The notes under the pieces were generated by a model. That model did not search any database. It worked only from the letters and a program-made list of their open reading frames with translations, and was not told where the DNA came from. Shown here piece after piece: positions 1 to 64,000 of a stretch of 64,000 nt of DNA (the stretch's first letter is position 1; each line of letters opens with the position of its first letter). The position numbers and the translations under genes are program-made. Source of the stretch: Flavobacterium sp. 90 (GTDB taxonomy: Bacteria; Bacteroidota; Bacteroidia; Flavobacteriales; Flavobacteriaceae); contig NZ_SMGE01000001.1 in assembly GCF_004339525.1 (NCBI RefSeq), forward strand, positions 1,984,001 through 2,048,000. Direction: 5' to 3'.

Positions 1-131
1 AATTTTCTATAAAAAGTTGGACTTGGTATGCCTACTTTTTCGATAATATAATTTTTCTTTAAAGAAGATTTATCCATTACATCTTCAAGATTGGAAACGA
101 TATTCTTATATGTGATAATTTCTTGTATCAT
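1..131 (-). CDS. Partial small HTH-type DNA-binding protein (N-terminus)
   Basis: The reverse strand opens with ATG at 129-131 and stays open to the window edge, giving about 43 residues. The last part (LKKNYIIEKVGIPSPTFYRK) reads like a helix-turn-helix: a short helix, a glycine turn, then a recognition-type helix after SP. The family is probably a small Xre/antitoxin-like regulator, but most of the gene lies outside the window. Directly upstream lie three copies of a TCATwwATGA motif around a promoter-like TATATTTG core, which suggests autoregulation. The open frame is clear; the function is an inference from the HTH look and the operator arrangement. Confidence 0.6.
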   Translation of the reverse strand, partial: MIQEIITYKNIVSNLEDVMDKSSLKKNYIIEKVGIPSPTFYRK

Positions 132-149
132 TTTTGATTTAATTTTATA

Positions 150-207
150 TCATTTATGAAACAAATATACTCATAAATGATTAGACCATATCATTTATGA
201 GTATATT
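150..207 (-). promoter_or_regulatory. Operator-like triplet of TCATwwATGA motifs around a promoter core
   Basis: The 10-bp motif TCATTTATGA occurs at 150-159 and 191-200 and its reverse complement TCATAAATGA at 171-180, a spacing of 21 and 20 bp (about two helical turns). The outer two copies extend into a perfect 18-bp inverted repeat at 164-181 and 190-207. A reverse-strand TAnnTTTG core (TATATTTG) covers 162-169, between the first two sites, so a protein bound here would cover the promoter of the HTH gene that starts at 131. Confidence 0.55.
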
Positions 208-303
208 CTTAATTAAACATAGGATTAATTAAACCTATTGCTTTCAAGTTTTATTAACTTAATGATAACTGCATGTATTTAACTTTCTTATAAAACAAAA
301 GTT

Positions 304-420
304 CCTAGCCCAGATAGAAGTGGAAATCCTTTTTCTGGCTTCTTTAGCCAGAAAAAGATTGAAATGGATTGCTTCGCCAGTTCGCTCTTTCAGGCTCGGG
401 TGCGGGAAATAGCTCCTAAA
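304..420 (+). ncRNA. Candidate structured RNA or conserved intergenic element of Flavobacteria
   Basis: The segment runs from a TAGCCC box (306-311) through a strong hairpin (TTTTTCTGGC pairing with GCCAGAAAAA across 331-355) to GCGGGA and TAGCTCC near 402-416. From memory, this box order recurs in intergenic regions of many Flavobacteriaceae genomes and looks like a structured RNA, but I cannot assign an Rfam family. An extra segment rich in CTTCGCCAGTTCGCTC around 370-400 looks like an insertion in the second stem. The strand is chosen from the box order as I remember it. Confidence 0.4.
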
Positions 421-491
421 AAAATCTAAAGTTCTAAATTCTAAGAAAGCTTTAATTCAAAGATTTTATTTCTACTTCTAAATATATAATA

Positions 492-518
492 CCTAACAGG
501 TTTTAAAAACCTGTTAGG
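492..518 (-). terminator. Hairpin downstream of nbaC
   Basis: CCTAACAGGTTTT (492-504) pairs perfectly with AAAACCTGTTAGG (506-518), just past the nbaC stop codon at 525. It is a plausible terminator for the minus-strand gene. It also belongs to a hairpin type that I recall as common between genes in this genus. Confidence 0.55.
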
Positions 519-524
519 ATATGT

Positions 525-1064
525 TTATTTCTTCGCTACAAATCTTGGATCAGATTCCATTATGGTTCCGCAATTGTCGCAAGTTCTCAATTCTTCTGAA
601 TTGTAGAAATGTTCGAAATGTGGCAAGAAGTCTTTCTCTATATTATGGAGTTCAAAAAATACTTCGTAAAGCTTATGATTGCAATTATCACAATGCCAAA
701 GCAAGCCGTCAGTATATCCTTTTCCGGCACGTTTACGCTCGATTACTAAACCAATAGAACCCGCTGAACGAACTGGAGAATGCGGAATTTTTGCTGGATG
801 CAAATACATATCGCCTGCATTTAACTCCATTTCTTTACGTTCGCCGTCTTCTTGAATTACAACTTTAATACTTCCTTCGAGTTGGTAAAAAAGTTCTTCG
901 GTTTCGTTATAATGGTAGTCTTTTCGGGCATTTGGCCCCGCAACAATCATCACAATATAATCACCGGAATCAACATAAAGATTTTTGTTTCCAACAGGTG
1001 GTTTTAATAAATGACGATTTTCGTCGATCCATTTGGTAAGATTGAAAGGTTTTGCAATTGACAT
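525..1064 (-). CDS. nbaC: 3-hydroxyanthranilate 3,4-dioxygenase
   Basis: This 179-residue cupin protein oxidatively opens the ring of 3-hydroxyanthranilate to 2-amino-3-carboxymuconate semialdehyde in the kynurenine route of tryptophan degradation; it is cytosolic. The iron ligands expected for the family are present at H51, E57 and H95, the numbering I recall for the Cupriavidus enzyme. The bacterial form's C-terminal rubredoxin-like metal site is also present, as C125/C128 and C162/C165. Length is typical. The ATG at 1062-1064 gives a standard MSIAKPFNL start. No other kynurenine-pathway gene is adjacent, so it is probably its own transcription unit ending at the hairpin at 492-518. Confidence 0.96.
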   Translation of the reverse strand: MSIAKPFNLTKWIDENRHLLKPPVGNKNLYVDSGDYIVMIVAGPNARKDYHYNETEELFYQLEGSIKVVIQEDGERKEMELNAGDMYLHPAKIPHSPVRSAGSIGLVIERKRAGKGYTDGLLWHCDNCNHKLYEVFFELHNIEKDFLPHFEHFYNSEELRTCDNCGTIMESDPRFVAKK

Positions 1065-1113
1065 TTTTCTGAGGTACTAAATTTGTAAGTAGCTAAGTTA
1101 ATGAAAAGTTTTA

Positions 1114-1197
1114 TGTAGAGGCGCACAGCAGTGCGTCTTTATAATGCAAATTTATCGTTCTTGTTGGATTGGAGACGCACTGCTGTGCGCCTCTACA
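1114..1197. repeat. Palindromic intergenic element, family A (copy 1)
   Basis: A 25-bp arm at 1114-1138 is repeated in perfect inverted orientation at 1173-1197, separated by 34 bp. Each arm can also fold on itself (GCGCAC-AGCA-GTGCGT). A related arm occurs at 60962-60981. It lies between two minus-strand genes and contains no ORF. Confidence 0.8.
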
Positions 1198-1218
1198 AAT
1201 GCGATTCGACGAAAACAT

Positions 1219-2319
1219 TTATTTCATCTCTTTTATTAAATAAATATAAACCGGAAAATGATCACTAAAACCAACTTCTGTCAAACTATGACGCAACGGA
1301 TATCCTTTATATTGCCCTGAAGTTTGAATTAGATAAGATCTACTAAATATTCCCGCTTTCCAATATTTAAAGGTCGAGAAATCTGGCTTTATTAGTGATT
1401 CTGTGATTATAATTTGGTCAAAAATATCCCAGGAATCTCGAAAAGCTATTGTTCCCAATCCTTTGTTTGCCAATTCTTCAAACGGATTGAAAACACCAAA
1501 CTCCGGAACTTCGCTCTTTTTCGCCTTTGCTCCGAGAGCAATTTTTACGCTTTTATTAAAAGGTCCGTCGTTTAAATCGCCCATTGTAATGACTTTTGCA
1601 TTGGGATTAATGTGTTGCAACGAGTCGATAATTTTTCGATTCAGGTTTGCTGCAGCTTCCCGAAATGGACTGCTTACTTTTTCTCCTCCAGATCTCGACG
1701 GCCAATGGTTCACAATAATATGTATTTCTTCATCTTCAAGAAAACCCGTAACTAATAACTGATCTCGTGTGAATATTCGATTGTTGCTTTCAATTTTAGG
1801 CTCGAGTTCATAATCTGTTTCTTCTTTTTTATCTTCTTTAATTGGAACCTTATTTTTGTAGATATATAAAGGTATATTAGAATAAGAAGTTGGTTTAAAA
1901 TGTTTTTTCTGATATAATAATGCAACATCAATTCCGCGTTTGTCAGGAGAATCAAAATGAATGATTCCGTAACCAAAGTCCACTAATTTATCCTGTTTGA
2001 TTAAATCTTCGACTACGCCACGGTTTTCAATTTCTGAACCTCCAATAATAGTTGGTGCATTTGGGTTTTCGGGTGTTCCTATTTCAGATAAAACTCTTGA
2101 AAGGTTCTTTAATTTTTGCTGGTATTTTTCTTCCGTCCAATTTTGCGCTCCTGTTGGTGTCCATTCGTTATCGTTTGTATTTGGATCATCGTGCGTATCA
2201 AAAAGATTTTCGAAATTGTAAAAGGCAACGGTATGAATTGCATATTTTTTTGATTGTGCTTGTACAAATGACAATGAAAAAAATGCCATTATATAAATTT
2301 TAAAAGAGAGCGTTTGCAT
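1219..2319 (-). CDS. Secreted endonuclease/exonuclease/phosphatase family protein
   Basis: A 366-residue protein with an N-terminal signal peptide ending near VQAQ. The body carries the family landmarks: AFYNFENLFD with the metal-binding Asn/Glu near the start, GGSEIENR in the middle, VNHWPSRSGG, then MGDLND and finally the FSDHFPVY motif with the catalytic Asp-His. This matches the periplasmic or exported branch of the DNase I/phosphatase fold common in Bacteroidota. The substrate (nucleic acid, phosphate ester or phosphoinositide) cannot be told from sequence. It is transcribed alone, with 154 bp of repeat-containing DNA before nbaC downstream. Confidence 0.85.
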   Translation of the reverse strand: MQTLSFKIYIMAFFSLSFVQAQSKKYAIHTVAFYNFENLFDTHDDPNTNDNEWTPTGAQNWTEEKYQQKLKNLSRVLSEIGTPENPNAPTIIGGSEIENRGVVEDLIKQDKLVDFGYGIIHFDSPDKRGIDVALLYQKKHFKPTSYSNIPLYIYKNKVPIKEDKKEETDYELEPKIESNNRIFTRDQLLVTGFLEDEEIHIIVNHWPSRSGGEKVSSPFREAAANLNRKIIDSLQHINPNAKVITMGDLNDGPFNKSVKIALGAKAKKSEVPEFGVFNPFEELANKGLGTIAFRDSWDIFDQIIITESLIKPDFSTFKYWKAGIFSRSYLIQTSGQYKGYPLRHSLTEVGFSDHFPVYIYLIKEMK

Positions 2320-2454
2320 AAATAATTCTTTAGAATAGCCAATGTAGGTAAATTAATTATTTTGTAAGAAATTTCTAATTTATTTTTTGAATCATTTTTT
2401 TGATTATCACAGAATGTCTTGTAACTTGCTGACTCAAAACTCTCCTTTTAAAAA

Positions 2455-3528
2455 ATGAAAAACATATTTTTCTCCTTTCTATTTCTTATTCTTTTTAATA
2501 TTGCAAATGCACAAAAAAACAGTTCGTTTGTTGATAGTATAAGGGTAAAATATAATATTCCCGAAGTTGCTTATGCTGTAGTTTCCGCCGATTCGATTTT
2601 AGAAATTCAGGCTTTGGGATATCAGAGAATAAACTCGAAATACAAGGCTAAAATTGATGATAAATTTAGATTGGGATCTATTACAAAAACGGTAACCACT
2701 TATCTTGCAGCAACTTTAGTTAAGGAAGGAAAAATAAAATGGGATACTAAATTTTTTGATTTATATCCGGAGTTAAAAGCCAAAAGCAATCCGGCGACTT
2801 ACAATTTTACGCTACAGGATTTCATCACTTTTCGAGCAGGAATCAATACTTGGTCATATGGAAATGACACTCCGACTAAGAAAGAAATCAAAGGCAATAA
2901 TCAGCAACAGCGTTATGAGTTTATTGCTTGGTTTTTGCAACAAAATCCTGCCACAGAAAAGCAAACTGTATATTGGTCAAATCCAAGTTATGTTGCCGCA
3001 GGATTAATGCTCGAAAAAGCAACTGGCAAAACCTATGAATCATTAGTAAAGGAATTAGGCAAAAGCCTGAATATCGATTTTGGTTTTGATCAGCCGAATT
3101 TAAAAGATAAAAATCAACCTTGGGGACACGATGAAAATCTTGAACCTGAAAAAACTTCCTTAAATTATAAATTAAACTGGCTTTCATCAGCAGGAAATCT
3201 AAATGTTAGTTTGCCTGATTATTGCAAGTTTACACAAATGCAGCTTCAGGGATTATTAGGAAAATCTAAAGTGTTTACCAAAGAAGAATTCGAATACATG
3301 CATTATGGTTTACCCGAATTTTCTTTTGGATGGAATTCGGAAATTAATGAAAAAAGCAAATTGAAATATTCTTTTCATAACGGAAATCCCGGAACTTTTT
3401 TAACCAAAGTGTATATTTGTAAAACAATCAACAAAGCTTTCCTCCTTTTTGCCAATGTACAATCTGAAGAAGCTGATAAAGGACTTCTATTAATATTGGA
3501 AGAATTGCAAAACAAATATGGCGGTTGA
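2455..3528 (+). CDS. Secreted serine hydrolase, beta-lactamase/class C PBP-like family
   Basis: A 357-residue protein with a signal peptide cleaved near NAQ. The SxxK nucleophile motif is SITK at S75-K78 in the usual context FRLGSITKT. The second motif, normally YSN in class C-type enzymes, reads WSN (VYWSNPSYVAAG), so a Trp replaces the conserved Tyr or the alignment shifts to a neighbouring Tyr. The third box is HNGNPG. The fold assignment is firm; an esterase, D-aminopeptidase or carboxypeptidase role is possible and true beta-lactamase activity is unlikely. The next gene, 58 bp downstream on the same strand, is an S66 LD-carboxypeptidase, so a cell-wall context is plausible. Confidence 0.85.
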   Translation: MKNIFFSFLFLILFNIANAQKNSSFVDSIRVKYNIPEVAYAVVSADSILEIQALGYQRINSKYKAKIDDKFRLGSITKTVTTYLAATLVKEGKIKWDTKFFDLYPELKAKSNPATYNFTLQDFITFRAGINTWSYGNDTPTKKEIKGNNQQQRYEFIAWFLQQNPATEKQTVYWSNPSYVAAGLMLEKATGKTYESLVKELGKSLNIDFGFDQPNLKDKNQPWGHDENLEPEKTSLNYKLNWLSSAGNLNVSLPDYCKFTQMQLQGLLGKSKVFTKEEFEYMHYGLPEFSFGWNSEINEKSKLKYSFHNGNPGTFLTKVYICKTINKAFLLFANVQSEEADKGLLLILEELQNKYGG

Positions 3529-3586
3529 TTCTTTTAATCTAAACCTGATTTAAAAAATAATTTATAATTTTAAGCAAAAAGAAATC

Positions 3587-4591
3587 ATGAACACGAACAA
3601 ACTCCTAGACTTCAGTAAAAGCTTTGCTTTTGGTACATTCGTATTTCTTATTTTTGCTTTACATTCATTTACCTGTCAATCCCAACAAAAGATGATCACA
3701 CCACCTTATTTACAAAAAGGAGATACTGTTGCACTTTTAGCAACTGCCAGAAAAAACATTGATGATAACTTAAAACCCACAATAGATTTATTGCACAGTT
3801 GGGGTTTAGAAGCTGTTGTGGGAACTACAATTGGACTTGATTTTAATCAATTGGCGGGAACTGATGAACAACGTGCTGCCGATTTTCAGCATCAGTTGGA
3901 CAACCCAAATATCAAAGCAATTTGGTGTGTTCGAGGTGGATATGGAACGGTAAGAATGATTGATTTATTGGATTTTACCAAATTTAAACAACACCCAAAA
4001 TGGATTATTGGTTTTAGCGACGTAACAGTACTACACAATCATTTGAATACGATGGGTTATAAATCTATTCACGGTGTTATGCCTGTAACGATTCCGCGTG
4101 CTACTCCGGCAGCTATAAGTTCTATGAAATCAAGTTTGTTTGGTGAACCTCTTTCCTACTCGATTGCTCCGGATAAAATGAACCGTTTTGGAAAAGCAAC
4201 TGGCGAATTAGTTGGTGGAAATCTATCTATACTTTATAGTTTATTAGGTTCGCAATCGGCAATTGACTGCAAGGATAAAATTTTATTTATCGAAGATCTT
4301 GATGAATATTTATATCATATTGATCGTATGATGATGAATTTGAGACGCAACGGATGCATCGAAAACCTTAAAGGAATTATTGTTGGAGGAATGACGAAAA
4401 TGAAAGATAACGAGGTTCCGTGGGGCAAAAATGCTGTTGAAATCGTAGATGATGTGACTAAAAAATATAATATTCCTGTGATTTTCAATTTCCCCGCCGG
4501 ACATATTCAGGATAATCGTGCCTTAATTATGGGAAATACTATTTCTATTGACGTTAATGAAACCGGAAGTACTGTTACTTTTCAAAAATAA
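3587..4591 (+). CDS. LD-carboxypeptidase, peptidase family S66
   Basis: A 334-residue protein with a hydrophobic leader (about residues 12-34). Family S66 enzymes trim the terminal D-Ala from muramoyl tetrapeptides during murein recycling or self-resistance. The catalytic triad can be placed at S144 (GFSD), E236 (FIEDLDE) and H306 (AGHIQDN). The GGYG and GGNL motifs of the two lobes are also present. Cytosolic LdcA lacks a leader, so this copy is probably periplasmic. It lies 58 bp behind a serine hydrolase gene and may be co-transcribed with it. Substrate and localisation are inferred. Confidence 0.88.
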   Translation: MNTNKLLDFSKSFAFGTFVFLIFALHSFTCQSQQKMITPPYLQKGDTVALLATARKNIDDNLKPTIDLLHSWGLEAVVGTTIGLDFNQLAGTDEQRAADFQHQLDNPNIKAIWCVRGGYGTVRMIDLLDFTKFKQHPKWIIGFSDVTVLHNHLNTMGYKSIHGVMPVTIPRATPAAISSMKSSLFGEPLSYSIAPDKMNRFGKATGELVGGNLSILYSLLGSQSAIDCKDKILFIEDLDEYLYHIDRMMMNLRRNGCIENLKGIIVGGMTKMKDNEVPWGKNAVEIVDDVTKKYNIPVIFNFPAGHIQDNRALIMGNTISIDVNETGSTVTFQK

Positions 4592-4645
4592 TATAGTCGT
4601 TTCTGATCTCTTTTAAATAAGAGAAAATACCACATATCATAATCT

Positions 4646-4704
4646 CGCAAAGACGCGAAGTCGCAAAGTTTTAATTCAATTCTTTGCGACTTCGCGTCTT
4701 TGCG
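4646..4704. repeat. Palindromic intergenic element with 23-bp perfect arms
   Basis: A 23-bp arm at 4646-4668 (begins CGCAAAGACGCGAAG) is repeated inverted at 4682-4704 with a 13-bp loop. It is followed at 4723-4760 by a near-tandem run of CACAATT/CACAACT words. The element separates the S66 gene from the YraN gene and could act as a terminator or a REP-like repeat. Confidence 0.75.
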
Positions 4705-4764
4705 TGCAAATTTCTCACGAGCTCACAATTCACAACTTACAATTCACAACTCACAATTAAAAAA

Positions 4765-5136
4765 ATGGCTGAACACAATGAACTCGGAAAAAAAGGGGAA
4801 GAACTTTCTGTAGAATATCTTCAACAAAATGGATATAAAATCCTCGATCGAAATTGGACTTTTCAAAAAGCCGAAATAGATATTATTGCCCAAAAAGATT
4901 CCATTTTAGCCATTGTAGAAGTGAAGACAAGATCGAGTCTGGATTTTGGTTCTCCGCAAGATTTTGTGAAGCCAAAAAAAATTCAACTACTGATAAAAGC
5001 AGTAAATGCCTACATAAACGATAGGGAAAAGGATTTTGAAGAAAATATTGAAATCCGTTTTGATATCATTGCGATCCATAAAACTGGCGAAACATTTGCA
5101 ATTGAACATCTTACTGATGCTTTTTATCACTTTTAA
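4765..5136 (+). CDS. YraN/UPF0102 family protein (Holliday-junction-resolvase-like fold)
   Basis: A 123-residue protein starting at ATG 4765 (MAEHNELGKKGEE). The frame is open further upstream, but that part is encoded by the palindromic repeat and is not conserved-looking. Family motifs are complete: GKKGEELSVEYL, the acidic EIDIIA and the EVKTRSS core, which form a PD-(D/E)XK-type nuclease site. The cellular role of UPF0102 is not settled; the fold suggests DNA processing. It is short and cytosolic. The stop codon lies about 120 bp before the next gene on the same strand. Confidence 0.9.
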   Translation: MAEHNELGKKGEELSVEYLQQNGYKILDRNWTFQKAEIDIIAQKDSILAIVEVKTRSSLDFGSPQDFVKPKKIQLLIKAVNAYINDREKDFEENIEIRFDIIAIHKTGETFAIEHLTDAFYHF

Positions 5137-5256
5137 CATAATTTTTTATTGTTATAATTATAACAAATTGTTTTTTTATTTATATTTGCATAAATTTATA
5201 ACACCCATATTAACTAAACCAACCCAATCAAGTTACAAAAAAAAAGAAAAAAAATT

Positions 5257-5913
5257 ATGAAAACCGTTTCATCAATCGTCGAAAATTACATTAAAACAAA
5301 ACCCTTTTTATTAAATGCATTATCGCTGGGAATTATCAACCTAACTTCTCTTTCTCGGAACATTATGACCGAATTAGAAAGTGAATTTGGCAAAGAGGTA
5401 AAACAAGGCGCTGTTGTAATGTCGCTAAAACGGCTTACGGAAGAATTGGATTTTAAACTAAATCATAAAATCAATAAAGTAATAAAGAATATTGGTGAAA
5501 TCACCGTAAGATCTGAATTGACGGATTACACTTTTGCTGCATCAGAAACTGTTTTAAACAAACAAGCTGATTTAATCTCTGATATCAACGCTTTATCTGA
5601 TATATTTTATACTTCTTCACGTGGTGTTAACGAAACAAATATCGTGGTGAGCAGCAGCGTAAATCATTTGGTTGAAAAACACTTTATGCGCGAAAAACTG
5701 ATTCAGAAATTAGATAATTTAGCGTCTATCACAGTAAAATTACCGAAAGAAAACATCGTCGTTCCGGGAATTTATTACTTTATCTTTCAGCGTTTGGCGT
5801 GGGAAGGAATCATCATTAATGAGGTAATTTCAACTTCAAATGAGTTTACAATTTTAGTTGGTGAAGACCAGGTTGATGTTGCTTTTAAAGTAATCAAAGA
5901 TTTGAAAAACTAA
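5257..5913 (+). CDS. ACT-domain-like protein with N-terminal winged-helix-like region
   Basis: A 218-residue cytosolic protein. The C-terminal third (about 150-218) reads as an ACT-type ligand-binding module of the aspartokinase kind: VPGIYYFIFQRLAWEGIIINEVISTSNEFTILV. The N-terminal 60 residues (NLTSLSRNIMTELESEFGKEVKQGAVVMSLKRL) look like a small helix-turn-helix or winged helix. No kinase domain is present, so automatic names such as aspartate kinase would be misleading. A regulator that senses an amino acid is a reasonable guess, but no ligand or target can be read from the sequence. It is monocistronic and followed by a clear terminator. Confidence 0.6.
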   Translation: MKTVSSIVENYIKTKPFLLNALSLGIINLTSLSRNIMTELESEFGKEVKQGAVVMSLKRLTEELDFKLNHKINKVIKNIGEITVRSELTDYTFAASETVLNKQADLISDINALSDIFYTSSRGVNETNIVVSSSVNHLVEKHFMREKLIQKLDNLASITVKLPKENIVVPGIYYFIFQRLAWEGIIINEVISTSNEFTILVGEDQVDVAFKVIKDLKN

Positions 5914-5958
5914 TCAAATATGATATAATAGAGTCTTGATTAGATTCTTCATTTTATA

Positions 5959-6003
5959 AAATCCATTTATCTTTTTAAATAAAAGGTAAATGGATTTTTT
6001 CTT
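5959..6003 (+). terminator. Rho-independent terminator after the ACT-like gene
   Basis: AATCCATTTA (5959-5969) and TAAATGGATT (5987-5996) form the stem, extended by T/A-rich pairs around the loop, and a run of T follows. It lies 46 bp after the stop codon. Confidence 0.8.
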
Positions 6004-6201
6004 TCTCCAACTATTACAAAATCCTCATCTATTTCATATTCGAATAAGAATATTCGTAAAAAATAAAAATATTTGTAATTATTACACAAAATATCAGTTA
6101 AAAAGTCACACACTTGATAAAAAGAGACTTAGCAACGTTTTTACTGCGATTGTATCTCAAACATATTAAAAAAAATAAAATTAAGTTTTTTTTAATACTA
6201 T

Positions 6202-6230
6202 TTGCTGAGAATAATATTTTTATATATTTG
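6202..6230 (+). promoter_or_regulatory. Bacteroidota-type promoter of the ECF sigma gene
   Basis: TAnnTTTG core TATATTTG at 6223-6230 with TTG at 6202-6204 and an 18-bp spacer, matching the housekeeping consensus known for Flavobacterium. The start codon follows 80 bp downstream. The rest of the 396-bp gap from 5914 to 6309 shows only the terminator at 5959-6003. Confidence 0.6.
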
Positions 6231-6309
6231 CTAATCAGTCAACAGATTAGAGTACCAATTTTGACAGTATCATAATATAATTAGATTTAAATACGGACTA
6301 ATTAAATTA

Positions 6310-6873
6310 ATGTTAGAAACAAACAACCATAGCGAAAAATTATTGGTGAGTGAGCTCAAAAATGGCAACGAAAAAGCATTTCGTTCTCTTTTTGATTTGT
6401 ACCATCAGGATATCTATGGTTATAGCATTAGTCTTCTAAAATCAAAAGAAGCTGCTGAAGAAAATGTTCAGGATGTTTTTATGAAAGTTTGGCAAAACCG
6501 AGAAAATTTAAATCCGGACCAATCTTTTAAAGCTTATATTTTTACTATTGCGCGAAATCAGGCATTTAATGTTTTGAATAAAGCAGCAAATGATCTGGTG
6601 TTAAAAGAAGCTGTTTTTTATGAAAGTCAAAAATCGCATGAATATGGCGATTATTCGATTCGGGAAGAAGATTGCAAAAAACTTAGGAAACAGGCCATGA
6701 AACAATTGCCTCCCAAACGAAAGCAGATTTTTAAAATGTCCCGAAAGAAGGGAATGAGTTACGAAGAAATTAGCCAGGAACTTGGCATATCTATCAATAC
6801 AGTCCGGAACCAAATGAGTAAAGCATTAGAATCGATGCGGGTCTTTTTTCAAGTTCATGACGAGATTATCTAA
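6310..6873 (+). CDS. RNA polymerase sigma-70 factor, ECF subfamily (FecI-like)
   Basis: A 187-residue ECF sigma factor. Region 2 lies at about 20-85 (FRSLFDLYHQDIYGYS then AAEENVQDVFMKVWQNRE). Region 4 lies at about 130-180 (LPPKRKQIFKMSRKKGMSYEEISQELGISINTVRNQMSKAL), with the HTH in its second half. It is followed by a FecR anti-sigma gene and a SusC-type receptor with an STN domain, the usual trans-envelope signalling set. Its likely job is to switch on the starch locus when the receptor binds oligosaccharide. Unusually, a terminator and a 284-bp repeat element separate it from the anti-sigma gene. Confidence 0.93.
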   Translation: MLETNNHSEKLLVSELKNGNEKAFRSLFDLYHQDIYGYSISLLKSKEAAEENVQDVFMKVWQNRENLNPDQSFKAYIFTIARNQAFNVLNKAANDLVLKEAVFYESQKSHEYGDYSIREEDCKKLRKQAMKQLPPKRKQIFKMSRKKGMSYEEISQELGISINTVRNQMSKALESMRVFFQVHDEII

Positions 6874-6897
6874 ACCAAAAAACCACATTAACCATTA

Positions 6898-6928
6898 AAA
6901 TCACTCTTCTCGGGTGATTTTTTTTTTG
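6898..6928 (+). terminator. Terminator after the ECF sigma gene
   Basis: AATCAC (6899-6904) pairs with GTGATT (6914-6919), followed by a tract of nine or more T. It should stop most transcription between the sigma gene and the anti-sigma gene. Confidence 0.75.
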
Positions 6929-6975
6929 TTTTTAATTTAAAGTTAACCGCAAAGTGCGCAAAGGTTTACGCAAAG

Positions 6976-7259
6976 TTTGTCATTTCGACGGAGGAGAAAT
7001 CTCCACGAGAAGCTCCACAAAGATTGGCGATTTTGCTTATGTAAATTCCCTGCGCGTTCAACGGATTAATCCCGAAGCCTCGGGACGTTGCTACAAAATA
7101 AATCATTCCTGCGGAATTTTTCTTCAAGACGTTCCGATACGAACAAAATATATTGTAGGGATGGATTTTAATCCATCCATCGCAATCAGCATCAATAATC
7201 TTGTACGCCAATCTTTGTGGAGCTTCTCGTGGAGATTTCTCCTCCGTCGAAATGACAAA
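6976..7259. mobile_element. MITE-like palindromic element with 54-bp perfect terminal inverted repeats
   Basis: Positions 6976-7029 and 7206-7259 are perfect 54-bp inverted repeats (outer end TTTGTCATTTCGACGGAGG). The 176-bp centre holds smaller palindromes, such as CCCGAAGCCTCGGG near 7070-7085 and GGATGGATTTTAATCCATCC near 7158-7180. ORFs that cross it are by-products of the palindrome. No target-site duplication is obvious. It lies between the sigma and anti-sigma genes; the rest of the 6874-7460 gap holds the terminator at 6898-6928, a single CGCAAAGTGCGCAAAGG arm at about 6948-6966 and AT-rich sequence. Confidence 0.8.
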
Positions 7260-7460
7260 ACACTATCTTCATCCTAAAAAGAACTATTTTTTTATTTTTT
7301 TTCTAAATTTTTATTTTAATAAAAACCTCAACAAAATAAGCACTTCACAAGGTTTATCAATTTACTCAAATGTTAAAATTTAAAAATTTACAACGTTTAA
7401 GTAGTACTCAACCTGACTTCAACTGTATTATATCAGAACCGGACCTTAAATCAATTCTTA

Positions 7461-8639
7461 ATGAATTCAAATTCTGAAATAAAAAGTCTTTTACAAAAGT
7501 TTGTTTTAAACGAATGTACACCCGAAGAAACAAACGAGGTAGTTGCCTATTATAAAAAAAATAAACTTACAGATGATTTTCCTTCTGTAGAAGATATTCA
7601 GGCACTTCTTATCGAAACTCCAAAAATGGATCGACAAACTGCTGATGATATTTTCTTAAATATTCTGTCTGCTTCAAAAGAAAATGAAACTACGATTGAA
7701 ATTGCTCCTGAAAGATCAAATTTCAGAAAATACATTTCGATTGCGGCTTCTATTGTTGTTTTATTAGGAGTTGGATTTTTCTACAAACAAAGCCTTTCAA
7801 CTAAAACTGTTGAACAAAAATTTGATTTCAAAAGTTCTGATATCGTTTTACAATTAGAAGATGGGCAAACTCAAATTATATCAGAAAATAATTCGGCTCA
7901 GGTAAAAGATGCCAATGGAAATATTGTTGGGAATCAAAACGGAGATAAAATTGTTTACGATGCAAATACCGGTTTAGAGAAAGTAGCTTATAACATTATC
8001 AAAATTCCGTATGGCAAAAAATTCAAATTGCAATTGTCTGACGGAACAATGGTTCACCTAAACGCAGGAACAACTTTAAAATATCCTGTGAAATTTATTG
8101 CTGGCGAAAACAGACAGGTATTTCTAAACGGAGAAGCTTTTTTTGATGTTGCCAAAGACAAAAAACACCCTTTTATTGTAAATGCTGACGCGCTGAATGT
8201 ACGTGTTTTGGGAACTCATTTTAATGTTTCTAATTATCCTGAAGATGCTGCTACAGATGTAGTTCTTGTAGAAGGTTCTGTTGGAATGTATGGCTTAAAC
8301 GAAGAGTTTGATGCTACTAAAAATACTGTTTTAAAACCTGGTTATAAAGGAAGTTTCAATAGAGAAAACAATGCAATTTCTACCAAAGCTGTTATCACGG
8401 ATATTTATACTTCCTGGATAAATGGCGGATTAACCTTTAGAAATATGACTTTCAAAAACATTATTACAAAATTGGAAAGACGCTATAATGTTACAATTGT
8501 AAACAAAAATGAAAAATTAGCCAACGAGAAATTTAATGCCAGCTTTAGCGATGAACCTATTGAAAAAGTTATGAGTTATTTCAATGAGATTCACGGCATT
8601 AATTACACCATAAAAAATGATCAAATACTAATTAAATAA
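7461..8639 (+). CDS. FecR family anti-sigma factor
   Basis: A 392-residue inner-membrane protein. A cytosolic N-terminal part (1-88) should bind the ECF sigma factor. One membrane helix lies at about 90-108 (ISIAASIVVLLGVGFFY). The periplasmic FecR domain spans about 180-290 (IPYGKKFKLQLSDGTMVHLNAGTTLKYP, then GEAFFDVAKDKKHPFIV and LGTHFNV), and a DUF4974-type end follows at about 320-392. It transmits the signal from the STN domain of the SusC receptor encoded next. Its partner sigma gene lies 587 bp upstream, beyond a terminator and a repeat, so it may have its own promoter, which I could not locate. Confidence 0.93.
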   Translation: MNSNSEIKSLLQKFVLNECTPEETNEVVAYYKKNKLTDDFPSVEDIQALLIETPKMDRQTADDIFLNILSASKENETTIEIAPERSNFRKYISIAASIVVLLGVGFFYKQSLSTKTVEQKFDFKSSDIVLQLEDGQTQIISENNSAQVKDANGNIVGNQNGDKIVYDANTGLEKVAYNIIKIPYGKKFKLQLSDGTMVHLNAGTTLKYPVKFIAGENRQVFLNGEAFFDVAKDKKHPFIVNADALNVRVLGTHFNVSNYPEDAATDVVLVEGSVGMYGLNEEFDATKNTVLKPGYKGSFNRENNAISTKAVITDIYTSWINGGLTFRNMTFKNIITKLERRYNVTIVNKNEKLANEKFNASFSDEPIEKVMSYFNEIHGINYTIKNDQILIK

Positions 8640-8688
8640 CCACTAACCAATGAAAAAACATGAAGAAAGAAACGTACTAGAATAAAAA

Positions 8689-8719
8689 AATCGGAAAGAG
8701 CTGCGAACAATTTCCGATT
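8689..8719 (+). other. Hairpin between fecR-type gene and susC-type gene
   Basis: AATCGGAAA (8689-8697) and TTTCCGATT (8711-8719) form a 9-bp stem with a 13-nt loop, without a T-tract. It may be a weak terminator or an mRNA-processing hairpin that uncouples receptor from anti-sigma expression. Confidence 0.4.
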
Positions 8720-8768
8720 AACTAAGTGATTGAATATAACGAATTAACTACAATCAATTAACAAAATT

Positions 8769-11700
8769 ATGAAAAAAAAATCTAAGAATAATGGGTTTCT
8801 ATACTCATTGTTCCAAAATGACCTAAAATTGAAAATAACTACACTACTCATATTGGTCGCCATGTTTAATGTTAAAGCGAGTACTTATGCCCAAAAAACA
8901 AAAGTAACCCTTGAATTAAACAATTCAACAATCGAAAAGGTTATTGAGACCATTGAACAAAAAACAGATTTCAGGTTTATTTACAAATTGAATGACATCG
9001 ACTTAGATCGAACGATTTCAATTTCTGTAAAAGACCAATCGATATATGTTGTTCTGGATAGACTTTTTAAAGGAACTCCAACCGAATTTAAAATTCGCGA
9101 TACCCAGATTATTCTAAAAAAGCCAGAACTTAAAACAGAAGTTATTCAGTTTCAAAAACAAACCGTTTCCGGAATCATCACGGATGAAAATGGTTTACCA
9201 TTGCCTGGAGCATCTGTTTTTGAAGAAGGAACTAAAAACGGAATGGTAACTGATTTTGACGGTAAATACAAACTTACTGTCGAAAGCAATACCGCTGTAA
9301 TTGTAGTAACTTTTATTGGATATAAAGAGAAAAAAGTAACCGCTAATCAAAGCGTTATCAACATTCAGCTTCTTCCTGACGCCACAAACTTACAGGAAAT
9401 TGTTGTAGTTGGTTATGGTACTACTGCCAGAAAAGATGTTACAGGAGCAGTTTCTTCTATCGCTGCAAAAGACATGAACCAAGGTGCAATTGTAAATCCG
9501 TTATCTTTGATTTCAGGAAAAGCAGCCGGTGTAAACATTACTCAGGTTGGTAGTGAGCCAGGTTCAGGACCAAGTGTTCGTATTAGAGGAATCTCATCTT
9601 TGATTGGAGGAAATGATCCTTTGGTTGTAGTAGATGGAATTCAGGGAAATATGGATTTATTAAATCAGGTTCCTCCTAGTGAAATTGAAACTATAGATGT
9701 TTTAAAAGATGCTTCGGCCACTGCTGTTTACGGTTCCAGAGGAGCGCCTGGAGTTATCATTGTAACTACCAAAAAAAGTAAAGCAGGAAAAACTACTTTG
9801 GAATATAATGGATATACTTCTATAGATTTTATTCCAAAAAAACTGGATATGCTTGATGCTAACCAATGGTGGCAAACTGCCCAAAGTGTTGGTGTTCCAG
9901 CCTCTTCTAATCATGGTTCAAATACAGATTGGTACGGTCTTTTGACTCAAACTGGAATCACTCAAACTCACACTTTATCATTTGGAGGAGGAACTGATAA
10001 ATTTAATTACAGAGCTTCTATTACAGCTATTTTGCAAGATGGTGTGGTAATTAATTCAAGCAATCAAAAATATATTGGTCGTTTGCAAGCGACACAATTG
10101 GCTCTTAATGACAAATTAAAATTGACGTTTAATTTAAATTCAGGAGTAAATAATGTAACAAATAGTATTGGGAGTATAGGAACTGTAGGTTATACTTCAA
10201 ACCTAATTACAAATGCATTATTGGCAAGACCAACAGATCCTGTTTTTAATACTGATGGAAGTTATTTTACAGATTCAACCGTTTTTCACTATTTAAACCC
10301 TTATGCAGCTGCACAAGAAGTTACAAATGAAAAACAGGAAGATAATTTATTTGGAAGTTTAAAAGCCGAATTGGACTTAGGTAAAGGTTTCTCTGCAAAT
10401 TGGTTTGGAAGCTGGAGAAAGACAAATTCTTCTACAGGATTTTACATGCCGTCAAAATCAACAGATGCTAATGCTGTTGAGCAAAACGGTTTTGCTAATA
10501 TTGATAATAAGAGACAAAACGAAAAATTAACGAATCTTAGTCTTAACTACAAAAAGACTTTCGGAATCCATAGCTTTAATGCATTGGCTTTATACGAATG
10601 GCAAAGCCAAACTTATCAGGGTAATTATACTCAGGCAAGAGGTTTTATCAGTGATGAAGCTAGTTACAATGCACTCCAGTTTGGCGATTTGTCTAAAGTA
10701 AGAACCGGAGATATCAGATCTTATAAAAACGACAGAACTTTAGTTTCTTATTTAGGAAGATTAAACTACTCTTTATTAGACCGTTATTTACTTACAGCTA
10801 GTATCAGACGAGATGGTTCATCTGTATTTGGAGCCAATAATAAATGGGGGAATTTTCCATCTGCTTCTGTAGCATGGCAAATCAATAAAGAATCATTTAT
10901 GACCAATCAGAATTTATTTTCTGAATTAAAATTACGTGTAGGTTATGGTGTAACCGGTAACCAACAAGGTCTTTTACCACAAACTTCATTGCCATTGGTA
11001 GATAGTGCCGGAACTATTTATTTTGGAGGATCTCTTATTACCAATTTTGGTATTTCTCAAAATGCAAATGCTGATTTGAAATGGGAAACAAAAAAACAAA
11101 CCAATATCGGGCTTGATTTTGCTCTTTTTGAAAACAGATTAAGAGGTAGTATAGATGTTTACGATTCTACAACAGATAATTTATTATTCAACTACACTGT
11201 ACCGCAACCGCCATATCCGTACGATCAAATTAAAGCAAACGTTGGAAGTATTTCAAATAAAGGTTTAGAAGTTGCTTTGGCTTATGATGTTATAAAATCA
11301 GAAAACAGCACACTTACATTAGCAGGAAACGTATCCTTTATGAAAAACGAAGTACTTAATTTAACCGGCAGCATTAATGGTATTCCTTTAAATACTAATT
11401 ATGTAGGCTGGGCTGGTACGCCAAATTTATATTTAGTACAAGGACAACCAATTGGTTCATTTTATACTTTAGAGCATACCGGAGTTAATGGAAACGGTGT
11501 CGAAACTGTAAAGGATCGCGACGGAAGCGGCCTTATAGATCAAGGTGCAAGAAGCGCAGATCGCTATAATGCTGGTTCAGCATTACCAACTTATACATTT
11601 GCTTTTAACCCAACTTATAGATACAAAGATTTTGATGTATCTATGTTATGGAGAGGTTCTGGAGGAAACAAAATTTACAACGCCCTTAATCAAAGATTAA

Positions 11701-12044
11701 GTATGTTGGAGAATACTGGTAGTTCAAATATTTTACAAAGTGCTGTCGACAAAGGAATTCGTTCTTCACCATACGGATCTGATATATGGTTGGAGGATGG
11801 TTCATTCATTCGTCTGGATAATGTTACCGCAGGATATACTTTCCGTTTTACTGATAAGTACATAGACAATATTCGACTTTCTCTTACCGGAAACAATTTA
11901 CTTCTTATCACAGATTACACAGGTGTTGATCCGGAATTGAACGTAAGTGCAAGTGGTGACCCTGCTGATAATTTTGGTCAGGATAAAGGTATTTACCCAC
12001 GTACCAGAAGTATTGCATTTGGTTTGACTGTAAAATTTAAATAG
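8769..12044 (+). CDS. SusC-like TonB-dependent outer-membrane receptor with STN domain
   Basis: A 1091-residue transporter. After an extended signal peptide (to about 42, STYAQ) come an STN signalling domain (about 46-118), a carboxypeptidase-regulatory-like beta-sandwich (about 128-205, VSGIITDENGLPLPGASV), the TonB-box/plug region from EIVVVGYGT (about 211-330) with IRGISSL and DPLVVVDGI, and a barrel to the last strand ending in KFK. It should import malto-oligosaccharides across the outer membrane using TonB energy. The STN domain ties it to the FecR/ECF pair directly upstream. The SusD partner follows after 9 bp. Substrate is assigned from the neighbouring amylase and GH97 genes. Confidence 0.94.
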   Translation: MKKKSKNNGFLYSLFQNDLKLKITTLLILVAMFNVKASTYAQKTKVTLELNNSTIEKVIETIEQKTDFRFIYKLNDIDLDRTISISVKDQSIYVVLDRLFKGTPTEFKIRDTQIILKKPELKTEVIQFQKQTVSGIITDENGLPLPGASVFEEGTKNGMVTDFDGKYKLTVESNTAVIVVTFIGYKEKKVTANQSVINIQLLPDATNLQEIVVVGYGTTARKDVTGAVSSIAAKDMNQGAIVNPLSLISGKAAGVNITQVGSEPGSGPSVRIRGISSLIGGNDPLVVVDGIQGNMDLLNQVPPSEIETIDVLKDASATAVYGSRGAPGVIIVTTKKSKAGKTTLEYNGYTSIDFIPKKLDMLDANQWWQTAQSVGVPASSNHGSNTDWYGLLTQTGITQTHTLSFGGGTDKFNYRASITAILQDGVVINSSNQKYIGRLQATQLALNDKLKLTFNLNSGVNNVTNSIGSIGTVGYTSNLITNALLARPTDPVFNTDGSYFTDSTVFHYLNPYAAAQEVTNEKQEDNLFGSLKAELDLGKGFSANWFGSWRKTNSSTGFYMPSKSTDANAVEQNGFANIDNKRQNEKLTNLSLNYKKTFGIHSFNALALYEWQSQTYQGNYTQARGFISDEASYNALQFGDLSKVRTGDIRSYKNDRTLVSYLGRLNYSLLDRYLLTASIRRDGSSVFGANNKWGNFPSASVAWQINKESFMTNQNLFSELKLRVGYGVTGNQQGLLPQTSLPLVDSAGTIYFGGSLITNFGISQNANADLKWETKKQTNIGLDFALFENRLRGSIDVYDSTTDNLLFNYTVPQPPYPYDQIKANVGSISNKGLEVALAYDVIKSENSTLTLAGNVSFMKNEVLNLTGSINGIPLNTNYVGWAGTPNLYLVQGQPIGSFYTLEHTGVNGNGVETVKDRDGSGLIDQGARSADRYNAGSALPTYTFAFNPTYRYKDFDVSMLWRGSGGNKIYNALNQRLSMLENTGSSNILQSAVDKGIRSSPYGSDIWLEDGSFIRLDNVTAGYTFRFTDKYIDNIRLSLTGNNLLLITDYTGVDPELNVSASGDPADNFGQDKGIYPRTRSIAFGLTVKFK

Positions 12045-12053
12045 TAAAAAGAA

Positions 12054-13562
12054 ATGAAAATTAAAAATATAGTAATAGTAGGAAGCGTATGTTTCCTAAC
12101 CCTTTTTAGCTGTTCTGATATCAACGAAAATGTATACGACAAATATCAACCAGACAGCTTTTATGGAACTCCAGAAGGAGCAAATCTTGCCTTAGCAAGT
12201 GTTTATGCAGAAATTCCAGGGGATTTTGAACGTAAAGGCGTACCAGGTGTTGGTTATGCAGGAGCAGATAATGGTTGGTATGACATGAACTGTATGTCAT
12301 CAGATGAGCAGGTAATTCCGCATAGAAATGATGGTAACTGGCAACAGGATTTTGCCCGTTTGCACAAACATGTATGGCTTCCAACGGAGTCCATTATTAA
12401 TAATACATGGAGATGGTTATACAATGGTATTTTCAAAGCCAACTTAGCTGTTGAATTATTAGAAAAATCAAATGCCGATGCTTCAAAAATTGCTGAAGCA
12501 AAAGTAGTACGTGCTTTCTTTTATTATTTATTGATAGACGATTTTGGAGATGTTCCTTTTTATACTGATAACAATACTACAGTAGATAAAATTCCTCAAG
12601 CAAGCCGCAAAGTAGTATATGATTTTATTGTAAAAGAATTGACCGATAATATAGAACTGCTTTCTGTAACAAAAGGAGGAAAATATTACGGAAGATTCAA
12701 CAAATGGGCCGGATATACTTTATTAGCAAAAGTATATCTAAATGCAAAAGTATACACAGGAGAAGCAAAATGGGCTGAATGCTTAGCAGCTTGTAATAAA
12801 GTAAGCGAAGGCGGTTATACGCTACACTCAGGTGAAGAAAATTCTGCAAGCCCATTAGGAAATAAATATTACGAATTATTTGGAGATGTATTGCCGGATG
12901 ATGAAACTATTTTACCAATTTTTGCAACTCTTGATGTTGTTTCTCGTAACATTTACACCAATCGTAGTTTATATGGTCCGCATGGTAAATCTTTATTTGG
13001 ATTTGATACCTGGAACGGAACTATAGTCCCTAAAGATTTCTTCCTGAAATATGCTTTAAACGATGTTAGAAGAAAACAGTTTTTAGTTGGAGAACAAAAA
13101 GGCGGATTTAATTATACGCTGGATGTTGCTTCTTTAGATGATCCAGGCGCTGATCCTCAGGCTGGAGTTCGTAATATTAAATTCTATCCTGCCGGAGCAA
13201 TATCTGGTGGAGGAGCTTCAAATGACTTTCCAATTTACAGATATGCTGACGTAATTTTAATGATGGCAGAATGTAATGTTCGTTTAGGAAACCCTGGTGC
13301 GGCAAAACCTTTTGTTGATCAAATCAGAATGCGTGCAGGTTTAACCGCTCTTGATGCAAACCCAACGCTTGATAATATTTATGATGAAAGAGGATTTGAA
13401 TTAAACTGGGAAGGTCACAGAAGACAAGACATGATTCGTTTTGACAAATTTTTATTGGCAAACGAATTCAGAGGAGAATCTCCTGCTTACAGAAAATTGT
13501 TCCCAATTCCAACATCTGCATTAGATGCTAATCCTGGACTTAAACAAAACCCAGGTTACTAA
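12054..13562 (+). CDS. SusD-like starch-binding outer-membrane lipoprotein
   Basis: A 502-residue RagB/SusD family protein. The lipoprotein signal ends at LFSC. Alpha-helical TPR-like parts follow (TWRWLYNGIFKANLAVELLEK; AEAKVVRAFFYYLLIDDFGDVPFYT), and the conserved C-terminal signature YRYADVILMMAECNVRLG and DERGFELNWEGHRRQDMIRF is intact. It caps the SusC barrel from outside and captures the glycan. The gene starts 9 bp after susC and 14 bp before the SusE-like gene, so co-transcription is very likely. Starch specificity comes from context rather than from binding-site residues I could verify. Confidence 0.94.
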   Translation: MKIKNIVIVGSVCFLTLFSCSDINENVYDKYQPDSFYGTPEGANLALASVYAEIPGDFERKGVPGVGYAGADNGWYDMNCMSSDEQVIPHRNDGNWQQDFARLHKHVWLPTESIINNTWRWLYNGIFKANLAVELLEKSNADASKIAEAKVVRAFFYYLLIDDFGDVPFYTDNNTTVDKIPQASRKVVYDFIVKELTDNIELLSVTKGGKYYGRFNKWAGYTLLAKVYLNAKVYTGEAKWAECLAACNKVSEGGYTLHSGEENSASPLGNKYYELFGDVLPDDETILPIFATLDVVSRNIYTNRSLYGPHGKSLFGFDTWNGTIVPKDFFLKYALNDVRRKQFLVGEQKGGFNYTLDVASLDDPGADPQAGVRNIKFYPAGAISGGGASNDFPIYRYADVILMMAECNVRLGNPGAAKPFVDQIRMRAGLTALDANPTLDNIYDERGFELNWEGHRRQDMIRFDKFLLANEFRGESPAYRKLFPIPTSALDANPGLKQNPGY

Positions 13563-13576
13563 AAACAAAAACCATT

Positions 13577-14656
13577 ATGAAAAAATATATAAATAAAATA
13601 TTCGTACTAGGCAGTTTGCTTTTTTTAGCGGCTTCCTGCGAAACTGATGGACAACTAACAACTTTGGCAAAAGTAAGTTTCCCGTCTGCAATTGAAGTTT
13701 CATCGAGTACAATAGTGCTTAAAGAAGATGTATCTGATCAGCAAGCATTACTTGTTTCATGGCCAAAAGTTACTTACCCAATCACCGCACCTGTTACTTA
13801 TGCCTTACAATTTGATCTAAGTACCGATATTAAAGGAAGTGAAGCATGGGGAAAAGCCAAACGAGTTGAAGTTGGTCAAGATGTTTTAAGCAAATCTTTT
13901 ACGGTCTTAGAATTAAATAAAATTGCCACAGAATTAGGTCTAAAACCTAACGTTCCCGGAGAATTAGTAATTCGTGTTGAGTCTACTATGGATCATAGAA
14001 TTTATTCAACTCCAGTTACAATAACGGTTACGCCTTACGAAAAAGTAGTAGTTTTTGGCGAAATATATATGCCGGGAAGTTATCAAGGTTGGGCTATAGA
14101 AACAGCAGCAGGATTAAAAGAAATACAAGTAGGAATATTTCAAGGTTATATGACTTTACCCGAAGGTGCAGGTCCCGGATTTAAAATAAACAGAAATAGA
14201 AACTGGGCGCAATTCTTTGGTGCAGGAGCTACAAACGCTGACTTAAAAAATATGAGTGATACTGATTTTACACTTTCAGGTCCAGGTTCTTATCAGATTA
14301 AAGTAAATTTAAATACTTTAAAATGGACCGCTACCGCTTATTCTTGGGGAATTGTTGGAACAGCAACAGCCGGAAGTTGGGATAAGAGTACTCCAATGAG
14401 CTATGATCACCAAACCAAAACATGGAAAATCACTACTGCCCTAGCTCCGGGAGCCTTAAAATTTAGATTAAATAATTCATGGGATGTAAATTATGGTCCT
14501 GCAGATGCTTCAACAAATACAATTAACCTTGGTAATACAGAGGCTTATACTATTGGAGAAGCAGGAACTTATGAAGTAACCTTTACAATAAACGAAGTAG
14601 ATCCGGCAAGTAATGGCTACCCGTCAACTGCAACTTGTACTATCGTTAAAAAATAA
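13577..14656 (+). CDS. SusE-like starch-binding outer-membrane lipoprotein
   Basis: A 359-residue surface lipoprotein (lipobox AASC at about residues 18-21). Residues about 25-150 form the Ig-like SusE N-domain (KVSFPSAIEVSSSTIVLKE). Two repeated modules follow (about 155-250 and 255-359) with aromatic pairs such as GSYQGW, NRNWAQFFG, AGSWDK and NNSWDVNYG, typical of the starch-binding modules of SusE/SusF. It probably holds starch at the cell surface beside SusC/SusD. It is the third gene of the sus-like operon. A hairpin in the 105-bp gap behind it may lower expression of the amylase gene that follows. Confidence 0.85.
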   Translation: MKKYINKIFVLGSLLFLAASCETDGQLTTLAKVSFPSAIEVSSSTIVLKEDVSDQQALLVSWPKVTYPITAPVTYALQFDLSTDIKGSEAWGKAKRVEVGQDVLSKSFTVLELNKIATELGLKPNVPGELVIRVESTMDHRIYSTPVTITVTPYEKVVVFGEIYMPGSYQGWAIETAAGLKEIQVGIFQGYMTLPEGAGPGFKINRNRNWAQFFGAGATNADLKNMSDTDFTLSGPGSYQIKVNLNTLKWTATAYSWGIVGTATAGSWDKSTPMSYDHQTKTWKITTALAPGALKFRLNNSWDVNYGPADASTNTINLGNTEAYTIGEAGTYEVTFTINEVDPASNGYPSTATCTIVKK

Positions 14657-14693
14657 TCTAACCTTAAAAATAAGCTAGATTAGTTTGAGTGAT

Positions 14694-14720
14694 ACCTGCC
14701 TTTCTTGAGCAAAAGGCAGG
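14694..14720 (+). other. Intergenic hairpin between SusE-like and amylase genes
   Basis: CCTGCCTTT and AAAGGCAGG form a 9-bp stem around a short loop about 40 bp after the SusE-like stop codon. No clean T-tract follows, so processing or partial termination is more likely than a full stop. Confidence 0.45.
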
Positions 14721-14761
14721 ATATCTTTAAACTTTGGGCTTATTAAACAAATTCAAAAAAT

Positions 14762-16141
14762 ATGAAATCAAATATAAAAATCGTCTATACTTTAATACTT
14801 GCATTAGCATTTATATCGTGTAGTTCGTCAGATAACGATTCAGATCCGGCTTCTCCTTATCAACAATATGGCGCATCATTTGACAAAATGCCTAAAAAAG
14901 AAGATGCCATAATTTATCAGGTAAATATTCGTGCTTTTAGTCAGGCAGGAACCTTAAAAGGTGTTCAGGACAGATTGACTCAAATTCAGGAATTAGGTGC
15001 AAATGTGGTCTATCTAATGCCTGTTTATCCTGTTGGAAAAGTAAAAGCTTCGGGCGAATTAGGCTCACCTTATGCTGTGCAAGATTACAAAGCTGTAAAT
15101 CCTGATTTTGGAACTTTACAAGATCTTCAGACTTTAGTTGAAGAAGCCCACAAAAAAAATATGGCTGTAATTCTTGACTGGGTTGCAAATCATACTTCTT
15201 GGGACAACGCCTGGATTACACAACATCCAAACTGGTATCAAAAGAATGATAAAGGAGAAATCATCATTCCTCCGGGAACAAATTACAATGACGTTGCACA
15301 GTTAGATTTCAATAATGCTGAAATGAAAGATGCGATGATCGACGCAATGTCATATTGGGTTTACAATGCAAATATCGACGGTTTCAGATGCGATTATGCT
15401 GATTTAGTTCCTCAGAATTTTTGGACTGATGCAATCACAAAATTAAGAACCATCAAAAAAAATCAAAATATCTTAATGCTTGCCGAAGGTTCAAAAGCAA
15501 GTCATTTTGTTTCTGGTTTTGATTATACATTTGGATTTAACTTTTTCTCGACTTTAGAAAAAGTATTCAAAGAAAGCAAGCCTGCTACAACTATTCAGGA
15601 TTCAAACGCAACTGAATATGCAACTAATTACAGACCTGAAAATAGAATTGTAAGATACACAAGCAATCATGACGTAAACCTTTCCGAAGGAACTCCTTAC
15701 GAACTTTTTGGAGGTAAAGAAGGTTCTATTGCAACATTTGTTGTCGCTGCTTATATGAAATCTGTTCCAATGATTTACAACGGACAAGAAGTTGGTTATA
15801 ATAAAAGAATCAATTATTTCGCAAAAACTCCAATTGACTGGACTACTGCGGATGCTTCTGTTTTGGCAGAATACAAAAAAATTATCGCTTTTAGAAATTC
15901 AAGCAATGCCATAAAAACAGGAAGTTTTACTGGATATAGCAGTAATGAAGTAAGTGCTTTTACAATGGTAAAAGATGCCGAAAAAGTTTTGGTCCTTTCT
16001 AATTTAACGAATTCAGCGGTTAAATATTTAGTTACTCCTTCATTAAAAGGAACATGGAAAGATGCCTTTACAGGAAATACAGTAACTGTTGGTGCCGACT
16101 TAACGCTACAACCTTTTCAATATTTAGTATTGAAAAACTAA
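14762..16141 (+). CDS. Alpha-amylase, GH13 family, outer-membrane lipoprotein
   Basis: A 459-residue enzyme that cleaves alpha-1,4-glucan. The lipobox FISC is followed by SSSDNDSD, an acidic stretch like the lipoprotein export signal of Bacteroidota, so it is probably surface-exposed. GH13 regions are complete: DWVANH with H144, the nucleophile D211 in GFRCDYA, acid/base E242 in LMLAEGS and D304 in SNHDVN. It corresponds functionally to SusG, which trims bound starch for SusCD. The compact (beta/alpha)8 domain is followed by a beta domain with no extra binding module. It precedes the GH97 gene by 50 bp on the same strand. Confidence 0.93.
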   Translation: MKSNIKIVYTLILALAFISCSSSDNDSDPASPYQQYGASFDKMPKKEDAIIYQVNIRAFSQAGTLKGVQDRLTQIQELGANVVYLMPVYPVGKVKASGELGSPYAVQDYKAVNPDFGTLQDLQTLVEEAHKKNMAVILDWVANHTSWDNAWITQHPNWYQKNDKGEIIIPPGTNYNDVAQLDFNNAEMKDAMIDAMSYWVYNANIDGFRCDYADLVPQNFWTDAITKLRTIKKNQNILMLAEGSKASHFVSGFDYTFGFNFFSTLEKVFKESKPATTIQDSNATEYATNYRPENRIVRYTSNHDVNLSEGTPYELFGGKEGSIATFVVAAYMKSVPMIYNGQEVGYNKRINYFAKTPIDWTTADASVLAEYKKIIAFRNSSNAIKTGSFTGYSSNEVSAFTMVKDAEKVLVLSNLTNSAVKYLVTPSLKGTWKDAFTGNTVTVGADLTLQPFQYLVLKN

Positions 16142-16158
16142 TACATAAGCAACTTTAA

Positions 16159-18372
<2,214 letters not shown>

Positions 18373-18387
18373 ATTACTAAGTTTTTT

Positions 18388-18461
18388 TGCCACGAATTTC
18401 ACGGATTCCACGAATTAAGGCTGCAGATTAAAATTTGTGCCAATTCGTGAAATTCGTGGCA
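18388..18461. repeat. Palindromic element, family C (copy 1)
   Basis: Begins TGCCACGAATTTCAC and ends with the inverted GTGAAATTCGTGGCA, with a 44-bp centre. The same ends occur at 22036-22117, 22783-22842 and 62152-62231. It lies between the GH97 gene and the T9SS amylase gene. The remaining 146 bp up to the next start codon show nothing I recognise. Confidence 0.85.
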
Positions 18462-18607
18462 GAATCTTATGCTCATTTCTGAGCGAAAATTAAAATTTTA
18501 CTACTTGAAAACTATTAACCACAAAATGTTTGTCGAATTTAAAAACAATGCGAGTGAGAATGAATTTTAGTTAGAAATGCTGACAAGCATGCAAAAAACA
18601 AAAAATC

Positions 18608-21600
18608 ATGAAAATCAAAATTACCCCAGGATTATTTCATTTTACGAAAACAATAATCTGTTTTCTGTTATTATTTGCAAGTTCAGTTTACGCACAAGAT
18701 CCGCCTCAATACGGCACGCCATTCGCTGGTGTTCCAGATACGAGAGACGTAAACATGTATCAGGTACATATTCGTCCGTTTAGTGCCAACGGAGATTTAG
18801 CCGGAGTAACCGCCCGTTTAGATAATATAAAAGCACTTGGCACCAATGTGATTTATTTAATGCCAATTTACCCACACGGTACTGATTCCAAAAGTTCGGC
18901 TTCGCCTTATTGTATTAAAGATTTTAAAGCTGTAGGATCAGAATATGGTTCTCTTTCAGATTTAAGAACTTTAGTTGATGGTGCTCACAGCCGCGGAATG
19001 GCAGTTATTTTAGATATTGCCATCAACGGAACTTCGTGGGACAATGTCTGGACAACTTCACATCCGGAATATTATATGAGAACCGGAACTACAATTCAAC
19101 AATTAGGAAACTTCTCTGATATCGCAGCATTAGATCTTAATAGTTCAGCTACGAGAAATGCTATCAAAGACGCAATGCGCTATTGGATTTTTGCTGCAAA
19201 CGTAGACGGTTATCGTTGTGATTATGCTAATAATCCTCCTTTGGATTTTTGGTCTGAAGTCAATTCAAACCTTAGAAGCATTTCTTCTCATAATTTATTA
19301 ATGTTAGCCGAAGGAGACAGACAAGAAAACTTTCAGGTTGGTTTTGACATGAATTATGGTGACAGATGGTTTCACAGCGGTTTATATGATATTGCTAATG
19401 GAGGACCGGTTTCTCAAAGAATTCAGGATCAGACTACTTATGAATATGCGAAAGCAACTGGAAATCAGCAAATAGTTAGATATACCGGTAATCATGATAC
19501 TTATACGAATGATAATGGCGTAAGAAGACCATTTGTTGCGTTCAAAACCCATAATGGTATTGTTGCTAATTTCTTAGTTTCGGCTTATATGAAAGGTGTT
19601 CCTTTTTTAATGAGCGGACAAGAAATTGACTACGAACCAAAAACAGATTGGCCTTGGACAAACTTCAAATTCAACTGGTCTCAAAATCCAACTGCAGCAG
19701 CAGATTTCGCAAAAATTCTAAACTTTAGAGCAACAAGTGCAGCCATTAGACGCGGTGATTTAACCACATATGCGAATGATGATATCAGTATTTTTACCAA
19801 AACATTAGGTACTGAAAAAGTAATCGTAATGTCAAATTTAAGAAATGCTTCTAAGTCGTATGTAATTCCGGCAGCTTTAGCAGGAACTTATGTAAATCCT
19901 TATAACAACAATGCTTCGGTAACTTTAACTACTGGCGCTACAAGAACATTTGCGGCTTACGAATATTTGGTTTTAACCAATACTAATGCACCGGTTGTAG
20001 CCGTTACAGGAGTTTCGGTTAGTCCAACAACTGTAACAGTTGGTTTAGGATCTACGCAACAATTAAACGCTACTCTTGCTCCGGCAAATGCAACAAATCA
20101 AAACGTAACCTGGACATCAAGCAATACAGCTGTAGCAACTGTAAATGCTTCTGGATTAGTTTCAGCGGTTTCTGCAGGTACAGCAACTATTACCGTTAAA
20201 ACAGTTGACGGAAATAAAACAGCAACCTCAGCTATAACTGTTGCGGCAATTCCGGTTGCTTCTGTAAGTGTTTCGCCAACAACGGCAAGTTTATATGCAG
20301 GAAACACACAACAACTTTCGGCTACGATTGCTCCGGCAAATGCAACAAACAAAACGGTAACATGGAGTTCTAGTAATACAGCAGTTGCAACTGTAAACTC
20401 ATCTGGATTAGTTACAGCGGTTTCAGCAGGAACGGCAAATATTACTGTAACAACGCAAGACGGAAGCAAAACCGCAATTGCAGCCATTACCGTAAACGCA
20501 AATACTAATTTCACGGTTTATTTCTACAAACCATCAAATTGGGGAACCGGAATTAAAATTTATTATTGGAGTGCTTTACCAACAGGAGTTTTGGCTGATG
20601 CATCATGGCCAGGCGTAAACATGGCCGATGCCGGAAATGGTTGGTACAGTTATACGTTTACAAATGTAACTTCGACTAATTTAATTTTTAATGATGGAAC
20701 AAACCAAACCGCTGATTTAAGCAGAAACAAAACGGGTTGGTACATGAATACAACTTGGTATGATTCAAATCCGGGAACTGTTGTAGCGGTTACAGGAGTT
20801 ACATTATCGCCAACAACAGCTACTTTATTGGTTGGTGCAACACAACAATTAACACCTACAGTTGCGCCTGCAACAGCAACAAATAAAACAGTTAGTTATG
20901 CTTCAAGTAATACTGCTGTAGCAACTGTAAATACTTCGGGATTAATAACCGCTGTAGCTGCAGGTTCTGCAACAATTACAGTTACAACCCAAGACGGAGC
21001 AAAAACGGCAACTTGTGCAGTAACCGTAAATGCAACAAACGTAGCTGTAACAAGTGTGAGTTTGAGTCCAACTTCGGCATCATTATCTGTTGGCGGAACG
21101 CAACAATTGACTCCAACAATTCTTCCTGCAAATGCAACAAACAAATCTGTAAATTACAGTTCAAGCAATACAGCTGTGGCAACTGTAAATTCATCTGGAT
21201 TGGTAACGGCTGTAGCAAACGGATCAGCAAATATTACAGTAACTACGGTTGATGGAAGTAAAACAAATACTTGTGCTGTAACAGTTTCGACTGCAACAGG
21301 AACGTATTATACAATAAAAAACAGATGGACCGGAGCTTATTTATCTGATGCCGGAGCAAATGTAGGTTATGGTGCAACGGTTGCAAACAACAATTATAAA
21401 TGGCAAAAAATCGCTATCGACGCCACTTATTTTGTACTTAAAAATGTAGCAACTGGCGAATTAATGAATATAGAAAGCCAAACCGGAAGTGTTCAGGCTA
21501 ATATTACCGATACTACTTTCTGGAGCGCACAATGGTCAAGCGATTATATCGACGGAACTTGGGTTAGATTAAGAAACAGATGGCAAACCGGAAACATTAT

Positions 21601-21976
21601 TCATGTTGAGAATCAAACAGGTTCTGCACAATATGGTAATTCTCAAGATGGTTGGTACAGCGCACAATGGCAATTAGAAACAACAACTGTTTCTACTTCA
21701 AAATCTGTTATGAATTCACAAGATGTTTTAGCAACCGAAAAAGTAATTGGTATTTATCCAAATCCTTCTACAGACAATCAATTTCATGTATTATTACCTG
21801 AATCAGAAACTGGAGATGTAACTACAATTACGGTTTCTGATATGAACGGAAGAACTGTTTTAACAGAAAGACTTTCGACTTCAGGACAAATTAATCACAA
21901 TTTAGCAGAAGGTTTATATATTGTAAATATTAATTCAAACGAATATAATGTGACTAAAAAACTGATCGTTAAATAA
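18608..21976 (+). CDS. T9SS-exported GH13 amylase-like protein with Big2, CBM26-like and ricin-like domains
   Basis: A 1122-residue secreted multidomain protein. Order: signal peptide (to about 30), GH13 catalytic domain (30-455), two Big2 domains (about 462-630), a starch-binding module of the CBM26 kind (about 633-715, YFYKPSNWGTGIKIYYWSA), two more Big2 domains (about 727-895), a beta-trefoil/ricin-like module (about 898-1025) and a T9SS type A sorting domain (about 1045-1122, IGIYPNPSTD). Catalytic D205, E235 and D297 are present. The usually invariant region I histidine is replaced: DIAING instead of the DxxxNH pattern, Gly at 141. It is probably cell-surface or secreted and starts extracellular starch breakdown; the missing His may alter activity. 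Confidence 0.92.
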   Translation: MKIKITPGLFHFTKTIICFLLLFASSVYAQDPPQYGTPFAGVPDTRDVNMYQVHIRPFSANGDLAGVTARLDNIKALGTNVIYLMPIYPHGTDSKSSASPYCIKDFKAVGSEYGSLSDLRTLVDGAHSRGMAVILDIAINGTSWDNVWTTSHPEYYMRTGTTIQQLGNFSDIAALDLNSSATRNAIKDAMRYWIFAANVDGYRCDYANNPPLDFWSEVNSNLRSISSHNLLMLAEGDRQENFQVGFDMNYGDRWFHSGLYDIANGGPVSQRIQDQTTYEYAKATGNQQIVRYTGNHDTYTNDNGVRRPFVAFKTHNGIVANFLVSAYMKGVPFLMSGQEIDYEPKTDWPWTNFKFNWSQNPTAAADFAKILNFRATSAAIRRGDLTTYANDDISIFTKTLGTEKVIVMSNLRNASKSYVIPAALAGTYVNPYNNNASVTLTTGATRTFAAYEYLVLTNTNAPVVAVTGVSVSPTTVTVGLGSTQQLNATLAPANATNQNVTWTSSNTAVATVNASGLVSAVSAGTATITVKTVDGNKTATSAITVAAIPVASVSVSPTTASLYAGNTQQLSATIAPANATNKTVTWSSSNTAVATVNSSGLVTAVSAGTANITVTTQDGSKTAIAAITVNANTNFTVYFYKPSNWGTGIKIYYWSALPTGVLADASWPGVNMADAGNGWYSYTFTNVTSTNLIFNDGTNQTADLSRNKTGWYMNTTWYDSNPGTVVAVTGVTLSPTTATLLVGATQQLTPTVAPATATNKTVSYASSNTAVATVNTSGLITAVAAGSATITVTTQDGAKTATCAVTVNATNVAVTSVSLSPTSASLSVGGTQQLTPTILPANATNKSVNYSSSNTAVATVNSSGLVTAVANGSANITVTTVDGSKTNTCAVTVSTATGTYYTIKNRWTGAYLSDAGANVGYGATVANNNYKWQKIAIDATYFVLKNVATGELMNIESQTGSVQANITDTTFWSAQWSSDYIDGTWVRLRNRWQTGNIIHVENQTGSAQYGNSQDGWYSAQWQLETTTVSTSKSVMNSQDVLATEKVIGIYPNPSTDNQFHVLLPESETGDVTTITVSDMNGRTVLTERLSTSGQINHNLAEGLYIVNINSNEYNVTKKLIVK

Positions 21977-21995
21977 TTTCAATTTTATTAAAAAG

Positions 21996-22031
21996 AAATG
22001 GCGTATGAGATTTTCATACGCCATTTTTATT
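21996..22031 (+). terminator. Rho-independent terminator after the starch locus
   Basis: AAATGGCGTATGA (21996-22008) pairs with TCATACGCCATTT (22014-22026), followed by T-rich sequence. It lies 20 bp after the stop codon of the T9SS amylase gene and closes the starch locus. Confidence 0.85.
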
Positions 22032-22035
22032 TTTA

Positions 22036-22117
22036 GCCACGAATTTCACAAATTAACACGAATTATTTTTTTCATATTACACGAATTAAATTCGTGCTAA
22101 TTTGTGAAATTCGTGGC
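22036..22117. repeat. Palindromic element, family C (copy 2)
   Basis: Ends GCCACGAATTTCACAAATT and AATTTGTGAAATTCGTGGC form a 19-bp inverted pair, with a second inner ACACGAATT pair. It fills the gap between two convergent genes. Confidence 0.85.
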
Positions 22118-22124
22118 GACTTTT

Positions 22125-22679
22125 TTAAAATGAATAATTAAGAGTGAACCCAAAATTATTATTAAATGTTATATCATTTTTTATTACTGCAGGTTTAAAA
22201 GCCAAGTTTTCGCTCACATTAAATTGAGATAAAGCAGCGTCAATATTGGCATCAATTATATTTAAAACATAAAAACCAACAATAAACAAAGCCGATAAAT
22301 CTCTATTTCTTTGATATTGCTTTTGGGCAGCAATTAATTGGCTATTGCTTAAGTTAGCCAAATATTCAGAACCACTTGTGTTGCCTAACAATCTACTTTT
22401 GTATTCGTTTCGATAAATGTTGTAGTTTTTCTTACTGTCAATATAAAAATAAGTGCTCACTCCAATTGCTCCGTATACCAAAGGAAGTTTCCAATATTTC
22501 TTATTATAAATCTGTCCTAAACCAGGAAAAATAGCCGAATAAAATGCTGCTTTTGCAGGACGAAGCGGATCAATGATTTCTGATTTTAGAGAATCATTTA
22601 AAACCATGTTCTTTGTTTGTTGAGCTGAAATTGTAGTTAATCCAAAAAATAAAAACAGAAGAATAAATTGATATTGCAT
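22125..22679 (-). CDS. DUF5683 domain protein, membrane-associated
   Basis: A 184-residue exported or membrane protein with an N-terminal signal (to about ISAQ). The conserved core KAAFYSAIFPGLGQIYNKKYWKLPLVYGAIGVSTYFYIDSKKNYNIYR matches DUF5683, with two hydrophobic segments at about 42-75 and 130-145. Members of this family often lie next to parAB-type genes in flavobacteria, but here it is beside mfd. The P-G-x-G-Q-x-Y motif resembles the TM2-type proteins. Function is unknown; a small envelope protein is all that can be stated. It is separated from mfd by a family C repeat, so a private promoter is likely although I found no clear core. Confidence 0.75.
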   Translation of the reverse strand: MQYQFILLFLFFGLTTISAQQTKNMVLNDSLKSEIIDPLRPAKAAFYSAIFPGLGQIYNKKYWKLPLVYGAIGVSTYFYIDSKKNYNIYRNEYKSRLLGNTSGSEYLANLSNSQLIAAQKQYQRNRDLSALFIVGFYVLNIIDANIDAALSQFNVSENLAFKPAVIKNDITFNNNFGFTLNYSF

Positions 22680-22782
22680 GTAGAAGTTTCTTTAAAATTT
22701 TGATTCAAAGAAAACTTTCTCGTCTTAAGATTTCTCTTAAGTAAAAGATAAATAAAACTTAAGATTTTAGTATTATTTTTTT

Positions 22783-22842
22783 GCCACGAATTTCACGAAT
22801 TCACACGAAAATTATTAGTGTAAATTCGTGAAATTCGTGGCA
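22783..22842. repeat. Palindromic element, family C (copy 3)
   Basis: TGCCACGAATTTCACGAATT and its inverted partner lie 60 bp apart end to end around a short AT-rich loop, just downstream of the mfd stop codon at 22853. Confidence 0.85.
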
Positions 22843-22852
22843 ACTTTTTCTT

Positions 22853-25800
22853 TTACTCTCCCAACATTTCCATTAATTCCAAAGCTCGTTTGGTTGATTT
22901 TACATTGTCGAAAGTCAATAAAAGTCGTAAACCGTTTGGCGTTTGTTTTTCTTTCATTGTACAAAGATTACTGTGCGTTTGCACAAACTTTATCATCTTA
23001 TGAAAACGCTTCGATTGATAATAATCTGATTGTTGATCTGAAACGAAATAACCAATCATTTTACCTTTTTTCATCACCAGTTTTTCAATACCAACGGCTG
23101 TCGCAATCCATTTGATGCGAATACTATTCATCAAAGCATTAGCACGCGGAGGCATTGGACCAAAACGGTCAATTAATTTATTTTGGAAAATAACTAATTC
23201 GGCTTCATTTTTCACGCCACCCAATTCGTTATATAAACTCAAACGCTCGGTGACATTATTAATATATTCATCAGAAAACAGCAACTCAAAATCAGTATCG
23301 ATTTGTAGATCTTTTACATATTCTTTAGTTTCAATATCGTTTTCTTCAGGATATAAATCTTTGAATTCGTTTTCTTTTAATTCCTCAATGGCTTCGTTCA
23401 TGATTTTTTGGTACGTATCAAAACCAATTTCATTAATGAAACCACTTTGTTCACCACCTAATAAATCTCCTGCACCACGAATTTCAAGATCTTTCATAGC
23501 AATGTTGAAACCGCTTCCTAATTCGCTAAATTGTTCCAAAGCCTGAATACGTTTTCTCGCATCTTCGGTCATTGATGAATACGGCGGACAGATGAAATAA
23601 CAGAATGCTTTTTTGTTGCTTCGCCCTACTCGACCACGCATTTGATGCAAATCTGACAATCCGAAATTATTGGCATTATTGATGAAAATCGTGTTGGCAT
23701 TTGGAACGTCAAGACCACTTTCGATAATTGTGGTTGCAACCAAAACATCAAAATCTCCGTTCATGAAACCTAACATCAATTCCTCGAGTTTGGCACCTTC
23801 CATTTGTCCATGACCAATTCCGACTCTTGCATTTGGAACCAAACGCTGAATCATTCCGGCAACTTCTTTTATATTTTCAATTCTGTTATTGATAAAGAAA
23901 ACTTGTCCGTTACGTTGAATTTCATACGAAATCGCGTCCCGAATTACTTCTTCACTAAAACCAACAACGTTTGTTTCTATTGGATAACGATTTGGCGGAG
24001 GCGTTGTAATTACCGATAAATCTCTTGCCGCCATTAACGAAAACTGAAGCGTTCTCGGGATTGGCGTTGCTGTTAATGTCAACGTGTCGACATTTGCCGC
24101 AATCGTCTTCAATTTATCTTTTACGTTAACTCCAAACTTTTGTTCTTCGTCGACAATCAACAAACCAAGGTCTTTAAAAACTACATTTTTGTTGACTAAC
24201 TGATGCGTTCCAATTACGATATCTAATTTCCCTTCGGCTAGATCTTTTAGGGTTTGTGCTTTTTGTTTTGCGGTTCTGAATCGGTTTAAATAACCAATTG
24301 AAACCGGCATATCTTTTAGTCTTTCGGTGAAAGTTCTGTAATGTTGGTACGCCAAAATCGTTGTCGGAACCAAAACGGCAACTTGTTTGCTATTATCGAC
24401 AGCTTTAAAAGCAGCACGAATGGCAACTTCCGTTTTTCCGAAACCTACGTCGCCACAAACCAATCGATCCATTGGGCGATCGCTTTCCATGTCGGCTTTT
24501 ACTTCTTGCGTTGATTTAGTTTGATCCGGCGTATCTTCATAAATAAACGAGCTTTCTAATTCGTTTTGTAAATAACTGTCCGGCGCAAACTGAAAACCTT
24601 TTTCTAAACGACGTTTTGCATACAACTGAATCAAGTTGAAAGCAATATGTTTGACGCGCGCTTTGGTTTTTTGTTTTAAAATTTTCCAGGCATTCGATCC
24701 TAACTTATAAATCTTCGGCGGCGTTCCGTCTTTTCCGTTGTATTTCGAGATTTTATGAAGCGAATGGATACTTACATAAACAATATCATTATCAGCATAA
24801 ACAAGTTTTATAGCTTCCTGCGTTTTTCCTTCGACCTGAATTTTCTGTAATCCGCCAAACTTTCCAATTCCGTGATCAATGTGCGTTACATAATCTCCAA
24901 CCGAAAGTGAGGTTAATTCTTTTAGCGTAATATTCTGTTTTTTAGAATAACCGTTTTTGATATTGAATTTGTGATAACGTTCAAAAATCTGGTGATCTGT
25001 ATACGCCGTAATCTGATTTTCCTCGTCAATAAAACCTTGGTACAAAGGCAATACAACGGTATGATATTGCTTGCGAATATTCTCTGAATTGGCTTCGTCT
25101 AAAGTTTCAAAAATATCATGAAAACGTTTTGCCTGAGTTTCATTCGAACAGAACAAATAATTCTTGTATCCGTTAAAATGATTATCGCTTAAATTATTCA
25201 ATAACAAATCAAATTGTTTGTTGAAAGATGGCTGCGGCTGAATATGAAATTCGAATGTTTTAGTGATTTTAAAAATTGGTTTTGAAGCCAATTCTACAAT
25301 CGAAAAATCCAAAGCACGTTTTATAAACGAAGCTTGATTTAAGAATAATTGCTCCGGTTCTGCGTGTTTTATCTCTTTCGAAAGTTTTTCAAAAGCTTCT
25401 TCGGCTCTTGCAAATTGTTTGTCTAACTGACTAAAAAGTCCGTCTGTATTTTGAATAAAAAGAACTGTTTTTTCGGCAATATAATCTAAAAAGCTTTCTC
25501 GGTTTTCCTGAAATATCTTGTTTTCAACATTCGGGATTATGGTGATTTTTTTATGAGTTTCTACAGATAACTGCGTTTCTACATCAAAACTTCTGATGCT
25601 ATCTACTTCGTTTCCAAAAAACTCAATTCTATACGGATGATCGTTTGAAAAAGAGAATACATCGACAATTCCTCCACGAACCGAAAACTCGCCGGGTTCT
25701 GTAATAAAATCGACTCTTTTGAATTCATATTCAAACAAAACTTCGTTGATAAAATCGATCGAAATTTTATCATTCAAAGCGACTTTCAAGGTGTTTTTGT

Positions 25801-26218
25801 CTAATTGCTGACGCGTCACTACTTTCTCAAAAAGAGCTTCAGGATAGGTAACAATTATAGCCGGTTTTTTTCGGGAATTAATTCGGTTTAAAACCTCAGC
25901 ACGAAGCAAAACATTGGCATTATCAGTTTCATCAACTTGGTACGGACGACGAAATGATGCAGGATAAAATAAAACATCCTGTTCGCCAATCATTTGTTCC
26001 AGATCGTTCAAATAATAAGCGGCTTCTTCTTTATTGTCTAAAACAACTAGAAAAGGCAACTCGGTTTTTTTGAAAACAGAACGAATCACAAATGAAACTG
26101 CAGATCCTAACAATCCGTTAAGATGCATTTTTATTTGATTCTGTTCTACTAATTGTGTGGCAATCTGCTCATTTTTTGGCAGATTATCATACATGGTATA
26201 TAAGGCGTTTTTAGTCAA
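22853..26218 (-). CDS. mfd: Transcription-repair coupling factor
   Basis: A 1121-residue Mfd. It displaces stalled RNA polymerase and recruits UvrA. The N-terminal UvrB-homology part is followed by the RNA-polymerase-interacting CarD-like domain (SVGDYVTHIDHGIGKFGGL) and the translocase with Walker A GDVGFGKTE, Walker B-type DEEQ and the RGRVGRS motif VI, plus a C-terminal D7-like end. The longest reading starts at TTG 26216-26218, overlapping the stop of the upstream lipoprotein gene by a few bases; the first ATG is residue 9 (26194). The N-terminal ALYTMYDNLPK wording looks native, so the TTG start is possible. The family is certain. Confidence 0.95.
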   Translation of the reverse strand: MTKNALYTMYDNLPKNEQIATQLVEQNQIKMHLNGLLGSAVSFVIRSVFKKTELPFLVVLDNKEEAAYYLNDLEQMIGEQDVLFYPASFRRPYQVDETDNANVLLRAEVLNRINSRKKPAIIVTYPEALFEKVVTRQQLDKNTLKVALNDKISIDFINEVLFEYEFKRVDFITEPGEFSVRGGIVDVFSFSNDHPYRIEFFGNEVDSIRSFDVETQLSVETHKKITIIPNVENKIFQENRESFLDYIAEKTVLFIQNTDGLFSQLDKQFARAEEAFEKLSKEIKHAEPEQLFLNQASFIKRALDFSIVELASKPIFKITKTFEFHIQPQPSFNKQFDLLLNNLSDNHFNGYKNYLFCSNETQAKRFHDIFETLDEANSENIRKQYHTVVLPLYQGFIDEENQITAYTDHQIFERYHKFNIKNGYSKKQNITLKELTSLSVGDYVTHIDHGIGKFGGLQKIQVEGKTQEAIKLVYADNDIVYVSIHSLHKISKYNGKDGTPPKIYKLGSNAWKILKQKTKARVKHIAFNLIQLYAKRRLEKGFQFAPDSYLQNELESSFIYEDTPDQTKSTQEVKADMESDRPMDRLVCGDVGFGKTEVAIRAAFKAVDNSKQVAVLVPTTILAYQHYRTFTERLKDMPVSIGYLNRFRTAKQKAQTLKDLAEGKLDIVIGTHQLVNKNVVFKDLGLLIVDEEQKFGVNVKDKLKTIAANVDTLTLTATPIPRTLQFSLMAARDLSVITTPPPNRYPIETNVVGFSEEVIRDAISYEIQRNGQVFFINNRIENIKEVAGMIQRLVPNARVGIGHGQMEGAKLEELMLGFMNGDFDVLVATTIIESGLDVPNANTIFINNANNFGLSDLHQMRGRVGRSNKKAFCYFICPPYSSMTEDARKRIQALEQFSELGSGFNIAMKDLEIRGAGDLLGGEQSGFINEIGFDTYQKIMNEAIEELKENEFKDLYPEENDIETKEYVKDLQIDTDFELLFSDEYINNVTERLSLYNELGGVKNEAELVIFQNKLIDRFGPMPPRANALMNSIRIKWIATAVGIEKLVMKKGKMIGYFVSDQQSDYYQSKRFHKMIKFVQTHSNLCTMKEKQTPNGLRLLLTFDNVKSTKRALELMEMLGE

Positions 26219-26843
26219 CTGTTGGTAACTTTTTATTTACATTTTGCACCGGAGGAGCAACCGGAACTATATTCGAATTTGGAATAGCGCGCGTTGTATC
26301 TAACATTCTCAAGAAATCTTCTTCTCCTTCTTCTTTTGGAATTTTACTTTTTACAACAACCTGATCCATTTGTCTTTCTAATGAAACCAGTTCTTTATTA
26401 ATATCTCCAATCAGAAACGTCACTTTCTTATCCGGAATTGTACTCAGATTAATAAATAAATCCATCATTTTGACTTTAGTAATCAAAATTGAAATTCGGC
26501 TTTTTATCTGAGGAACATTAAATTCAGCCGGAATATTGTTGTTTAAAGCAAATGCTTTTTTTGAAATTGCAGCTGATTTTTTCTGAAAAGCTCCGATCGT
26601 TTTTCTTGGTTTATCGCCAATTTCCTTTAGAAAATCACGCCATTCAGTCCACGAACTCATCTTTTGTTCTGCAACCTCATTGATGGGTTCATCAATAAAT
26701 GTCCAGGCTTTATTTATATTATTAAAAATGATTTCGTTTTTCTTTGCTTCTTTTTCATTTTCAGCTCGACGTCTTTCATCTTGATTTTGACATGAATTCA
26801 GCACAAAAATTAAAAGCAGAAAAAGAGATATTTTATATTTCAT
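26211..26843 (-). CDS. Putative lipoprotein of unknown function upstream of mfd
   Basis: A 210-residue protein with a lipobox (VLNSC near residue 18) followed by a charged helix (DERRRAENEKEAKKNE). The middle is predicted to be helical, with no recognised domain, and the tail is proline/asparagine-rich. It overlaps the possible TTG start of mfd by 8 bp, so the two are probably co-transcribed and perhaps translationally coupled. I do not recognise its family. A TAnnTTTG-type core on the reverse strand (26862-26869) lies 19 bp upstream of its start codon. Confidence 0.7.
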   Translation of the reverse strand: MKYKISLFLLLIFVLNSCQNQDERRRAENEKEAKKNEIIFNNINKAWTFIDEPINEVAEQKMSSWTEWRDFLKEIGDKPRKTIGAFQKKSAAISKKAFALNNNIPAEFNVPQIKSRISILITKVKMMDLFINLSTIPDKKVTFLIGDINKELVSLERQMDQVVVKSKIPKEEGEEDFLRMLDTTRAIPNSNIVPVAPPVQNVNKKLPTVD

Positions 26844-26861
26844 TTGTAAAACATTAAGCTA

Positions 26862-26869
26862 CAAAGTTA
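26862..26869 (-). promoter_or_regulatory. Promoter-like core for the lipoprotein-mfd unit
   Basis: CAAAGTTA on the plus strand is TAACTTTG on the minus strand, fitting TAnnTTTG, 19 bp upstream of the start codon at 26843. No convincing -33 TTG partner was found. Confidence 0.35.
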
Positions 26870-26937
26870 CAAAGTAATTTTACAATTACGAATTCTGTTT
26901 TTTGCTAAAGATTATATAAATCTGGCGTGCTTTTTTG

Positions 26938-27336
26938 GCCCACGGATTTTGCGGATTAAACGGATTAACGCAGATTATTTTTTCAAACTCTACTTGGGGA
27001 ATTTTACCGCAAAGTGCGCAAAGGTTTTTTGTTTTGGATTATGGTTAGTAATCGCAAAGTTCGCAAAGCTTTGTGTTGATTTAGCTTTGTATGCTTTGTG
27101 GTAAAAAAATCTGTCTGAACATAAAATAAATCTTTACATAAAAATTTAACCGCAAAGCACGCAAAGTTTTTTTTATATGTTATGGCTTTATACAAACGCA
27201 AAGTTCGCAAAGCTTTATCTGGATATAGCTTTGCGAACTTTGCGTTTAATATGCGTAATCCTAAGCAAAAAAACTTTGCGCACTTTGCGGTAAAAAACTA
27301 TCCGCATTAATCCGTTTAATCCGCTAAATCTGTGGC
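26938..27336. repeat. Three-level nested palindrome, families E and D
   Basis: Outer arms: 26951-26968 pairs perfectly with 27307-27324 (GCGGATTAAACGGATTAA and its complement), extending imperfectly to 26938 and 27336. Middle arms: 27002-27023 pairs perfectly over 22 bp with 27274-27295 (begins TTTTACCGCAAAGTGCGC). Inner hairpin: 27194-27214 pairs perfectly over 21 bp with 27227-27247. Further partial CGCAAAG arms lie at 27050-27110 and 27149-27170. Together they fill most of the 647-bp gap between the mfd operon and the threonine dehydrogenase gene. Reading frames through it are repeat by-products. Confidence 0.85.
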
Positions 27337-27460
27337 TAAATTCATCTTTAAATTAAGTCCTGAAATAATACTCTCACAGAGAATAATCTAAAAAACAAAC
27401 TTCATCCTTATTAAATTTATAATTTGTTTTTCTAAAAAGTAAAAATATTTGCGAAAACGT

Positions 27461-27468
27461 TATATTTG
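27461..27468 (+). promoter_or_regulatory. Promoter core of the threonine dehydrogenase gene
   Basis: TATATTTG fits TAnnTTTG and lies 22 bp before the ATG at 27491. The -33 element is not clear (TTTG at 27423-27426 is too far). Confidence 0.45.
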
Positions 27469-27490
27469 CGTCTCTAAAAACTATTCAAAA

Positions 27491-28429
27491 ATGAATCCAA
27501 AAATATTGATCATTGGCGCTTGCGGTCAAATTGGGACTGAACTGACTCAAAAATTACGTAAGTTATACGGAACAGAAAATGTAATTGCTTCTGATATTCG
27601 AAAATTAAATACTGATGTTGTTAATTCAGGTCCTTTTGAAGTGGTGAATGCCTTAGATTTCAATCAAATTGAACATCTTGTCGAAGTGCATAAAATTACA
27701 GATATTTATTTGATGGCGGCACTTTTATCGGCTACAGCTGAGAAGAATCCTGCTTTTGCATGGGATTTAAATATGAATTCATTATTTCACGTTTTGAATT
27801 TGGCTAAAGCCAAAAAAATACAGAAGATATTCTGGCCTTCAAGTATTGCGGTTTTTGGACCAACTACTCCAAAAGAAAATACGCCTCAATATACCGTTAT
27901 GGAACCTTCAACGGTTTACGGAATCAGTAAACAAGCCGGTGAAAGATGGTGTGAATATTACCATAATATTTATGGCGTTGATGTTCGAAGCATCCGTTAT
28001 CCTGGTTTAATAAGCTGGTCAACTCCTCCTGGTGGCGGAACTACAGATTATGCTGTTGATATTTTCTATAAGGCTATTGCCGATAAAAAATACGAGTGCT
28101 TTTTATCATCAGAGACAAAAATGCCAATGATGTATATGGATGATGCCATCGATGCAACAATCAATATTATGAAAGCTCCGGCTGAAGAAATCAAAATACA
28201 TTCTTCATACAATTTAGCCGCAATGAGTTTTACTCCAACTGAAATTGCTAACGAAATTAAAAAACATATTCCTGAATTTACAATTACTTATGAGCCTGAT
28301 TTCCGTCAGAAAATTGCGGATAGCTGGCCGGCAAGTATTGACGATACAGAAGCTAGAAAAGATTGGGGTTGGAAACATACTTTTGATCTTGAAACTATGA
28401 CAAAAGATATGTTGGAACATTTGGGATAA
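27491..28429 (+). CDS. L-threonine 3-dehydrogenase, short-chain (SDR/UDP-galactose epimerase-like) type
   Basis: A 312-residue cytosolic enzyme that oxidises L-threonine with NAD+ to 2-amino-3-ketobutyrate, the first step to glycine plus acetyl-CoA. The Rossmann motif is G9ACGQIG15 and the catalytic pair Y143/K147 lies in TVYGISK. The signature YPGLISWSTPPGGGTTDYAVDIF is typical of the flavobacterial SDR-type threonine dehydrogenase; from memory the Flavobacterium frigidimaris enzyme is also 312 residues and nearly the same. I chose the ATG at 27491 because the 14 extra upstream codons overlap the promoter core. It is monocistronic with a strong terminator. Confidence 0.92.
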   Translation: MNPKILIIGACGQIGTELTQKLRKLYGTENVIASDIRKLNTDVVNSGPFEVVNALDFNQIEHLVEVHKITDIYLMAALLSATAEKNPAFAWDLNMNSLFHVLNLAKAKKIQKIFWPSSIAVFGPTTPKENTPQYTVMEPSTVYGISKQAGERWCEYYHNIYGVDVRSIRYPGLISWSTPPGGGTTDYAVDIFYKAIADKKYECFLSSETKMPMMYMDDAIDATINIMKAPAEEIKIHSSYNLAAMSFTPTEIANEIKKHIPEFTITYEPDFRQKIADSWPASIDDTEARKDWGWKHTFDLETMTKDMLEHLG

Positions 28430-28450
28430 CCAAAATTCGTCATTGATTTC

Positions 28451-28498
28451 AAGCGTGTTATTTTAAAAGAGATACTTTTAAAATAACACGCTTTTTTT
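28451..28498 (+). terminator. Strong rho-independent terminator
   Basis: AAGCGTGTTATTTTAAAAG (28451-28469) pairs perfectly with its complement ending at about 28492, with a 5-nt loop and a T7 tract. It lies 21 bp past the threonine dehydrogenase stop codon. Confidence 0.92.
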
Positions 28499-28542
28499 GT
28501 GAAATATATTTTTAGACAAAACAGATCGCTTCAAAATTTTCT

Positions 28543-28550
28543 TACTTTTG
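28543..28550 (+). promoter_or_regulatory. Promoter core of the DUF418 gene
   Basis: TACTTTTG fits TAnnTTTG, 67 bp before the start codon at 28618. The -33 element is uncertain. Confidence 0.4.
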
Positions 28551-28617
28551 AAGCTATTAGAATAATTTCAAATTTATCTAAAATCATCAATCAAATCACA
28601 ACAAAAACGTTAATCAA

Positions 28618-29814
28618 ATGACAAATTCTCATCATCCCGTCGAACAAAGCAAAAGAACTGCTATTGTCGACATTCTTAGAGGCTGGGCTCTCTTGGGCGT
28701 TGCAATTGGTAATTATGGAGATTTTCTTCATATTGGATTACAAACAAAAATTAAAACCGATACTGTTTCTAATATTCTTCAAGTTTTTAATCAAATCTTT
28801 TTTGCAGCAAAATCCTGGACATTATTAACGCTGCTATTTGGCTTTGGTTTTGCCATTTTAATCAATAACGTAGCGAGCAAAGGCAAACATCCTGTTTTGT
28901 TTTTTTCCTGGAGAATGATATTACTTTTTGTACTAGCTTTTATTGATTCTTCTTTTTGGCTAGGTGACATCTTAAAAGATTATGCTTTTCTTGGACTTTT
29001 GTTGTTACTTTTTTATAAAATTCCAACAAAGACATTAGCTATAATCTGTTCAGTTCTTTTCCTGAGTATTCCATTTTGGGCGGCTTACGTAAGCCAGATT
29101 AATATAGTTCATCCTGAGATCACAACTAATCCTGAATACTTAAAACTATACCACTCCGGAAATTGGATAGATTTTTTCAGATTTAACTTATTAGCTTCTT
29201 ATTATGAACAAATAATTATTCCGGGATATTTAATTACGGCACATATTGTAATGTTTACGTGTATGCTTTTTGGATTTTTACTTCAAAGAATAGCATTTTT
29301 TAATCGCTTAAACGAAATGAAAAAATTACTAAAATATGTACTTTATATAAGTTTAAGCTGTGCCATAATCATCGCTTTAATTTTTATTTTGGGTGAAAAA
29401 AACAAAGCCACATTTCTCGAATATTTTGTTCCTGCATATTGGGTGATTTTAAGTACAATGATTTTCATTGCCAGCGGAATCTGTTTGTTTTACATCAACA
29501 ACAAACTAAAAACAATATTCAAATATTTTAGTGCTGCAGGAAAAATGACGCTAACTAATTATATTGTTCAAAATATATTAGCAGCATTTATTTTCTCCGG
29601 AATTGGTTTAGGAATAGGAAATTCGATGCCATATTGGTTTTACTTTTCTTTAGCTATTTTCATTTTCATCATTCAATTATTTATAAGCAAATGGTGGTTG
29701 TCAAAATACAATTATGGCCCGATTGAATGGTTGTGGAGATCTGCCAGCTATCGAGAATGGTTTCCGTTTAAAAAAGTACAATCTAACCTCATTACGGAAG
29801 TAAAAACAATATAA
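28618..29814 (+). CDS. DUF418 (YeiB-like) integral membrane protein
   Basis: A 398-residue multi-pass inner-membrane protein with about ten hydrophobic segments. It opens with the family signature RTAIVDILRGWALLGVAIGNYGDF and has the typical SWTLLTLLFGFGFA stretch. The DUF418 C-terminal part spans about 255-390 (GKMTLTNYIVQNI; YGPIEWLWRSASYREW). The family is often described as transporter-like or acyltransferase-like; no substrate is known. It is expressed as a single gene between two strong terminators. Confidence 0.88.
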   Translation: MTNSHHPVEQSKRTAIVDILRGWALLGVAIGNYGDFLHIGLQTKIKTDTVSNILQVFNQIFFAAKSWTLLTLLFGFGFAILINNVASKGKHPVLFFSWRMILLFVLAFIDSSFWLGDILKDYAFLGLLLLLFYKIPTKTLAIICSVLFLSIPFWAAYVSQINIVHPEITTNPEYLKLYHSGNWIDFFRFNLLASYYEQIIIPGYLITAHIVMFTCMLFGFLLQRIAFFNRLNEMKKLLKYVLYISLSCAIIIALIFILGEKNKATFLEYFVPAYWVILSTMIFIASGICLFYINNKLKTIFKYFSAAGKMTLTNYIVQNILAAFIFSGIGLGIGNSMPYWFYFSLAIFIFIIQLFISKWWLSKYNYGPIEWLWRSASYREWFPFKKVQSNLITEVKTI

Positions 29815-29841
29815 TTCGATTTTAGATAAATTTGAAAAAAG

Positions 29842-29872
29842 AAAAGCCCTTAAAATATTTTAAGGGCTTTTT
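29842..29872. terminator. Bidirectional terminator
   Basis: AAAAGCCCTTAAAATATTTTAAGGGCTTTT is a near-perfect palindrome with A and T tracts on both sides. It lies between the convergent DUF418 and M1 peptidase genes. Confidence 0.92.
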
Positions 29873-29890
29873 CATTAAAGTTTATTTTGA

Positions 29891-31771
29891 TTATTTTACT
29901 TCATAAACATTATTTGCAGCTTTTACATCAGCCATTAATCCGCTTGGATCAATCGTGATTTTTTTAATCGCCGTTTTGCTTTTATCAATTGTAAAACTGT
30001 AGTTTGATTGTGCCCAAGCCCAATCTTCCAGAACTGTTCTTTTTACGTTTGGATTTGGATTTGGTTTAATATAATTCATCATTCTTAACGGAATATAAAA
30101 ACTCTCAGATGTTCCGTCTGTATATTCTACGGTTAAATCTATTGGCATTGGCATTCTTCCAATTCTTTCTAAACTTACCGTTGTTTTTCCACCATTATCT
30201 GCAACATCTTTGATACCGTAATCGATTGTATTTAAAGTTTCTGCCCAATCAACTAAATACCAATCTAACTCAGCTCCGGAAACTCTTTCAGCTGTTCTTT
30301 TGATATCGTTTGGAGTTGGATGTTTGAATTTAAAATCGTTGAAATATCTTTTTAAAGTTGCATCTACATTCTCTTTTCCTATTACATATTCTAATTGCGA
30401 CAAAAAGATACTTCCTTTTACATAAGAGGAAATACTGTAAGGTCTGTTCTCATCATAACGATCACCGTGAGTAGTTTGTGGCTGCTCTTTTCCGGAATTT
30501 ACTAAGTTATAATACGCTGTATAATTTCCTTTAAACGGATTTTCTACTTTTTTATCTCCTTTTAATTCATTCAAAGCCATGTCTTCGATGTAAGTTGTAA
30601 AACCTTCGTCCATCCAAGGGTGTTTTGATTCATTTGAAGCTAAAATATGCTGAAACCAAGAATGTCCCATTTCGTGTGTTGCGGTTCCCAAAATACCTTC
30701 AAGAGTTCCGTTTCCAAGCATTAAAGTACACATTGCATACTCCATTCCACCGTCTCCACCTTGAATAAATGAATATTGTTTGTATGGATATGCACCAACT
30801 TTATGATTGTAAAAATCCATTACTTTAACCATCAAAGGCTCTAACTTTTTCCAGTTTTCAGTAGTTTTTGGATTGTTTTTATAGAAATAATGTAATTCAA
30901 CATCATTTGGTCCTTTTACAATATCATGTGTATATTCTTTGTCTGCAGCCCAAGTAAAATCGTGAACATTTGGCGCAATAAAATGCCATGTTAATGTTTT
31001 TGTTTTCTTTGGATAAACAACCGTTACACCAGCATCTTCATATCCGTGACCAATTTGATTTTTGTCTTGCAAATATCCTGAACCTCCAATTGTATAGTCT
31101 TTATCAATTGTAATTTTTACATCAAAATTACCCCAAACACCGTGAAATTCTCTCGCAATATATGGATCTGCATGCCAGCCTTCAAAATCAAATTCGGCTA
31201 ATTTAGGATACCATTGTGACATTGAAAGTTCAACTCCTTCAGAATTATTACGTCCTGAACGACGAATTTGAACCGGAACTTGTCCGTCAAAATCTAGCGT
31301 AAATGTCGCTTGTGAATTAGGCAAAATTGGCTTAGCCAAAGTAACTTCCAGAATAGTTCCTGAAACTCTGGTTTGCGCCGTTACGCCATCTTGTTTAAGA
31401 TTTGTGATTTTTAGATATCCAATTTCATTTGGTTTCAAAGTTTCAATTCTACTTTGTTTAACCTCTTTACCATCGGCACCTTTTACTTTACTTACCATTC
31501 TTCCATCAGGATCTTTTATAGAATGCAAACGTGCATCCATTTCGCTTCCTGGCTGAAATGCATTTGGATATAAATGATAAAAAACTTTTCTTAAGGTATC
31601 AGGCGAATTATTGGTATAAACCAATTCCTGTTTCCCTTTGTACTGATAGTTTTTTACATCCATCGAAACTTCCATTTTGTAATCGACATGTTGTTGCCAA
31701 TATGGAGCATTTTGCGCAGATAAAGAGTTTAAACCCAAACTCAAAAAAGATAGTAGTATAATTTTTCGCAT
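29891..31771 (-). CDS. M1 family metallopeptidase
   Basis: A 626-residue exported zinc aminopeptidase-type enzyme. Signal peptide to about residue 19 (SLSAQ). The zinc site is HEMGH at 366-370 with the third ligand E389 (WMDEGF), the 18-residue spacing of the gluzincins. The exopeptidase-type substrate motif is GGMEYA (about 335) instead of GAMEN, as in other Bacteroidota members. The N-terminal beta domain and a helical C-terminal part are present. It is downstream of the S8 peptidase gene on the same strand but separated from it by a terminator. It probably digests peptides in the periplasm. Confidence 0.92.
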   Translation of the reverse strand: MRKIILLSFLSLGLNSLSAQNAPYWQQHVDYKMEVSMDVKNYQYKGKQELVYTNNSPDTLRKVFYHLYPNAFQPGSEMDARLHSIKDPDGRMVSKVKGADGKEVKQSRIETLKPNEIGYLKITNLKQDGVTAQTRVSGTILEVTLAKPILPNSQATFTLDFDGQVPVQIRRSGRNNSEGVELSMSQWYPKLAEFDFEGWHADPYIAREFHGVWGNFDVKITIDKDYTIGGSGYLQDKNQIGHGYEDAGVTVVYPKKTKTLTWHFIAPNVHDFTWAADKEYTHDIVKGPNDVELHYFYKNNPKTTENWKKLEPLMVKVMDFYNHKVGAYPYKQYSFIQGGDGGMEYAMCTLMLGNGTLEGILGTATHEMGHSWFQHILASNESKHPWMDEGFTTYIEDMALNELKGDKKVENPFKGNYTAYYNLVNSGKEQPQTTHGDRYDENRPYSISSYVKGSIFLSQLEYVIGKENVDATLKRYFNDFKFKHPTPNDIKRTAERVSGAELDWYLVDWAETLNTIDYGIKDVADNGGKTTVSLERIGRMPMPIDLTVEYTDGTSESFYIPLRMMNYIKPNPNPNVKRTVLEDWAWAQSNYSFTIDKSKTAIKKITIDPSGLMADVKAANNVYEVK

Positions 31772-31788
31772 GATTGTTTTAATAAAAA

Positions 31789-31811
31789 TGGAAGAGTTGC
31801 CACTCTTCCAT
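31789..31811 (-). terminator. Terminator between the S8 and M1 peptidase genes
   Basis: ATGGAAGAG (31789-31797) pairs with CTCTTCCAT (31803-31811). On the minus strand a T-rich tract follows, 24 bp after the S8 gene's stop codon. Confidence 0.75.
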
Positions 31812-31834
31812 TAGATTAGTATTCTATTTTGTTT

Positions 31835-33466
31835 TTATTTCTTTGACATTTTTTCTGCCATCAATAAAGCATTATAGGCATTAACCATTTTAGCTGATTT
31901 CGAAGATTCAACTGACGAAACCGGAACTGGTTTTTGAGTTGGATTTGGATTTTTACCCAAAACTACCATTGAAGGAAGCGCAACTCCGGATTCCATTAAA
32001 ATCTGTTTTACCTGAGAAGCTTTTAATTTTGGATAATAAGAACGAATCAAAGCCGCTACTCCTGCAGCATTTGGTGCTGCCATTGAAGTTCCTTGTAAAT
32101 ATTTGTATTTATCGTTTGGAACCGTTGCGTAGATTTCTTCTCCTGGTGCAAAAACGTCAACATTTATTTTTCCGAAGTTTGAGAATGAAGCTACTACATT
32201 TTCGCCATATTCTTTATTGATTGCTCCAATTGTAATTACATTATCAGCAAATTCTTTAATATTGTCTTCAGAATCATTTGGGTAATTGATGTTTTTAGTT
32301 TCGTCGATATTATAACCGTCATTACCAGCTGCGTGAACAATTAAAACATCTTTTTTAGCAGCATATTTTATCGCATCATAAACCCATTGTTTGTGCGGAG
32401 AAAAACTTTTTCCAAAACTTCCGTTGATTACTTTTGCTCCATTATCTACTGCATAACGAATCGCCAAAGCAATATCTTTATCGTACTCATCTCCATCAGG
32501 AACTGCTCTTACTGTAAGGATTTCAACATTGTTAGAAACTCCGTCTCCTCCAAGATTATTACCGCGAATTTGTGCAATGATTCCGGCAACGTGAGTTCCG
32601 TGAAGCGCTTTTTCTTTATCCGGACCAAAAACTATATTATTACCATAATGATTGTTTTTAATGTCTTCCGGATTATCGCCTACAACTTTTCTTCCATCAT
32701 ACTCTTTGTTCAGATTATAATTGAATTGATCGTAAACTTGCTCTCTGTACTCTTCAAAATCAGCTTCAGGATTAAAAGTTGGTCCTGCATTACCAAAAAC
32801 CTGAGTCATGATATCTTTACTTCTCAAAACTTTTGGATCTGTTGAAGTAATCTTGCTTAAATCCTCTAATTTATAATCTGTTTTATTTAACTCCTTTTTA
32901 ATAGTATTATGAACATCTATTAAAAAATCAACTTGTTGTTTGTCTTCTTGAAGCTCGCTTATTTTTTCGTCATATTGTGCCAAAGCTGCTTTGTATTGAG
33001 CAGATCCATCGTCGCCTTTTTTAACGATACGAGTTAATTCAAGATTTTCATGAACAGCATTTCCAAGAAAATTCCATCCGTGAACGTCATCAATAAATCC
33101 ATTTTTATCATCATCGATTCCGTTACCAGGAATTTCTTTTGGATTTGTCCAGATCATTCCCTGTAAGTCCGGATGCTCAATATCAACACCTGAATCTACT
33201 ATACCTACAATTACTTTTTTACCTGTTTTTCCTTGTAATAATTCGGCGTAAGCCCTATCAACACTCATTCCCGGAATTGAATCTTTGATTAAATCAAGAT
33301 GACTCCATCTTTTTAGTTCGTTTTCGCTAACTGGTGCTTTTTTTACAATTGCCAAAGGTGCCGTAATTGGAACTTTAGGCGCTGAATTTTGTGCTTGTAC
33401 GCTTGCACTACCAGCTAAAGCAAGTAATACCCAAGCTGATAAAGTAAAGGGTTTTATAGAACTCAT
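31835..33466 (-). CDS. Subtilisin-like S8 family serine peptidase
   Basis: A 543-residue exported protease with a signal peptide cleaved near VQAQ (residue 26). The catalytic triad is D91 (GIVDSGVD), H292 (LHGTHVAGI) and S461 (LQGTSMAAPNAAG), with oxyanion-hole Asn in HAAGNDG. The 200-residue gap between Asp and His is far longer than in classical subtilisins and contains a charged, helical insertion (residues about 145-265), typical of a Bacteroidota subgroup. There is no T9SS tail, so it probably stays in the periplasm or is membrane-associated. The 282 bp upstream show no clear promoter core. Confidence 0.93.
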   Translation of the reverse strand: MSSIKPFTLSAWVLLALAGSASVQAQNSAPKVPITAPLAIVKKAPVSENELKRWSHLDLIKDSIPGMSVDRAYAELLQGKTGKKVIVGIVDSGVDIEHPDLQGMIWTNPKEIPGNGIDDDKNGFIDDVHGWNFLGNAVHENLELTRIVKKGDDGSAQYKAALAQYDEKISELQEDKQQVDFLIDVHNTIKKELNKTDYKLEDLSKITSTDPKVLRSKDIMTQVFGNAGPTFNPEADFEEYREQVYDQFNYNLNKEYDGRKVVGDNPEDIKNNHYGNNIVFGPDKEKALHGTHVAGIIAQIRGNNLGGDGVSNNVEILTVRAVPDGDEYDKDIALAIRYAVDNGAKVINGSFGKSFSPHKQWVYDAIKYAAKKDVLIVHAAGNDGYNIDETKNINYPNDSEDNIKEFADNVITIGAINKEYGENVVASFSNFGKINVDVFAPGEEIYATVPNDKYKYLQGTSMAAPNAAGVAALIRSYYPKLKASQVKQILMESGVALPSMVVLGKNPNPTQKPVPVSSVESSKSAKMVNAYNALLMAEKMSKK

Positions 33467-33748
33467 GTATCTGTATATTATTATAAAGTTAAAAGATGGG
33501 TCTAAATTATGATTTTTTGTTACAAAAAACTAACGATTAACAATGCCTTATGAATTTTGATATTTTCTTAAGTATTGTCTAAGGTCAATTAAACCGCTTA
33601 AATCATGTTTTTTTAATCAATTTATCTATAAATATACTGTTTTCATTTTTATGGAAATTTAAAGAGAAATAAATTCCAGTACGCTTTCCCGTAAGGAAAC
33701 GACAATTGAATTACCTACTATTGCCCGACTGAATTATAAACCCTCTCT

Positions 33749-36700
33749 ATGAAAACAAAACTACTCTTGTTGCTGTTATTAGCAAATTTTTCAATTTTTG
33801 CACAAACCAACTTAGTTCCAAATGGGAGCTTCGAAAACTGGTCTTCGTCATCACATCCTGATAGTTGGTATGGTTATCTTAGTGGTTATGTTTCTCAAAG
33901 CGCAACTGCCCAAAATGGCGCATCAAGTACCAATATGATGGTTGCCAGCGGTACATTTAACTACATAAATAGCGACTATTTTGCGGTAGAAGCTGGTAAA
34001 AAGTATCGTGTAACGATGTATCACAAAGTCGTAAAAGGTACATTTTCTTCAATTGATTTTAGCGTTTACCACAAACCCGGAACATTCAAGGAAGAGATAG
34101 TCAAAAAATCAGACGTTACTTTCTCAACTACTGAATGGAGAAAAGTTGAATTTGAATATACCTCAACTGCTTCTGAAAATATTGAAGTAGATATCTGGAC
34201 TAACGGATCTCTTGATTCTGAAATTTTGGTTGATAATGTCTCTGTTGTAGATGTTGCCGAAACTCCTGCACAATACACAATGATTCCTGATGCAAATTTT
34301 GAGAAAAAACTGATCGACTTAGGAATTGATTCTGGCGCTATTGATGGTAAAATATTAACATCAAAAATCAATACTTTAACATCTTTGGATATATCATATA
34401 GCTCAATTAGTGACTTAACCGGAATCGAAGATTTTAGTGCTTTGTACTCATTATATTGCAATAACAACAATTTGACGACTCTTGATCTTTCAAAAAATTT
34501 ATTATTATTAAACATTGACTCTAGTTATAATCAACTCACAAGCGTAAATATCAATAAAAATGCAAGTAACCTTAATCTTGCTTCTAATAAGCTGGAAAAT
34601 GTAGACTTTTCACAAAATCCTTCTTTATACTCCTTAGATTTAAATAGAAATTTATTGGCAAATTTAGATGTTTCGCAAAATCAGAACTTACAATTTTTAA
34701 AAGTAAATAATAATAAATTAGCGACCATAAATCTTTCAAAAAACACATTATTGAATTACATTACCTGTTCAGGAAATAAATTAAGTTCTATAGATGTTTC
34801 AAATAATACTTCTTTAGAAATTTTATGGATCGAAACTAATTTACTTACTACATTAGATTTGTCTAAAAACACAAAACTGAGATTTGTGTATTGTTCCTCT
34901 AATCAATTAACAAGCCTCAAAACTCCTGCTGGAGCCACTTTAAATAATTTAAACTGTGCTTACAACAAATTGACAAGTTTAGATCTTTCTGCCAACACTG
35001 GTTTAACTAAAGTTGAATTTCAATCAAATTTAATAGAAACTGTAAATGTAGCAGCTAGTATCAATTTAGATTATTTTAATGGCAGTTATAATCAGCTTAA
35101 AACTTTAGATGTTTCTAAAAATGTTAATTTGACTTATTTTAATTGTAACGGAAACAAATTATTAAGTGATTTAAACTTAAAAAATGGAAATAATACCAAA
35201 ATAAAAAGTACTGATTTATCTATTCGAGAAACTCCAAGTTTATACTGTTTAGTTGTAGATGACGTTGCATATTCGACTACAAATTGGACATCAAATATTG
35301 ATCCTTATACAATTTTTACTGATACGCCATGTGCTCCGGCAAAATACACTCTTATTCCAGATATTAATTTCGAAAAATCCCTAATAACAAAGGGTATTGA
35401 TGCCGTAGAAGATGGTAAAGTATTGACTAGCAAAATTGCTATTGTCAAAGTTTTAGATTTGAGCGATTATTATACCAATCTAAAAATCGAAGACCTAACA
35501 GGAATTGCAGATTTTACAGCACTTGAAGAATTAACATTACCTTCTTCTAATAGTGGTGCTCTAAAAACAATTGACATCTCTCACAATTTAGCTTTAAGAA
35601 AACTAATCTCTTCTCAAACTAAATTAGAAACTCTGGACGTTTCTAACAATTTAGCTTTAACTGAATTAAATATTTATAGAAATAATTTAACAACACTTAA
35701 TGTATCAAAAAACTTAGAATTAACTAAGCTTGATTGCTCTCTAAACAGATTAACAAGCTTGGATGTTACGGCAAACAAAAAACTTAAGAGTTTAGCGTGT
35801 TCAGCATCTAATGAAGAAGGTAATTATAGTCCACGACAAGGTTTATTAACAAGTTTAGATCTTTCTCAAAATCTTGACTTAGAAGTTTTAAATTGCAGTT
35901 CAAACGATAAACTTGTTGGATTAGATGTATCTAAAAACGTAAAGTTAACTTCTATTAATGTTAGTAATAACAATCTAACATCTATTGATTTTTCTGCCAA
36001 CAAACTTTTAAAAAATATTTCTTGCGAATCGAATCAAATAACAAGTCTGGATCTTTCTAAATATCCTGCTTTAGAAACATTACAATGCTCTTTTAATCAG
36101 TTAACAACATTGGATGTATCACAAAAACCAGGGTTAACTTTTTTAATATGCGAATCTAATCAACTAACAAGCTTAGATGTCTCAAAAAACCCTGCATTAG
36201 AGCGTTTATACTGTAGCGGTAATAAAATCGCTAGTTTAGACATATCTGCCAATCCAAAGATGAAGCAACTGTTATGCGGCAGCAATAATATGACCAAATT
36301 AAATTTAAAAAATGGCAACAATACAAAGTTTGAGATTGATTATAACAGTATTTTTTCAAACAATCCAAATTTAACTTGCATACTTGTTGATGATGTTGAT
36401 TATTCTAATAAAACATGGGCCACTTATAAAGATGCAACAGCAAGTTATAATACAGAATGTAGCTTTAGTTTACCTTCTAAAAACTTTGCTGTAGAAACAA
36501 AAGGTGAATCTTGCGTTGGAGAAAATAATGGGGAAATTACTATAACTGCAAGTGCCGAATTCCCATATGTTGCAAGCATAAACGGAAAAGCTACCACTTT
36601 TACAAACAATAGTCTAAAAATTAGCAATCTGGCACCGGGAACTTACACAGTTATTATAACAATTCCGGGAGAAGTATATGAGCAAACTTTCATACTGACA

Positions 36701-37174
36701 ATTGCAAAAGCGGTTACTATTACCGGAAAATCAAGCATAACCTCTAAAACAATTGATGTTGAAATTACACAAGGAACTGCACCATTTACAGTTTTTGTTG
36801 ATGGAAATAAACAATTTCAGACAAATGATGCGGCTTTTTCTCTAAGTGTTGATAAAAACGCTTTAGTAACAGTAGCAACTGCAAAAGCTTGTGAAGGCGT
36901 TTTTGCCAAAAAAGTTTCTGTTTCAGATTTTGAATCACAAATTTTATCGGCATATCCAAATCCAACTTCTGGAAGTTTTGAAATTGAAATTCCAACAAAT
37001 AAAACAGAAGTTAAAATAGAGTTGTACAATTTTGGAGGACAATTAATTTCCGGTAAAACTTATACTATCGAAAATGGAAAAGCATTATTAAACCTAGAAA
37101 ATCAAGCTTCAGGAATTTATGCTGTCAAAGTCTATTTAGAAACTCCGGAATATCTTAAAATTATAAAAAAATAA
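33749..37174 (+). CDS. T9SS-exported leucine-rich-repeat surface protein with duplicated LRR blocks
   Basis: A 1141-residue protein: signal peptide (to 18), a carbohydrate-binding-like beta-sandwich (about 20-170, NLVPNGSFENW), then two LRR blocks (about 173-529 and 530-903). Each block begins with the same header, YT(M/L)IPDxNFEK and DGKxLTSKI, carries roughly twelve 21-residue repeats of the LDLSKNxxLxxLxCxxNxLTS type, and ends with the same cap (NLKNGNNTK, then VDDVxYS). A SprB-like repeat (about 911-985) and a T9SS type A sorting domain (from about 1065, YPNPTSGSFEIEIP) follow. Probably an adhesin or protein-binding surface protein. The block structure indicates an internal duplication. 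The lipoprotein gene downstream starts after 2 bp. Confidence 0.9.
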   Translation: MKTKLLLLLLLANFSIFAQTNLVPNGSFENWSSSSHPDSWYGYLSGYVSQSATAQNGASSTNMMVASGTFNYINSDYFAVEAGKKYRVTMYHKVVKGTFSSIDFSVYHKPGTFKEEIVKKSDVTFSTTEWRKVEFEYTSTASENIEVDIWTNGSLDSEILVDNVSVVDVAETPAQYTMIPDANFEKKLIDLGIDSGAIDGKILTSKINTLTSLDISYSSISDLTGIEDFSALYSLYCNNNNLTTLDLSKNLLLLNIDSSYNQLTSVNINKNASNLNLASNKLENVDFSQNPSLYSLDLNRNLLANLDVSQNQNLQFLKVNNNKLATINLSKNTLLNYITCSGNKLSSIDVSNNTSLEILWIETNLLTTLDLSKNTKLRFVYCSSNQLTSLKTPAGATLNNLNCAYNKLTSLDLSANTGLTKVEFQSNLIETVNVAASINLDYFNGSYNQLKTLDVSKNVNLTYFNCNGNKLLSDLNLKNGNNTKIKSTDLSIRETPSLYCLVVDDVAYSTTNWTSNIDPYTIFTDTPCAPAKYTLIPDINFEKSLITKGIDAVEDGKVLTSKIAIVKVLDLSDYYTNLKIEDLTGIADFTALEELTLPSSNSGALKTIDISHNLALRKLISSQTKLETLDVSNNLALTELNIYRNNLTTLNVSKNLELTKLDCSLNRLTSLDVTANKKLKSLACSASNEEGNYSPRQGLLTSLDLSQNLDLEVLNCSSNDKLVGLDVSKNVKLTSINVSNNNLTSIDFSANKLLKNISCESNQITSLDLSKYPALETLQCSFNQLTTLDVSQKPGLTFLICESNQLTSLDVSKNPALERLYCSGNKIASLDISANPKMKQLLCGSNNMTKLNLKNGNNTKFEIDYNSIFSNNPNLTCILVDDVDYSNKTWATYKDATASYNTECSFSLPSKNFAVETKGESCVGENNGEITITASAEFPYVASINGKATTFTNNSLKISNLAPGTYTVIITIPGEVYEQTFILTIAKAVTITGKSSITSKTIDVEITQGTAPFTVFVDGNKQFQTNDAAFSLSVDKNALVTVATAKACEGVFAKKVSVSDFESQILSAYPNPTSGSFEIEIPTNKTEVKIELYNFGGQLISGKTYTIENGKALLNLENQASGIYAVKVYLETPEYLKIIKK

Positions 37175-37176
37175 AA

Positions 37177-37872
37177 ATGAAGAAGTTTATATACCTTTCA
37201 ATTATTGGATTTTCGCTTGTTTCTTGCGGTGGCGGGAGCGATGATTCTGCAACGCCAGAAGTTGTGAATGTTGCGCCTACAGTGCCTGCTTTAACAGCTC
37301 CGATTGATAACAAATTATGCGTAGATAATACTGTTGGTTTTCAATGGAATGCTTCTACCGATGCTAACAAAGATGTTATTACCTACCAAATTCAGGTAGC
37401 AAAAGATAATGCCTTTACTCAAATTATAAAAACAAATGAAGTTACAACGAATAGTTCTTCGATAAGTCTGGACAAAAACACACCTTATTACTGGAGAGTA
37501 AAAGCTACAGACAGCAAAGGATTATCAAGTTCTTATTCGCCTACTTACAAGCTTTATACTACAGGCGAAGCTGTTGTAAATCATTTACCATTTTCACCAG
37601 AATTAGTACAACCGGCGATTAATTCTCTTTTGAATACTGCAACCGCAACTTTAAAATGGAACGCTACAGATGTTGATGCTACGGATGTTCTTACATATGA
37701 TGTATATTTTGGAACTACAAATCCACCAACGATAAAAGTTAGCGAAAACACAAGTGCAACTTCATTTGATGTAACGCTTAATGCTTCAAAAGAATACTTC
37801 TGGAAAGTTGTAGTAAAAGATAATAAAGGTGGAGAAACTGTAGGTCAGGTTTGGAAGTTCAAAACCAACTAA
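37177..37872 (+). CDS. Lipoprotein with two fibronectin type III-like domains
   Basis: A 231-residue lipoprotein: lipobox LVSC near residue 17 followed by GGGSDDS, a surface-export-like acidic stretch. Two FN3-like modules lie at about 35-130 and 137-231 (VGFQWNASTDANKDVITYQIQVAKD; ATLKWNATDVDATDVLTYDVYFG), each ending in a YYWRVKATD or YFWKVVVKD strand. With only 2 bp to the LRR gene, the two must be co-transcribed and probably act together at the cell surface. No enzymatic motif is visible. A strong terminator follows. Confidence 0.85.
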   Translation: MKKFIYLSIIGFSLVSCGGGSDDSATPEVVNVAPTVPALTAPIDNKLCVDNTVGFQWNASTDANKDVITYQIQVAKDNAFTQIIKTNEVTTNSSSISLDKNTPYYWRVKATDSKGLSSSYSPTYKLYTTGEAVVNHLPFSPELVQPAINSLLNTATATLKWNATDVDATDVLTYDVYFGTTNPPTIKVSENTSATSFDVTLNASKEYFWKVVVKDNKGGETVGQVWKFKTN

Positions 37873-37901
37873 AATTAAGTTAGAATTTAATTGTTAATGC
37901 T

Positions 37902-37937
37902 AAAAATCCCATTCGCCTCGGTGAATGGGATTTTTTT
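37902..37937 (+). terminator. Terminator after the LRR-lipoprotein operon
   Basis: AAAATCCCATTC (about 37903-37914) pairs with GAATGGGATTTT across a GCCTCGGT loop and a T7 tract follows. It also lies at the end of the convergent MBL-fold gene. Confidence 0.9.
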
Positions 37938-37954
37938 ATGATTTAAAGTTCTTT

Positions 37955-38812
37955 TTAAAGAACCTCTTCGCACGTAAATACTTCTTTTAACCGAACGCCT
38001 TTCTCCGTATGTTCAACCGTTATAATCTGATTGTGTGCATCGTGTTCAAGGAACAAATAATAATTATTGTCCGCTGCTGCATTTAGAAATTTAGATTTTT
38101 CAGGCATTGTCAATAAAGGTCTTGTATCGTAACCCATAACATATGGCAAAGGAATATGTCCGGCTGTCGCCAACAAATCGGCACAAAAAACGATGGTTTT
38201 ATCCTGATATTTAATATGTGGAATCATCTGTTTTTCAGTATGACCGTCGACATAATAAATTCCGAAATTCAATTCTTCAGAAAAGCCAAAATCAGCTTCA
38301 GGACGATTTATAAAATTCAATTGTCCGCTTTCCTGCATTGGTAAAATATTCTCTGATAAAAAAGAAGCTTTTTCACGAGCGTTCGGTTTTGTTGCCCATT
38401 CCCAATGGTTCTCGTTACTCCAGTATTTAGCATTTTTAAAAGCTGGTTCGTATCCCGTTTTATCTGAATTCCATTGTACACTTCCACCACAATGGTCAAA
38501 ATGAAGATGCGTCATAAAAACGTCTGTAATATCATCTCGGTGAAAACCATATTTAGCTAATGATTTATCAATAGAATGCGATCCCCAAAGTGAATAATAT
38601 CCAAAGAACTTCTCCGATTGTTTATCTCCCATTCCGGTATCAATCAAAATCAGGCGATTTCCATCTTCAATAAGCAAACAACGAGCGGCAATATCAATTA
38701 AATTATTAGCATCGGCAGGATTGCTTTTGTTCCAGATTGTTTTGGGCACAACTCCAAACATTGCACCTCCGTCTAACTTAAAATTTCCGGATTCTATAGG
38801 ATAAAGTTTCAT
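37955..38812 (-). CDS. MBL-fold metallo-hydrolase
   Basis: A 285-residue cytosolic metallo-beta-lactamase-fold protein. The metal motif is intact: THLHFDHCGG, with the later metal residues at DGHTEKQMIPH, CADLLATAGH and LEHD(A)H. This layout resembles N-acyl homoserine lactonase/glyoxalase II-type hydrolases, but the substrate cannot be told. It is monocistronic, with a TAnnTTTG-type core on the minus strand at 38837-38844 (CAAAGCTA on the plus strand) 25 bp upstream. A palindromic repeat separates it from the next minus-strand gene. Confidence 0.88.
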   Translation of the reverse strand: MKLYPIESGNFKLDGGAMFGVVPKTIWNKSNPADANNLIDIAARCLLIEDGNRLILIDTGMGDKQSEKFFGYYSLWGSHSIDKSLAKYGFHRDDITDVFMTHLHFDHCGGSVQWNSDKTGYEPAFKNAKYWSNENHWEWATKPNAREKASFLSENILPMQESGQLNFINRPEADFGFSEELNFGIYYVDGHTEKQMIPHIKYQDKTIVFCADLLATAGHIPLPYVMGYDTRPLLTMPEKSKFLNAAADNNYYLFLEHDAHNQIITVEHTEKGVRLKEVFTCEEVL

Positions 38813-38884
38813 AAGCGTAATTTTCTAATAAGAAAACAAAGCTAGGAAAACCAATCTCTTTATGCTAACTGCGGATGTTAAATT

Positions 38885-39008
38885 GCCCACGGGTTTTACA
38901 GATTTAGCCGATTGACACAGATTTTTTTTAGTTGAAACTTATACTTTCAACGCCTTGATAATAAATAAAACACGGCGAAAACCCGTTAAATCAGTTTAAT
39001 CCGCGGGC
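38885..39008. repeat. Palindromic element, family E (copy 2)
   Basis: Starts GCCCACGGGTTTTACAG and ends with TTTAATCCGCGGGC; inner words TTGAAACTTATACTTTCAA make a second hairpin. It is related to the outer arms at 26938-27336 and to the single arm at 61011-61044. It fills most of the 209-bp gap between two minus-strand genes. Confidence 0.75.
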
Positions 39009-39021
39009 TAAAAAATTATTT

Positions 39022-39948
39022 TTATTCTAAAGTAATAGAAGCACTTCCCATTATTTCTTGCTTGTCGAAGAAGTTGACAAAGTAGGTTCCTTTAACAAAA
39101 TGATTATCTCCTGAATCTAAAATTCCATAGACATTTGCGGGTTTTCCCTGAAAATCTACTGAAACAATAAAACTATAAACTAAGGCTTTATCGTTTCCGA
39201 ATTCTATCAATTTATTCTCGCCCAAAACTGTATTATTTTGATCCAGAACCTGAACGTAAAATAATCTCTTTCCAGTTTTTGCAACTGAATTTCCATTGAT
39301 AGCAAAACTAACTTTTAACTTCTTTGCACTTTTTGCTTTATCAGTTTCTAGTTCCTTACCAGATTTTTTTTCGCGAAGCGCAACCACTTTAAAACTATTC
39401 AAGGATAATCTCGAAGCATCTTTTAAGGTTGATTCTAGCTTTCTTTGTTTCGAAATCAAAGTATCATTTTCAGCTTTTTGCTGATACATAACAACATTTT
39501 GGCTTTCGATTTCAGTTAACAAACTTTTATTCTGAGATTTTAAATTCTTAACTTCTATTCCTTTCGATACTAATGAAGCATTCATATCTGAAAGTTGTTT
39601 TCTATAAATATATATTTGTTCCACCGAAGGATTTTTAGAAACCTTAATGATTTCCATCAAATTTTCAATGTTCTTTCTTTCCGTTTCTAATTGTTGCGAT
39701 AATGCCGTTTTCTCAAGTATAGCCTGATCATAAGCCAACTTTAAATTCGTCAAAGAATCTAAAATGTTTTTTTGTGCAAGAGCTTCCTGACTCAATTTTA
39801 AATTTTCCTGACTACTTGATTCGGCTTTACTTTTCTCAACAATTTCATTTGACTCTTTACTAAAAATAAAGACTGTAGCACCTATTCCAAAAACAAAAAA
39901 CACCGCTAAAAGTACTTTTAACCACTTATCTTTGTACTGTTTTTTCAT
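39022..39948 (-). CDS. Membrane-anchored coiled-coil protein of unknown function
   Basis: A 308-residue protein with one N-terminal membrane helix (about 10-29, WLKVLLAVFFVFGIGATVFIF), a coiled coil over about 40-185 (ILDSLTNLKLAYDQAILEKTALSQQLETERKNIENL and onwards) and a beta-rich C-terminal domain (about 195-308). No catalytic motif is seen. Similar proteins in flavobacteria are sometimes labelled chromosome-partitioning, which the sequence does not support since no Walker motif is present. It probably points into the periplasm. A TAnnTTTG-type core on the minus strand lies at 39968-39975. Confidence 0.7.
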   Translation of the reverse strand: MKKQYKDKWLKVLLAVFFVFGIGATVFIFSKESNEIVEKSKAESSSQENLKLSQEALAQKNILDSLTNLKLAYDQAILEKTALSQQLETERKNIENLMEIIKVSKNPSVEQIYIYRKQLSDMNASLVSKGIEVKNLKSQNKSLLTEIESQNVVMYQQKAENDTLISKQRKLESTLKDASRLSLNSFKVVALREKKSGKELETDKAKSAKKLKVSFAINGNSVAKTGKRLFYVQVLDQNNTVLGENKLIEFGNDKALVYSFIVSVDFQGKPANVYGILDSGDNHFVKGTYFVNFFDKQEIMGSASITLE

Positions 39949-40160
39949 AATTACTCACAATTTTTTGCAAAAATACCAATATTTTATCACCCGAAACAGG
40001 TATAAATACGGTTTTTTAACTTTAGAAAAAAGAAACCCTTTTTAGTTAAGCATTAAACATTCAAATCTTATTTCTCTTGATAATTCATCAAAATAAGTTC
40101 TATCTATTTTAACATTTGTTATAATAATGTGAACCGTTATGGAAAAAGGTTTTTAAGTCG

Positions 40161-40168
40161 TATCTTTG
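40161..40168 (+). promoter_or_regulatory. Promoter core of the first SUF operon
   Basis: TATCTTTG fits TAnnTTTG, 105 bp before the sufA start codon, leaving a long 5' leader. An AT-rich stretch with TTGTTATAATAATGTGAACC precedes it. No sure -33 box and no recognisable IscR-type site are seen; the rest of the 325-bp gap shows nothing else. Confidence 0.45.
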
Positions 40169-40273
40169 CAGATAATTTCATTTCAACATTGAATAACAGC
40201 ACTTTAAATTGTAATATTAAAATTACTATTTTAAGGAAAATCCGGTTGAAACTAAAAACAAATACCATAAACA

Positions 40274-40603
40274 ATGATAAAAGTTTCTGATACAGCTAAA
40301 AAGAAAATCATCGACTTAATGAAAGACGACGGTTTTGACGCTGCTAGCGACTACGTAAGAGTAGGCGTGAAAAGTGGCGGATGCTCTGGTTTGTCTTATG
40401 ATTTAAAATTTGACAAAACTAAAGGCGACGACGATAAAATATTCGTAGACAACGACATAACAATTGCAGTTGAAAAAAAATCATTTCTATATTTAGCCGG
40501 AACAATTCTGGAATTCTCTGGCGGATTAAACGGAAAAGGTTTTGTATTTAATAATCCAAATGCCAGCAGAACTTGTGGTTGCGGAGAATCTTTTTCGCTA
40601 TAA
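40274..40603 (+). CDS. sufA: A-type iron-sulfur carrier protein (HesB/IscA/SufA family)
   Basis: A 109-residue cytosolic carrier that receives Fe-S clusters from SufBCD and passes them to target enzymes. The three conserved cysteines are at C37 (SGGCSGL), C101 and C103 (CGCGESF). Length is typical. It is the first gene of the SUF block. A hairpin (40636-40667) between it and sufB may raise its transcript level relative to the rest, since carriers are needed in larger amounts. The symbol sufA is given from context; iscA-type naming would be equally valid from sequence alone. Confidence 0.9.
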   Translation: MIKVSDTAKKKIIDLMKDDGFDAASDYVRVGVKSGGCSGLSYDLKFDKTKGDDDKIFVDNDITIAVEKKSFLYLAGTILEFSGGLNGKGFVFNNPNASRTCGCGESFSL

Positions 40604-40635
40604 ATTAAAAAGAATCTAACGAAAGCAAAAATTTG

Positions 40636-40667
40636 AACGCTTAAGAAACTCCATTTTTTTAAGCGTT
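40636..40667 (+). other. Attenuator-like hairpin between sufA and sufB
   Basis: AACGCTTAA (40636-40644) pairs with TTAAGCGTT (40659-40667). Only a short T/A run follows, so partial termination or mRNA processing is more likely than a full stop. Confidence 0.45.
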
Positions 40668-40682
40668 TTAAAAAACTAAAAA

Positions 40683-42131
40683 ATGTCAAAATACACTGAA
40701 GACGATTTAAAAATCGAACTCGAAACTAAAGAATACGAATACGGATTTTATACCGATATTGAATCGGAGACATTTCCTATTGGCTTAAACGAAGATATCG
40801 TAAGAGCTATTTCTCTTAAAAAAGAAGAACCAGAATGGATGACTGAATGGCGCATCGAGGCTTTTCGTGCATGGAAAGAAATGATCGAGCCGGAATGGGC
40901 AAATGTTCATTATCAAAAGCCAGATTTTCAGGCTATTTCATATTATTCTGCTCCAAAACAAGTAGATCCAAACAAAACGTTAGACGATGTAGATCCGGAA
41001 CTTCTTGAAATGTACAAAAAGTTAGGAATCTCTGTCGATGAACAAAAAATGATGAACAATGTCGCTATGGATATTGTTGTCGATTCTGTTTCTGTAGCTA
41101 CGACTTTCAAAAAAACTTTGGCTGAAAAAGGAATTATTTTCTGTCCAATTTCAGAAGCTATCAAAGAACACCCAGAACTAGTAAAAAAATATTTAGGAAC
41201 TGTTGTACCTCAAAAAGACAACTTCTATGCAGCATTAAACTCAGCAGTTTTCTCTGACGGAAGTTTCTGTTATATTCCAAAAGGCGTTCGTTGCCCAATG
41301 GAACTTTCAACTTATTTCAGAATCAATCAGGCAGGAACAGGACAATTCGAGAGAACTCTTGTGATTGCTGATGAAGGAAGTTATGTATCATACCTTGAAG
41401 GATGTACTGCACCAAGTCGTGACGAAAACCAATTACACGCTGCTGTGGTTGAATTAATCGCTATGGATGATGCCGAAATTAAATATTCTACCGTTCAAAA
41501 CTGGTTCCCTGGAAACAAAGAAGGAAAAGGTGGAGTTTACAACTTCGTAACCAAAAGAGGTTTATGCGAAACAAACGCTAAAATTTCATGGACACAAGTA
41601 GAAACTGGTTCTGCTGTAACCTGGAAATATCCTTCATGCGTACTTAAAGGAGATAATTCGGTAGGAGAATTTTATTCAATCGCCGTTACCAATAATTACC
41701 AACAAGCAGATACGGGAACTAAAATGATCCATTTAGGTAAAAACACTAAATCGACAATTATTTCTAAAGGTATCTCGGCTGGTAAATCACAAAACAGTTA
41801 CCGCGGATTAGTGCAAATTAGCCCAAGAGCTGAGAATGCACGTAACTTTTCGCAATGTGATTCTCTTTTAATGGGGAACAATTGCGGAGCGCATACTTTC
41901 CCTTATATCGAAAGTAAAAATCCATCGGCTAAAATAGAACACGAAGCAACTACAAGTAAAATTGGAGAAGATCAGGTTTTTTATTGCAACCAAAGAGGTA
42001 TCCCAACTGAAAAAGCGATTGCCTTAATTGTAAACGGTTTCAGTAAAGATGTATTGAACAAATTGCCAATGGAATTTGCTGTTGAAGCTCAAAAATTATT
42101 AGAGATTTCTTTAGAAGGATCTGTAGGTTAA
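40683..42131 (+). CDS. sufB: Fe-S cluster assembly scaffold protein SufB
   Basis: A 482-residue scaffold subunit. With SufC and SufD it forms the SufBC2D complex on which the cluster is built in the cytosol. Family sequence is clear: [58 protein letters not shown] with the sulfur-accepting Cys region, and [25 protein letters not shown], ending [18 protein letters not shown]. Length fits SufB rather than SufD. The reductase-like gene follows after 7 bp, so it is operonic. Confidence 0.97.
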
Positions 42132-42138
42132 TTACAAA

Positions 42139-42627
42139 ATGGAAGGTAAAAAAGTAATCATTTTAGGATCATCCAGAAAAAATGGAAACACAACCCGAAT
42201 TGTGGATGAAATTTCTAAAGATACCGGAATCGATGTAATTGATTTAAGTGATTATAGTATCTCTTATTATGATTACGAAAGCAAAAACAAAGAGGATGAT
42301 TTTCTTCCTTTAATAAGAAGAATACTCGAACAATACGACACTTTAATTTTTGCAACGCCAATATATTGGTATAATATGAGCGGAATAATGAAGGTTTTCT
42401 TTGATCGTTTTTCGGATTTAATCCGAATTGAAAAAGAAACCGGACGAAAACTTAGAGGAAAGAAAATTGGCGTGATATCAAATTCACACGACAATGAAAT
42501 TGAAGAAAGTTTTTACATTCCTTTCAAAAAATCAGCCGATTATTTAGGCATGGAATATTTAGGACACGCGCATTTTAATGCCAACATCCTAAACCACACA
42601 ACAAAAATAGAATTGACATTTATATAA
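42139..42627 (+). CDS. NADPH-dependent FMN reductase / flavodoxin-fold protein within the SUF operon
   Basis: A 162-residue flavodoxin-like fold protein. The FMN phosphate loop is GSSRKNGNTTRI (about 10-21) and the second motif is FATPIYWYNMSGIMKVFFDRFSDL (about 71-94). Such proteins pass electrons from NAD(P)H to quinones, azo compounds or iron. It lies 7 bp behind sufB and 13 bp ahead of sufC, so it is part of the operon. A supporting role in iron or sulfur reduction during cluster assembly is a reasonable guess but unproven. The flavin fold is certain; the physiological partner is not. Confidence 0.82.
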   Translation: MEGKKVIILGSSRKNGNTTRIVDEISKDTGIDVIDLSDYSISYYDYESKNKEDDFLPLIRRILEQYDTLIFATPIYWYNMSGIMKVFFDRFSDLIRIEKETGRKLRGKKIGVISNSHDNEIEESFYIPFKKSADYLGMEYLGHAHFNANILNHTTKIELTFI

Positions 42628-42640
42628 AATAAAAAAAACA

Positions 42641-43387
42641 ATGTTATCAATAAAAAACCTTCACGCCTCAATTGGTGATAAAGAAATCCTTAAAGGAATT
42701 AATATAGAAGTTAAAGCTGGCGAAGTACACGCTATCATGGGACCAAACGGTTCTGGAAAAAGTACACTTTCGGCTGTAATTGCCGGAAACGAAAACTACG
42801 AAGTTACTGACGGACAAGTTTTCCTTGATGGAGAAGATCTTGCTGATCTTGCTCCAGAAGAAAGAGCACACAAAGGAGTTTTCCTTTCTTTTCAATATCC
42901 TGTAGAAATTCCCGGAGTAAGTGTTACAAACTTCATGAAAACTGCAATCAACGAAACTCGTAAAGCAAACGGTCAGGAAGAAATGCCTGCAAACGAAATG
43001 CTAAAAGTAATTCGCGAGAAATCTGAATTGTTAGAAATCGATCGTAAATTTTTGTCTCGTTCTTTAAACGAAGGTTTTTCCGGAGGAGAGAAAAAAAGAA
43101 ACGAAATTTTCCAAATGGCAATGTTAGAGCCAAAATTAGCAATCCTTGACGAAACCGATTCTGGTCTTGATATCGACGCATTAAGAATTGTTGCTAATGG
43201 AGTTAACAAATTAAAAAGCGAGAAAAACGCAATTATCGTTATCACACACTACCAACGTTTATTAGATTATATCGTTCCGGATTTCGTTCACGTTCTTTAC
43301 AACGGAAGAATCGTAAAATCAGGCGGAAAAGAGCTAGCATATGAGCTAGAGGAAAAGGGCTACGATTGGATCAAGGCAGAGAATTAA
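42641..43387 (+). CDS. sufC: Fe-S cluster assembly ATPase SufC
   Basis: A 248-residue ABC-type ATPase of the SufBC2D scaffold. Walker A is GPNGSGKST (about 35-43), the signature is FSGGEKKRNE, Walker B is LAILDETDSGLD and the switch His is in ITHYQRLL. The stop codon TAA (43385-43387) is the first half of a TAAACA word that is repeated at 43901-43906, just before sufD, where a cargo element has been inserted. Without that insertion the sufC-sufD gap would be 8 nt. Confidence 0.97.
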   Translation: MLSIKNLHASIGDKEILKGINIEVKAGEVHAIMGPNGSGKSTLSAVIAGNENYEVTDGQVFLDGEDLADLAPEERAHKGVFLSFQYPVEIPGVSVTNFMKTAINETRKANGQEEMPANEMLKVIREKSELLEIDRKFLSRSLNEGFSGGEKKRNEIFQMAMLEPKLAILDETDSGLDIDALRIVANGVNKLKSEKNAIIVITHYQRLLDYIVPDFVHVLYNGRIVKSGGKELAYELEEKGYDWIKAEN

Positions 43388-43425
43388 ACAGTCTAAAGTC
43401 GCAAGTCTTAAAGTCAAAAGAAAAT

Positions 43426-43794
43426 ATGAGTAAATTTAATTCTTTCGAAGAAATTAATTCTTGGAAAAAATCAAGAATCTTCAACAAAAGAATTTATCTG
43501 ATCACTGAAAACTCTAATTTCAAAAAAGATTTTGATTTTGTTAGACAAATTAGACGAGCATCAATCTCTATATCATCAAATATAGCTGAAGGTTTTGAGA
43601 GAAATACAGACAAAGAGTTTATTTACTTTTTATATGTAGCAAAAGCATCAGCAGGAGAAGTTCGATCTCAATTATATTTAGCATTTGATCTGGAATACAT
43701 TATTAAAGAAGAATTTGAAATACTCTTAGAATCGGTAACAGAAATATCGAAATTATTAAGTGGTTTCATAAAATATTTGAGCCCAAAGTCATAA
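43426..43794 (+). CDS. Four helix bundle protein (23S rRNA intervening-sequence family, TIGR02436-like)
   Basis: A 122-residue protein from ATG 43426, starting 5 bp inside the left inverted repeat. The frame is open upstream, but the extra codons lie in the repeat and in sufC. Family signature: FEEINSWKKSRIFNKRIYLIT, then FDFVRQIRRASISISSNIAEGFER, then FIYFLYVAKASAGEVRSQL, forming four amphipathic helices. The family is known from intervening sequences in bacterial 23S rRNA and from scattered copies in Bacteroidota; its function is unknown, with RNA binding proposed. The last codons and the stop (AAAGTCATAA) are supplied by the first copy of the AAAGTC tandem repeat, which ties gene and repeat together. 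Confidence 0.85.
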   Translation: MSKFNSFEEINSWKKSRIFNKRIYLITENSNFKKDFDFVRQIRRASISISSNIAEGFERNTDKEFIYFLYVAKASAGEVRSQLYLAFDLEYIIKEEFEILLESVTEISKLLSGFIKYLSPKS

Positions 43795-43814
43795 AGTCGA
43801 AAGTCATAAAGTCG
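43785..43814 (+). repeat. Perfect 15-bp tandem duplication at the 3' end of the four-helix-bundle gene
   Basis: AAAGTCATAAAGTCG is present twice without mismatch. The first copy includes the final two codons and stop codon of the gene. Confidence 0.85.
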
Positions 43815-43911
43815 CAAACTTTATGCTTAAAATTTTTAACCTTTTGGCAAAACAGTCGACAATCCTGAGTCTTTTGACTTTCGACTTTCGACTTTAAGAC
43901 TAAACAAGAAA

Positions 43912-45228
43912 ATGGATTTAAAAGAAAAATTAGTATCGTCTTTTATGGCTTTTGAAGAGCGTGTCGATGTACATTCAGATTTACATGATATTCGCACCAA
44001 AGCACTAAAAAACTTTGAAAATAAAGGTTTCCCAACCAAAAAAGAAGAAGCTTGGAAATATACATCGCTAAACGCCATCTTAAAAAATGACTTTACGGTT
44101 TTTCCTAAGCAAGAAAATGCAATCGAATTTAATCAGGTAAAAAAATACTTTTTACATGAAATCGACACTTATAAACTAGTATTTATCGATGGTGTTTTCA
44201 GTTCGCATTTGTCTTCTACAACGCATGACGGAATCGATGTTTGTTTGATGTCATCGGCATTGACCAAACCAAAATATAAAATGATTATTGATACGTACTT
44301 CAATCAAATCGCAAGTAAAGATGACAGTTTGACTTCATTGAATACTGCTTTTGCAAGTGAAGGAGCTTTTATCAATATTCCGAAGAAAAAAGTTGCTGAT
44401 AAACCTATTGAGATTATGTATTTCTCAACAGGAAACGAAGCTGCTTTAATGGTTCAGCCAAGAAATTTGATTATTGTAGGCGAAAACTCACATGTTCAAA
44501 TTATCGAGCGTCACCAAAGTTTGAATGAAAATCCTGTTTTGACAAATTCTGTTACGGAGATTTTTGCTCAAAAACGTGCGATCGTTGATTATTACAAAAT
44601 TCAAAACGACAATAGTGAAGCGAATTTAGTTGATAATACTTATGTATCGCAACAACAAGAAAGCCACGCTTATGTGCATACTTTCTCATTTGGAGGAAAC
44701 CTAACACGTAACAACTTAAACTTTTATCACTTTGGTGAAAGATTGACAAGTACACTTAACGGAATTTCCATCTTAAATGACAAACAACACGTTGATCATT
44801 ATACTTTGGTAAACCACGCAACACCAAATTGCGAGAGTTTCCAGGATTATAAAGGAATTTTCTCTGATCGCTCAACTGGAGTTTTCAACGGAAAAGTTTT
44901 GGTAGAAAAAGAAGCTCAAAAAACAAATGCTTTCCAAAAAAGCAACAATATTTTATTGAGTGATAAAGCAACTATCAACGCAAAACCACAATTAGAGATT
45001 TTTGCAGATGACGTAAAATGTTCTCACGGTTGTACAGTTGGACAACTTGACGAAACAGCAATGTTCTACATGCAATCACGTGGAATCCCGAAAAAAGAAG
45101 CAAAAGCTTTATTGATGTATGCATTCTCAAATGCTGTAATCGAAAGCATTAAAATACCGGAATTAAAACAAAGAATTACTAAAATCATTGCCATGAAATT
45201 AGGCGTGAATTTAGGATTTGATTTGTAA
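43912..45228 (+). CDS. sufD: Fe-S cluster assembly protein SufD
   Basis: A 438-residue subunit of SufBC2D. Similar in fold to SufB, it lacks the longer N-terminus and carries KKEEAWKYTSLN near the start, LVDNTYVSQQQESHAYVHTFSFGGNLTRNNLNF, FKDYKGIF-like QDYKGIFSDRSTGVFNGKV, and ADDVKCSHGCTVGQLDETAMFYMQSRGIPK, with the conserved His and Cys of the SufB-SufD cluster site. It starts 11 bp after the right end of the inserted unit, so it is presumably still expressed with sufC. A strong terminator follows. Confidence 0.97.
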   Translation: MDLKEKLVSSFMAFEERVDVHSDLHDIRTKALKNFENKGFPTKKEEAWKYTSLNAILKNDFTVFPKQENAIEFNQVKKYFLHEIDTYKLVFIDGVFSSHLSSTTHDGIDVCLMSSALTKPKYKMIIDTYFNQIASKDDSLTSLNTAFASEGAFINIPKKKVADKPIEIMYFSTGNEAALMVQPRNLIIVGENSHVQIIERHQSLNENPVLTNSVTEIFAQKRAIVDYYKIQNDNSEANLVDNTYVSQQQESHAYVHTFSFGGNLTRNNLNFYHFGERLTSTLNGISILNDKQHVDHYTLVNHATPNCESFQDYKGIFSDRSTGVFNGKVLVEKEAQKTNAFQKSNNILLSDKATINAKPQLEIFADDVKCSHGCTVGQLDETAMFYMQSRGIPKKEAKALLMYAFSNAVIESIKIPELKQRITKIIAMKLGVNLGFDL

Positions 45229-45246
45229 AAAATTTAATTTTAAATA

Positions 45247-45275
45247 AAAAAACCACTCTTTTGAGTGGTTTTTTT
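45247..45275 (+). terminator. Terminator after sufD
   Basis: AAACCACTC pairs with GAGTGGTTT across a TTTT loop and a T-tract follows. It ends the first SUF transcription unit. Confidence 0.92.
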
Positions 45276-45283
45276 ATTTAAAG

Positions 45284-45338
45284 AGCTTCCCAGATTTTTG
45301 TCCTGTCTTTTCAGACTTCCCAGAGTATTATCCTGCTC
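45284..45338. repeat. Two imperfect copies of a 30-bp unit
   Basis: CTTCCCAGA at 45286 and 45316 and TCCTG at 45301 and 45331 recur with an exact 30-bp period. The unit lies between the sufD terminator and the minus-strand gene at 45435. Confidence 0.5.
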
Positions 45339-45434
45339 TCTATAAAAACAAAGGTATAACGTTTTTAATCTATACATCAAAAACAGTGATACTTTTTCTC
45401 TATCGTCTTTTTTATTACAATTAATTCATCCTAC

Positions 45435-45983
45435 TTAATGAAGATACTCATCTATTAAAGTTTCAAATCCTCTCACTTTAAACATCAATTTAATTTTATC
45501 CAAGTCAAATACAATTCCATATTGACCATCTGACAATGTAAAATTTTCTTTTCTTAAAGCGGTAACTACAGTTACTTCATATAAGTTAAGTTCAATAAAA
45601 TTATATTCAACAATAATGTTTAACGTTTCATCAATCCCAAAAACTTGTTTTAAAACCAATCTTAAAGGTCTGATCTTTTTTGGAGGAAAATTTACAAACC
45701 TAAACTTCTCATTTTTAAAATTAAAAAATTTTAATATTTTAAAAGATTTACGAATTACATCCTCAATCATTTCAATATTAATCCCTTCTCTTTTTCCAAA
45801 ATCATCTCCATGTTGATCTCTAATTGAATAATGTTTATCGATCCAAAATTCTGTAATTATATTTTCAGAAATATTACTAATTTTTTTCGCGTTTTTAGTG
45901 CATGCGTTTTCAACGTAAGCAGCTTCATCAATAATAATTTCATGCTGTTCTTTTTTAATTCGAGGTCTCTTATTTTCAGACAT
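45435..45983 (-). CDS. Hypothetical protein of unknown function, AT-rich orphan gene
   Basis: A 182-residue cytosolic protein with no signal peptide or membrane helix. It contains a conserved-looking central block, WIDKHYSIRDQHGDDFGKREGI (His, Arg and Gly spaced as in small RNase-like folds), then VNFPPKKIRPLRLVLKQVFG and beta-rich VEYNFIELNLYEVTVVTA. I do not recognise the family. A toxin-like or nuclease-like fold is only a guess. Its base composition is lower in GC than that of the suf genes around it. Together with the serine hydrolase gene it splits the SUF genes into two blocks, which suggests insertion of both. A TAnnTTTG-type core on the minus strand lies at 46000-46007. Confidence 0.6.
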   Translation of the reverse strand: MSENKRPRIKKEQHEIIIDEAAYVENACTKNAKKISNISENIITEFWIDKHYSIRDQHGDDFGKREGINIEMIEDVIRKSFKILKFFNFKNEKFRFVNFPPKKIRPLRLVLKQVFGIDETLNIIVEYNFIELNLYEVTVVTALRKENFTLSDGQYGIVFDLDKIKLMFKVRGFETLIDEYLH

Positions 45984-46041
45984 ACCATAAATATTTCAGC
46001 AAAAATAGTAATCTAAATCTTATAAATTTTGAATATGAAAA

Positions 46042-47391
46042 TTATTTCTTCACACTATCAATTATCCCTTTCAAGAACCCATTAAAATCAAATCCCTGAT
46101 CTTCTTCTTTCAATCCCATTCTAACAATTACCATATCCAGAGACGGAATAATTGCTACCATTTGCCCTTGATATCCGCTGCAATAAAACATATCGCGAGG
46201 AACATCAGGAAATTTCCCTCCGGCGTTTAACCAAAATTGAGCACCATATTTTCCTTCTGAAGTATTTGTTGGAGTTGCTGTATATTTTACCCAACTTTCG
46301 TCTAAAATTTGTTCACCGTTCCAGTTTCCTTTATGGAGGTACAATAATCCAAATTTCGACCAATCGCGAGGCGTTGCCCATCCGTAAGACGAACCTACAA
46401 AAGTTCCCGACATATCTTGCTCGACAATCATCGAATTCATTCCAATTTTGTCAATTACGGCGCTATACCAAAAATCAAGATATTCTTGTTGCGTTTTAAA
46501 TTGTGCTCTCAAAATTCTGGATAATAAATTCGTCGTTCCTGAAGAATAATTCCAATGTGTGTCTGGCTTGAATTGTGCCGGTTTATCCATTTGAACTTTC
46601 CCCATATCTTCTGCCTGAAAAAGCATTTTTGTGGCATCGCAAATCGTGCTGTAATTCTCTTCCCATTCTAAACCGGAATTCATGTGAAGTAAATCATTTA
46701 TCGTGATAATTTTACGATCATCATTTTTCCATTCGGCAATTGGAGCCGGTTTGTAAATATCAATTTTTCCTTGTTTGGCTAAAACTCCAAAAGCAGAACT
46801 GGTAATACTTTTAGTCATCGACCAACCCAGAATTTTACTGTCTTTATTAAAACCCGTATCATATTTTTCGCCAATCAATTTGTCTTTATATAAAACTACA
46901 ACGGCGCGAGTACGTTTTGCTTTTCCCCCATTTTTATCGAAAGAATCATCAATCGCTTTCTTCAATTTTGAATAATCAACATTCGCAAAAGCGGAATCTT
47001 TTGGCTCATTATTCCCGTAAGGAAAAGGAAGATTGTTTACCAATTTGGTTCTCTTTGGAAGCAAATACGGCTTCGAAACATCATAATCATCATTAATCAA
47101 AGTTGCTCCCAAACCTTCACGATAAATTGCTTTTCGCTCCTTTAACCCATAAACATTTGAAGTTGCAAATTTTCCGGCATCATTAATCGTATTCGTTGCC
47201 AAATCAATCAGATTAATATCATTGTCTGTTTTCTCGATTAATTCTTTTGATCTGTTATCTAAAAAATGACCCGACGCAATACTTTTGGCTGAAAAGCCAG
47301 AAATCAAATCAAGTTTCGGATAAGTTGTGAATCCAAAATACAGAAATGCAAGAACTAAAACAAGCGCAAGTAATTTGAGAAATTTTTTCAT
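46042..47391 (-). CDS. Serine hydrolase of the beta-lactamase/6-aminohexanoate hydrolase type
   Basis: A 449-residue protein with an N-terminal membrane helix (about 5-22). The SxxK motif is S191-M-T-K194 (GWSMTKSI). The second motif is YSS (NYSSGTTNLL), as in 6-aminohexanoate-dimer hydrolase-like esterases. The region near the C-terminus (YCSGYQGQMVAIIP) forms the third box. Probably an anchored periplasmic esterase or amidase. It lies between the two SUF blocks on the opposite strand and has no apparent functional link to them. Confidence 0.87.
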   Translation of the reverse strand: MKKFLKLLALVLVLAFLYFGFTTYPKLDLISGFSAKSIASGHFLDNRSKELIEKTDNDINLIDLATNTINDAGKFATSNVYGLKERKAIYREGLGATLINDDYDVSKPYLLPKRTKLVNNLPFPYGNNEPKDSAFANVDYSKLKKAIDDSFDKNGGKAKRTRAVVVLYKDKLIGEKYDTGFNKDSKILGWSMTKSITSSAFGVLAKQGKIDIYKPAPIAEWKNDDRKIITINDLLHMNSGLEWEENYSTICDATKMLFQAEDMGKVQMDKPAQFKPDTHWNYSSGTTNLLSRILRAQFKTQQEYLDFWYSAVIDKIGMNSMIVEQDMSGTFVGSSYGWATPRDWSKFGLLYLHKGNWNGEQILDESWVKYTATPTNTSEGKYGAQFWLNAGGKFPDVPRDMFYCSGYQGQMVAIIPSLDMVIVRMGLKEEDQGFDFNGFLKGIIDSVKK

Positions 47392-47580
47392 AATTATAGT
47401 TAGATGTTTTTAATGCAATATAATTAATTTATGTTCACGATATTATGAGTCAATTTAGAATTATAACTCGTTATGTTCAAAAAATAGAATTAAACTTTAT
47501 GGAATCAACACATTGTCTTGTAATTGATAGCACCATAAAAGGAAATTATAGAATAGCCGCATAAAACAATTTAGTTTTAG

Positions 47581-47588
47581 TACTTTTG
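47581..47588 (+). promoter_or_regulatory. Promoter core of the second SUF block
   Basis: TACTTTTG fits TAnnTTTG, 25 bp before the sufS start codon. A -33 TTG is not obvious. Confidence 0.5.
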
Positions 47589-47613
47589 TAAATAGAATTT
47601 TTCTAAATAAGAC

Positions 47614-48828
47614 ATGTTAGACATCCAAAAAATAAGAGCTGATTTTCCGATACTTTCGGAAAAAGTAAACGGAAAACCTTTAGTTTATTTTGATAACGGT
47701 GCAACTTCACAAAAACCACAAATTGTGATCGATGCCGAGGTAAAATACTATCAGGAAATCAATGCCAATATTCATCGTGGCGTTCATACATTAAGTCAAT
47801 TGGCAACTGATGCTTATGAGATTTCAAGAGTAAAAATCCAACATCATATTAATGCTAAATTTTCGCATGAAGTACTTTTTACTTCGGGAACAACACACGG
47901 AATCAATCTGGTAACAAATGGTTTTGCTTCTATTTTGAAACCTGGTGACGAAGTTGTAGTTTCTTCATTGGAACATCATAGTAATATTGTACCGTGGCAA
48001 ATGTTGTGCGAGAAAACCGGAGCAACTCTTAGAGTGATTCCGATGAATGAAAATGGTGAATTAATCATGGAGGATTTTGACGCTTTACTTTCAGAGAAAA
48101 CTAAAGTTGTAACTGTAAATCATATTTCGAACGCATTAGGAATTATAAATCCTATCAAATATATTATTGAAAAAGCACATGCTGTTGGCGCCGCTGTTTT
48201 AATTGATGGCGCTCAGGCAGTTCCGCATTTAAAACCAGATGTTCAGGATTTAGATTGTGATTTTTATGCTTTTTCGGGACATAAAATGTGCGGACCAACC
48301 GGAACGGGAATTTTATACGGAAAAGAAGAATGGTTAAACAAATTGCCTCCTTATCAAGGTGGCGGAGAAATGATCAAAGAAGTTACTTTCGAGAAAACGA
48401 CTTATGCTGATCTTCCTCATAAATTTGAAGCCGGAACTCCAAATATTGCCGGCGGAATTGTTTTAGGAACTGCTGTTGATTATTTAAACAACATTGGTTT
48501 TGATAATATTCAGAAACAAGAAAATGCATTATTAGAACACGCTACAAAACGTTTATTAGAAATAGACGGTTTGAGAATTTACGGAACCGGAAAAAATAAA
48601 GCTTCTGTGGTTTCGTTTAATATTGACGGAATTCATCCTTACGATATTGGTTCAATTATCGATAAATTAGGAATTGCCGTTAGAACCGGACATCATTGTG
48701 CTCAACCTATTATGAACTTTTTCTGTATTCCGGGAACTATTCGTGCTTCATTTTCTTTTTACAATACAATAGAAGAAATTGACACAATGGTTGAAGCAGT
48801 TAAAAAAGCAAAAACTATGTTAAGCTAA
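47614..48828 (+). CDS. sufS: Cysteine desulfurase SufS
   Basis: A 404-residue PLP enzyme that removes sulfur from cysteine and, through SufE, hands it to SufB. PLP lysine is K224 (SGHKMCGPTGTG) and the persulfide cysteine is C362 (RTGHHCAQP), close to E. coli K226 and C364. Other family motifs are YFDNGATSQKP, EHHSNIVPWQ and ISNALGIINP. Length fits the group II (SufS/CsdA) type. It opens the second SUF block and is followed by a lipoprotein gene after 12 bp. Confidence 0.97.
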   Translation: MLDIQKIRADFPILSEKVNGKPLVYFDNGATSQKPQIVIDAEVKYYQEINANIHRGVHTLSQLATDAYEISRVKIQHHINAKFSHEVLFTSGTTHGINLVTNGFASILKPGDEVVVSSLEHHSNIVPWQMLCEKTGATLRVIPMNENGELIMEDFDALLSEKTKVVTVNHISNALGIINPIKYIIEKAHAVGAAVLIDGAQAVPHLKPDVQDLDCDFYAFSGHKMCGPTGTGILYGKEEWLNKLPPYQGGGEMIKEVTFEKTTYADLPHKFEAGTPNIAGGIVLGTAVDYLNNIGFDNIQKQENALLEHATKRLLEIDGLRIYGTGKNKASVVSFNIDGIHPYDIGSIIDKLGIAVRTGHHCAQPIMNFFCIPGTIRASFSFYNTIEEIDTMVEAVKKAKTMLS

Positions 48829-48840
48829 AAAAACTCTTTT

Positions 48841-49266
48841 ATGAAAATATTATCTTTATTGCTCTTAACGATTTTTATCGGGACAAGTTGTTCAAGCCAA
48901 AAAACAGCCGATATGACAACTACACAAATAGAATATTCTGCAATGTCTCGTGGTCTTTACAAAAAGATAATGGTTCAAAATAAAACAGTTTCTATCATTA
49001 ATGGTAAAAATACCGAAGCTGTAGAAAGTAAAATAAGCGATGCAAAATGGAAACAAATTGCAACAGAATTTTCAAAGGTTAACTTAGAAAGTATTCCAAC
49101 TTTGAAAGCGCCAAGTGAAAAACGTTTTTATGATGGTGCCGCAATTGCAAACTTAAAAGTAGTCCAGAATCAAAAAACATATGAAACTAAAGGTTTCGAC
49201 AATGGCAATCCTCCAAAGGAAATAGAAAAATTGGTAAATTTGCTACTGGATTTTACGAAAGAATAA
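48841..49266 (+). CDS. Small lipoprotein of unknown function between sufS and sufE
   Basis: A 141-residue lipoprotein (lipobox IGTSC near residue 17). The mature part looks like a small beta-rich domain (IEYSAMSRGLYKKIMVQNKTVSIING; YDGAAIANLKVVQNQKTYETKGFDNGNPPKEIEKLVNLLL). It lies 12 bp behind sufS and 2 bp ahead of sufE, so it is surely co-transcribed. Why an envelope lipoprotein lies in a cytosolic cluster-assembly operon is not clear. No known domain is recognised. Confidence 0.8.
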   Translation: MKILSLLLLTIFIGTSCSSQKTADMTTTQIEYSAMSRGLYKKIMVQNKTVSIINGKNTEAVESKISDAKWKQIATEFSKVNLESIPTLKAPSEKRFYDGAAIANLKVVQNQKTYETKGFDNGNPPKEIEKLVNLLLDFTKE

Positions 49267-49268
49267 TT

Positions 49269-49694
49269 ATGACAATAAAAGAAATACAAAACGAAATAAT
49301 AGACGAATTCTCGATGTTTGATGACTGGATGCAGCGTTATGAGTACATCATCGAATTGGGAAAAAGTCTTCCGTTAATCAAAGACGAATACAAAACTGAC
49401 GAGAATTTAATCAAAGGCTGTCAGTCAAAAGTTTGGTTGCAAGGGGAACAAAACGATGATAAAATTGTTTTTACTGCAGATAGTGACGCTATTTTGACCA
49501 AAGGGATTATTGCGATTTTAATTCGTGCTTTCTCTAATCAAAAAGCTGAAGACATTATAAATGCTGACACTCAATTTATTGATGACATTGGCTTAAAAGA
49601 GCATTTATCAGCAACTCGTGCAAATGGATTGGTTTCAATGATTAAAAATATCAAAATGTACGCTTTGGCTTTTGATGCAAAAAACAAAAACTAA
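49269..49694 (+). CDS. sufE: Cysteine desulfuration protein SufE
   Basis: A 141-residue sulfur-transfer partner of SufS. The acceptor cysteine is C51 (LIKGCQSKVWL), the same position as in E. coli SufE. The preceding YEYIIELGKSLP and following ILTKGIIAILIRAFSNQ match the family. It starts 2 bp after the lipoprotein gene. Its stop codon is followed by 16 bp and then a palindromic element carrying the GxxExxY gene. Confidence 0.96.
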   Translation: MTIKEIQNEIIDEFSMFDDWMQRYEYIIELGKSLPLIKDEYKTDENLIKGCQSKVWLQGEQNDDKIVFTADSDAILTKGIIAILIRAFSNQKAEDIINADTQFIDDIGLKEHLSATRANGLVSMIKNIKMYALAFDAKNKN

Positions 49695-49710
49695 GTAAAA
49701 AGTTTATTAA

Positions 49711-50435
49711 ACCATATAAGTTATATAAGGAATTATAAGCTTGTTGGTTAAATATTAAAAAGAAGCAAAAGCCATATTGAACTGAGAAAATATAAGCAGC
49801 ATGTTTAAATAAACTTATATAACTTACATGTTGAATATTTAAAAGTAAGTTTTATCTTTCTTTTTATTTTTTTGTGTCTTGCTAAGAAAGCATGATTACA
49901 AAGAAATATTTGACTGATTTAATTTACCATGTGAATGGAGCAGCAATAGAAGTTCATAAAAATATTGGAGCCGGGCTTTTAGAGAATATTTATCATAAAT
50001 GTATGATTAAGGAATTATCTCTAAGGGAAATCAATTTTCAATCTGAATTAGTAATTCCGGTTGAATATAAAGGTTTAGAACTTGAATCTGACTTAAGATG
50101 TGATTTGTTTATTGAGAATTGTTTGGTTCTGGAATTAAAAGCGGTTGATAAAATCATACCAATTCACATAGCCAAGCTAATGTCTTATATGAAACTTTTA
50201 AAGTCTCCAATAGGTCTAATGATAAATTTCAATGTTACAAATATTTATCACGAAGGTCAAAAAACATATGTCAACGAATTATATCGCTGGCTAGAAGATT
50301 AAAAAAATAAATAAAAATTAAACCATATAAGTAATTATAAGCTTGTTGGCTAAATATTAAAAAGAAGCAAAAAACCATATTGAACTAAGAAAATATAAGC
50401 ATAATATTTAAATGAACTTATATAACTTATATGGT
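49711..50435. mobile_element. Putative small mobile unit carrying a GxxExxY gene
   Basis: A 725-bp unit with perfect 19-bp terminal inverted repeats (ACCATATAAGTTATATAAG at 49711-49729; complement at 50417-50435). Two copies of a ~110-bp repeat in direct orientation (about 49711-49830 and 50321-50435, sharing ATTATAAGCTTGTTGG and TTAAATATTAAAAAGAAGC-type words) flank the gene. Flanks are A-rich, so a target duplication cannot be decided. No transposase is present. Confidence 0.6.
49892..50302 (+). CDS. GxxExxY protein (TIGR04256/PDDEXK_3-like)
   Basis: A 136-residue cytosolic protein. The naming motif is G28-L-L-E31-N-I-Y34. The later part holds the PD-(D/E)XK-like acids D71 (RCDLFIE), E81 and K83 (LELKAV), so a nuclease fold is plausible. 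The family is scattered in bacteria, often in multiple copies per genome, with unknown function. It lies between sufE and the DUF59 gene, in the same direction, between two copies of a palindromic repeat. Its presence here looks like a cargo insertion. I infer nuclease-like activity only from the motif. Confidence 0.85.
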   Translation: MITKKYLTDLIYHVNGAAIEVHKNIGAGLLENIYHKCMIKELSLREINFQSELVIPVEYKGLELESDLRCDLFIENCLVLELKAVDKIIPIHIAKLMSYMKLLKSPIGLMINFNVTNIYHEGQKTYVNELYRWLED

Positions 50436-50457
50436 GGAAAAAACAAAAAACAAAAAA

Positions 50458-50781
50458 ATGGAACAAGAAATAGACACAAACGAATTAGGAGAATCAATTG
50501 TAAAAGTTTTAAAAGGCATTTACGATCCAGAGATTCCTGTAGATATTTACGAATTAGGTTTGATTTATGACGTAATGGTAAATACTGATTTCGAAGTAAA
50601 AATCTTAATGACTTTAACGTCACCTAACTGTCCTGTTGCGGAAAGTTTGCCAAGAGAAGTTGAAGAAAAAGTAAAAACAATTGAAAACATCAAAGATGTT
50701 GATGTTGAAATTACTTTTGATCCGCCTTGGAGTAAAGATTTAATGAGCGAAGAAGCAAAATTAGAATTAGGAATGCTTTAA
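50458..50781 (+). CDS. DUF59/MIP18 family protein (SufT-like)
   Basis: A 107-residue small protein from ATG 50458 (MEQEIDTNELG). A longer reading from 50431 would start in the palindromic element and is not preferred. The family signature is ILxGIYDPEIPVDIYELGLIYD, then MTLTSPNCPVAESLP, ending VTFDPPWSKDLMSEEAKLELGML. Such proteins help maturation of Fe-S enzymes, matching the SUF setting. An ORF-less palindromic unit follows before the DUF2480 gene. Confidence 0.93.
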   Translation: MEQEIDTNELGESIVKVLKGIYDPEIPVDIYELGLIYDVMVNTDFEVKILMTLTSPNCPVAESLPREVEEKVKTIENIKDVDVEITFDPPWSKDLMSEEAKLELGML

Positions 50782-50930
50782 AAAAAGTATACAGTTTACA
50801 GTCGCAGTTTTCAGTTTTTCACTATAACTAAAAACTTTCGCTTAGCATTAATTTTCAGTCGTAGTTTCCAGTACTCGCTGAGACTAAAAACTGCGACTGG
50901 GACTTTTTAGAAGACTGAAAACTAAACAAA
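50782..50930. repeat. ORF-less palindromic unit between the DUF59 and DUF2480 genes
   Basis: CAGTCGCAGTTTT (50799-50811) is inverted perfectly at 50887-50899, with several CAGTTTTCAG-like words inside and outside. It resembles the ends of the cargo units in composition but encodes no protein. Confidence 0.65.
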
Positions 50931-51440
50931 ATGGAAGAAATCATTAATAAAGTTGCCAATAGTGCATTAGAAGTTTTTGATCTTGAGGATTATTATCCTA
51001 AAGGAATGCGTGTGCAAATTGATATTTCGCAATGGCTTTTAGAAGGTTTTTTATTGAAAGAAAAAGACTTTAGAGAGCATTTAAAAAATCACGATTGGTC
51101 ACAATATCAGGATCAATATGTAGCAGTAAATTGCAGTACAGATGCTATAATTCCGGCTTGGGCTTTAATTTTAGTAGCGGTACAATTGGCTCCATTTGCT
51201 AAAAAAGTAGTAAATGGAACAATCGAAGATCTTGACGCTAGTTTATACGAAGAAATCTTACCTACAATTGATTATTCTGCATACAAAAGCAAACCCGTTA
51301 TTGTAAAAGGCTGCTCGAGAAAGCCAGTTCCTATGCGAGCGTATATTTTGGCTACAACTTACTTACAGCCATTTGCAAGAAGCATTATGTATGGAGAAGC
51401 TTGTTCTGCAGTACCTTTATATAAAGAATCTAAGAAATAA
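50931..51440 (+). CDS. DUF2480 family protein
   Basis: A 169-residue cytosolic protein of a family restricted to Bacteroidota. Conserved blocks are LEDYYPKGMRVQIDISQWLLEGFLLKEKDFREHL, CSTDAIIPAWALILVAVQLAPFAKKVVNG and VKGCSRKPVPMRAYILATTYLQPFARSIMYGEACSAVPLYK, with three conserved-looking cysteines. Its position at the end of the SUF cluster suggests a role linked to Fe-S assembly; the cysteines would fit, but no function is known to me. Confidence 0.88.
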   Translation: MEEIINKVANSALEVFDLEDYYPKGMRVQIDISQWLLEGFLLKEKDFREHLKNHDWSQYQDQYVAVNCSTDAIIPAWALILVAVQLAPFAKKVVNGTIEDLDASLYEEILPTIDYSAYKSKPVIVKGCSRKPVPMRAYILATTYLQPFARSIMYGEACSAVPLYKESKK

Positions 51441-51486
51441 CTTCCTTTTATAGACAATAAATCCTACACCTTTTCACGGTTTTTAG

Positions 51487-51494
51487 TATATTTG
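51487..51494 (+). promoter_or_regulatory. Promoter core of the DUF3078 gene
   Basis: TATATTTG fits TAnnTTTG, 23 bp before the start codon at 51518. The -33 position is not clear. Confidence 0.5.
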
Positions 51495-51517
51495 TTAATA
51501 CACTTAAATTAAAAACC

Positions 51518-52468
51518 ATGAGAAAGCTAGCTTTATTACTCTTCGTTTTAATGAACTTAACTTTTGTTCAAGCCCAAAATTCAGAAAAAGAATTAATTCA
51601 GAATACCGAAAAAGCTGTCAAGAAAATAAATGACACTATCGAAGGAGAAGGCTGGAAAACAAAAGGAACCGTTTCTCTTTTATTAAATCAGTCAAGTTTC
51701 AACAATTGGATTGCAGGAGGCGAAGATAGTTTTTCAGGAACTTTAGGAATCAATTATGATTTCAATTACAAAAAAGATGATCTAACCTGGGACAATAAAA
51801 TCCTGGCTTCTTACGGGCTTTTACAAACTAAAAATGCCGACTATGAAAAAAAGACCGATGACCGTTTTGAATTCAATTCAATTGTTGGAAAAAAAGCTTT
51901 TGGTCAATGGTATTATTCTTATTTTTTAAATTTCAGAACTCAATTTACAACCGGTTATTTATATGGCAAAGATGAGAACGGAAAAGAAATCAGAACTGAA
52001 AATACAAAATTCATGTCTCCGGGTTATCTTACTACAGGTCCAGGTATTTACTGGACAAAAGATGATAATCTAAAAATAAACTTTGCGCCTTTAACTTCAA
52101 AATTCACTTTTGTAGATGGTGCTTATACTTCAGGTATCGATCAGGCAACCGGTTTGCCTTATGTTAGTGGAGATTATTTTGGCGTAGACGCAGATAAGAC
52201 GATGCGTTATGAACTAGGTTTCTATGCCTCTGTTTATTACAAATTAGCTATTATGACCAACGTGACTGCCGAAAATATTCTGAATTTATATTCTAACTAT
52301 TTAGAAGATCCTCAAAACGTAGACATCAATTATTCGCTGAATATTGTCATGAAAGTAAACAAATTTTTATCTGCTAACTTATCCTTCCAGGCAATTTATG
52401 ATGACAATGCTTTTCAAGGTTTTCAAACCAGAGAAGTATTTGGTTTAGGAGTTAATTTCGGATTTTAA
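51518..52468 (+). CDS. DUF3078 family outer-membrane-type protein
   Basis: A 316-residue exported protein with signal peptide to about VQAQ (residue 20). The mature part consists of repeated amphipathic strands with many aromatic girdles (WKTKGTVSLLLNQSSFNNWIAGGEDSFSGTLGINYDFNYKKDDLTWDNKI; ending FGLGVNFGF with a terminal Phe), typical of a small beta-barrel. The DUF3078 match is from the QSSFNNWIAGG signature. Function is unknown; an outer-membrane protein is likely. It is monocistronic and followed by a palindromic element. Confidence 0.87.
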   Translation: MRKLALLLFVLMNLTFVQAQNSEKELIQNTEKAVKKINDTIEGEGWKTKGTVSLLLNQSSFNNWIAGGEDSFSGTLGINYDFNYKKDDLTWDNKILASYGLLQTKNADYEKKTDDRFEFNSIVGKKAFGQWYYSYFLNFRTQFTTGYLYGKDENGKEIRTENTKFMSPGYLTTGPGIYWTKDDNLKINFAPLTSKFTFVDGAYTSGIDQATGLPYVSGDYFGVDADKTMRYELGFYASVYYKLAIMTNVTAENILNLYSNYLEDPQNVDINYSLNIVMKVNKFLSANLSFQAIYDDNAFQGFQTREVFGLGVNFGF

Positions 52469-52482
52469 TTTGAAACTGTATT

Positions 52483-52624
52483 TTACCGCAAAAAATACAA
52501 AAGTCTTTTCTTAGATTACGCTTAATAAACACAAAGTTCGCAAAGCTATATGTAGATTTAGCTTTGCGAACTTTGTGTTTTATAGATACTTTAATATAAA
52601 AATATTAGCGCTCTTTGCGGTAAT
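52483..52624. repeat. Palindromic element, family D (copy 2)
   Basis: Outer words TTACCGC and GCGGTAA enclose a perfect 20-bp hairpin at 52527-52546 and 52561-52580 (AAACACAAAGTTCGCAAAGC and complement). It lies between the convergent DUF3078 and hflX genes and may act as a terminator for both. Confidence 0.8.
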
Positions 52625-52633
52625 ATTTTTTAT

Positions 52634-53875
52634 TTATTCCTCATCTTTTTCTTCTTCTTTTTCGATTGCGTCTTTATAATCCGGATACAAAAATTTATTA
52701 TAAGGAAATCTCGTGATATGAATCTGACGAACAGCTTCATAAACTCTTTCTCTAAAATCCTCAAAATTTTCTTTATTCGTAGCCGAAATAAACAATGCAT
52801 TATCTTCGCCTAAACGATGCATCCAAGTTGTTTTCCACTCATCAAGTGTATAATGTCTTGGTGTTTTTTCGGTCATCAAATCATCTTCATCGATCGTCAA
52901 ATGTTTGTAAGCATCGATTTTATTAAAAACCATTATAACCGGTTTTTCATGTGCTTTTATATCCTGCAAAGTCTGATTTACAGATTCGATATGATCTTCA
53001 AAATCAGGATGCGAAATATCTACAATGTGCAGTAACAAATCGGCTTCGCGAACTTCATCCAATGTACTTTTGAAAGAATCAACCAATTGTGTTGGCAGTT
53101 TTCTAATAAAACCTACTGTGTCTGAAAGCAAAAATGGTAAGTTTTTAATAACCACTTTTCGAACCGTGGTATCCAGGGTTGCGAATAATTTATTCTCAAC
53201 AAAAACATCACTTTTACCAACAGCATTCATCAAAGTCGATTTTCCAACATTGGTATAACCAACCAATGCAACGCGTACCATAGCGCCACGATTGCTTCGT
53301 TGAATACCCATTTGTTTATCGATCGTTTTGATTTTATCTTTCAATAACGAAATTCTGTCACGCACAATACGTCTATCCGTTTCGATCTCTGTTTCTCCGG
53401 GACCACGCATACCAATACCACCTTTTTGACGCTCAAGGTGTGTCCATAATCCTGAAAGTCTTGGTAATAAGTAGATACATTGCGCCAACTCAACCTGAGT
53501 TCTTGCGTATGAAGTTTCGGCTCTTTGTGCAAAAATATCCAGAATCAAATTGGTTCTGTCTAAGATTTTACAATCTATAATTTTAGAAATATTTTTTTGC
53601 TGTGATGGAGATAATTCATCATCAAATATCAAAGTCGATATATCATGTTCTTTTACAAAAAGATTAATCTCTTCTATTTTTCCTGTTCCAACAAAAGTCT
53701 TTGGGTTTGGACGCTCCATTTTTTGCGAAAAGCGTTTAATAACTTCACCACCAGCGGTAAAAGTCAAAAACTCCAGTTCGTCCAGATATTCGTTAAGTTT
53801 TTCTTCACTTTGATTTTGAGTTACAATACCTACAATGGCAGTTCTCTCAAAATTTATAACTTCTTTTTCTAACAT
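52634..53875 (-). CDS. hflX: GTPase HflX
   Basis: A 413-residue ribosome-associated GTPase. N-terminal HflX domain with the glycine-rich linker GGIGMRGPGETEIETDRR, then the G domain: G1 GYTNVGKSTL, G3 DTVGFIRKLP, G4 NKID. The family splits stalled ribosomes, especially after heat stress. The C-terminus has an acidic lysine/glutamate tail (AIEKEEEKDEE). It is followed by a family D palindrome. Its start codon is near 53875, with a TAnnTTTG-type core on the minus strand at 53892-53899. Confidence 0.96.
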   Translation of the reverse strand: MLEKEVINFERTAIVGIVTQNQSEEKLNEYLDELEFLTFTAGGEVIKRFSQKMERPNPKTFVGTGKIEEINLFVKEHDISTLIFDDELSPSQQKNISKIIDCKILDRTNLILDIFAQRAETSYARTQVELAQCIYLLPRLSGLWTHLERQKGGIGMRGPGETEIETDRRIVRDRISLLKDKIKTIDKQMGIQRSNRGAMVRVALVGYTNVGKSTLMNAVGKSDVFVENKLFATLDTTVRKVVIKNLPFLLSDTVGFIRKLPTQLVDSFKSTLDEVREADLLLHIVDISHPDFEDHIESVNQTLQDIKAHEKPVIMVFNKIDAYKHLTIDEDDLMTEKTPRHYTLDEWKTTWMHRLGEDNALFISATNKENFEDFRERVYEAVRQIHITRFPYNKFLYPDYKDAIEKEEEKDEE

Positions 53876-54066
53876 AGCTTTGAATAAGGTGCAAATTTAA
53901 TGATTTGTAAGGTACTAACACTTATAGAATTTCTTTTTTAAGTTCTTATTAGCACTTTATCATGTTGTTTTAAAACAGAAACCATCTAAAAATTAGAAAC
54001 ATTAAGAACTTAATCTCAATAAAATCTAATTTTTAAATGGCTTTTAAATTAAGTCTAAAACAAAAA

Positions 54067-54927
54067 TTATTCGTAAATAAATGTTTTCTCCGTTTTTACG
54101 ATTCCATTTTCTTCAATTTGAGAACATGAAATCGGAAAGTTTAATTTATTGTATTTATATTTTCTGCTTACCGCAACTAAAACTGTAGACGATGGGCTAA
54201 AGTTTACTTCGTTATTATAAGAAATTGCTTCGAAGCTAAATTCATCTTCATGATAAGAAATCATCGGTACAATTACTTTATAATTATCACCAAAAAGGCT
54301 TTGAACGATTAATTGATCAACAGATTTTTTATCATCAAAAGTATAAGTTTTAGAAATTTTATCACCAACCAAACCTTTATGTTTCACGACATTATCGTTT
54401 GTGTAAACATATTCGATTTTACCAATAATTGCTTTATTTCTATCACGTGAAGTACGTCTTACGATAATACCATTTTCAACGATATATTCAATATCATCAA
54501 CTAAGTTCTGATGATTTGTACTTTTTTTAGTTGTTACTTTTATCCTTGCGCCTTCATAAGCAAAGGTTACAACTTTAGTAATATAATCAGGCCCGTCCTG
54601 ATATTTCTTTACAAATTTTGTAATGTTGTTATCTGCATCATAAGAGTAATTTACGACTTCTTTCCAATCACTTCCAACTTTGTCTTTTACGGTCATATCC
54701 AACAGTCCTTTAGGATTATAAAAGAAATGCTGTACAACATCTGAAGTGGTGATAGTCTGGGTTTTTCCGTCTTTAAACACAACCGTTTTATTTACGATTT
54801 CTCCATCTTTAGAGTTTTGATAATTTGTTTTGACAATGTTGATTTGTTTTAATCGCACCGGATTGTCCTGACTGTGCAGCATGCATGGTAAAACCATCAT
54901 CATGATGGCGATAAAGTAGGTTTTCAT
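54067..54927 (-). CDS. Secreted hypothetical protein with YD-like beta repeats
   Basis: A 286-residue exported protein (signal to about LHSQ, residue 19). The mature part repeats short strand pairs such as VKKYQDGPDYITKVVTFAYEGARIKV and IGKIEYVYTNDNVVKHKG, similar in rhythm to YD/RHS-type repeats, but with no toxin domain. Similar single-gene proteins are common in flavobacteria and have no known role. No partner is visible nearby; the gaps on both sides are short and show nothing recognisable. Confidence 0.65.
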   Translation of the reverse strand: MKTYFIAIMMMVLPCMLHSQDNPVRLKQINIVKTNYQNSKDGEIVNKTVVFKDGKTQTITTSDVVQHFFYNPKGLLDMTVKDKVGSDWKEVVNYSYDADNNITKFVKKYQDGPDYITKVVTFAYEGARIKVTTKKSTNHQNLVDDIEYIVENGIIVRRTSRDRNKAIIGKIEYVYTNDNVVKHKGLVGDKISKTYTFDDKKSVDQLIVQSLFGDNYKVIVPMISYHEDEFSFEAISYNNEVNFSPSSTVLVAVSRKYKYNKLNFPISCSQIEENGIVKTEKTFIYE

Positions 54928-55065
54928 GTAGTATTTGTATTAGTTTGGGATGACCAAAATACAAAATTCTATCAGATTTTAACAGTTTAAATCTCAAAAA
55001 CAGTACACTATTAAATTATTATCTAAAAATCAATACTTTAAATATATTTTTAAAGAAAACACAAC

Positions 55066-56415
55066 CTACTTTTCGCCAAAAATTCTAACGTCATCGACCA
55101 TAAAAGCACCATTAAGCGTTTTATCTTTACCAGATCCTATATACTTAAATGCAATATGAATATTTCCTGAATACGAAGACAAATCGATTCCTCCCGAACT
55201 TATAAATTGTCGGGATGGCGTTGACAATGAAGCAAAATTAGCCTCTAGCTTTGTCCAATTTGCTTTAGTAATACTTGATCCATTAAAGTCTGTTGACACA
55301 TAAACTTCTAAAGAATTCAATGGAGAATCAACTTTTAAATCATGTTGTGCACTTCTAAAAGAGAATACCACATTTTTGTAATCGCCTAAGTTGATTTTTG
55401 GAGTTACGAGCCATGCAACATTTTCGGCCGCTGTTGTACTTGTTGTATTAAACTCTGCATATCCGTTTCCGGCATAGAGCATACTTTTCCATAATTTTGA
55501 AGCTTTTTGCACAATATTACTCCAACCCGGTAACGCAAAATTCACATTGTTTTTTACTGATTGAAAATCTTCATCAAAAAACGGAATATTCCTTTTTCCG
55601 TTCATTTCTACATCCTTTTCTGACCTAATCATCAATTGATAATCAGATCCAAATTTTGTCAATATCCCTCTGACTTTTCCACTTCCTTCAGGTACAAAAT
55701 GATCTGCAAAACTGGCGTAACCACTTGTTCTGAATATAATTTGATTGCCCGTTTTATCTCGAAGATTCCAATTTGTAGAACCTCCAACATTATTTGATTC
55801 TTCAAAATAATGGCGTCCAATTGCCGCTTCCGTAAATTGCACATTTGTTAATTCTATTAATGTGTTGAGTTTACTTTCGTTTAATGCTTCTTCAATAGAA
55901 ACCGATTGAACTAATTCGCTTTCATCAATAATTGTACAGGAAGCATTTAATACATTTTTATAATCATTTTGTGAAACTCTGCCAATTGTTGGATCTCCTG
56001 CATTACTTACATACAAACTTCCAATGCGTAAACCTTCAAAATACAGATCTGTAAACTGATTTTTAAGTTTTATGTAAACTTTATTTCCAATACGAAAATC
56101 AATATAGGAGTTTGAAACATCTACAGGAATACTGAATCCTATTGCCGGTGTTTTGTCCGTTGCCAAAGTTTGAAATGAGATTGTTTTGAAAAAATTTCCT
56201 TCTTCATCACTTGACACTACATATGCCTCAATTATATCATTATAACTGTATTGTTTAGGAACTGAACCTGAAAGATCCTTCACTTTTTGAACGGTTTGAT
56301 TTACGGTCAAATCAGGCTGTGTACATGCTAATTTTGGAATTTCAACTTCGTTATTACAACTATAAAAAAAGACGAGTACGAATGCTAAAAAAGGAGATAA
56401 GAATCTATTTTTCAT
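55066..56415 (-). CDS. DUF5689 domain lipoprotein with choice-of-anchor/CBM-like C-terminus
   Basis: A 449-residue lipoprotein: lipobox FYSC near residue 19. The DUF5689 region (about 35-270) follows an initial helix (TVNQTVQKVKDLSG) and contains OB-like strands (IEAYVVSSDEEGNFFKTISFQ; TLIELTNVQFTEAAIG). The C-terminal 165 residues form a jelly-roll module of the choice-of-anchor J type (FFDEDFQSVKNNVNFALPGWSNI; ending FMVDDVRIFG). It lies 22 bp downstream of a TonB-dependent receptor gene, so the two probably form a surface complex for binding an unknown polymer. Substrate unknown. Confidence 0.86.
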   Translation of the reverse strand: MKNRFLSPFLAFVLVFFYSCNNEVEIPKLACTQPDLTVNQTVQKVKDLSGSVPKQYSYNDIIEAYVVSSDEEGNFFKTISFQTLATDKTPAIGFSIPVDVSNSYIDFRIGNKVYIKLKNQFTDLYFEGLRIGSLYVSNAGDPTIGRVSQNDYKNVLNASCTIIDESELVQSVSIEEALNESKLNTLIELTNVQFTEAAIGRHYFEESNNVGGSTNWNLRDKTGNQIIFRTSGYASFADHFVPEGSGKVRGILTKFGSDYQLMIRSEKDVEMNGKRNIPFFDEDFQSVKNNVNFALPGWSNIVQKASKLWKSMLYAGNGYAEFNTTSTTAAENVAWLVTPKINLGDYKNVVFSFRSAQHDLKVDSPLNSLEVYVSTDFNGSSITKANWTKLEANFASLSTPSRQFISSGGIDLSSYSGNIHIAFKYIGSGKDKTLNGAFMVDDVRIFGEK

Positions 56416-56437
56416 TAGAAATATGTTTTTTAAATTT

Positions 56438-59275
56438 TTATAAACTGATACTCAGATTCAAGAAATAAGTTCGTCCGTATCCGTAAAAATATTTAGGCCC
56501 AAATGATGGTGTTCCGCTAGATACATCTTGATTAAGCGCTCTAAAATTAGCATTTCGCGCTTGCTCAAAACCGCCTGTTTTATAGGTTAAATCCAGAACA
56601 TTATTTATACTTGCAAAAAGACCAATGTATTTTCGGGAGATTCGCCACGACTTGCCTCCGGAAACATTTAAGAGTATCATTGGATCAAATTTTTCTTGTT
56701 TTAGTAATGTAAGTGCTCGTTCTTCTGTCGCTTCGGGAAAAACCAAACCACTTATTGAATTCTTATAAAACCTTGCTGTTCTGGCAATAGGCGAAACATC
56801 GATATAACTTTCTGCCATATAATTAATATTTGATGCCAACCACCAATATTTTGGATCTCTATATTCCAATCCAAATGAATAGGCTTGCTGTGGCATCCCA
56901 GATTGTTTGTAATTTTTAAGATAAGATTCTCCAAAATCAAAAGTTGCCTGACTATCTCCTTTGGCTACATTTGCATCATTTGTTATTGAAACATTTGGAT
57001 TGCTATTATATGTGTAATTTCCATAAGCAGCAGATAAAGTCGTTTTTAATGTTAACGAAATTTGATATTCAAAACTCAGTTCAAGCCCAATATTTTTCTT
57101 GTCTAAATGGGTTAAGGTCTGGCTGACAAAAGCATCTGTACTATTGTAACTTGCGCCTCTGTCAAAAATTCCTTCGGCATAAAAAAAGGAAGTTTTGGTT
57201 GTGTTTTTTATCAAAGTATAATATCCTGTAAATCGCATTTTAAGCTTGGGCGAATGATAGACATAATTCGCTTCGGCACTGCTGATATTTTCATTTTCTA
57301 TTCCGTCAACAATTGAATTATTTAAACGTGAATTCGAAAATGTATTCCGAAGTGATGGCGCTCTTGTAAGATGCATTCCGTTAAAAAACAACCATTGTTT
57401 TCCTGAAATTTTATAGGTTAGCCCTCCTTTAAAACCAAAATTTTCAAAACTCACTTTTTCACTTTTACCTAAAGAAGTTGTTGGATAAATTCCGTTTTGA
57501 TACAATCCTTCTCTTTGATAATTTGAAAGAGAATACGATTGCCCTAAATAAAAATCAATCTTATTATAGGTAAATTTAAATTGCGTAAAAGCATCAATTG
57601 TAGTTGCTATAAAATTATAATTATAGCCATAAATATCGCCCTCTTTAACTTGACGATTCGGGTTCTGCAAATCTGATTGGGCTGCATTTCCGCTATAAAA
57701 AGCATCTATATCTTCAAAATATTGTCCTCCAAGTAAATCTAAAAGATATTGAAACTGATGTGATTTCAAATTTCTAAACGTAACTCCGCCATCAAAAGAG
57801 GTATTTTCTGAAAGTTGTATGTTTAAATTTGAATTTGCCGCAATTGTATTATCGTCGGTTCGATCTTCGTACAAAACATAATGACTCTTTGAAGCTTCAT
57901 AACCTGTAATCTCTCCATTAGAATTTACAATTGTTTTTTGATTTGCCCGATACATTGCTTCCCAATCTAATTGAGGATTTTCAAGAAACGACAGTTTACT
58001 TTTCTCGGCATTTTCGTAATCCGGCGTAAATTCTCCTGAAAATTCTCCATTATCTTTTGCATAAAGAGAACTATAATAACTAGGTAATTTTCGATAATAA
58101 GTAGGATCTGGACTGTTTGCGTTTTGATAATCTATAGTACTGTTTCCTACTTTTCCAAACTGATACATTACGCTCGAATTCAGATTTGTTTTTTCATTTA
58201 TCTTAAAATAATGATTGAGCATAAACAATGGTTCTTCGACTTTCTTAATTCTGGCGTTTCGTTTTTCATCATTCTGAAATCCCCAATATGAATTGTATTT
58301 ATCGTTCGTTAATTGTGTAACTTCATTTGTATTTGCCGAGTTTTTTGCGCGAGAACTTGGGGTATAAAATCCGGTAAAATTCAAAGATTGTCTCTTATTT
58401 AATTTCTTTTCTGCACTAATGAAAAAGGATTCGGCATCAAAATTTGTTCCTTCAAAATAGCCTTCGCCAGACCATCGTTTTCCTGCCGAAATCGCAAATG
58501 CCCAACCGGAAGCATTCATTCCTGAAGCATAAGTTGCGATTCCACGTAAGTTATAGGATGTATTACTTCCCGAAAAAGTAAGTTGTGTGCCTTTTCGATA
58601 CATTGAAGCTCGGGTAAATATTTGCTGTGTTCCCAAAATACCTCCAAATGTATAGTTTGAAGCTGCTGCTCCAACAGAAAATTCCTGATTTCTAAGTACA
58701 TTATTTAAACCACCCCAATTGCTCCACTGTGGTCTTCCGTCATAGATTTTGTTCATTATCATGCCGTTTAGCATCATGGTTCCGTTTTCGCTGTCTAAAC
58801 CACGAACTCTAAATCGGGCTTGACCCCAATTGAATGCTGACGCCTGCATGAAAGCATCTTTTGATGATTGCAATAAACCGGAAGTCATTTCTGATGAACT
58901 GCTATCGTCTGATAAATCACTTTCTAACAAAGAAATTAAAGCCGCCGGTGTTTCGTCTGAAAAACGATCTTCTAGTTGAAGGATTCCTAAATTTACTTGT
59001 TGTCCAAAGTTTGACTGGACTTTTAAAAGCAAATCTTTATAGCCCTGACTGTGCAGCAAAAGCAATTGTTCGCCTGTTTTTGCAGAATGTAATTCAAACT
59101 TTCCGCTTTTGTTTGTGAGTTGTGTTATTGCTGAATTTTGAATACTTACGACAACATTTTCTAGAGGATTTTGTGTTTTCGAATCCAGTACTATTCCAAA
59201 GAAAGTAGTTTCCTGTTGTGCAAAAGCAACCTTAAAAGACAATAAAATAAAAAGTAACACGTATTTTTTTTCCAT
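56438..59275 (-). CDS. TonB-dependent outer-membrane receptor with carboxypeptidase-regulatory domain
   Basis: A 945-residue protein. Signal peptide (to about VAFAQ), a carboxypeptidase D-like regulatory domain (about 23-98, TFFGIVLDSKTQNPLENVVV), a plug-like domain (about 125-220, FRVRGLDSENGTMMLNGMIMN) and a long barrel ending in SISL, with a terminal non-aromatic residue. It lacks an STN domain and a SusD partner; instead a DUF5689 lipoprotein follows after 22 bp. Substrate is not predictable. It forms a two-gene operon with its own upstream region of 250 bp (59276-59525) in which no promoter core was certain. Confidence 0.88.
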   Translation of the reverse strand: MEKKYVLLFILLSFKVAFAQQETTFFGIVLDSKTQNPLENVVVSIQNSAITQLTNKSGKFELHSAKTGEQLLLLHSQGYKDLLLKVQSNFGQQVNLGILQLEDRFSDETPAALISLLESDLSDDSSSSEMTSGLLQSSKDAFMQASAFNWGQARFRVRGLDSENGTMMLNGMIMNKIYDGRPQWSNWGGLNNVLRNQEFSVGAAASNYTFGGILGTQQIFTRASMYRKGTQLTFSGSNTSYNLRGIATYASGMNASGWAFAISAGKRWSGEGYFEGTNFDAESFFISAEKKLNKRQSLNFTGFYTPSSRAKNSANTNEVTQLTNDKYNSYWGFQNDEKRNARIKKVEEPLFMLNHYFKINEKTNLNSSVMYQFGKVGNSTIDYQNANSPDPTYYRKLPSYYSSLYAKDNGEFSGEFTPDYENAEKSKLSFLENPQLDWEAMYRANQKTIVNSNGEITGYEASKSHYVLYEDRTDDNTIAANSNLNIQLSENTSFDGGVTFRNLKSHQFQYLLDLLGGQYFEDIDAFYSGNAAQSDLQNPNRQVKEGDIYGYNYNFIATTIDAFTQFKFTYNKIDFYLGQSYSLSNYQREGLYQNGIYPTTSLGKSEKVSFENFGFKGGLTYKISGKQWLFFNGMHLTRAPSLRNTFSNSRLNNSIVDGIENENISSAEANYVYHSPKLKMRFTGYYTLIKNTTKTSFFYAEGIFDRGASYNSTDAFVSQTLTHLDKKNIGLELSFEYQISLTLKTTLSAAYGNYTYNSNPNVSITNDANVAKGDSQATFDFGESYLKNYKQSGMPQQAYSFGLEYRDPKYWWLASNINYMAESYIDVSPIARTARFYKNSISGLVFPEATEERALTLLKQEKFDPMILLNVSGGKSWRISRKYIGLFASINNVLDLTYKTGGFEQARNANFRALNQDVSSGTPSFGPKYFYGYGRTYFLNLSISL

Positions 59276-59525
59276 GAAAATCCCCCAACTTATTTTGATA
59301 AATAGTTTTCAGATTAAAATTGCTTTGGTTCTCAAAACAGTCTAATCTTTAAATTAAAAAATAAAATTGGTCTCTGGAAAAGAGTTGTAGGAATTTCAAA
59401 TCAAGAAAATAAATATTGATTCGAGGTCAAATGTAGTTAAAAATTAACAAGAAATTACCTTATTAATTATTTTTGCTAAAAAAGAAATCTATTGCTTTGA
59501 TCTACAACTTTTAACGAAAAGAATA

Positions 59526-60746
59526 TTATTCTGAAGTTCTAATTTTAGATACCATAAAGGCAATCAAAACACCAAAAATTCCAATAAAAGCAAAAGAAAA
59601 TTGAAGTCCAAAAGTTTCAGCAATATGACCAATAACTGGAGGCCCCATTAAGAAACCAAGGAAACTTACACTCGAAACTATGGTTAAAGCTTCACCTGGA
59701 GGAACTGTTGGATTTTTTCCTGCCATGCTATAAACCGTTGGTACAATTGTCGCAACACCCAAACCAACTGCCATAAAAGCAATCGTACAAGGAATAATAT
59801 AAGGAAGAAAAACGGCTGTAAAAAGTCCTGCCGAGATCATGATTCCGCTAATTTGCATCACGCGTTCACGTCCAAATTTATTGATTAGTCCATCTCCTAA
59901 AAATCTTCCGCTTGCCATCATAATCATGAATGAAGTATATCCTAAAATCACTAATGGTCCAGGCGCTTTTACGATATCTTTAAAGTAAACTCCGCTCCAG
60001 TCAAACATTACGCCTTCGCTTGCCATGCTGCAAAAACCAATTACACCAAGCCAAATTAAAGCACTATCAGGTTTTGCAAATAGTTTTTTCTTTTCAGAGG
60101 TTTTGTGCTTAATTTTTTCTTTGGCTTTGACCAAAAATTTAAAATTGAATGCAACCATTAAAAAAACAACTCCTCCAACAATCATAAAATGATGCAATGG
60201 CGTGAGGTTTAAAGCTAACATTCCTAAACCGACTAAAGCTCCCGTAAATCCGGCAAAACTCCACATTCCGTGAAACGATGACATGATGGTTTTTCTAAAA
60301 AGAACTTCGGTATAAACGCCTTGTGTGTTTACAGCGATATTGGCTAGATTTCCAAATAATCCAAATAAAAACAAACCCAGCGATAATTGTAAGGCTGAAG
60401 TTGCCAAACCTAAATTTGCCAGACACAAAACATACATTATTAAGGAGAAAACTAAAATGCGATGACTTCCGAATTTGGTTACCATTTTTCCTGAAAAAGG
60501 CATGATTATCAATTGTCCCATTGGAAGCGCAAAAAGTATCGATCCTAAATCTCCTTCGGTTAAATGCAAAGCTGTTTTTATATCCGGAATTCTACTTGCC
60601 CAGGTTGCAAAACTTAAACCCATTCCAAAATAAAACATCCCAACTGCAAAACGAATTCGGTTTAAATAAGAAGCTTTTGCCTCTCTATAGACTTTCTTGA
60701 TTTTTCCCTTGGTTTGGAATAATGATAATGGATTGAAATTGATCAA
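59526..60746 (-). CDS. MFS family transporter
   Basis: A 406-residue inner-membrane carrier with about twelve transmembrane segments. The MFS loop 2-3 motif appears as GKMVTKFGSHR, and SFHGMWSFAGFTGALVG fits the fucose/sugar-type branch. Substrate is unknown. The longest frame starts at TTG 60744-60746; no ATG occurs until residue 36, which lies inside the first membrane helix, so the TTG start is probable. A promoter-like core on the minus strand (TACTTTTG) lies at 60772-60779. The gap to the next gene contains repeat fragments only. Confidence 0.85.
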   Translation of the reverse strand: MINFNPLSLFQTKGKIKKVYREAKASYLNRIRFAVGMFYFGMGLSFATWASRIPDIKTALHLTEGDLGSILFALPMGQLIIMPFSGKMVTKFGSHRILVFSLIMYVLCLANLGLATSALQLSLGLFLFGLFGNLANIAVNTQGVYTEVLFRKTIMSSFHGMWSFAGFTGALVGLGMLALNLTPLHHFMIVGGVVFLMVAFNFKFLVKAKEKIKHKTSEKKKLFAKPDSALIWLGVIGFCSMASEGVMFDWSGVYFKDIVKAPGPLVILGYTSFMIMMASGRFLGDGLINKFGRERVMQISGIMISAGLFTAVFLPYIIPCTIAFMAVGLGVATIVPTVYSMAGKNPTVPPGEALTIVSSVSFLGFLMGPPVIGHIAETFGLQFSFAFIGIFGVLIAFMVSKIRTSE

Positions 60747-60771
60747 AGTGAATGCATTTTAAATTTAATAA

Positions 60772-60779
60772 CAAAAGTA
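60772..60779 (-). promoter_or_regulatory. Promoter core of the MFS transporter gene
   Basis: CAAAAGTA on the plus strand reads TACTTTTG on the minus strand (TAnnTTTG), 26 bp upstream of the TTG start. No clear -33 partner. Confidence 0.4.
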
Positions 60780-60856
60780 CTAAAAACCAATTTTACAGAC
60801 TAGAAAACCCAACTAGTTCGTGAATTTATAACGTTGTATGTTTATAAATTTCTTTA

Positions 60857-61044
60857 AAAGGGGCAAAGGTTCATAGATGCAAAGGGACAAAGGTTATTTT
60901 TGAGGAACTAAGGTTCTGAGGTACTAAGGAGCTAAGGTTTTCTATCTTTACGCATAAAAAAAGACGCACTGCTGTGCGTCTCTACGATATAATTTAAGAT
61001 ATATATTAAACGAAATCCGCGTCAATCCGTTTAATCCGCGGGCA
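60857..61044. repeat. Cluster of repeat fragments (tandem AAAGG/CTAAGG words, family A arm, family E arm)
   Basis: 60857-60940 is a run of CAAAGG then CTAAGG words; 60962-60981 is a family A arm (AGACGCACTGCTGTGCGTCT); 61011-61044 is a single family E arm (ends TTTAATCCGCGGGCA). No gene is seen in this 305-bp gap. Confidence 0.65.
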
Positions 61045-61051
61045 ATTTTAT

Positions 61052-62092
61052 TTACAAATTAATTACTTTTTGCTGCGCATTACTTGCGATTGCAGCTTCG
61101 ATGATTTGCATCACTTTTACTCCGTCTTGTGCCGTAACTGGTTCAACTTTCTTGTTTGTAATTGAATCGTAAACGCCATCAAAAAACGAGAAATAATTTC
61201 CCTGAAGCGTTGGAATTTTTTCTCTGATTTCTTTTCCGTCTATTTCTGTGTGCAATAATCCTTGTAAGGTTTCAGATTCTGTTCCCCATGATTCTAAGTT
61301 TGGCTTTTTACCGAGTTTTAATTCGTCTTCCTGAACATCACCACGAGGTTTTAAGAACGAACCTTTTTTTCCGTGAATTGTATATGCAGGATTTGCTTCT
61401 CTAACAAAGAAACCTGCTTTTAGTCGTACTCTGAAGTTTTCGTAAATCAACAATAAATCAATCCAATCGTCTACTAAAGAATTTTCTCTTGTATAACGAA
61501 TATCTCCAAAAACTGATTTTGGTGAACCAAATAAACAAACTGCCTGATCGATTAAATGCGGACCTAAATCTTTCAGGATTCCGGCGCCGTCATTTGCGGT
61601 TTCTTTGTGTGCTTTTGCGCTCAATAAAGGATTATATCTATCGAAATGAAATTCGGCTTCGACCAAATCTCCTAAAACTCCTTCTTTTATTATTTTCTGA
61701 ACGGTTTTGAAATCACTATCCCATCTTCTGTTTTGAAAAACGGCTAATTTTAAACCTTTTTCTTTTGCGATTGCGGCTAATTCCTCAGCTTCGGCAACTG
61801 TTGTGGTAAATGCTTTTTCGACAACGGCATGTTTTCCTGCTAATAATACTTTTTTAGCATATTCGAAATGTGTTCCAACTGGCGTATTTACAATTACCAA
61901 ATCAACATCGTCTGCCAATAAATCATCTATTGAAGGATAACTTTTTACGCTTGGATAATCTTCCTGAATTAGTTTTTTGCTTCTTTCCCAAGAACCTAAT
62001 AATTCAAATCCCGGATGAATATTTAAAAACGGAGCGTGAAAAACTTTCCCCGACATTCCGTATGATAATAGTGCTGTTTTTATTTTTTGCAT
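61052..62092 (-). CDS. Gfo/Idh/MocA family oxidoreductase
   Basis: A 346-residue NAD(P)-dependent dehydrogenase. The ATG at 62090-62092 (MQKIKTALLSYGMSGKVFHAPF) is preferred; a GTG eight codons upstream is also open. The N-terminal Rossmann fold has the glycine-rich SYGMSGKVFH, the motif VEKAFTTTVAEAEEL provides the lysine corresponding to the EKP catalytic site (here EKA), and the C-terminal half has the family's alpha/beta substrate domain with DLGPHLIDQAVCLFG. Substrate (sugar or inositol-type) unknown. The Pro of the EKP motif is replaced by Ala. Confidence 0.9.
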   Translation of the reverse strand: MQKIKTALLSYGMSGKVFHAPFLNIHPGFELLGSWERSKKLIQEDYPSVKSYPSIDDLLADDVDLVIVNTPVGTHFEYAKKVLLAGKHAVVEKAFTTTVAEAEELAAIAKEKGLKLAVFQNRRWDSDFKTVQKIIKEGVLGDLVEAEFHFDRYNPLLSAKAHKETANDGAGILKDLGPHLIDQAVCLFGSPKSVFGDIRYTRENSLVDDWIDLLLIYENFRVRLKAGFFVREANPAYTIHGKKGSFLKPRGDVQEDELKLGKKPNLESWGTESETLQGLLHTEIDGKEIREKIPTLQGNYFSFFDGVYDSITNKKVEPVTAQDGVKVMQIIEAAIASNAQQKVINL

Positions 62093-62151
62093 TTTGTCTT
62101 TTATTTGTTTTGCCACAGATTATTTTGATTAAAATGATTTAAAAAAATGTT

Positions 62152-62231
62152 GCCACGAATTTCACTAATTTCCACGAATTATTACAAGTTTTAAACGCAT
62201 CGATTTGTGCTAATTTGTGAAATTCGTGGCA
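62152..62231. repeat. Palindromic element, family C (copy 4)
   Basis: TGCCACGAATTTCACTAATT and AATTTGTGAAATTCGTGGCA frame a 40-bp centre with a second, inner pair. It lies between two minus-strand genes. Confidence 0.85.
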
Positions 62232-62274
62232 AAAAAATCTTTTTTAATCTGTGCAATCTGTGGCAATAAGTCAT

Positions 62275-63345
62275 TTAAATCTTAGCGCGTTCATATTGTT
62301 TTGGCCATTGAATATCGTCGTTTAATTCTTTAGCAAAATCTAACGGTAAGTTTGGATTTCTTAGCGATTCTCTGGCGAACAAAACCAAATCGGCCTGATC
62401 CTTTTTTAAAATTTCTTCGGCTTGTTTGGCTTCGGTAATTAAACCAACTGCGCCTGTCAGGATATTTGCTTCTTTCTTGATTTTCGCTGCAAAATTAACC
62501 TGATAACCCGGACCAACCGGAATTTTTTGATACGAAACTAATCCGCCTGACGAAACATCAATCAAGTCTACTCCTTTTTCTTTTAATATTTTAGAAAGTT
62601 GTACAGATTCTTCTGGATTCCAACCGTTTTCTGCCCAATCTGTTGCCGAAATTCTAACGAATAAAGGCAAATTTGATGGCCATTCGGTTTGAACTGCTTC
62701 CAGAATTTCTAAGGTAAAACGGATTCGGTTCTCGAAACTTCCACCGTATTCATCCGTTCTCGTATTTGTTAATGGTGATAAAAACTGGTGTAATAAATAA
62801 CCGTGTGCACCGTGAATTTCTAACACTTTATAACCCGCTTCTACAACTCTTTTGGTCGCAGCTTTGAAATCTGAAATTATTTTTTGGATTCCGTTTTTGT
62901 CTAAAGCTTCAGGAAGAAACGGTTCGTCATCATGATATGGAATCGCGCTTGCCGAAACTGTCTGCCATCCACCTTGAGCGAAATCTAATTTTTTATTGCC
63001 TTCCCAAGGTGCAGAAACACTTGCTTTTCGACCTGCGTGCGCCAACTGAATTCCAGGAATTGCATTTTGTGAAACGATAAATTCGTTTATTGTTTTTAGT
63101 TTTTCGATATGTTCGTCTTTCCAAATTCCAAGATCTGAAGGTGAAATTCTAGCTTCGGGAGAAACTGCCGTTGCTTCCTGAATGATTAATCCAACGCCAC
63201 CGCTGGCACGACTGCCAAGATGAACTAAATGCCAATTGTTTGCAAATCCGTCGATTGCCGAATATTGACACATAGGCGAAATAACTATTCTGTTTTTTAA
63301 TGTAATGTCTTTTATCTTAAGTGGAGAAAATAATAATGAAGCCAT
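62275..63345 (-). CDS. NADH:flavin oxidoreductase, old-yellow-enzyme family (YqjM-like)
   Basis: A 356-residue FMN enzyme that reduces activated C=C bonds. YqjM-type features are present: C26 in SPMCQYS, HGAHGYLLHQFLSPLTNTRTDEYGGSFENRIRF with the active-site histidines, and GAVGLITEAKQAEEIL near the end for FMN binding. Length is typical of the thermophilic-like subgroup. It is monocistronic, with the upstream 200 bp containing the divergent rseP promoter. Natural substrate is unknown; detoxification of electrophiles is likely. Confidence 0.93.
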   Translation of the reverse strand: MASLLFSPLKIKDITLKNRIVISPMCQYSAIDGFANNWHLVHLGSRASGGVGLIIQEATAVSPEARISPSDLGIWKDEHIEKLKTINEFIVSQNAIPGIQLAHAGRKASVSAPWEGNKKLDFAQGGWQTVSASAIPYHDDEPFLPEALDKNGIQKIISDFKAATKRVVEAGYKVLEIHGAHGYLLHQFLSPLTNTRTDEYGGSFENRIRFTLEILEAVQTEWPSNLPLFVRISATDWAENGWNPEESVQLSKILKEKGVDLIDVSSGGLVSYQKIPVGPGYQVNFAAKIKKEANILTGAVGLITEAKQAEEILKKDQADLVLFARESLRNPNLPLDFAKELNDDIQWPKQYERAKI

Positions 63346-63508
63346 AATTGTAACTTTTAATGGTTTTGTACTACCTATAAGGAATGATAGTCTTTAAAAA
63401 AGTAAAGTTAAAGCTTCTTAATAAAAGGAGAATTCTAAATGTTTATTAATTAACAAACATTTAAAACCTTAAGTATTATATTGCACTATCAAATTAAAAT
63501 AGAAACGT

Positions 63509-63516
63509 TACTTTTG
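63509..63516 (+). promoter_or_regulatory. Promoter core of the rseP gene
   Basis: TACTTTTG fits TAnnTTTG, 29 bp before the ATG at 63546. A TTG at 63481-63483 gives a longish 25-bp spacer. Confidence 0.45.
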
Positions 63517-63545
63517 TGCGTTAAATTACGAACTAAAAATACAAA

Positions 63546-64000
63546 ATGGATATAGTTATCAAACTCTCTCAATTTCTATTGAGTTTATCTTTACTTATTA
63601 TTCTTCACGAATTAGGACATTTTATTCCTGCTAAATTATTTAAAACAAGAGTCGAAAAATTCTACTTATTTTTTGATGTTAAATATTCTCTATTAAAAAA
63701 GAAAATTGGCGAAACTGAATACGGAATCGGATGGTTGCCACTTGGAGGTTACGTAAAAATCTCCGGAATGATCGACGAAAGTATGGACAAAGAACAAATG
63801 GCTTTGCCTCCGCAACCGTGGGAATTTCGTTCTAAACCGGCTTGGCAGCGTTTGATCATCATGTTAGGTGGTGTTACGGTAAACTTTATATTGGCATTCA
63901 TTATATATATAGGAATGGCATTTGCTTATGGCGATACTTATATTGCAAATTCTGATTTGAAAGATGGTGTTTTCGTTGAAAATCCTGCGATGCTTAAAGC
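63546..64000 (+). CDS. rseP: RIP metalloprotease RseP (N-terminal part)
   Basis: The first 151 codons of a site-2 protease, cut by the window edge. The first membrane helix carries the zinc motif HELGH at residues 21-25 (LLIILHELGHFIPAKLF), followed by the GYVKISGM loop and a second membrane segment from about 108 (LIIMLGGVTVNFILAFIIYIGMAFAYG). The family cleaves anti-sigma factors and signal peptides within the membrane. The ATG is unambiguous. The PDZ domains and second half of the active site lie outside the window. Confidence 0.93.
   Translation, partial: MDIVIKLSQFLLSLSLLIILHELGHFIPAKLFKTRVEKFYLFFDVKYSLLKKKIGETEYGIGWLPLGGYVKISGMIDESMDKEQMALPPQPWEFRSKPAWQRLIIMLGGVTVNFILAFIIYIGMAFAYGDTYIANSDLKDGVFVENPAMLK

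Follow-up and report, generated by a model that had tools for sequence, protein, structure and literature searches.

The gap between sufC and sufD of Flavobacterium sp. 90 contains a gene for a four-helix-bundle (FHB) protein held between inverted arrays of a short repeated word, a degenerate heptamer specific to the lineage, and we regard this FHB hairpin element as probably a relative, in generalised form and without a transposase, of the 23S rRNA intervening sequence (IVS), one that we infer to be mobile and whose ring protein would recognise its own arms. Elements of this kind appear to form a class that crosses phyla and that occupies, in sense orientation, the gaps between co-transcribed genes; a 23S rRNA intervening sequence that codes for S23p would seem to be such an element located in an rRNA gene. 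The element was recognised in a 64,000-nucleotide stretch of DNA (the window), and lies at about C1:2027400 of the genome, between two protein genes and not inside an rRNA gene. Its parts are listed below in window coordinates. The arm score compares the flank upstream of an FHB gene with the reverse complement of the flank downstream, with a threshold of 30, and we take the neighbouring genes to be sufC and sufD from the initial annotation and from reading of their translations.

42641..43387, plus strand: presumed sufC, the upstream neighbour and the search query for junctions
43385..43390, no strand: left TAAACA, made of the sufC stop and the first base of the element
43390..43420, plus strand: left arm, four to five degenerate AAAGTC+1 units with first bases AGTC (arm score 42, locus L002)
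43426..43794, plus strand: FHB-A gene, four-helix-bundle protein of 122 aa, PF05635 and TIGR02436 (S23 / 23S_rRNA_IVP)
~43779..43816, plus strand: third AAAGTC array, in the sense of the left arm, overlapping the 3′ end of the FHB-A gene
~43870..43901, minus strand: right arm, inverted AAAGTC units with last bases GACT
43901..43906, no strand: right TAAACA, the second copy of a claimed direct repeat
43912..45228, plus strand: presumed sufD, the downstream neighbour

The initial annotation described a unit with inverted AAAGTC ends and one gene, in the sense of the operon and without a transposase. The ends and gene are real, and both the orientation and the lack of a transposase are borne out, with no transposase ORF inside the element in the ORF list. 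An inverted-repeat search pairs 43390-43407 with 43876-43893 (89%) and 43404-43420 with 43885-43901 (94%), and in the predicted RNA fold the two arms pair around the whole ORF (z -3.98, 0/100 shuffles as good), the terminal inverted repeats closing a stem around the S23p ORF. The third array (~43779-43816) had been overlooked and contains the FHB-A stop codon; an alternative pairing of 43787-43805 with 43883-43901 (95%) gives a short 3′ hairpin on the right arm. The right arm (43870-43901) is thus common to two alternative stems, one enclosing the gene and the other a short 3′ hairpin with 43779-43816, and this pair of stems could act as a switch. Elsewhere in the operon, an extra ORF at window positions 42139-42627, between sufB and sufC, presumably encodes an NADPH-dependent FMN reductase, as judged by eye. 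In relatives, the sufB|sufC gap may span roughly 500 nt or more or just some 30 nt, or it may contain word hairpins or other FHB genes, and because of these varied contents the gaps of the suf operon look like an insertion hot spot.

Assignment of the gene product, FHB-A, to the 23S rRNA insertion protein family is confirmed by profile searches, with matches above cut-off to PF05635 (E 2.8e-34; 117.9 bits vs 33.8) and to TIGR02436 (1.6e-35; 121.6 bits vs 24). The predicted monomer agrees with the four-helix bundle of the solved S23 fold. Structures 2gsc and 2rld each contain five chains of a family protein, the Xanthomonas S23p is called a homopentamer in the accessible portion of PMC4990558, and by analogy with its solved relative the FHB protein is probably a pentameric ring. 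The folds of FHB-A and Avd are alike at a sequence identity of 12-13%, although the fold likeness alone is moderate evidence because the first clearly unrelated helical bundle already scores 13.6. A likeness of PF05635 to Avd is already in print (PMC10053308, in the part available), and the available parts of published papers call PF05635 a widespread and functionally uncharacterised family.

A sufC match was obtained in 117 of the 121 genomes searched, and 80 junctions were examined. An AAAGTC-armed FHB element occupies 20 of these (with a broken FHB gene in a few) and a GTTTCA-armed one 11; a shorter insert is present in 32, in many cases a hairpin of one of several words that lacks a gene, and the remaining 17 are empty. 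Eleven of the 80 junctions were fetched for FHB-A or a relative, and without these the counts are 11, 10, 31 and 17, respectively. The proteins of the GTTTCA-armed elements (FHB-B) are 41-48% identical to FHB-A. The view that this is a discrete unit holds, with many relatives lacking it at this site. The particular empty site that had been predicted, TAA-ACAAGAAA-ATG, is absent among the 80 junctions, the 17 empty ones having 0-11 nt from stop to start, as in TAA-G-ATG. The state labels are scattered on the sufC tree, which is a weak one, with 19 changes for the A state and 11 for B; well-supported branches force at least seven and at least five of these.

The TAAACA pair had been taken for a 6-bp target duplication. 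Both copies exist, each taking in one terminal base of the element (the A of AGTC and the T of GACT), but they are not conserved: among the 20 sufC|sufD elements with AAAGTC-type arms, the pair occurs only in this genome and its sister G075. Absence of the pair around other copies had been named beforehand as an outcome that would speak against duplication, and with 2/20 it does so; the pair most likely arose by chance in a leader rich in A. An informal look by eye around about a dozen gene-less copies likewise revealed no direct repeats.

Related elements are found at three further junctions, which from reading of the flanking proteins we take to be sufA|sufB, sufB|sufC, and nuoF|nuoG. Members of the FHB-A lineage there carry one-letter variants of the word, with AAAGTC/AATGTC in the nuoF|nuoG copies (~80-85% identical to FHB-A) and AAAGTT/AATGTT in two sufA|sufB copies (~64%). 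Six copies at sufB|sufC are 70-84% identical to FHB-B and have GTTTAAAG-type words, and in four of these six genomes the sufC|sufD junction has a GTTTAAAG-type hairpin without a gene.

The genome has seven PF05635 matches by profile search, of which L003 is interrupted by an in-frame stop. All seven lie between inverted arrays of seven different words, as read by eye. The expectation that AAAGTC-type ends would surround the other FHB genes of this genome thus failed (0/6), inverted arrays of other words being present instead. The copy ends share little sequence with one another (highest word cosine 0.34 among the seven), and six of the seven have an arm score of at least 30, with L003 at 26. 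L003 (C1:283630-283947) has an in-frame TGA, still lies between inverted ATTAAAC-type arrays, and is probably a decaying FHB copy.

Matching arms are a general property of these genes. Among distinct loci in Flavobacterium and other genomes of the order, 119/142 have an arm score of at least 30, compared to 5.0% of 3000 pairs combining flanks of different loci (cross pairs) and 1.1% of shuffled flanks. When proteins were collapsed at 75% identity, with representatives drawn from 165 loci (the 142 and 23 more), the threshold is reached by 46/60 representatives and by 2.4% of 3540 cross pairs. Flanks matching at this score are also seen at 5/42 ordinary genes of the window. Named GTDB records supplied 77 usable loci of the best 80, and 45 of the 77 reach 30, compared to 2.2% of cross pairs; these best loci divide into 35/63 for Bacteroidota and 10/14 for loci labelled as other phyla, with the proviso that many GTDB loci are metagenome bins and that L255 is probably a misbinned Flavobacterium. 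By score, 14/60 representatives and 28/63 Bacteroidota loci (of the best 80 GTDB loci) are without clear arms. For elements scoring at least 30, arm identity at lag 7 is 0.52 vs 0.34 in shuffled arms, and 0.55 vs 0.30 in the GTDB set (best 80 loci); 7 is the best lag in 79/119 loci and 29/45 GTDB loci (best 80), there is a minor period of 8, and arms have a median length of 34 nt. For pairs from different loci, the correlation between protein similarity and word similarity is weak (r 0.10, with 100/5000 permutations as high).

Gene-less AAAGTC hairpins or single arrays are present at many places, the hairpins typically with the form AGTC...GACT. Fold z values are -5.8 and -6.6 for two of these and -3.0 for a third hairpin, of another word. 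A pattern search located three-AAAGTC arrays in 71/121 Flavobacterium genomes, and the pattern read backwards as a control also matched many genomes, because AAAGTC backwards is CTGAAA, which is contained in the GTTTCAG word. AAAGTC arrays are present in each of the 21 genomes with FHB-A at 79% identity or above (median 17), compared to 50/100 of the rest (median 0.5; p 3.5e-11); when four matches per FHB-A genome are subtracted to allow for the arms of the element itself, the median is 13 and p 1.5e-8, and in the genome studied here the element itself yields three matches. Similarly, GTTTCA arrays are present in 12/12 genomes with FHB-B at sufC|sufD (median 89) vs 44/109 others (median 0), these 12 having been chosen by position, with arms in 11 and none in G021. 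Choosing by identity of at least 79% alone gives 17 FHB-B genomes, 12 with GTTTCA arrays (p 0.00015). Of the five GTTTCA-free genomes, three have FHB-B-like copies that were read, at sufB|sufC, and these carry GTTTAAAG; the word therefore follows lineage and locus and not protein identity alone. Within a close clade of 27 genomes the association gives p 8.5e-5 for the A-word (cross 0.12) and 0.022 for the B-word (cross 0.24), or 0.0004 and 0.027 with four matches off. Genus-wide the cross-controls are positive (AAAGTC vs FHB-B, p 0.00045; GTTTCA vs FHB-A, p 0.0017), so that shared ancestry or general repeat load contributes, and all of these word-protein p-values ignore kinship among the genomes. 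With these caveats, array number follows the matching protein for the two words.

Nine of ten fetched AAAGTC-pattern sites of G075 were compared with the present genome, G108 and G114, and 24/27 orthologous regions were found. AAAGTC-type hairpins are kept in all four genomes at L334, L340 and L337, and at L333 in both of the two other genomes in which the region was found. At L341 there is an AAAGTC hairpin in three genomes and an AAATTCC hairpin in the fourth, L338 has AAAGTC in G075 and a TTTTAGA word in the three others, and L339 has other words in G108. The region of L332 was found in G114 only, and there it lacks the array; in G075 this is a one-armed AAAGTC array at ~600-640, apparently close to where a coding sequence begins. 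L336 was rejected as a hairpin site, being a chance match in coding sequence. At L335, L343 and L350, inverted AAAGTC arms surround an apparent intrinsic terminator hairpin and not an FHB gene.

FHB genes have been at their locus for as long as sufC, with little sign of recent movement here: median synonymous divergence is 0.52 for nine FHB-A copies and 0.44 for sufC of the same strains, and the sufC|sufD copy is thus no recent arrival. Median dN/dS values of 0.037 and 0.080 show that FHB genes are under purifying selection. Both neighbours lie on the FHB strand at 151/162 loci with readable neighbours and in 40/46 representatives; the figure for ordinary window genes is 20/40. This sense bias points to an RNA-level role, or at the minimum to a reliance on transcription by the host. 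For the two families searched, the results speak against a partner transposase or reverse transcriptase, PF00078 (reverse transcriptase) having no match in 8/18 chosen FHB-bearing genomes and PF01797 (Y1 transposase) none in 4/18, and neither matching in G148 or G167, with 9 FHB matches in the former and 17, partly fragments, in the latter. The two PF00078 matches of the present genome, at C1:3935472 and C1:5888610, lie away from the element. The suggestion that the unit relies on activity in trans is thus unsupported for these two enzymes.

We propose that the host operon transcript would carry the element, whose arms are predicted by folding to pair and to hold the FHB ORF in the loop. In rRNA, published accounts have RNase III cutting the corresponding stem, and the intervening sequence is excised without ligation. 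The FHB protein, probably as a pentameric ring, would bind its own heptamer array in cis and gene-less hairpins elsewhere, and this binding, along with host replication or repair, may let hairpins of the same word spread and replace one another at tolerant intergenic slots. An extension that we put forward only tentatively is that each ring reads about five copies of its own word, ring and word making up a distinct transposase-free hairpin class across bacteria and perhaps archaea, with rRNA intervening sequences and many unexplained heptamer arrays being members or gene-less offspring. The equation of one ring with about five heptamers derives from just two numbers, the 34-nt median arm and the five subunits in relatives.

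Chief among the rival readings is a host regulator that acts on transcripts bearing the word, in which the FHB protein would bind same-word mRNA hairpins in its own operon and in a small trans regulon, setting the relative expression or stability of neighbours post-transcriptionally and without selfish mobility. Such a regulator would fit the sense orientation in operons (151/162), the low dN/dS medians (0.037 and 0.080), the gene-less AAAGTC sites L334, L340 and L337 kept in four genomes, the tracking of word count with protein presence, and the arms flanking apparent terminators at L335, L343 and L350. We nonetheless consider it rather unlikely, because close relatives can have different words at one site (L341, L338 and L339, as well as sufC|sufD), and a conserved regulon would hardly tolerate a sufC|sufD slot that is empty in 17/80 junctions and has other words elsewhere.

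The two further alternatives are both improbable. The lack of a conserved direct repeat (2/20) argues against a composite DNA transposon, moved in trans by a transposase or reverse transcriptase with TAAACA as its target duplication, as do the FHB genomes missing PF00078 (8/18) or PF01797 (4/18), with G148 and G167 missing both, and the dissimilar ends of the own-genome copies (cosine at most 0.34), unlike ends read by one enzyme. It thus seems very unlikely, although the AGTC...GACT ends, inverted arms, MITE-like gene-less copies and polymorphic site are all in keeping with it, and the fold is that of Avd, the reverse-transcriptase partner in diversity-generating retroelements (PMC10053308, in the part available). 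Least probable is that ordinary intergenic heptamer repeats arose by slippage and the FHB gene merely sits among them, its arms matching through simple repeats common in AT-rich genomes. FHB-free word hairpins are indeed common in the genus (about seven in the window), matching flanks also occur at 5/42 ordinary window genes, and the backward AAAGTC control matched many genomes too; but the 119/142 FHB genes with matching arms exceed the 5% seen across different FHB genes and the 5/42 of ordinary genes, the excess persists in the GTDB set (best 80 loci), and slippage would presumably give direct arrays and not inverted ones.

Returning to the favoured relationship with rRNA intervening sequences, the inverted ends, S23p ORF and heptameric repeats of the Coxiella IVS, and the PF05635-Avd likeness, are already known. 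In the available part of PMC4990558, the Coxiella 23S IVS has inverted ends, a 28-bp stem, an S23p ORF and, in its upstream region, heptameric repeats that vary in number, with an RNase III site at the first heptameric repeat; its authors recount hypotheses of mobility, and describe the ORF as under reductive evolution, unlike the FHB protein with its purifying selection. Insertions in the 16S and 23S genes of CPR bacteria have likewise been reported to contain IVP ORFs (PMC11270868, in the part available). The rRNA intervening sequences and the FHB element share a protein family and have one small sense ORF between terminal inverted repeats, but the FHB element is located between protein genes of an operon, its word differs from copy to copy, and gene-less hairpins of the same word occur elsewhere. 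In the REP/REPIN and RAYT systems, a Y1 transposase gene is flanked by an inverted short sequence that is also found gene-less at many intergenic sites. The FHB element is similar in having its gene between inverted copies of a short sequence that recur intergenically without the gene, and differs in having a PF05635 gene in place of a Y1 transposase and heptamer arrays of differing words in place of one palindrome. Unlike the Avd of diversity-generating retroelements, to which identity is 12-13%, it has no reverse transcriptase in the cassette.

Heptamer arrays of TAACTGA have been described in Beggiatoaceae, Cyanobacteria, and Bacteroidetes, with a patchy distribution and a suspected horizontal spread lacking an evident mechanism (PMC4679880, in the part available). 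These resemble FHB words in being intergenic heptamer arrays of patchy distribution, although they are described there as direct repeats, unlike the inverted FHB arms, and the text of PMC4679880 contains no mention of '23S rRNA', 'four helix bundle' or 'intervening'. In the open-access literature, outside which the early IVS papers probably fall, we found no account of FHB genes flanked by cognate heptamer words, of elements of this kind within operons of protein genes, of the differing-word rule, of the gene-less partners, or of the swapping of elements at operon slots. If FHB genes generally sit in heptamer hairpins of their own word, the function of S23/IVP proteins becomes directly testable through cognate binding, the origin of rRNA intervening sequences would be explained in general terms, and the heptamer arrays noted here and there in bacterial genomes would gain a candidate protein. 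A natural set of rings that each read a different heptamer would, if real, be of interest both as a recognition code and as a cousin of the Avd of retroelements.

Gene-less word hairpins are located in the window at 4646-4704, 18385-18464, 22036-22117, 22781-22843, 27145-27295, 52527-52580, and 62110-62266, and the words of these approximately seven hairpins are CCACGAATT/TCACGAATT and CGCAAAG. One genome, G016, is heavily loaded, its 3.7 Mb containing 274 matches to the AAAGTC pattern and 220 to the GTTTCA pattern, overlapping ones included.
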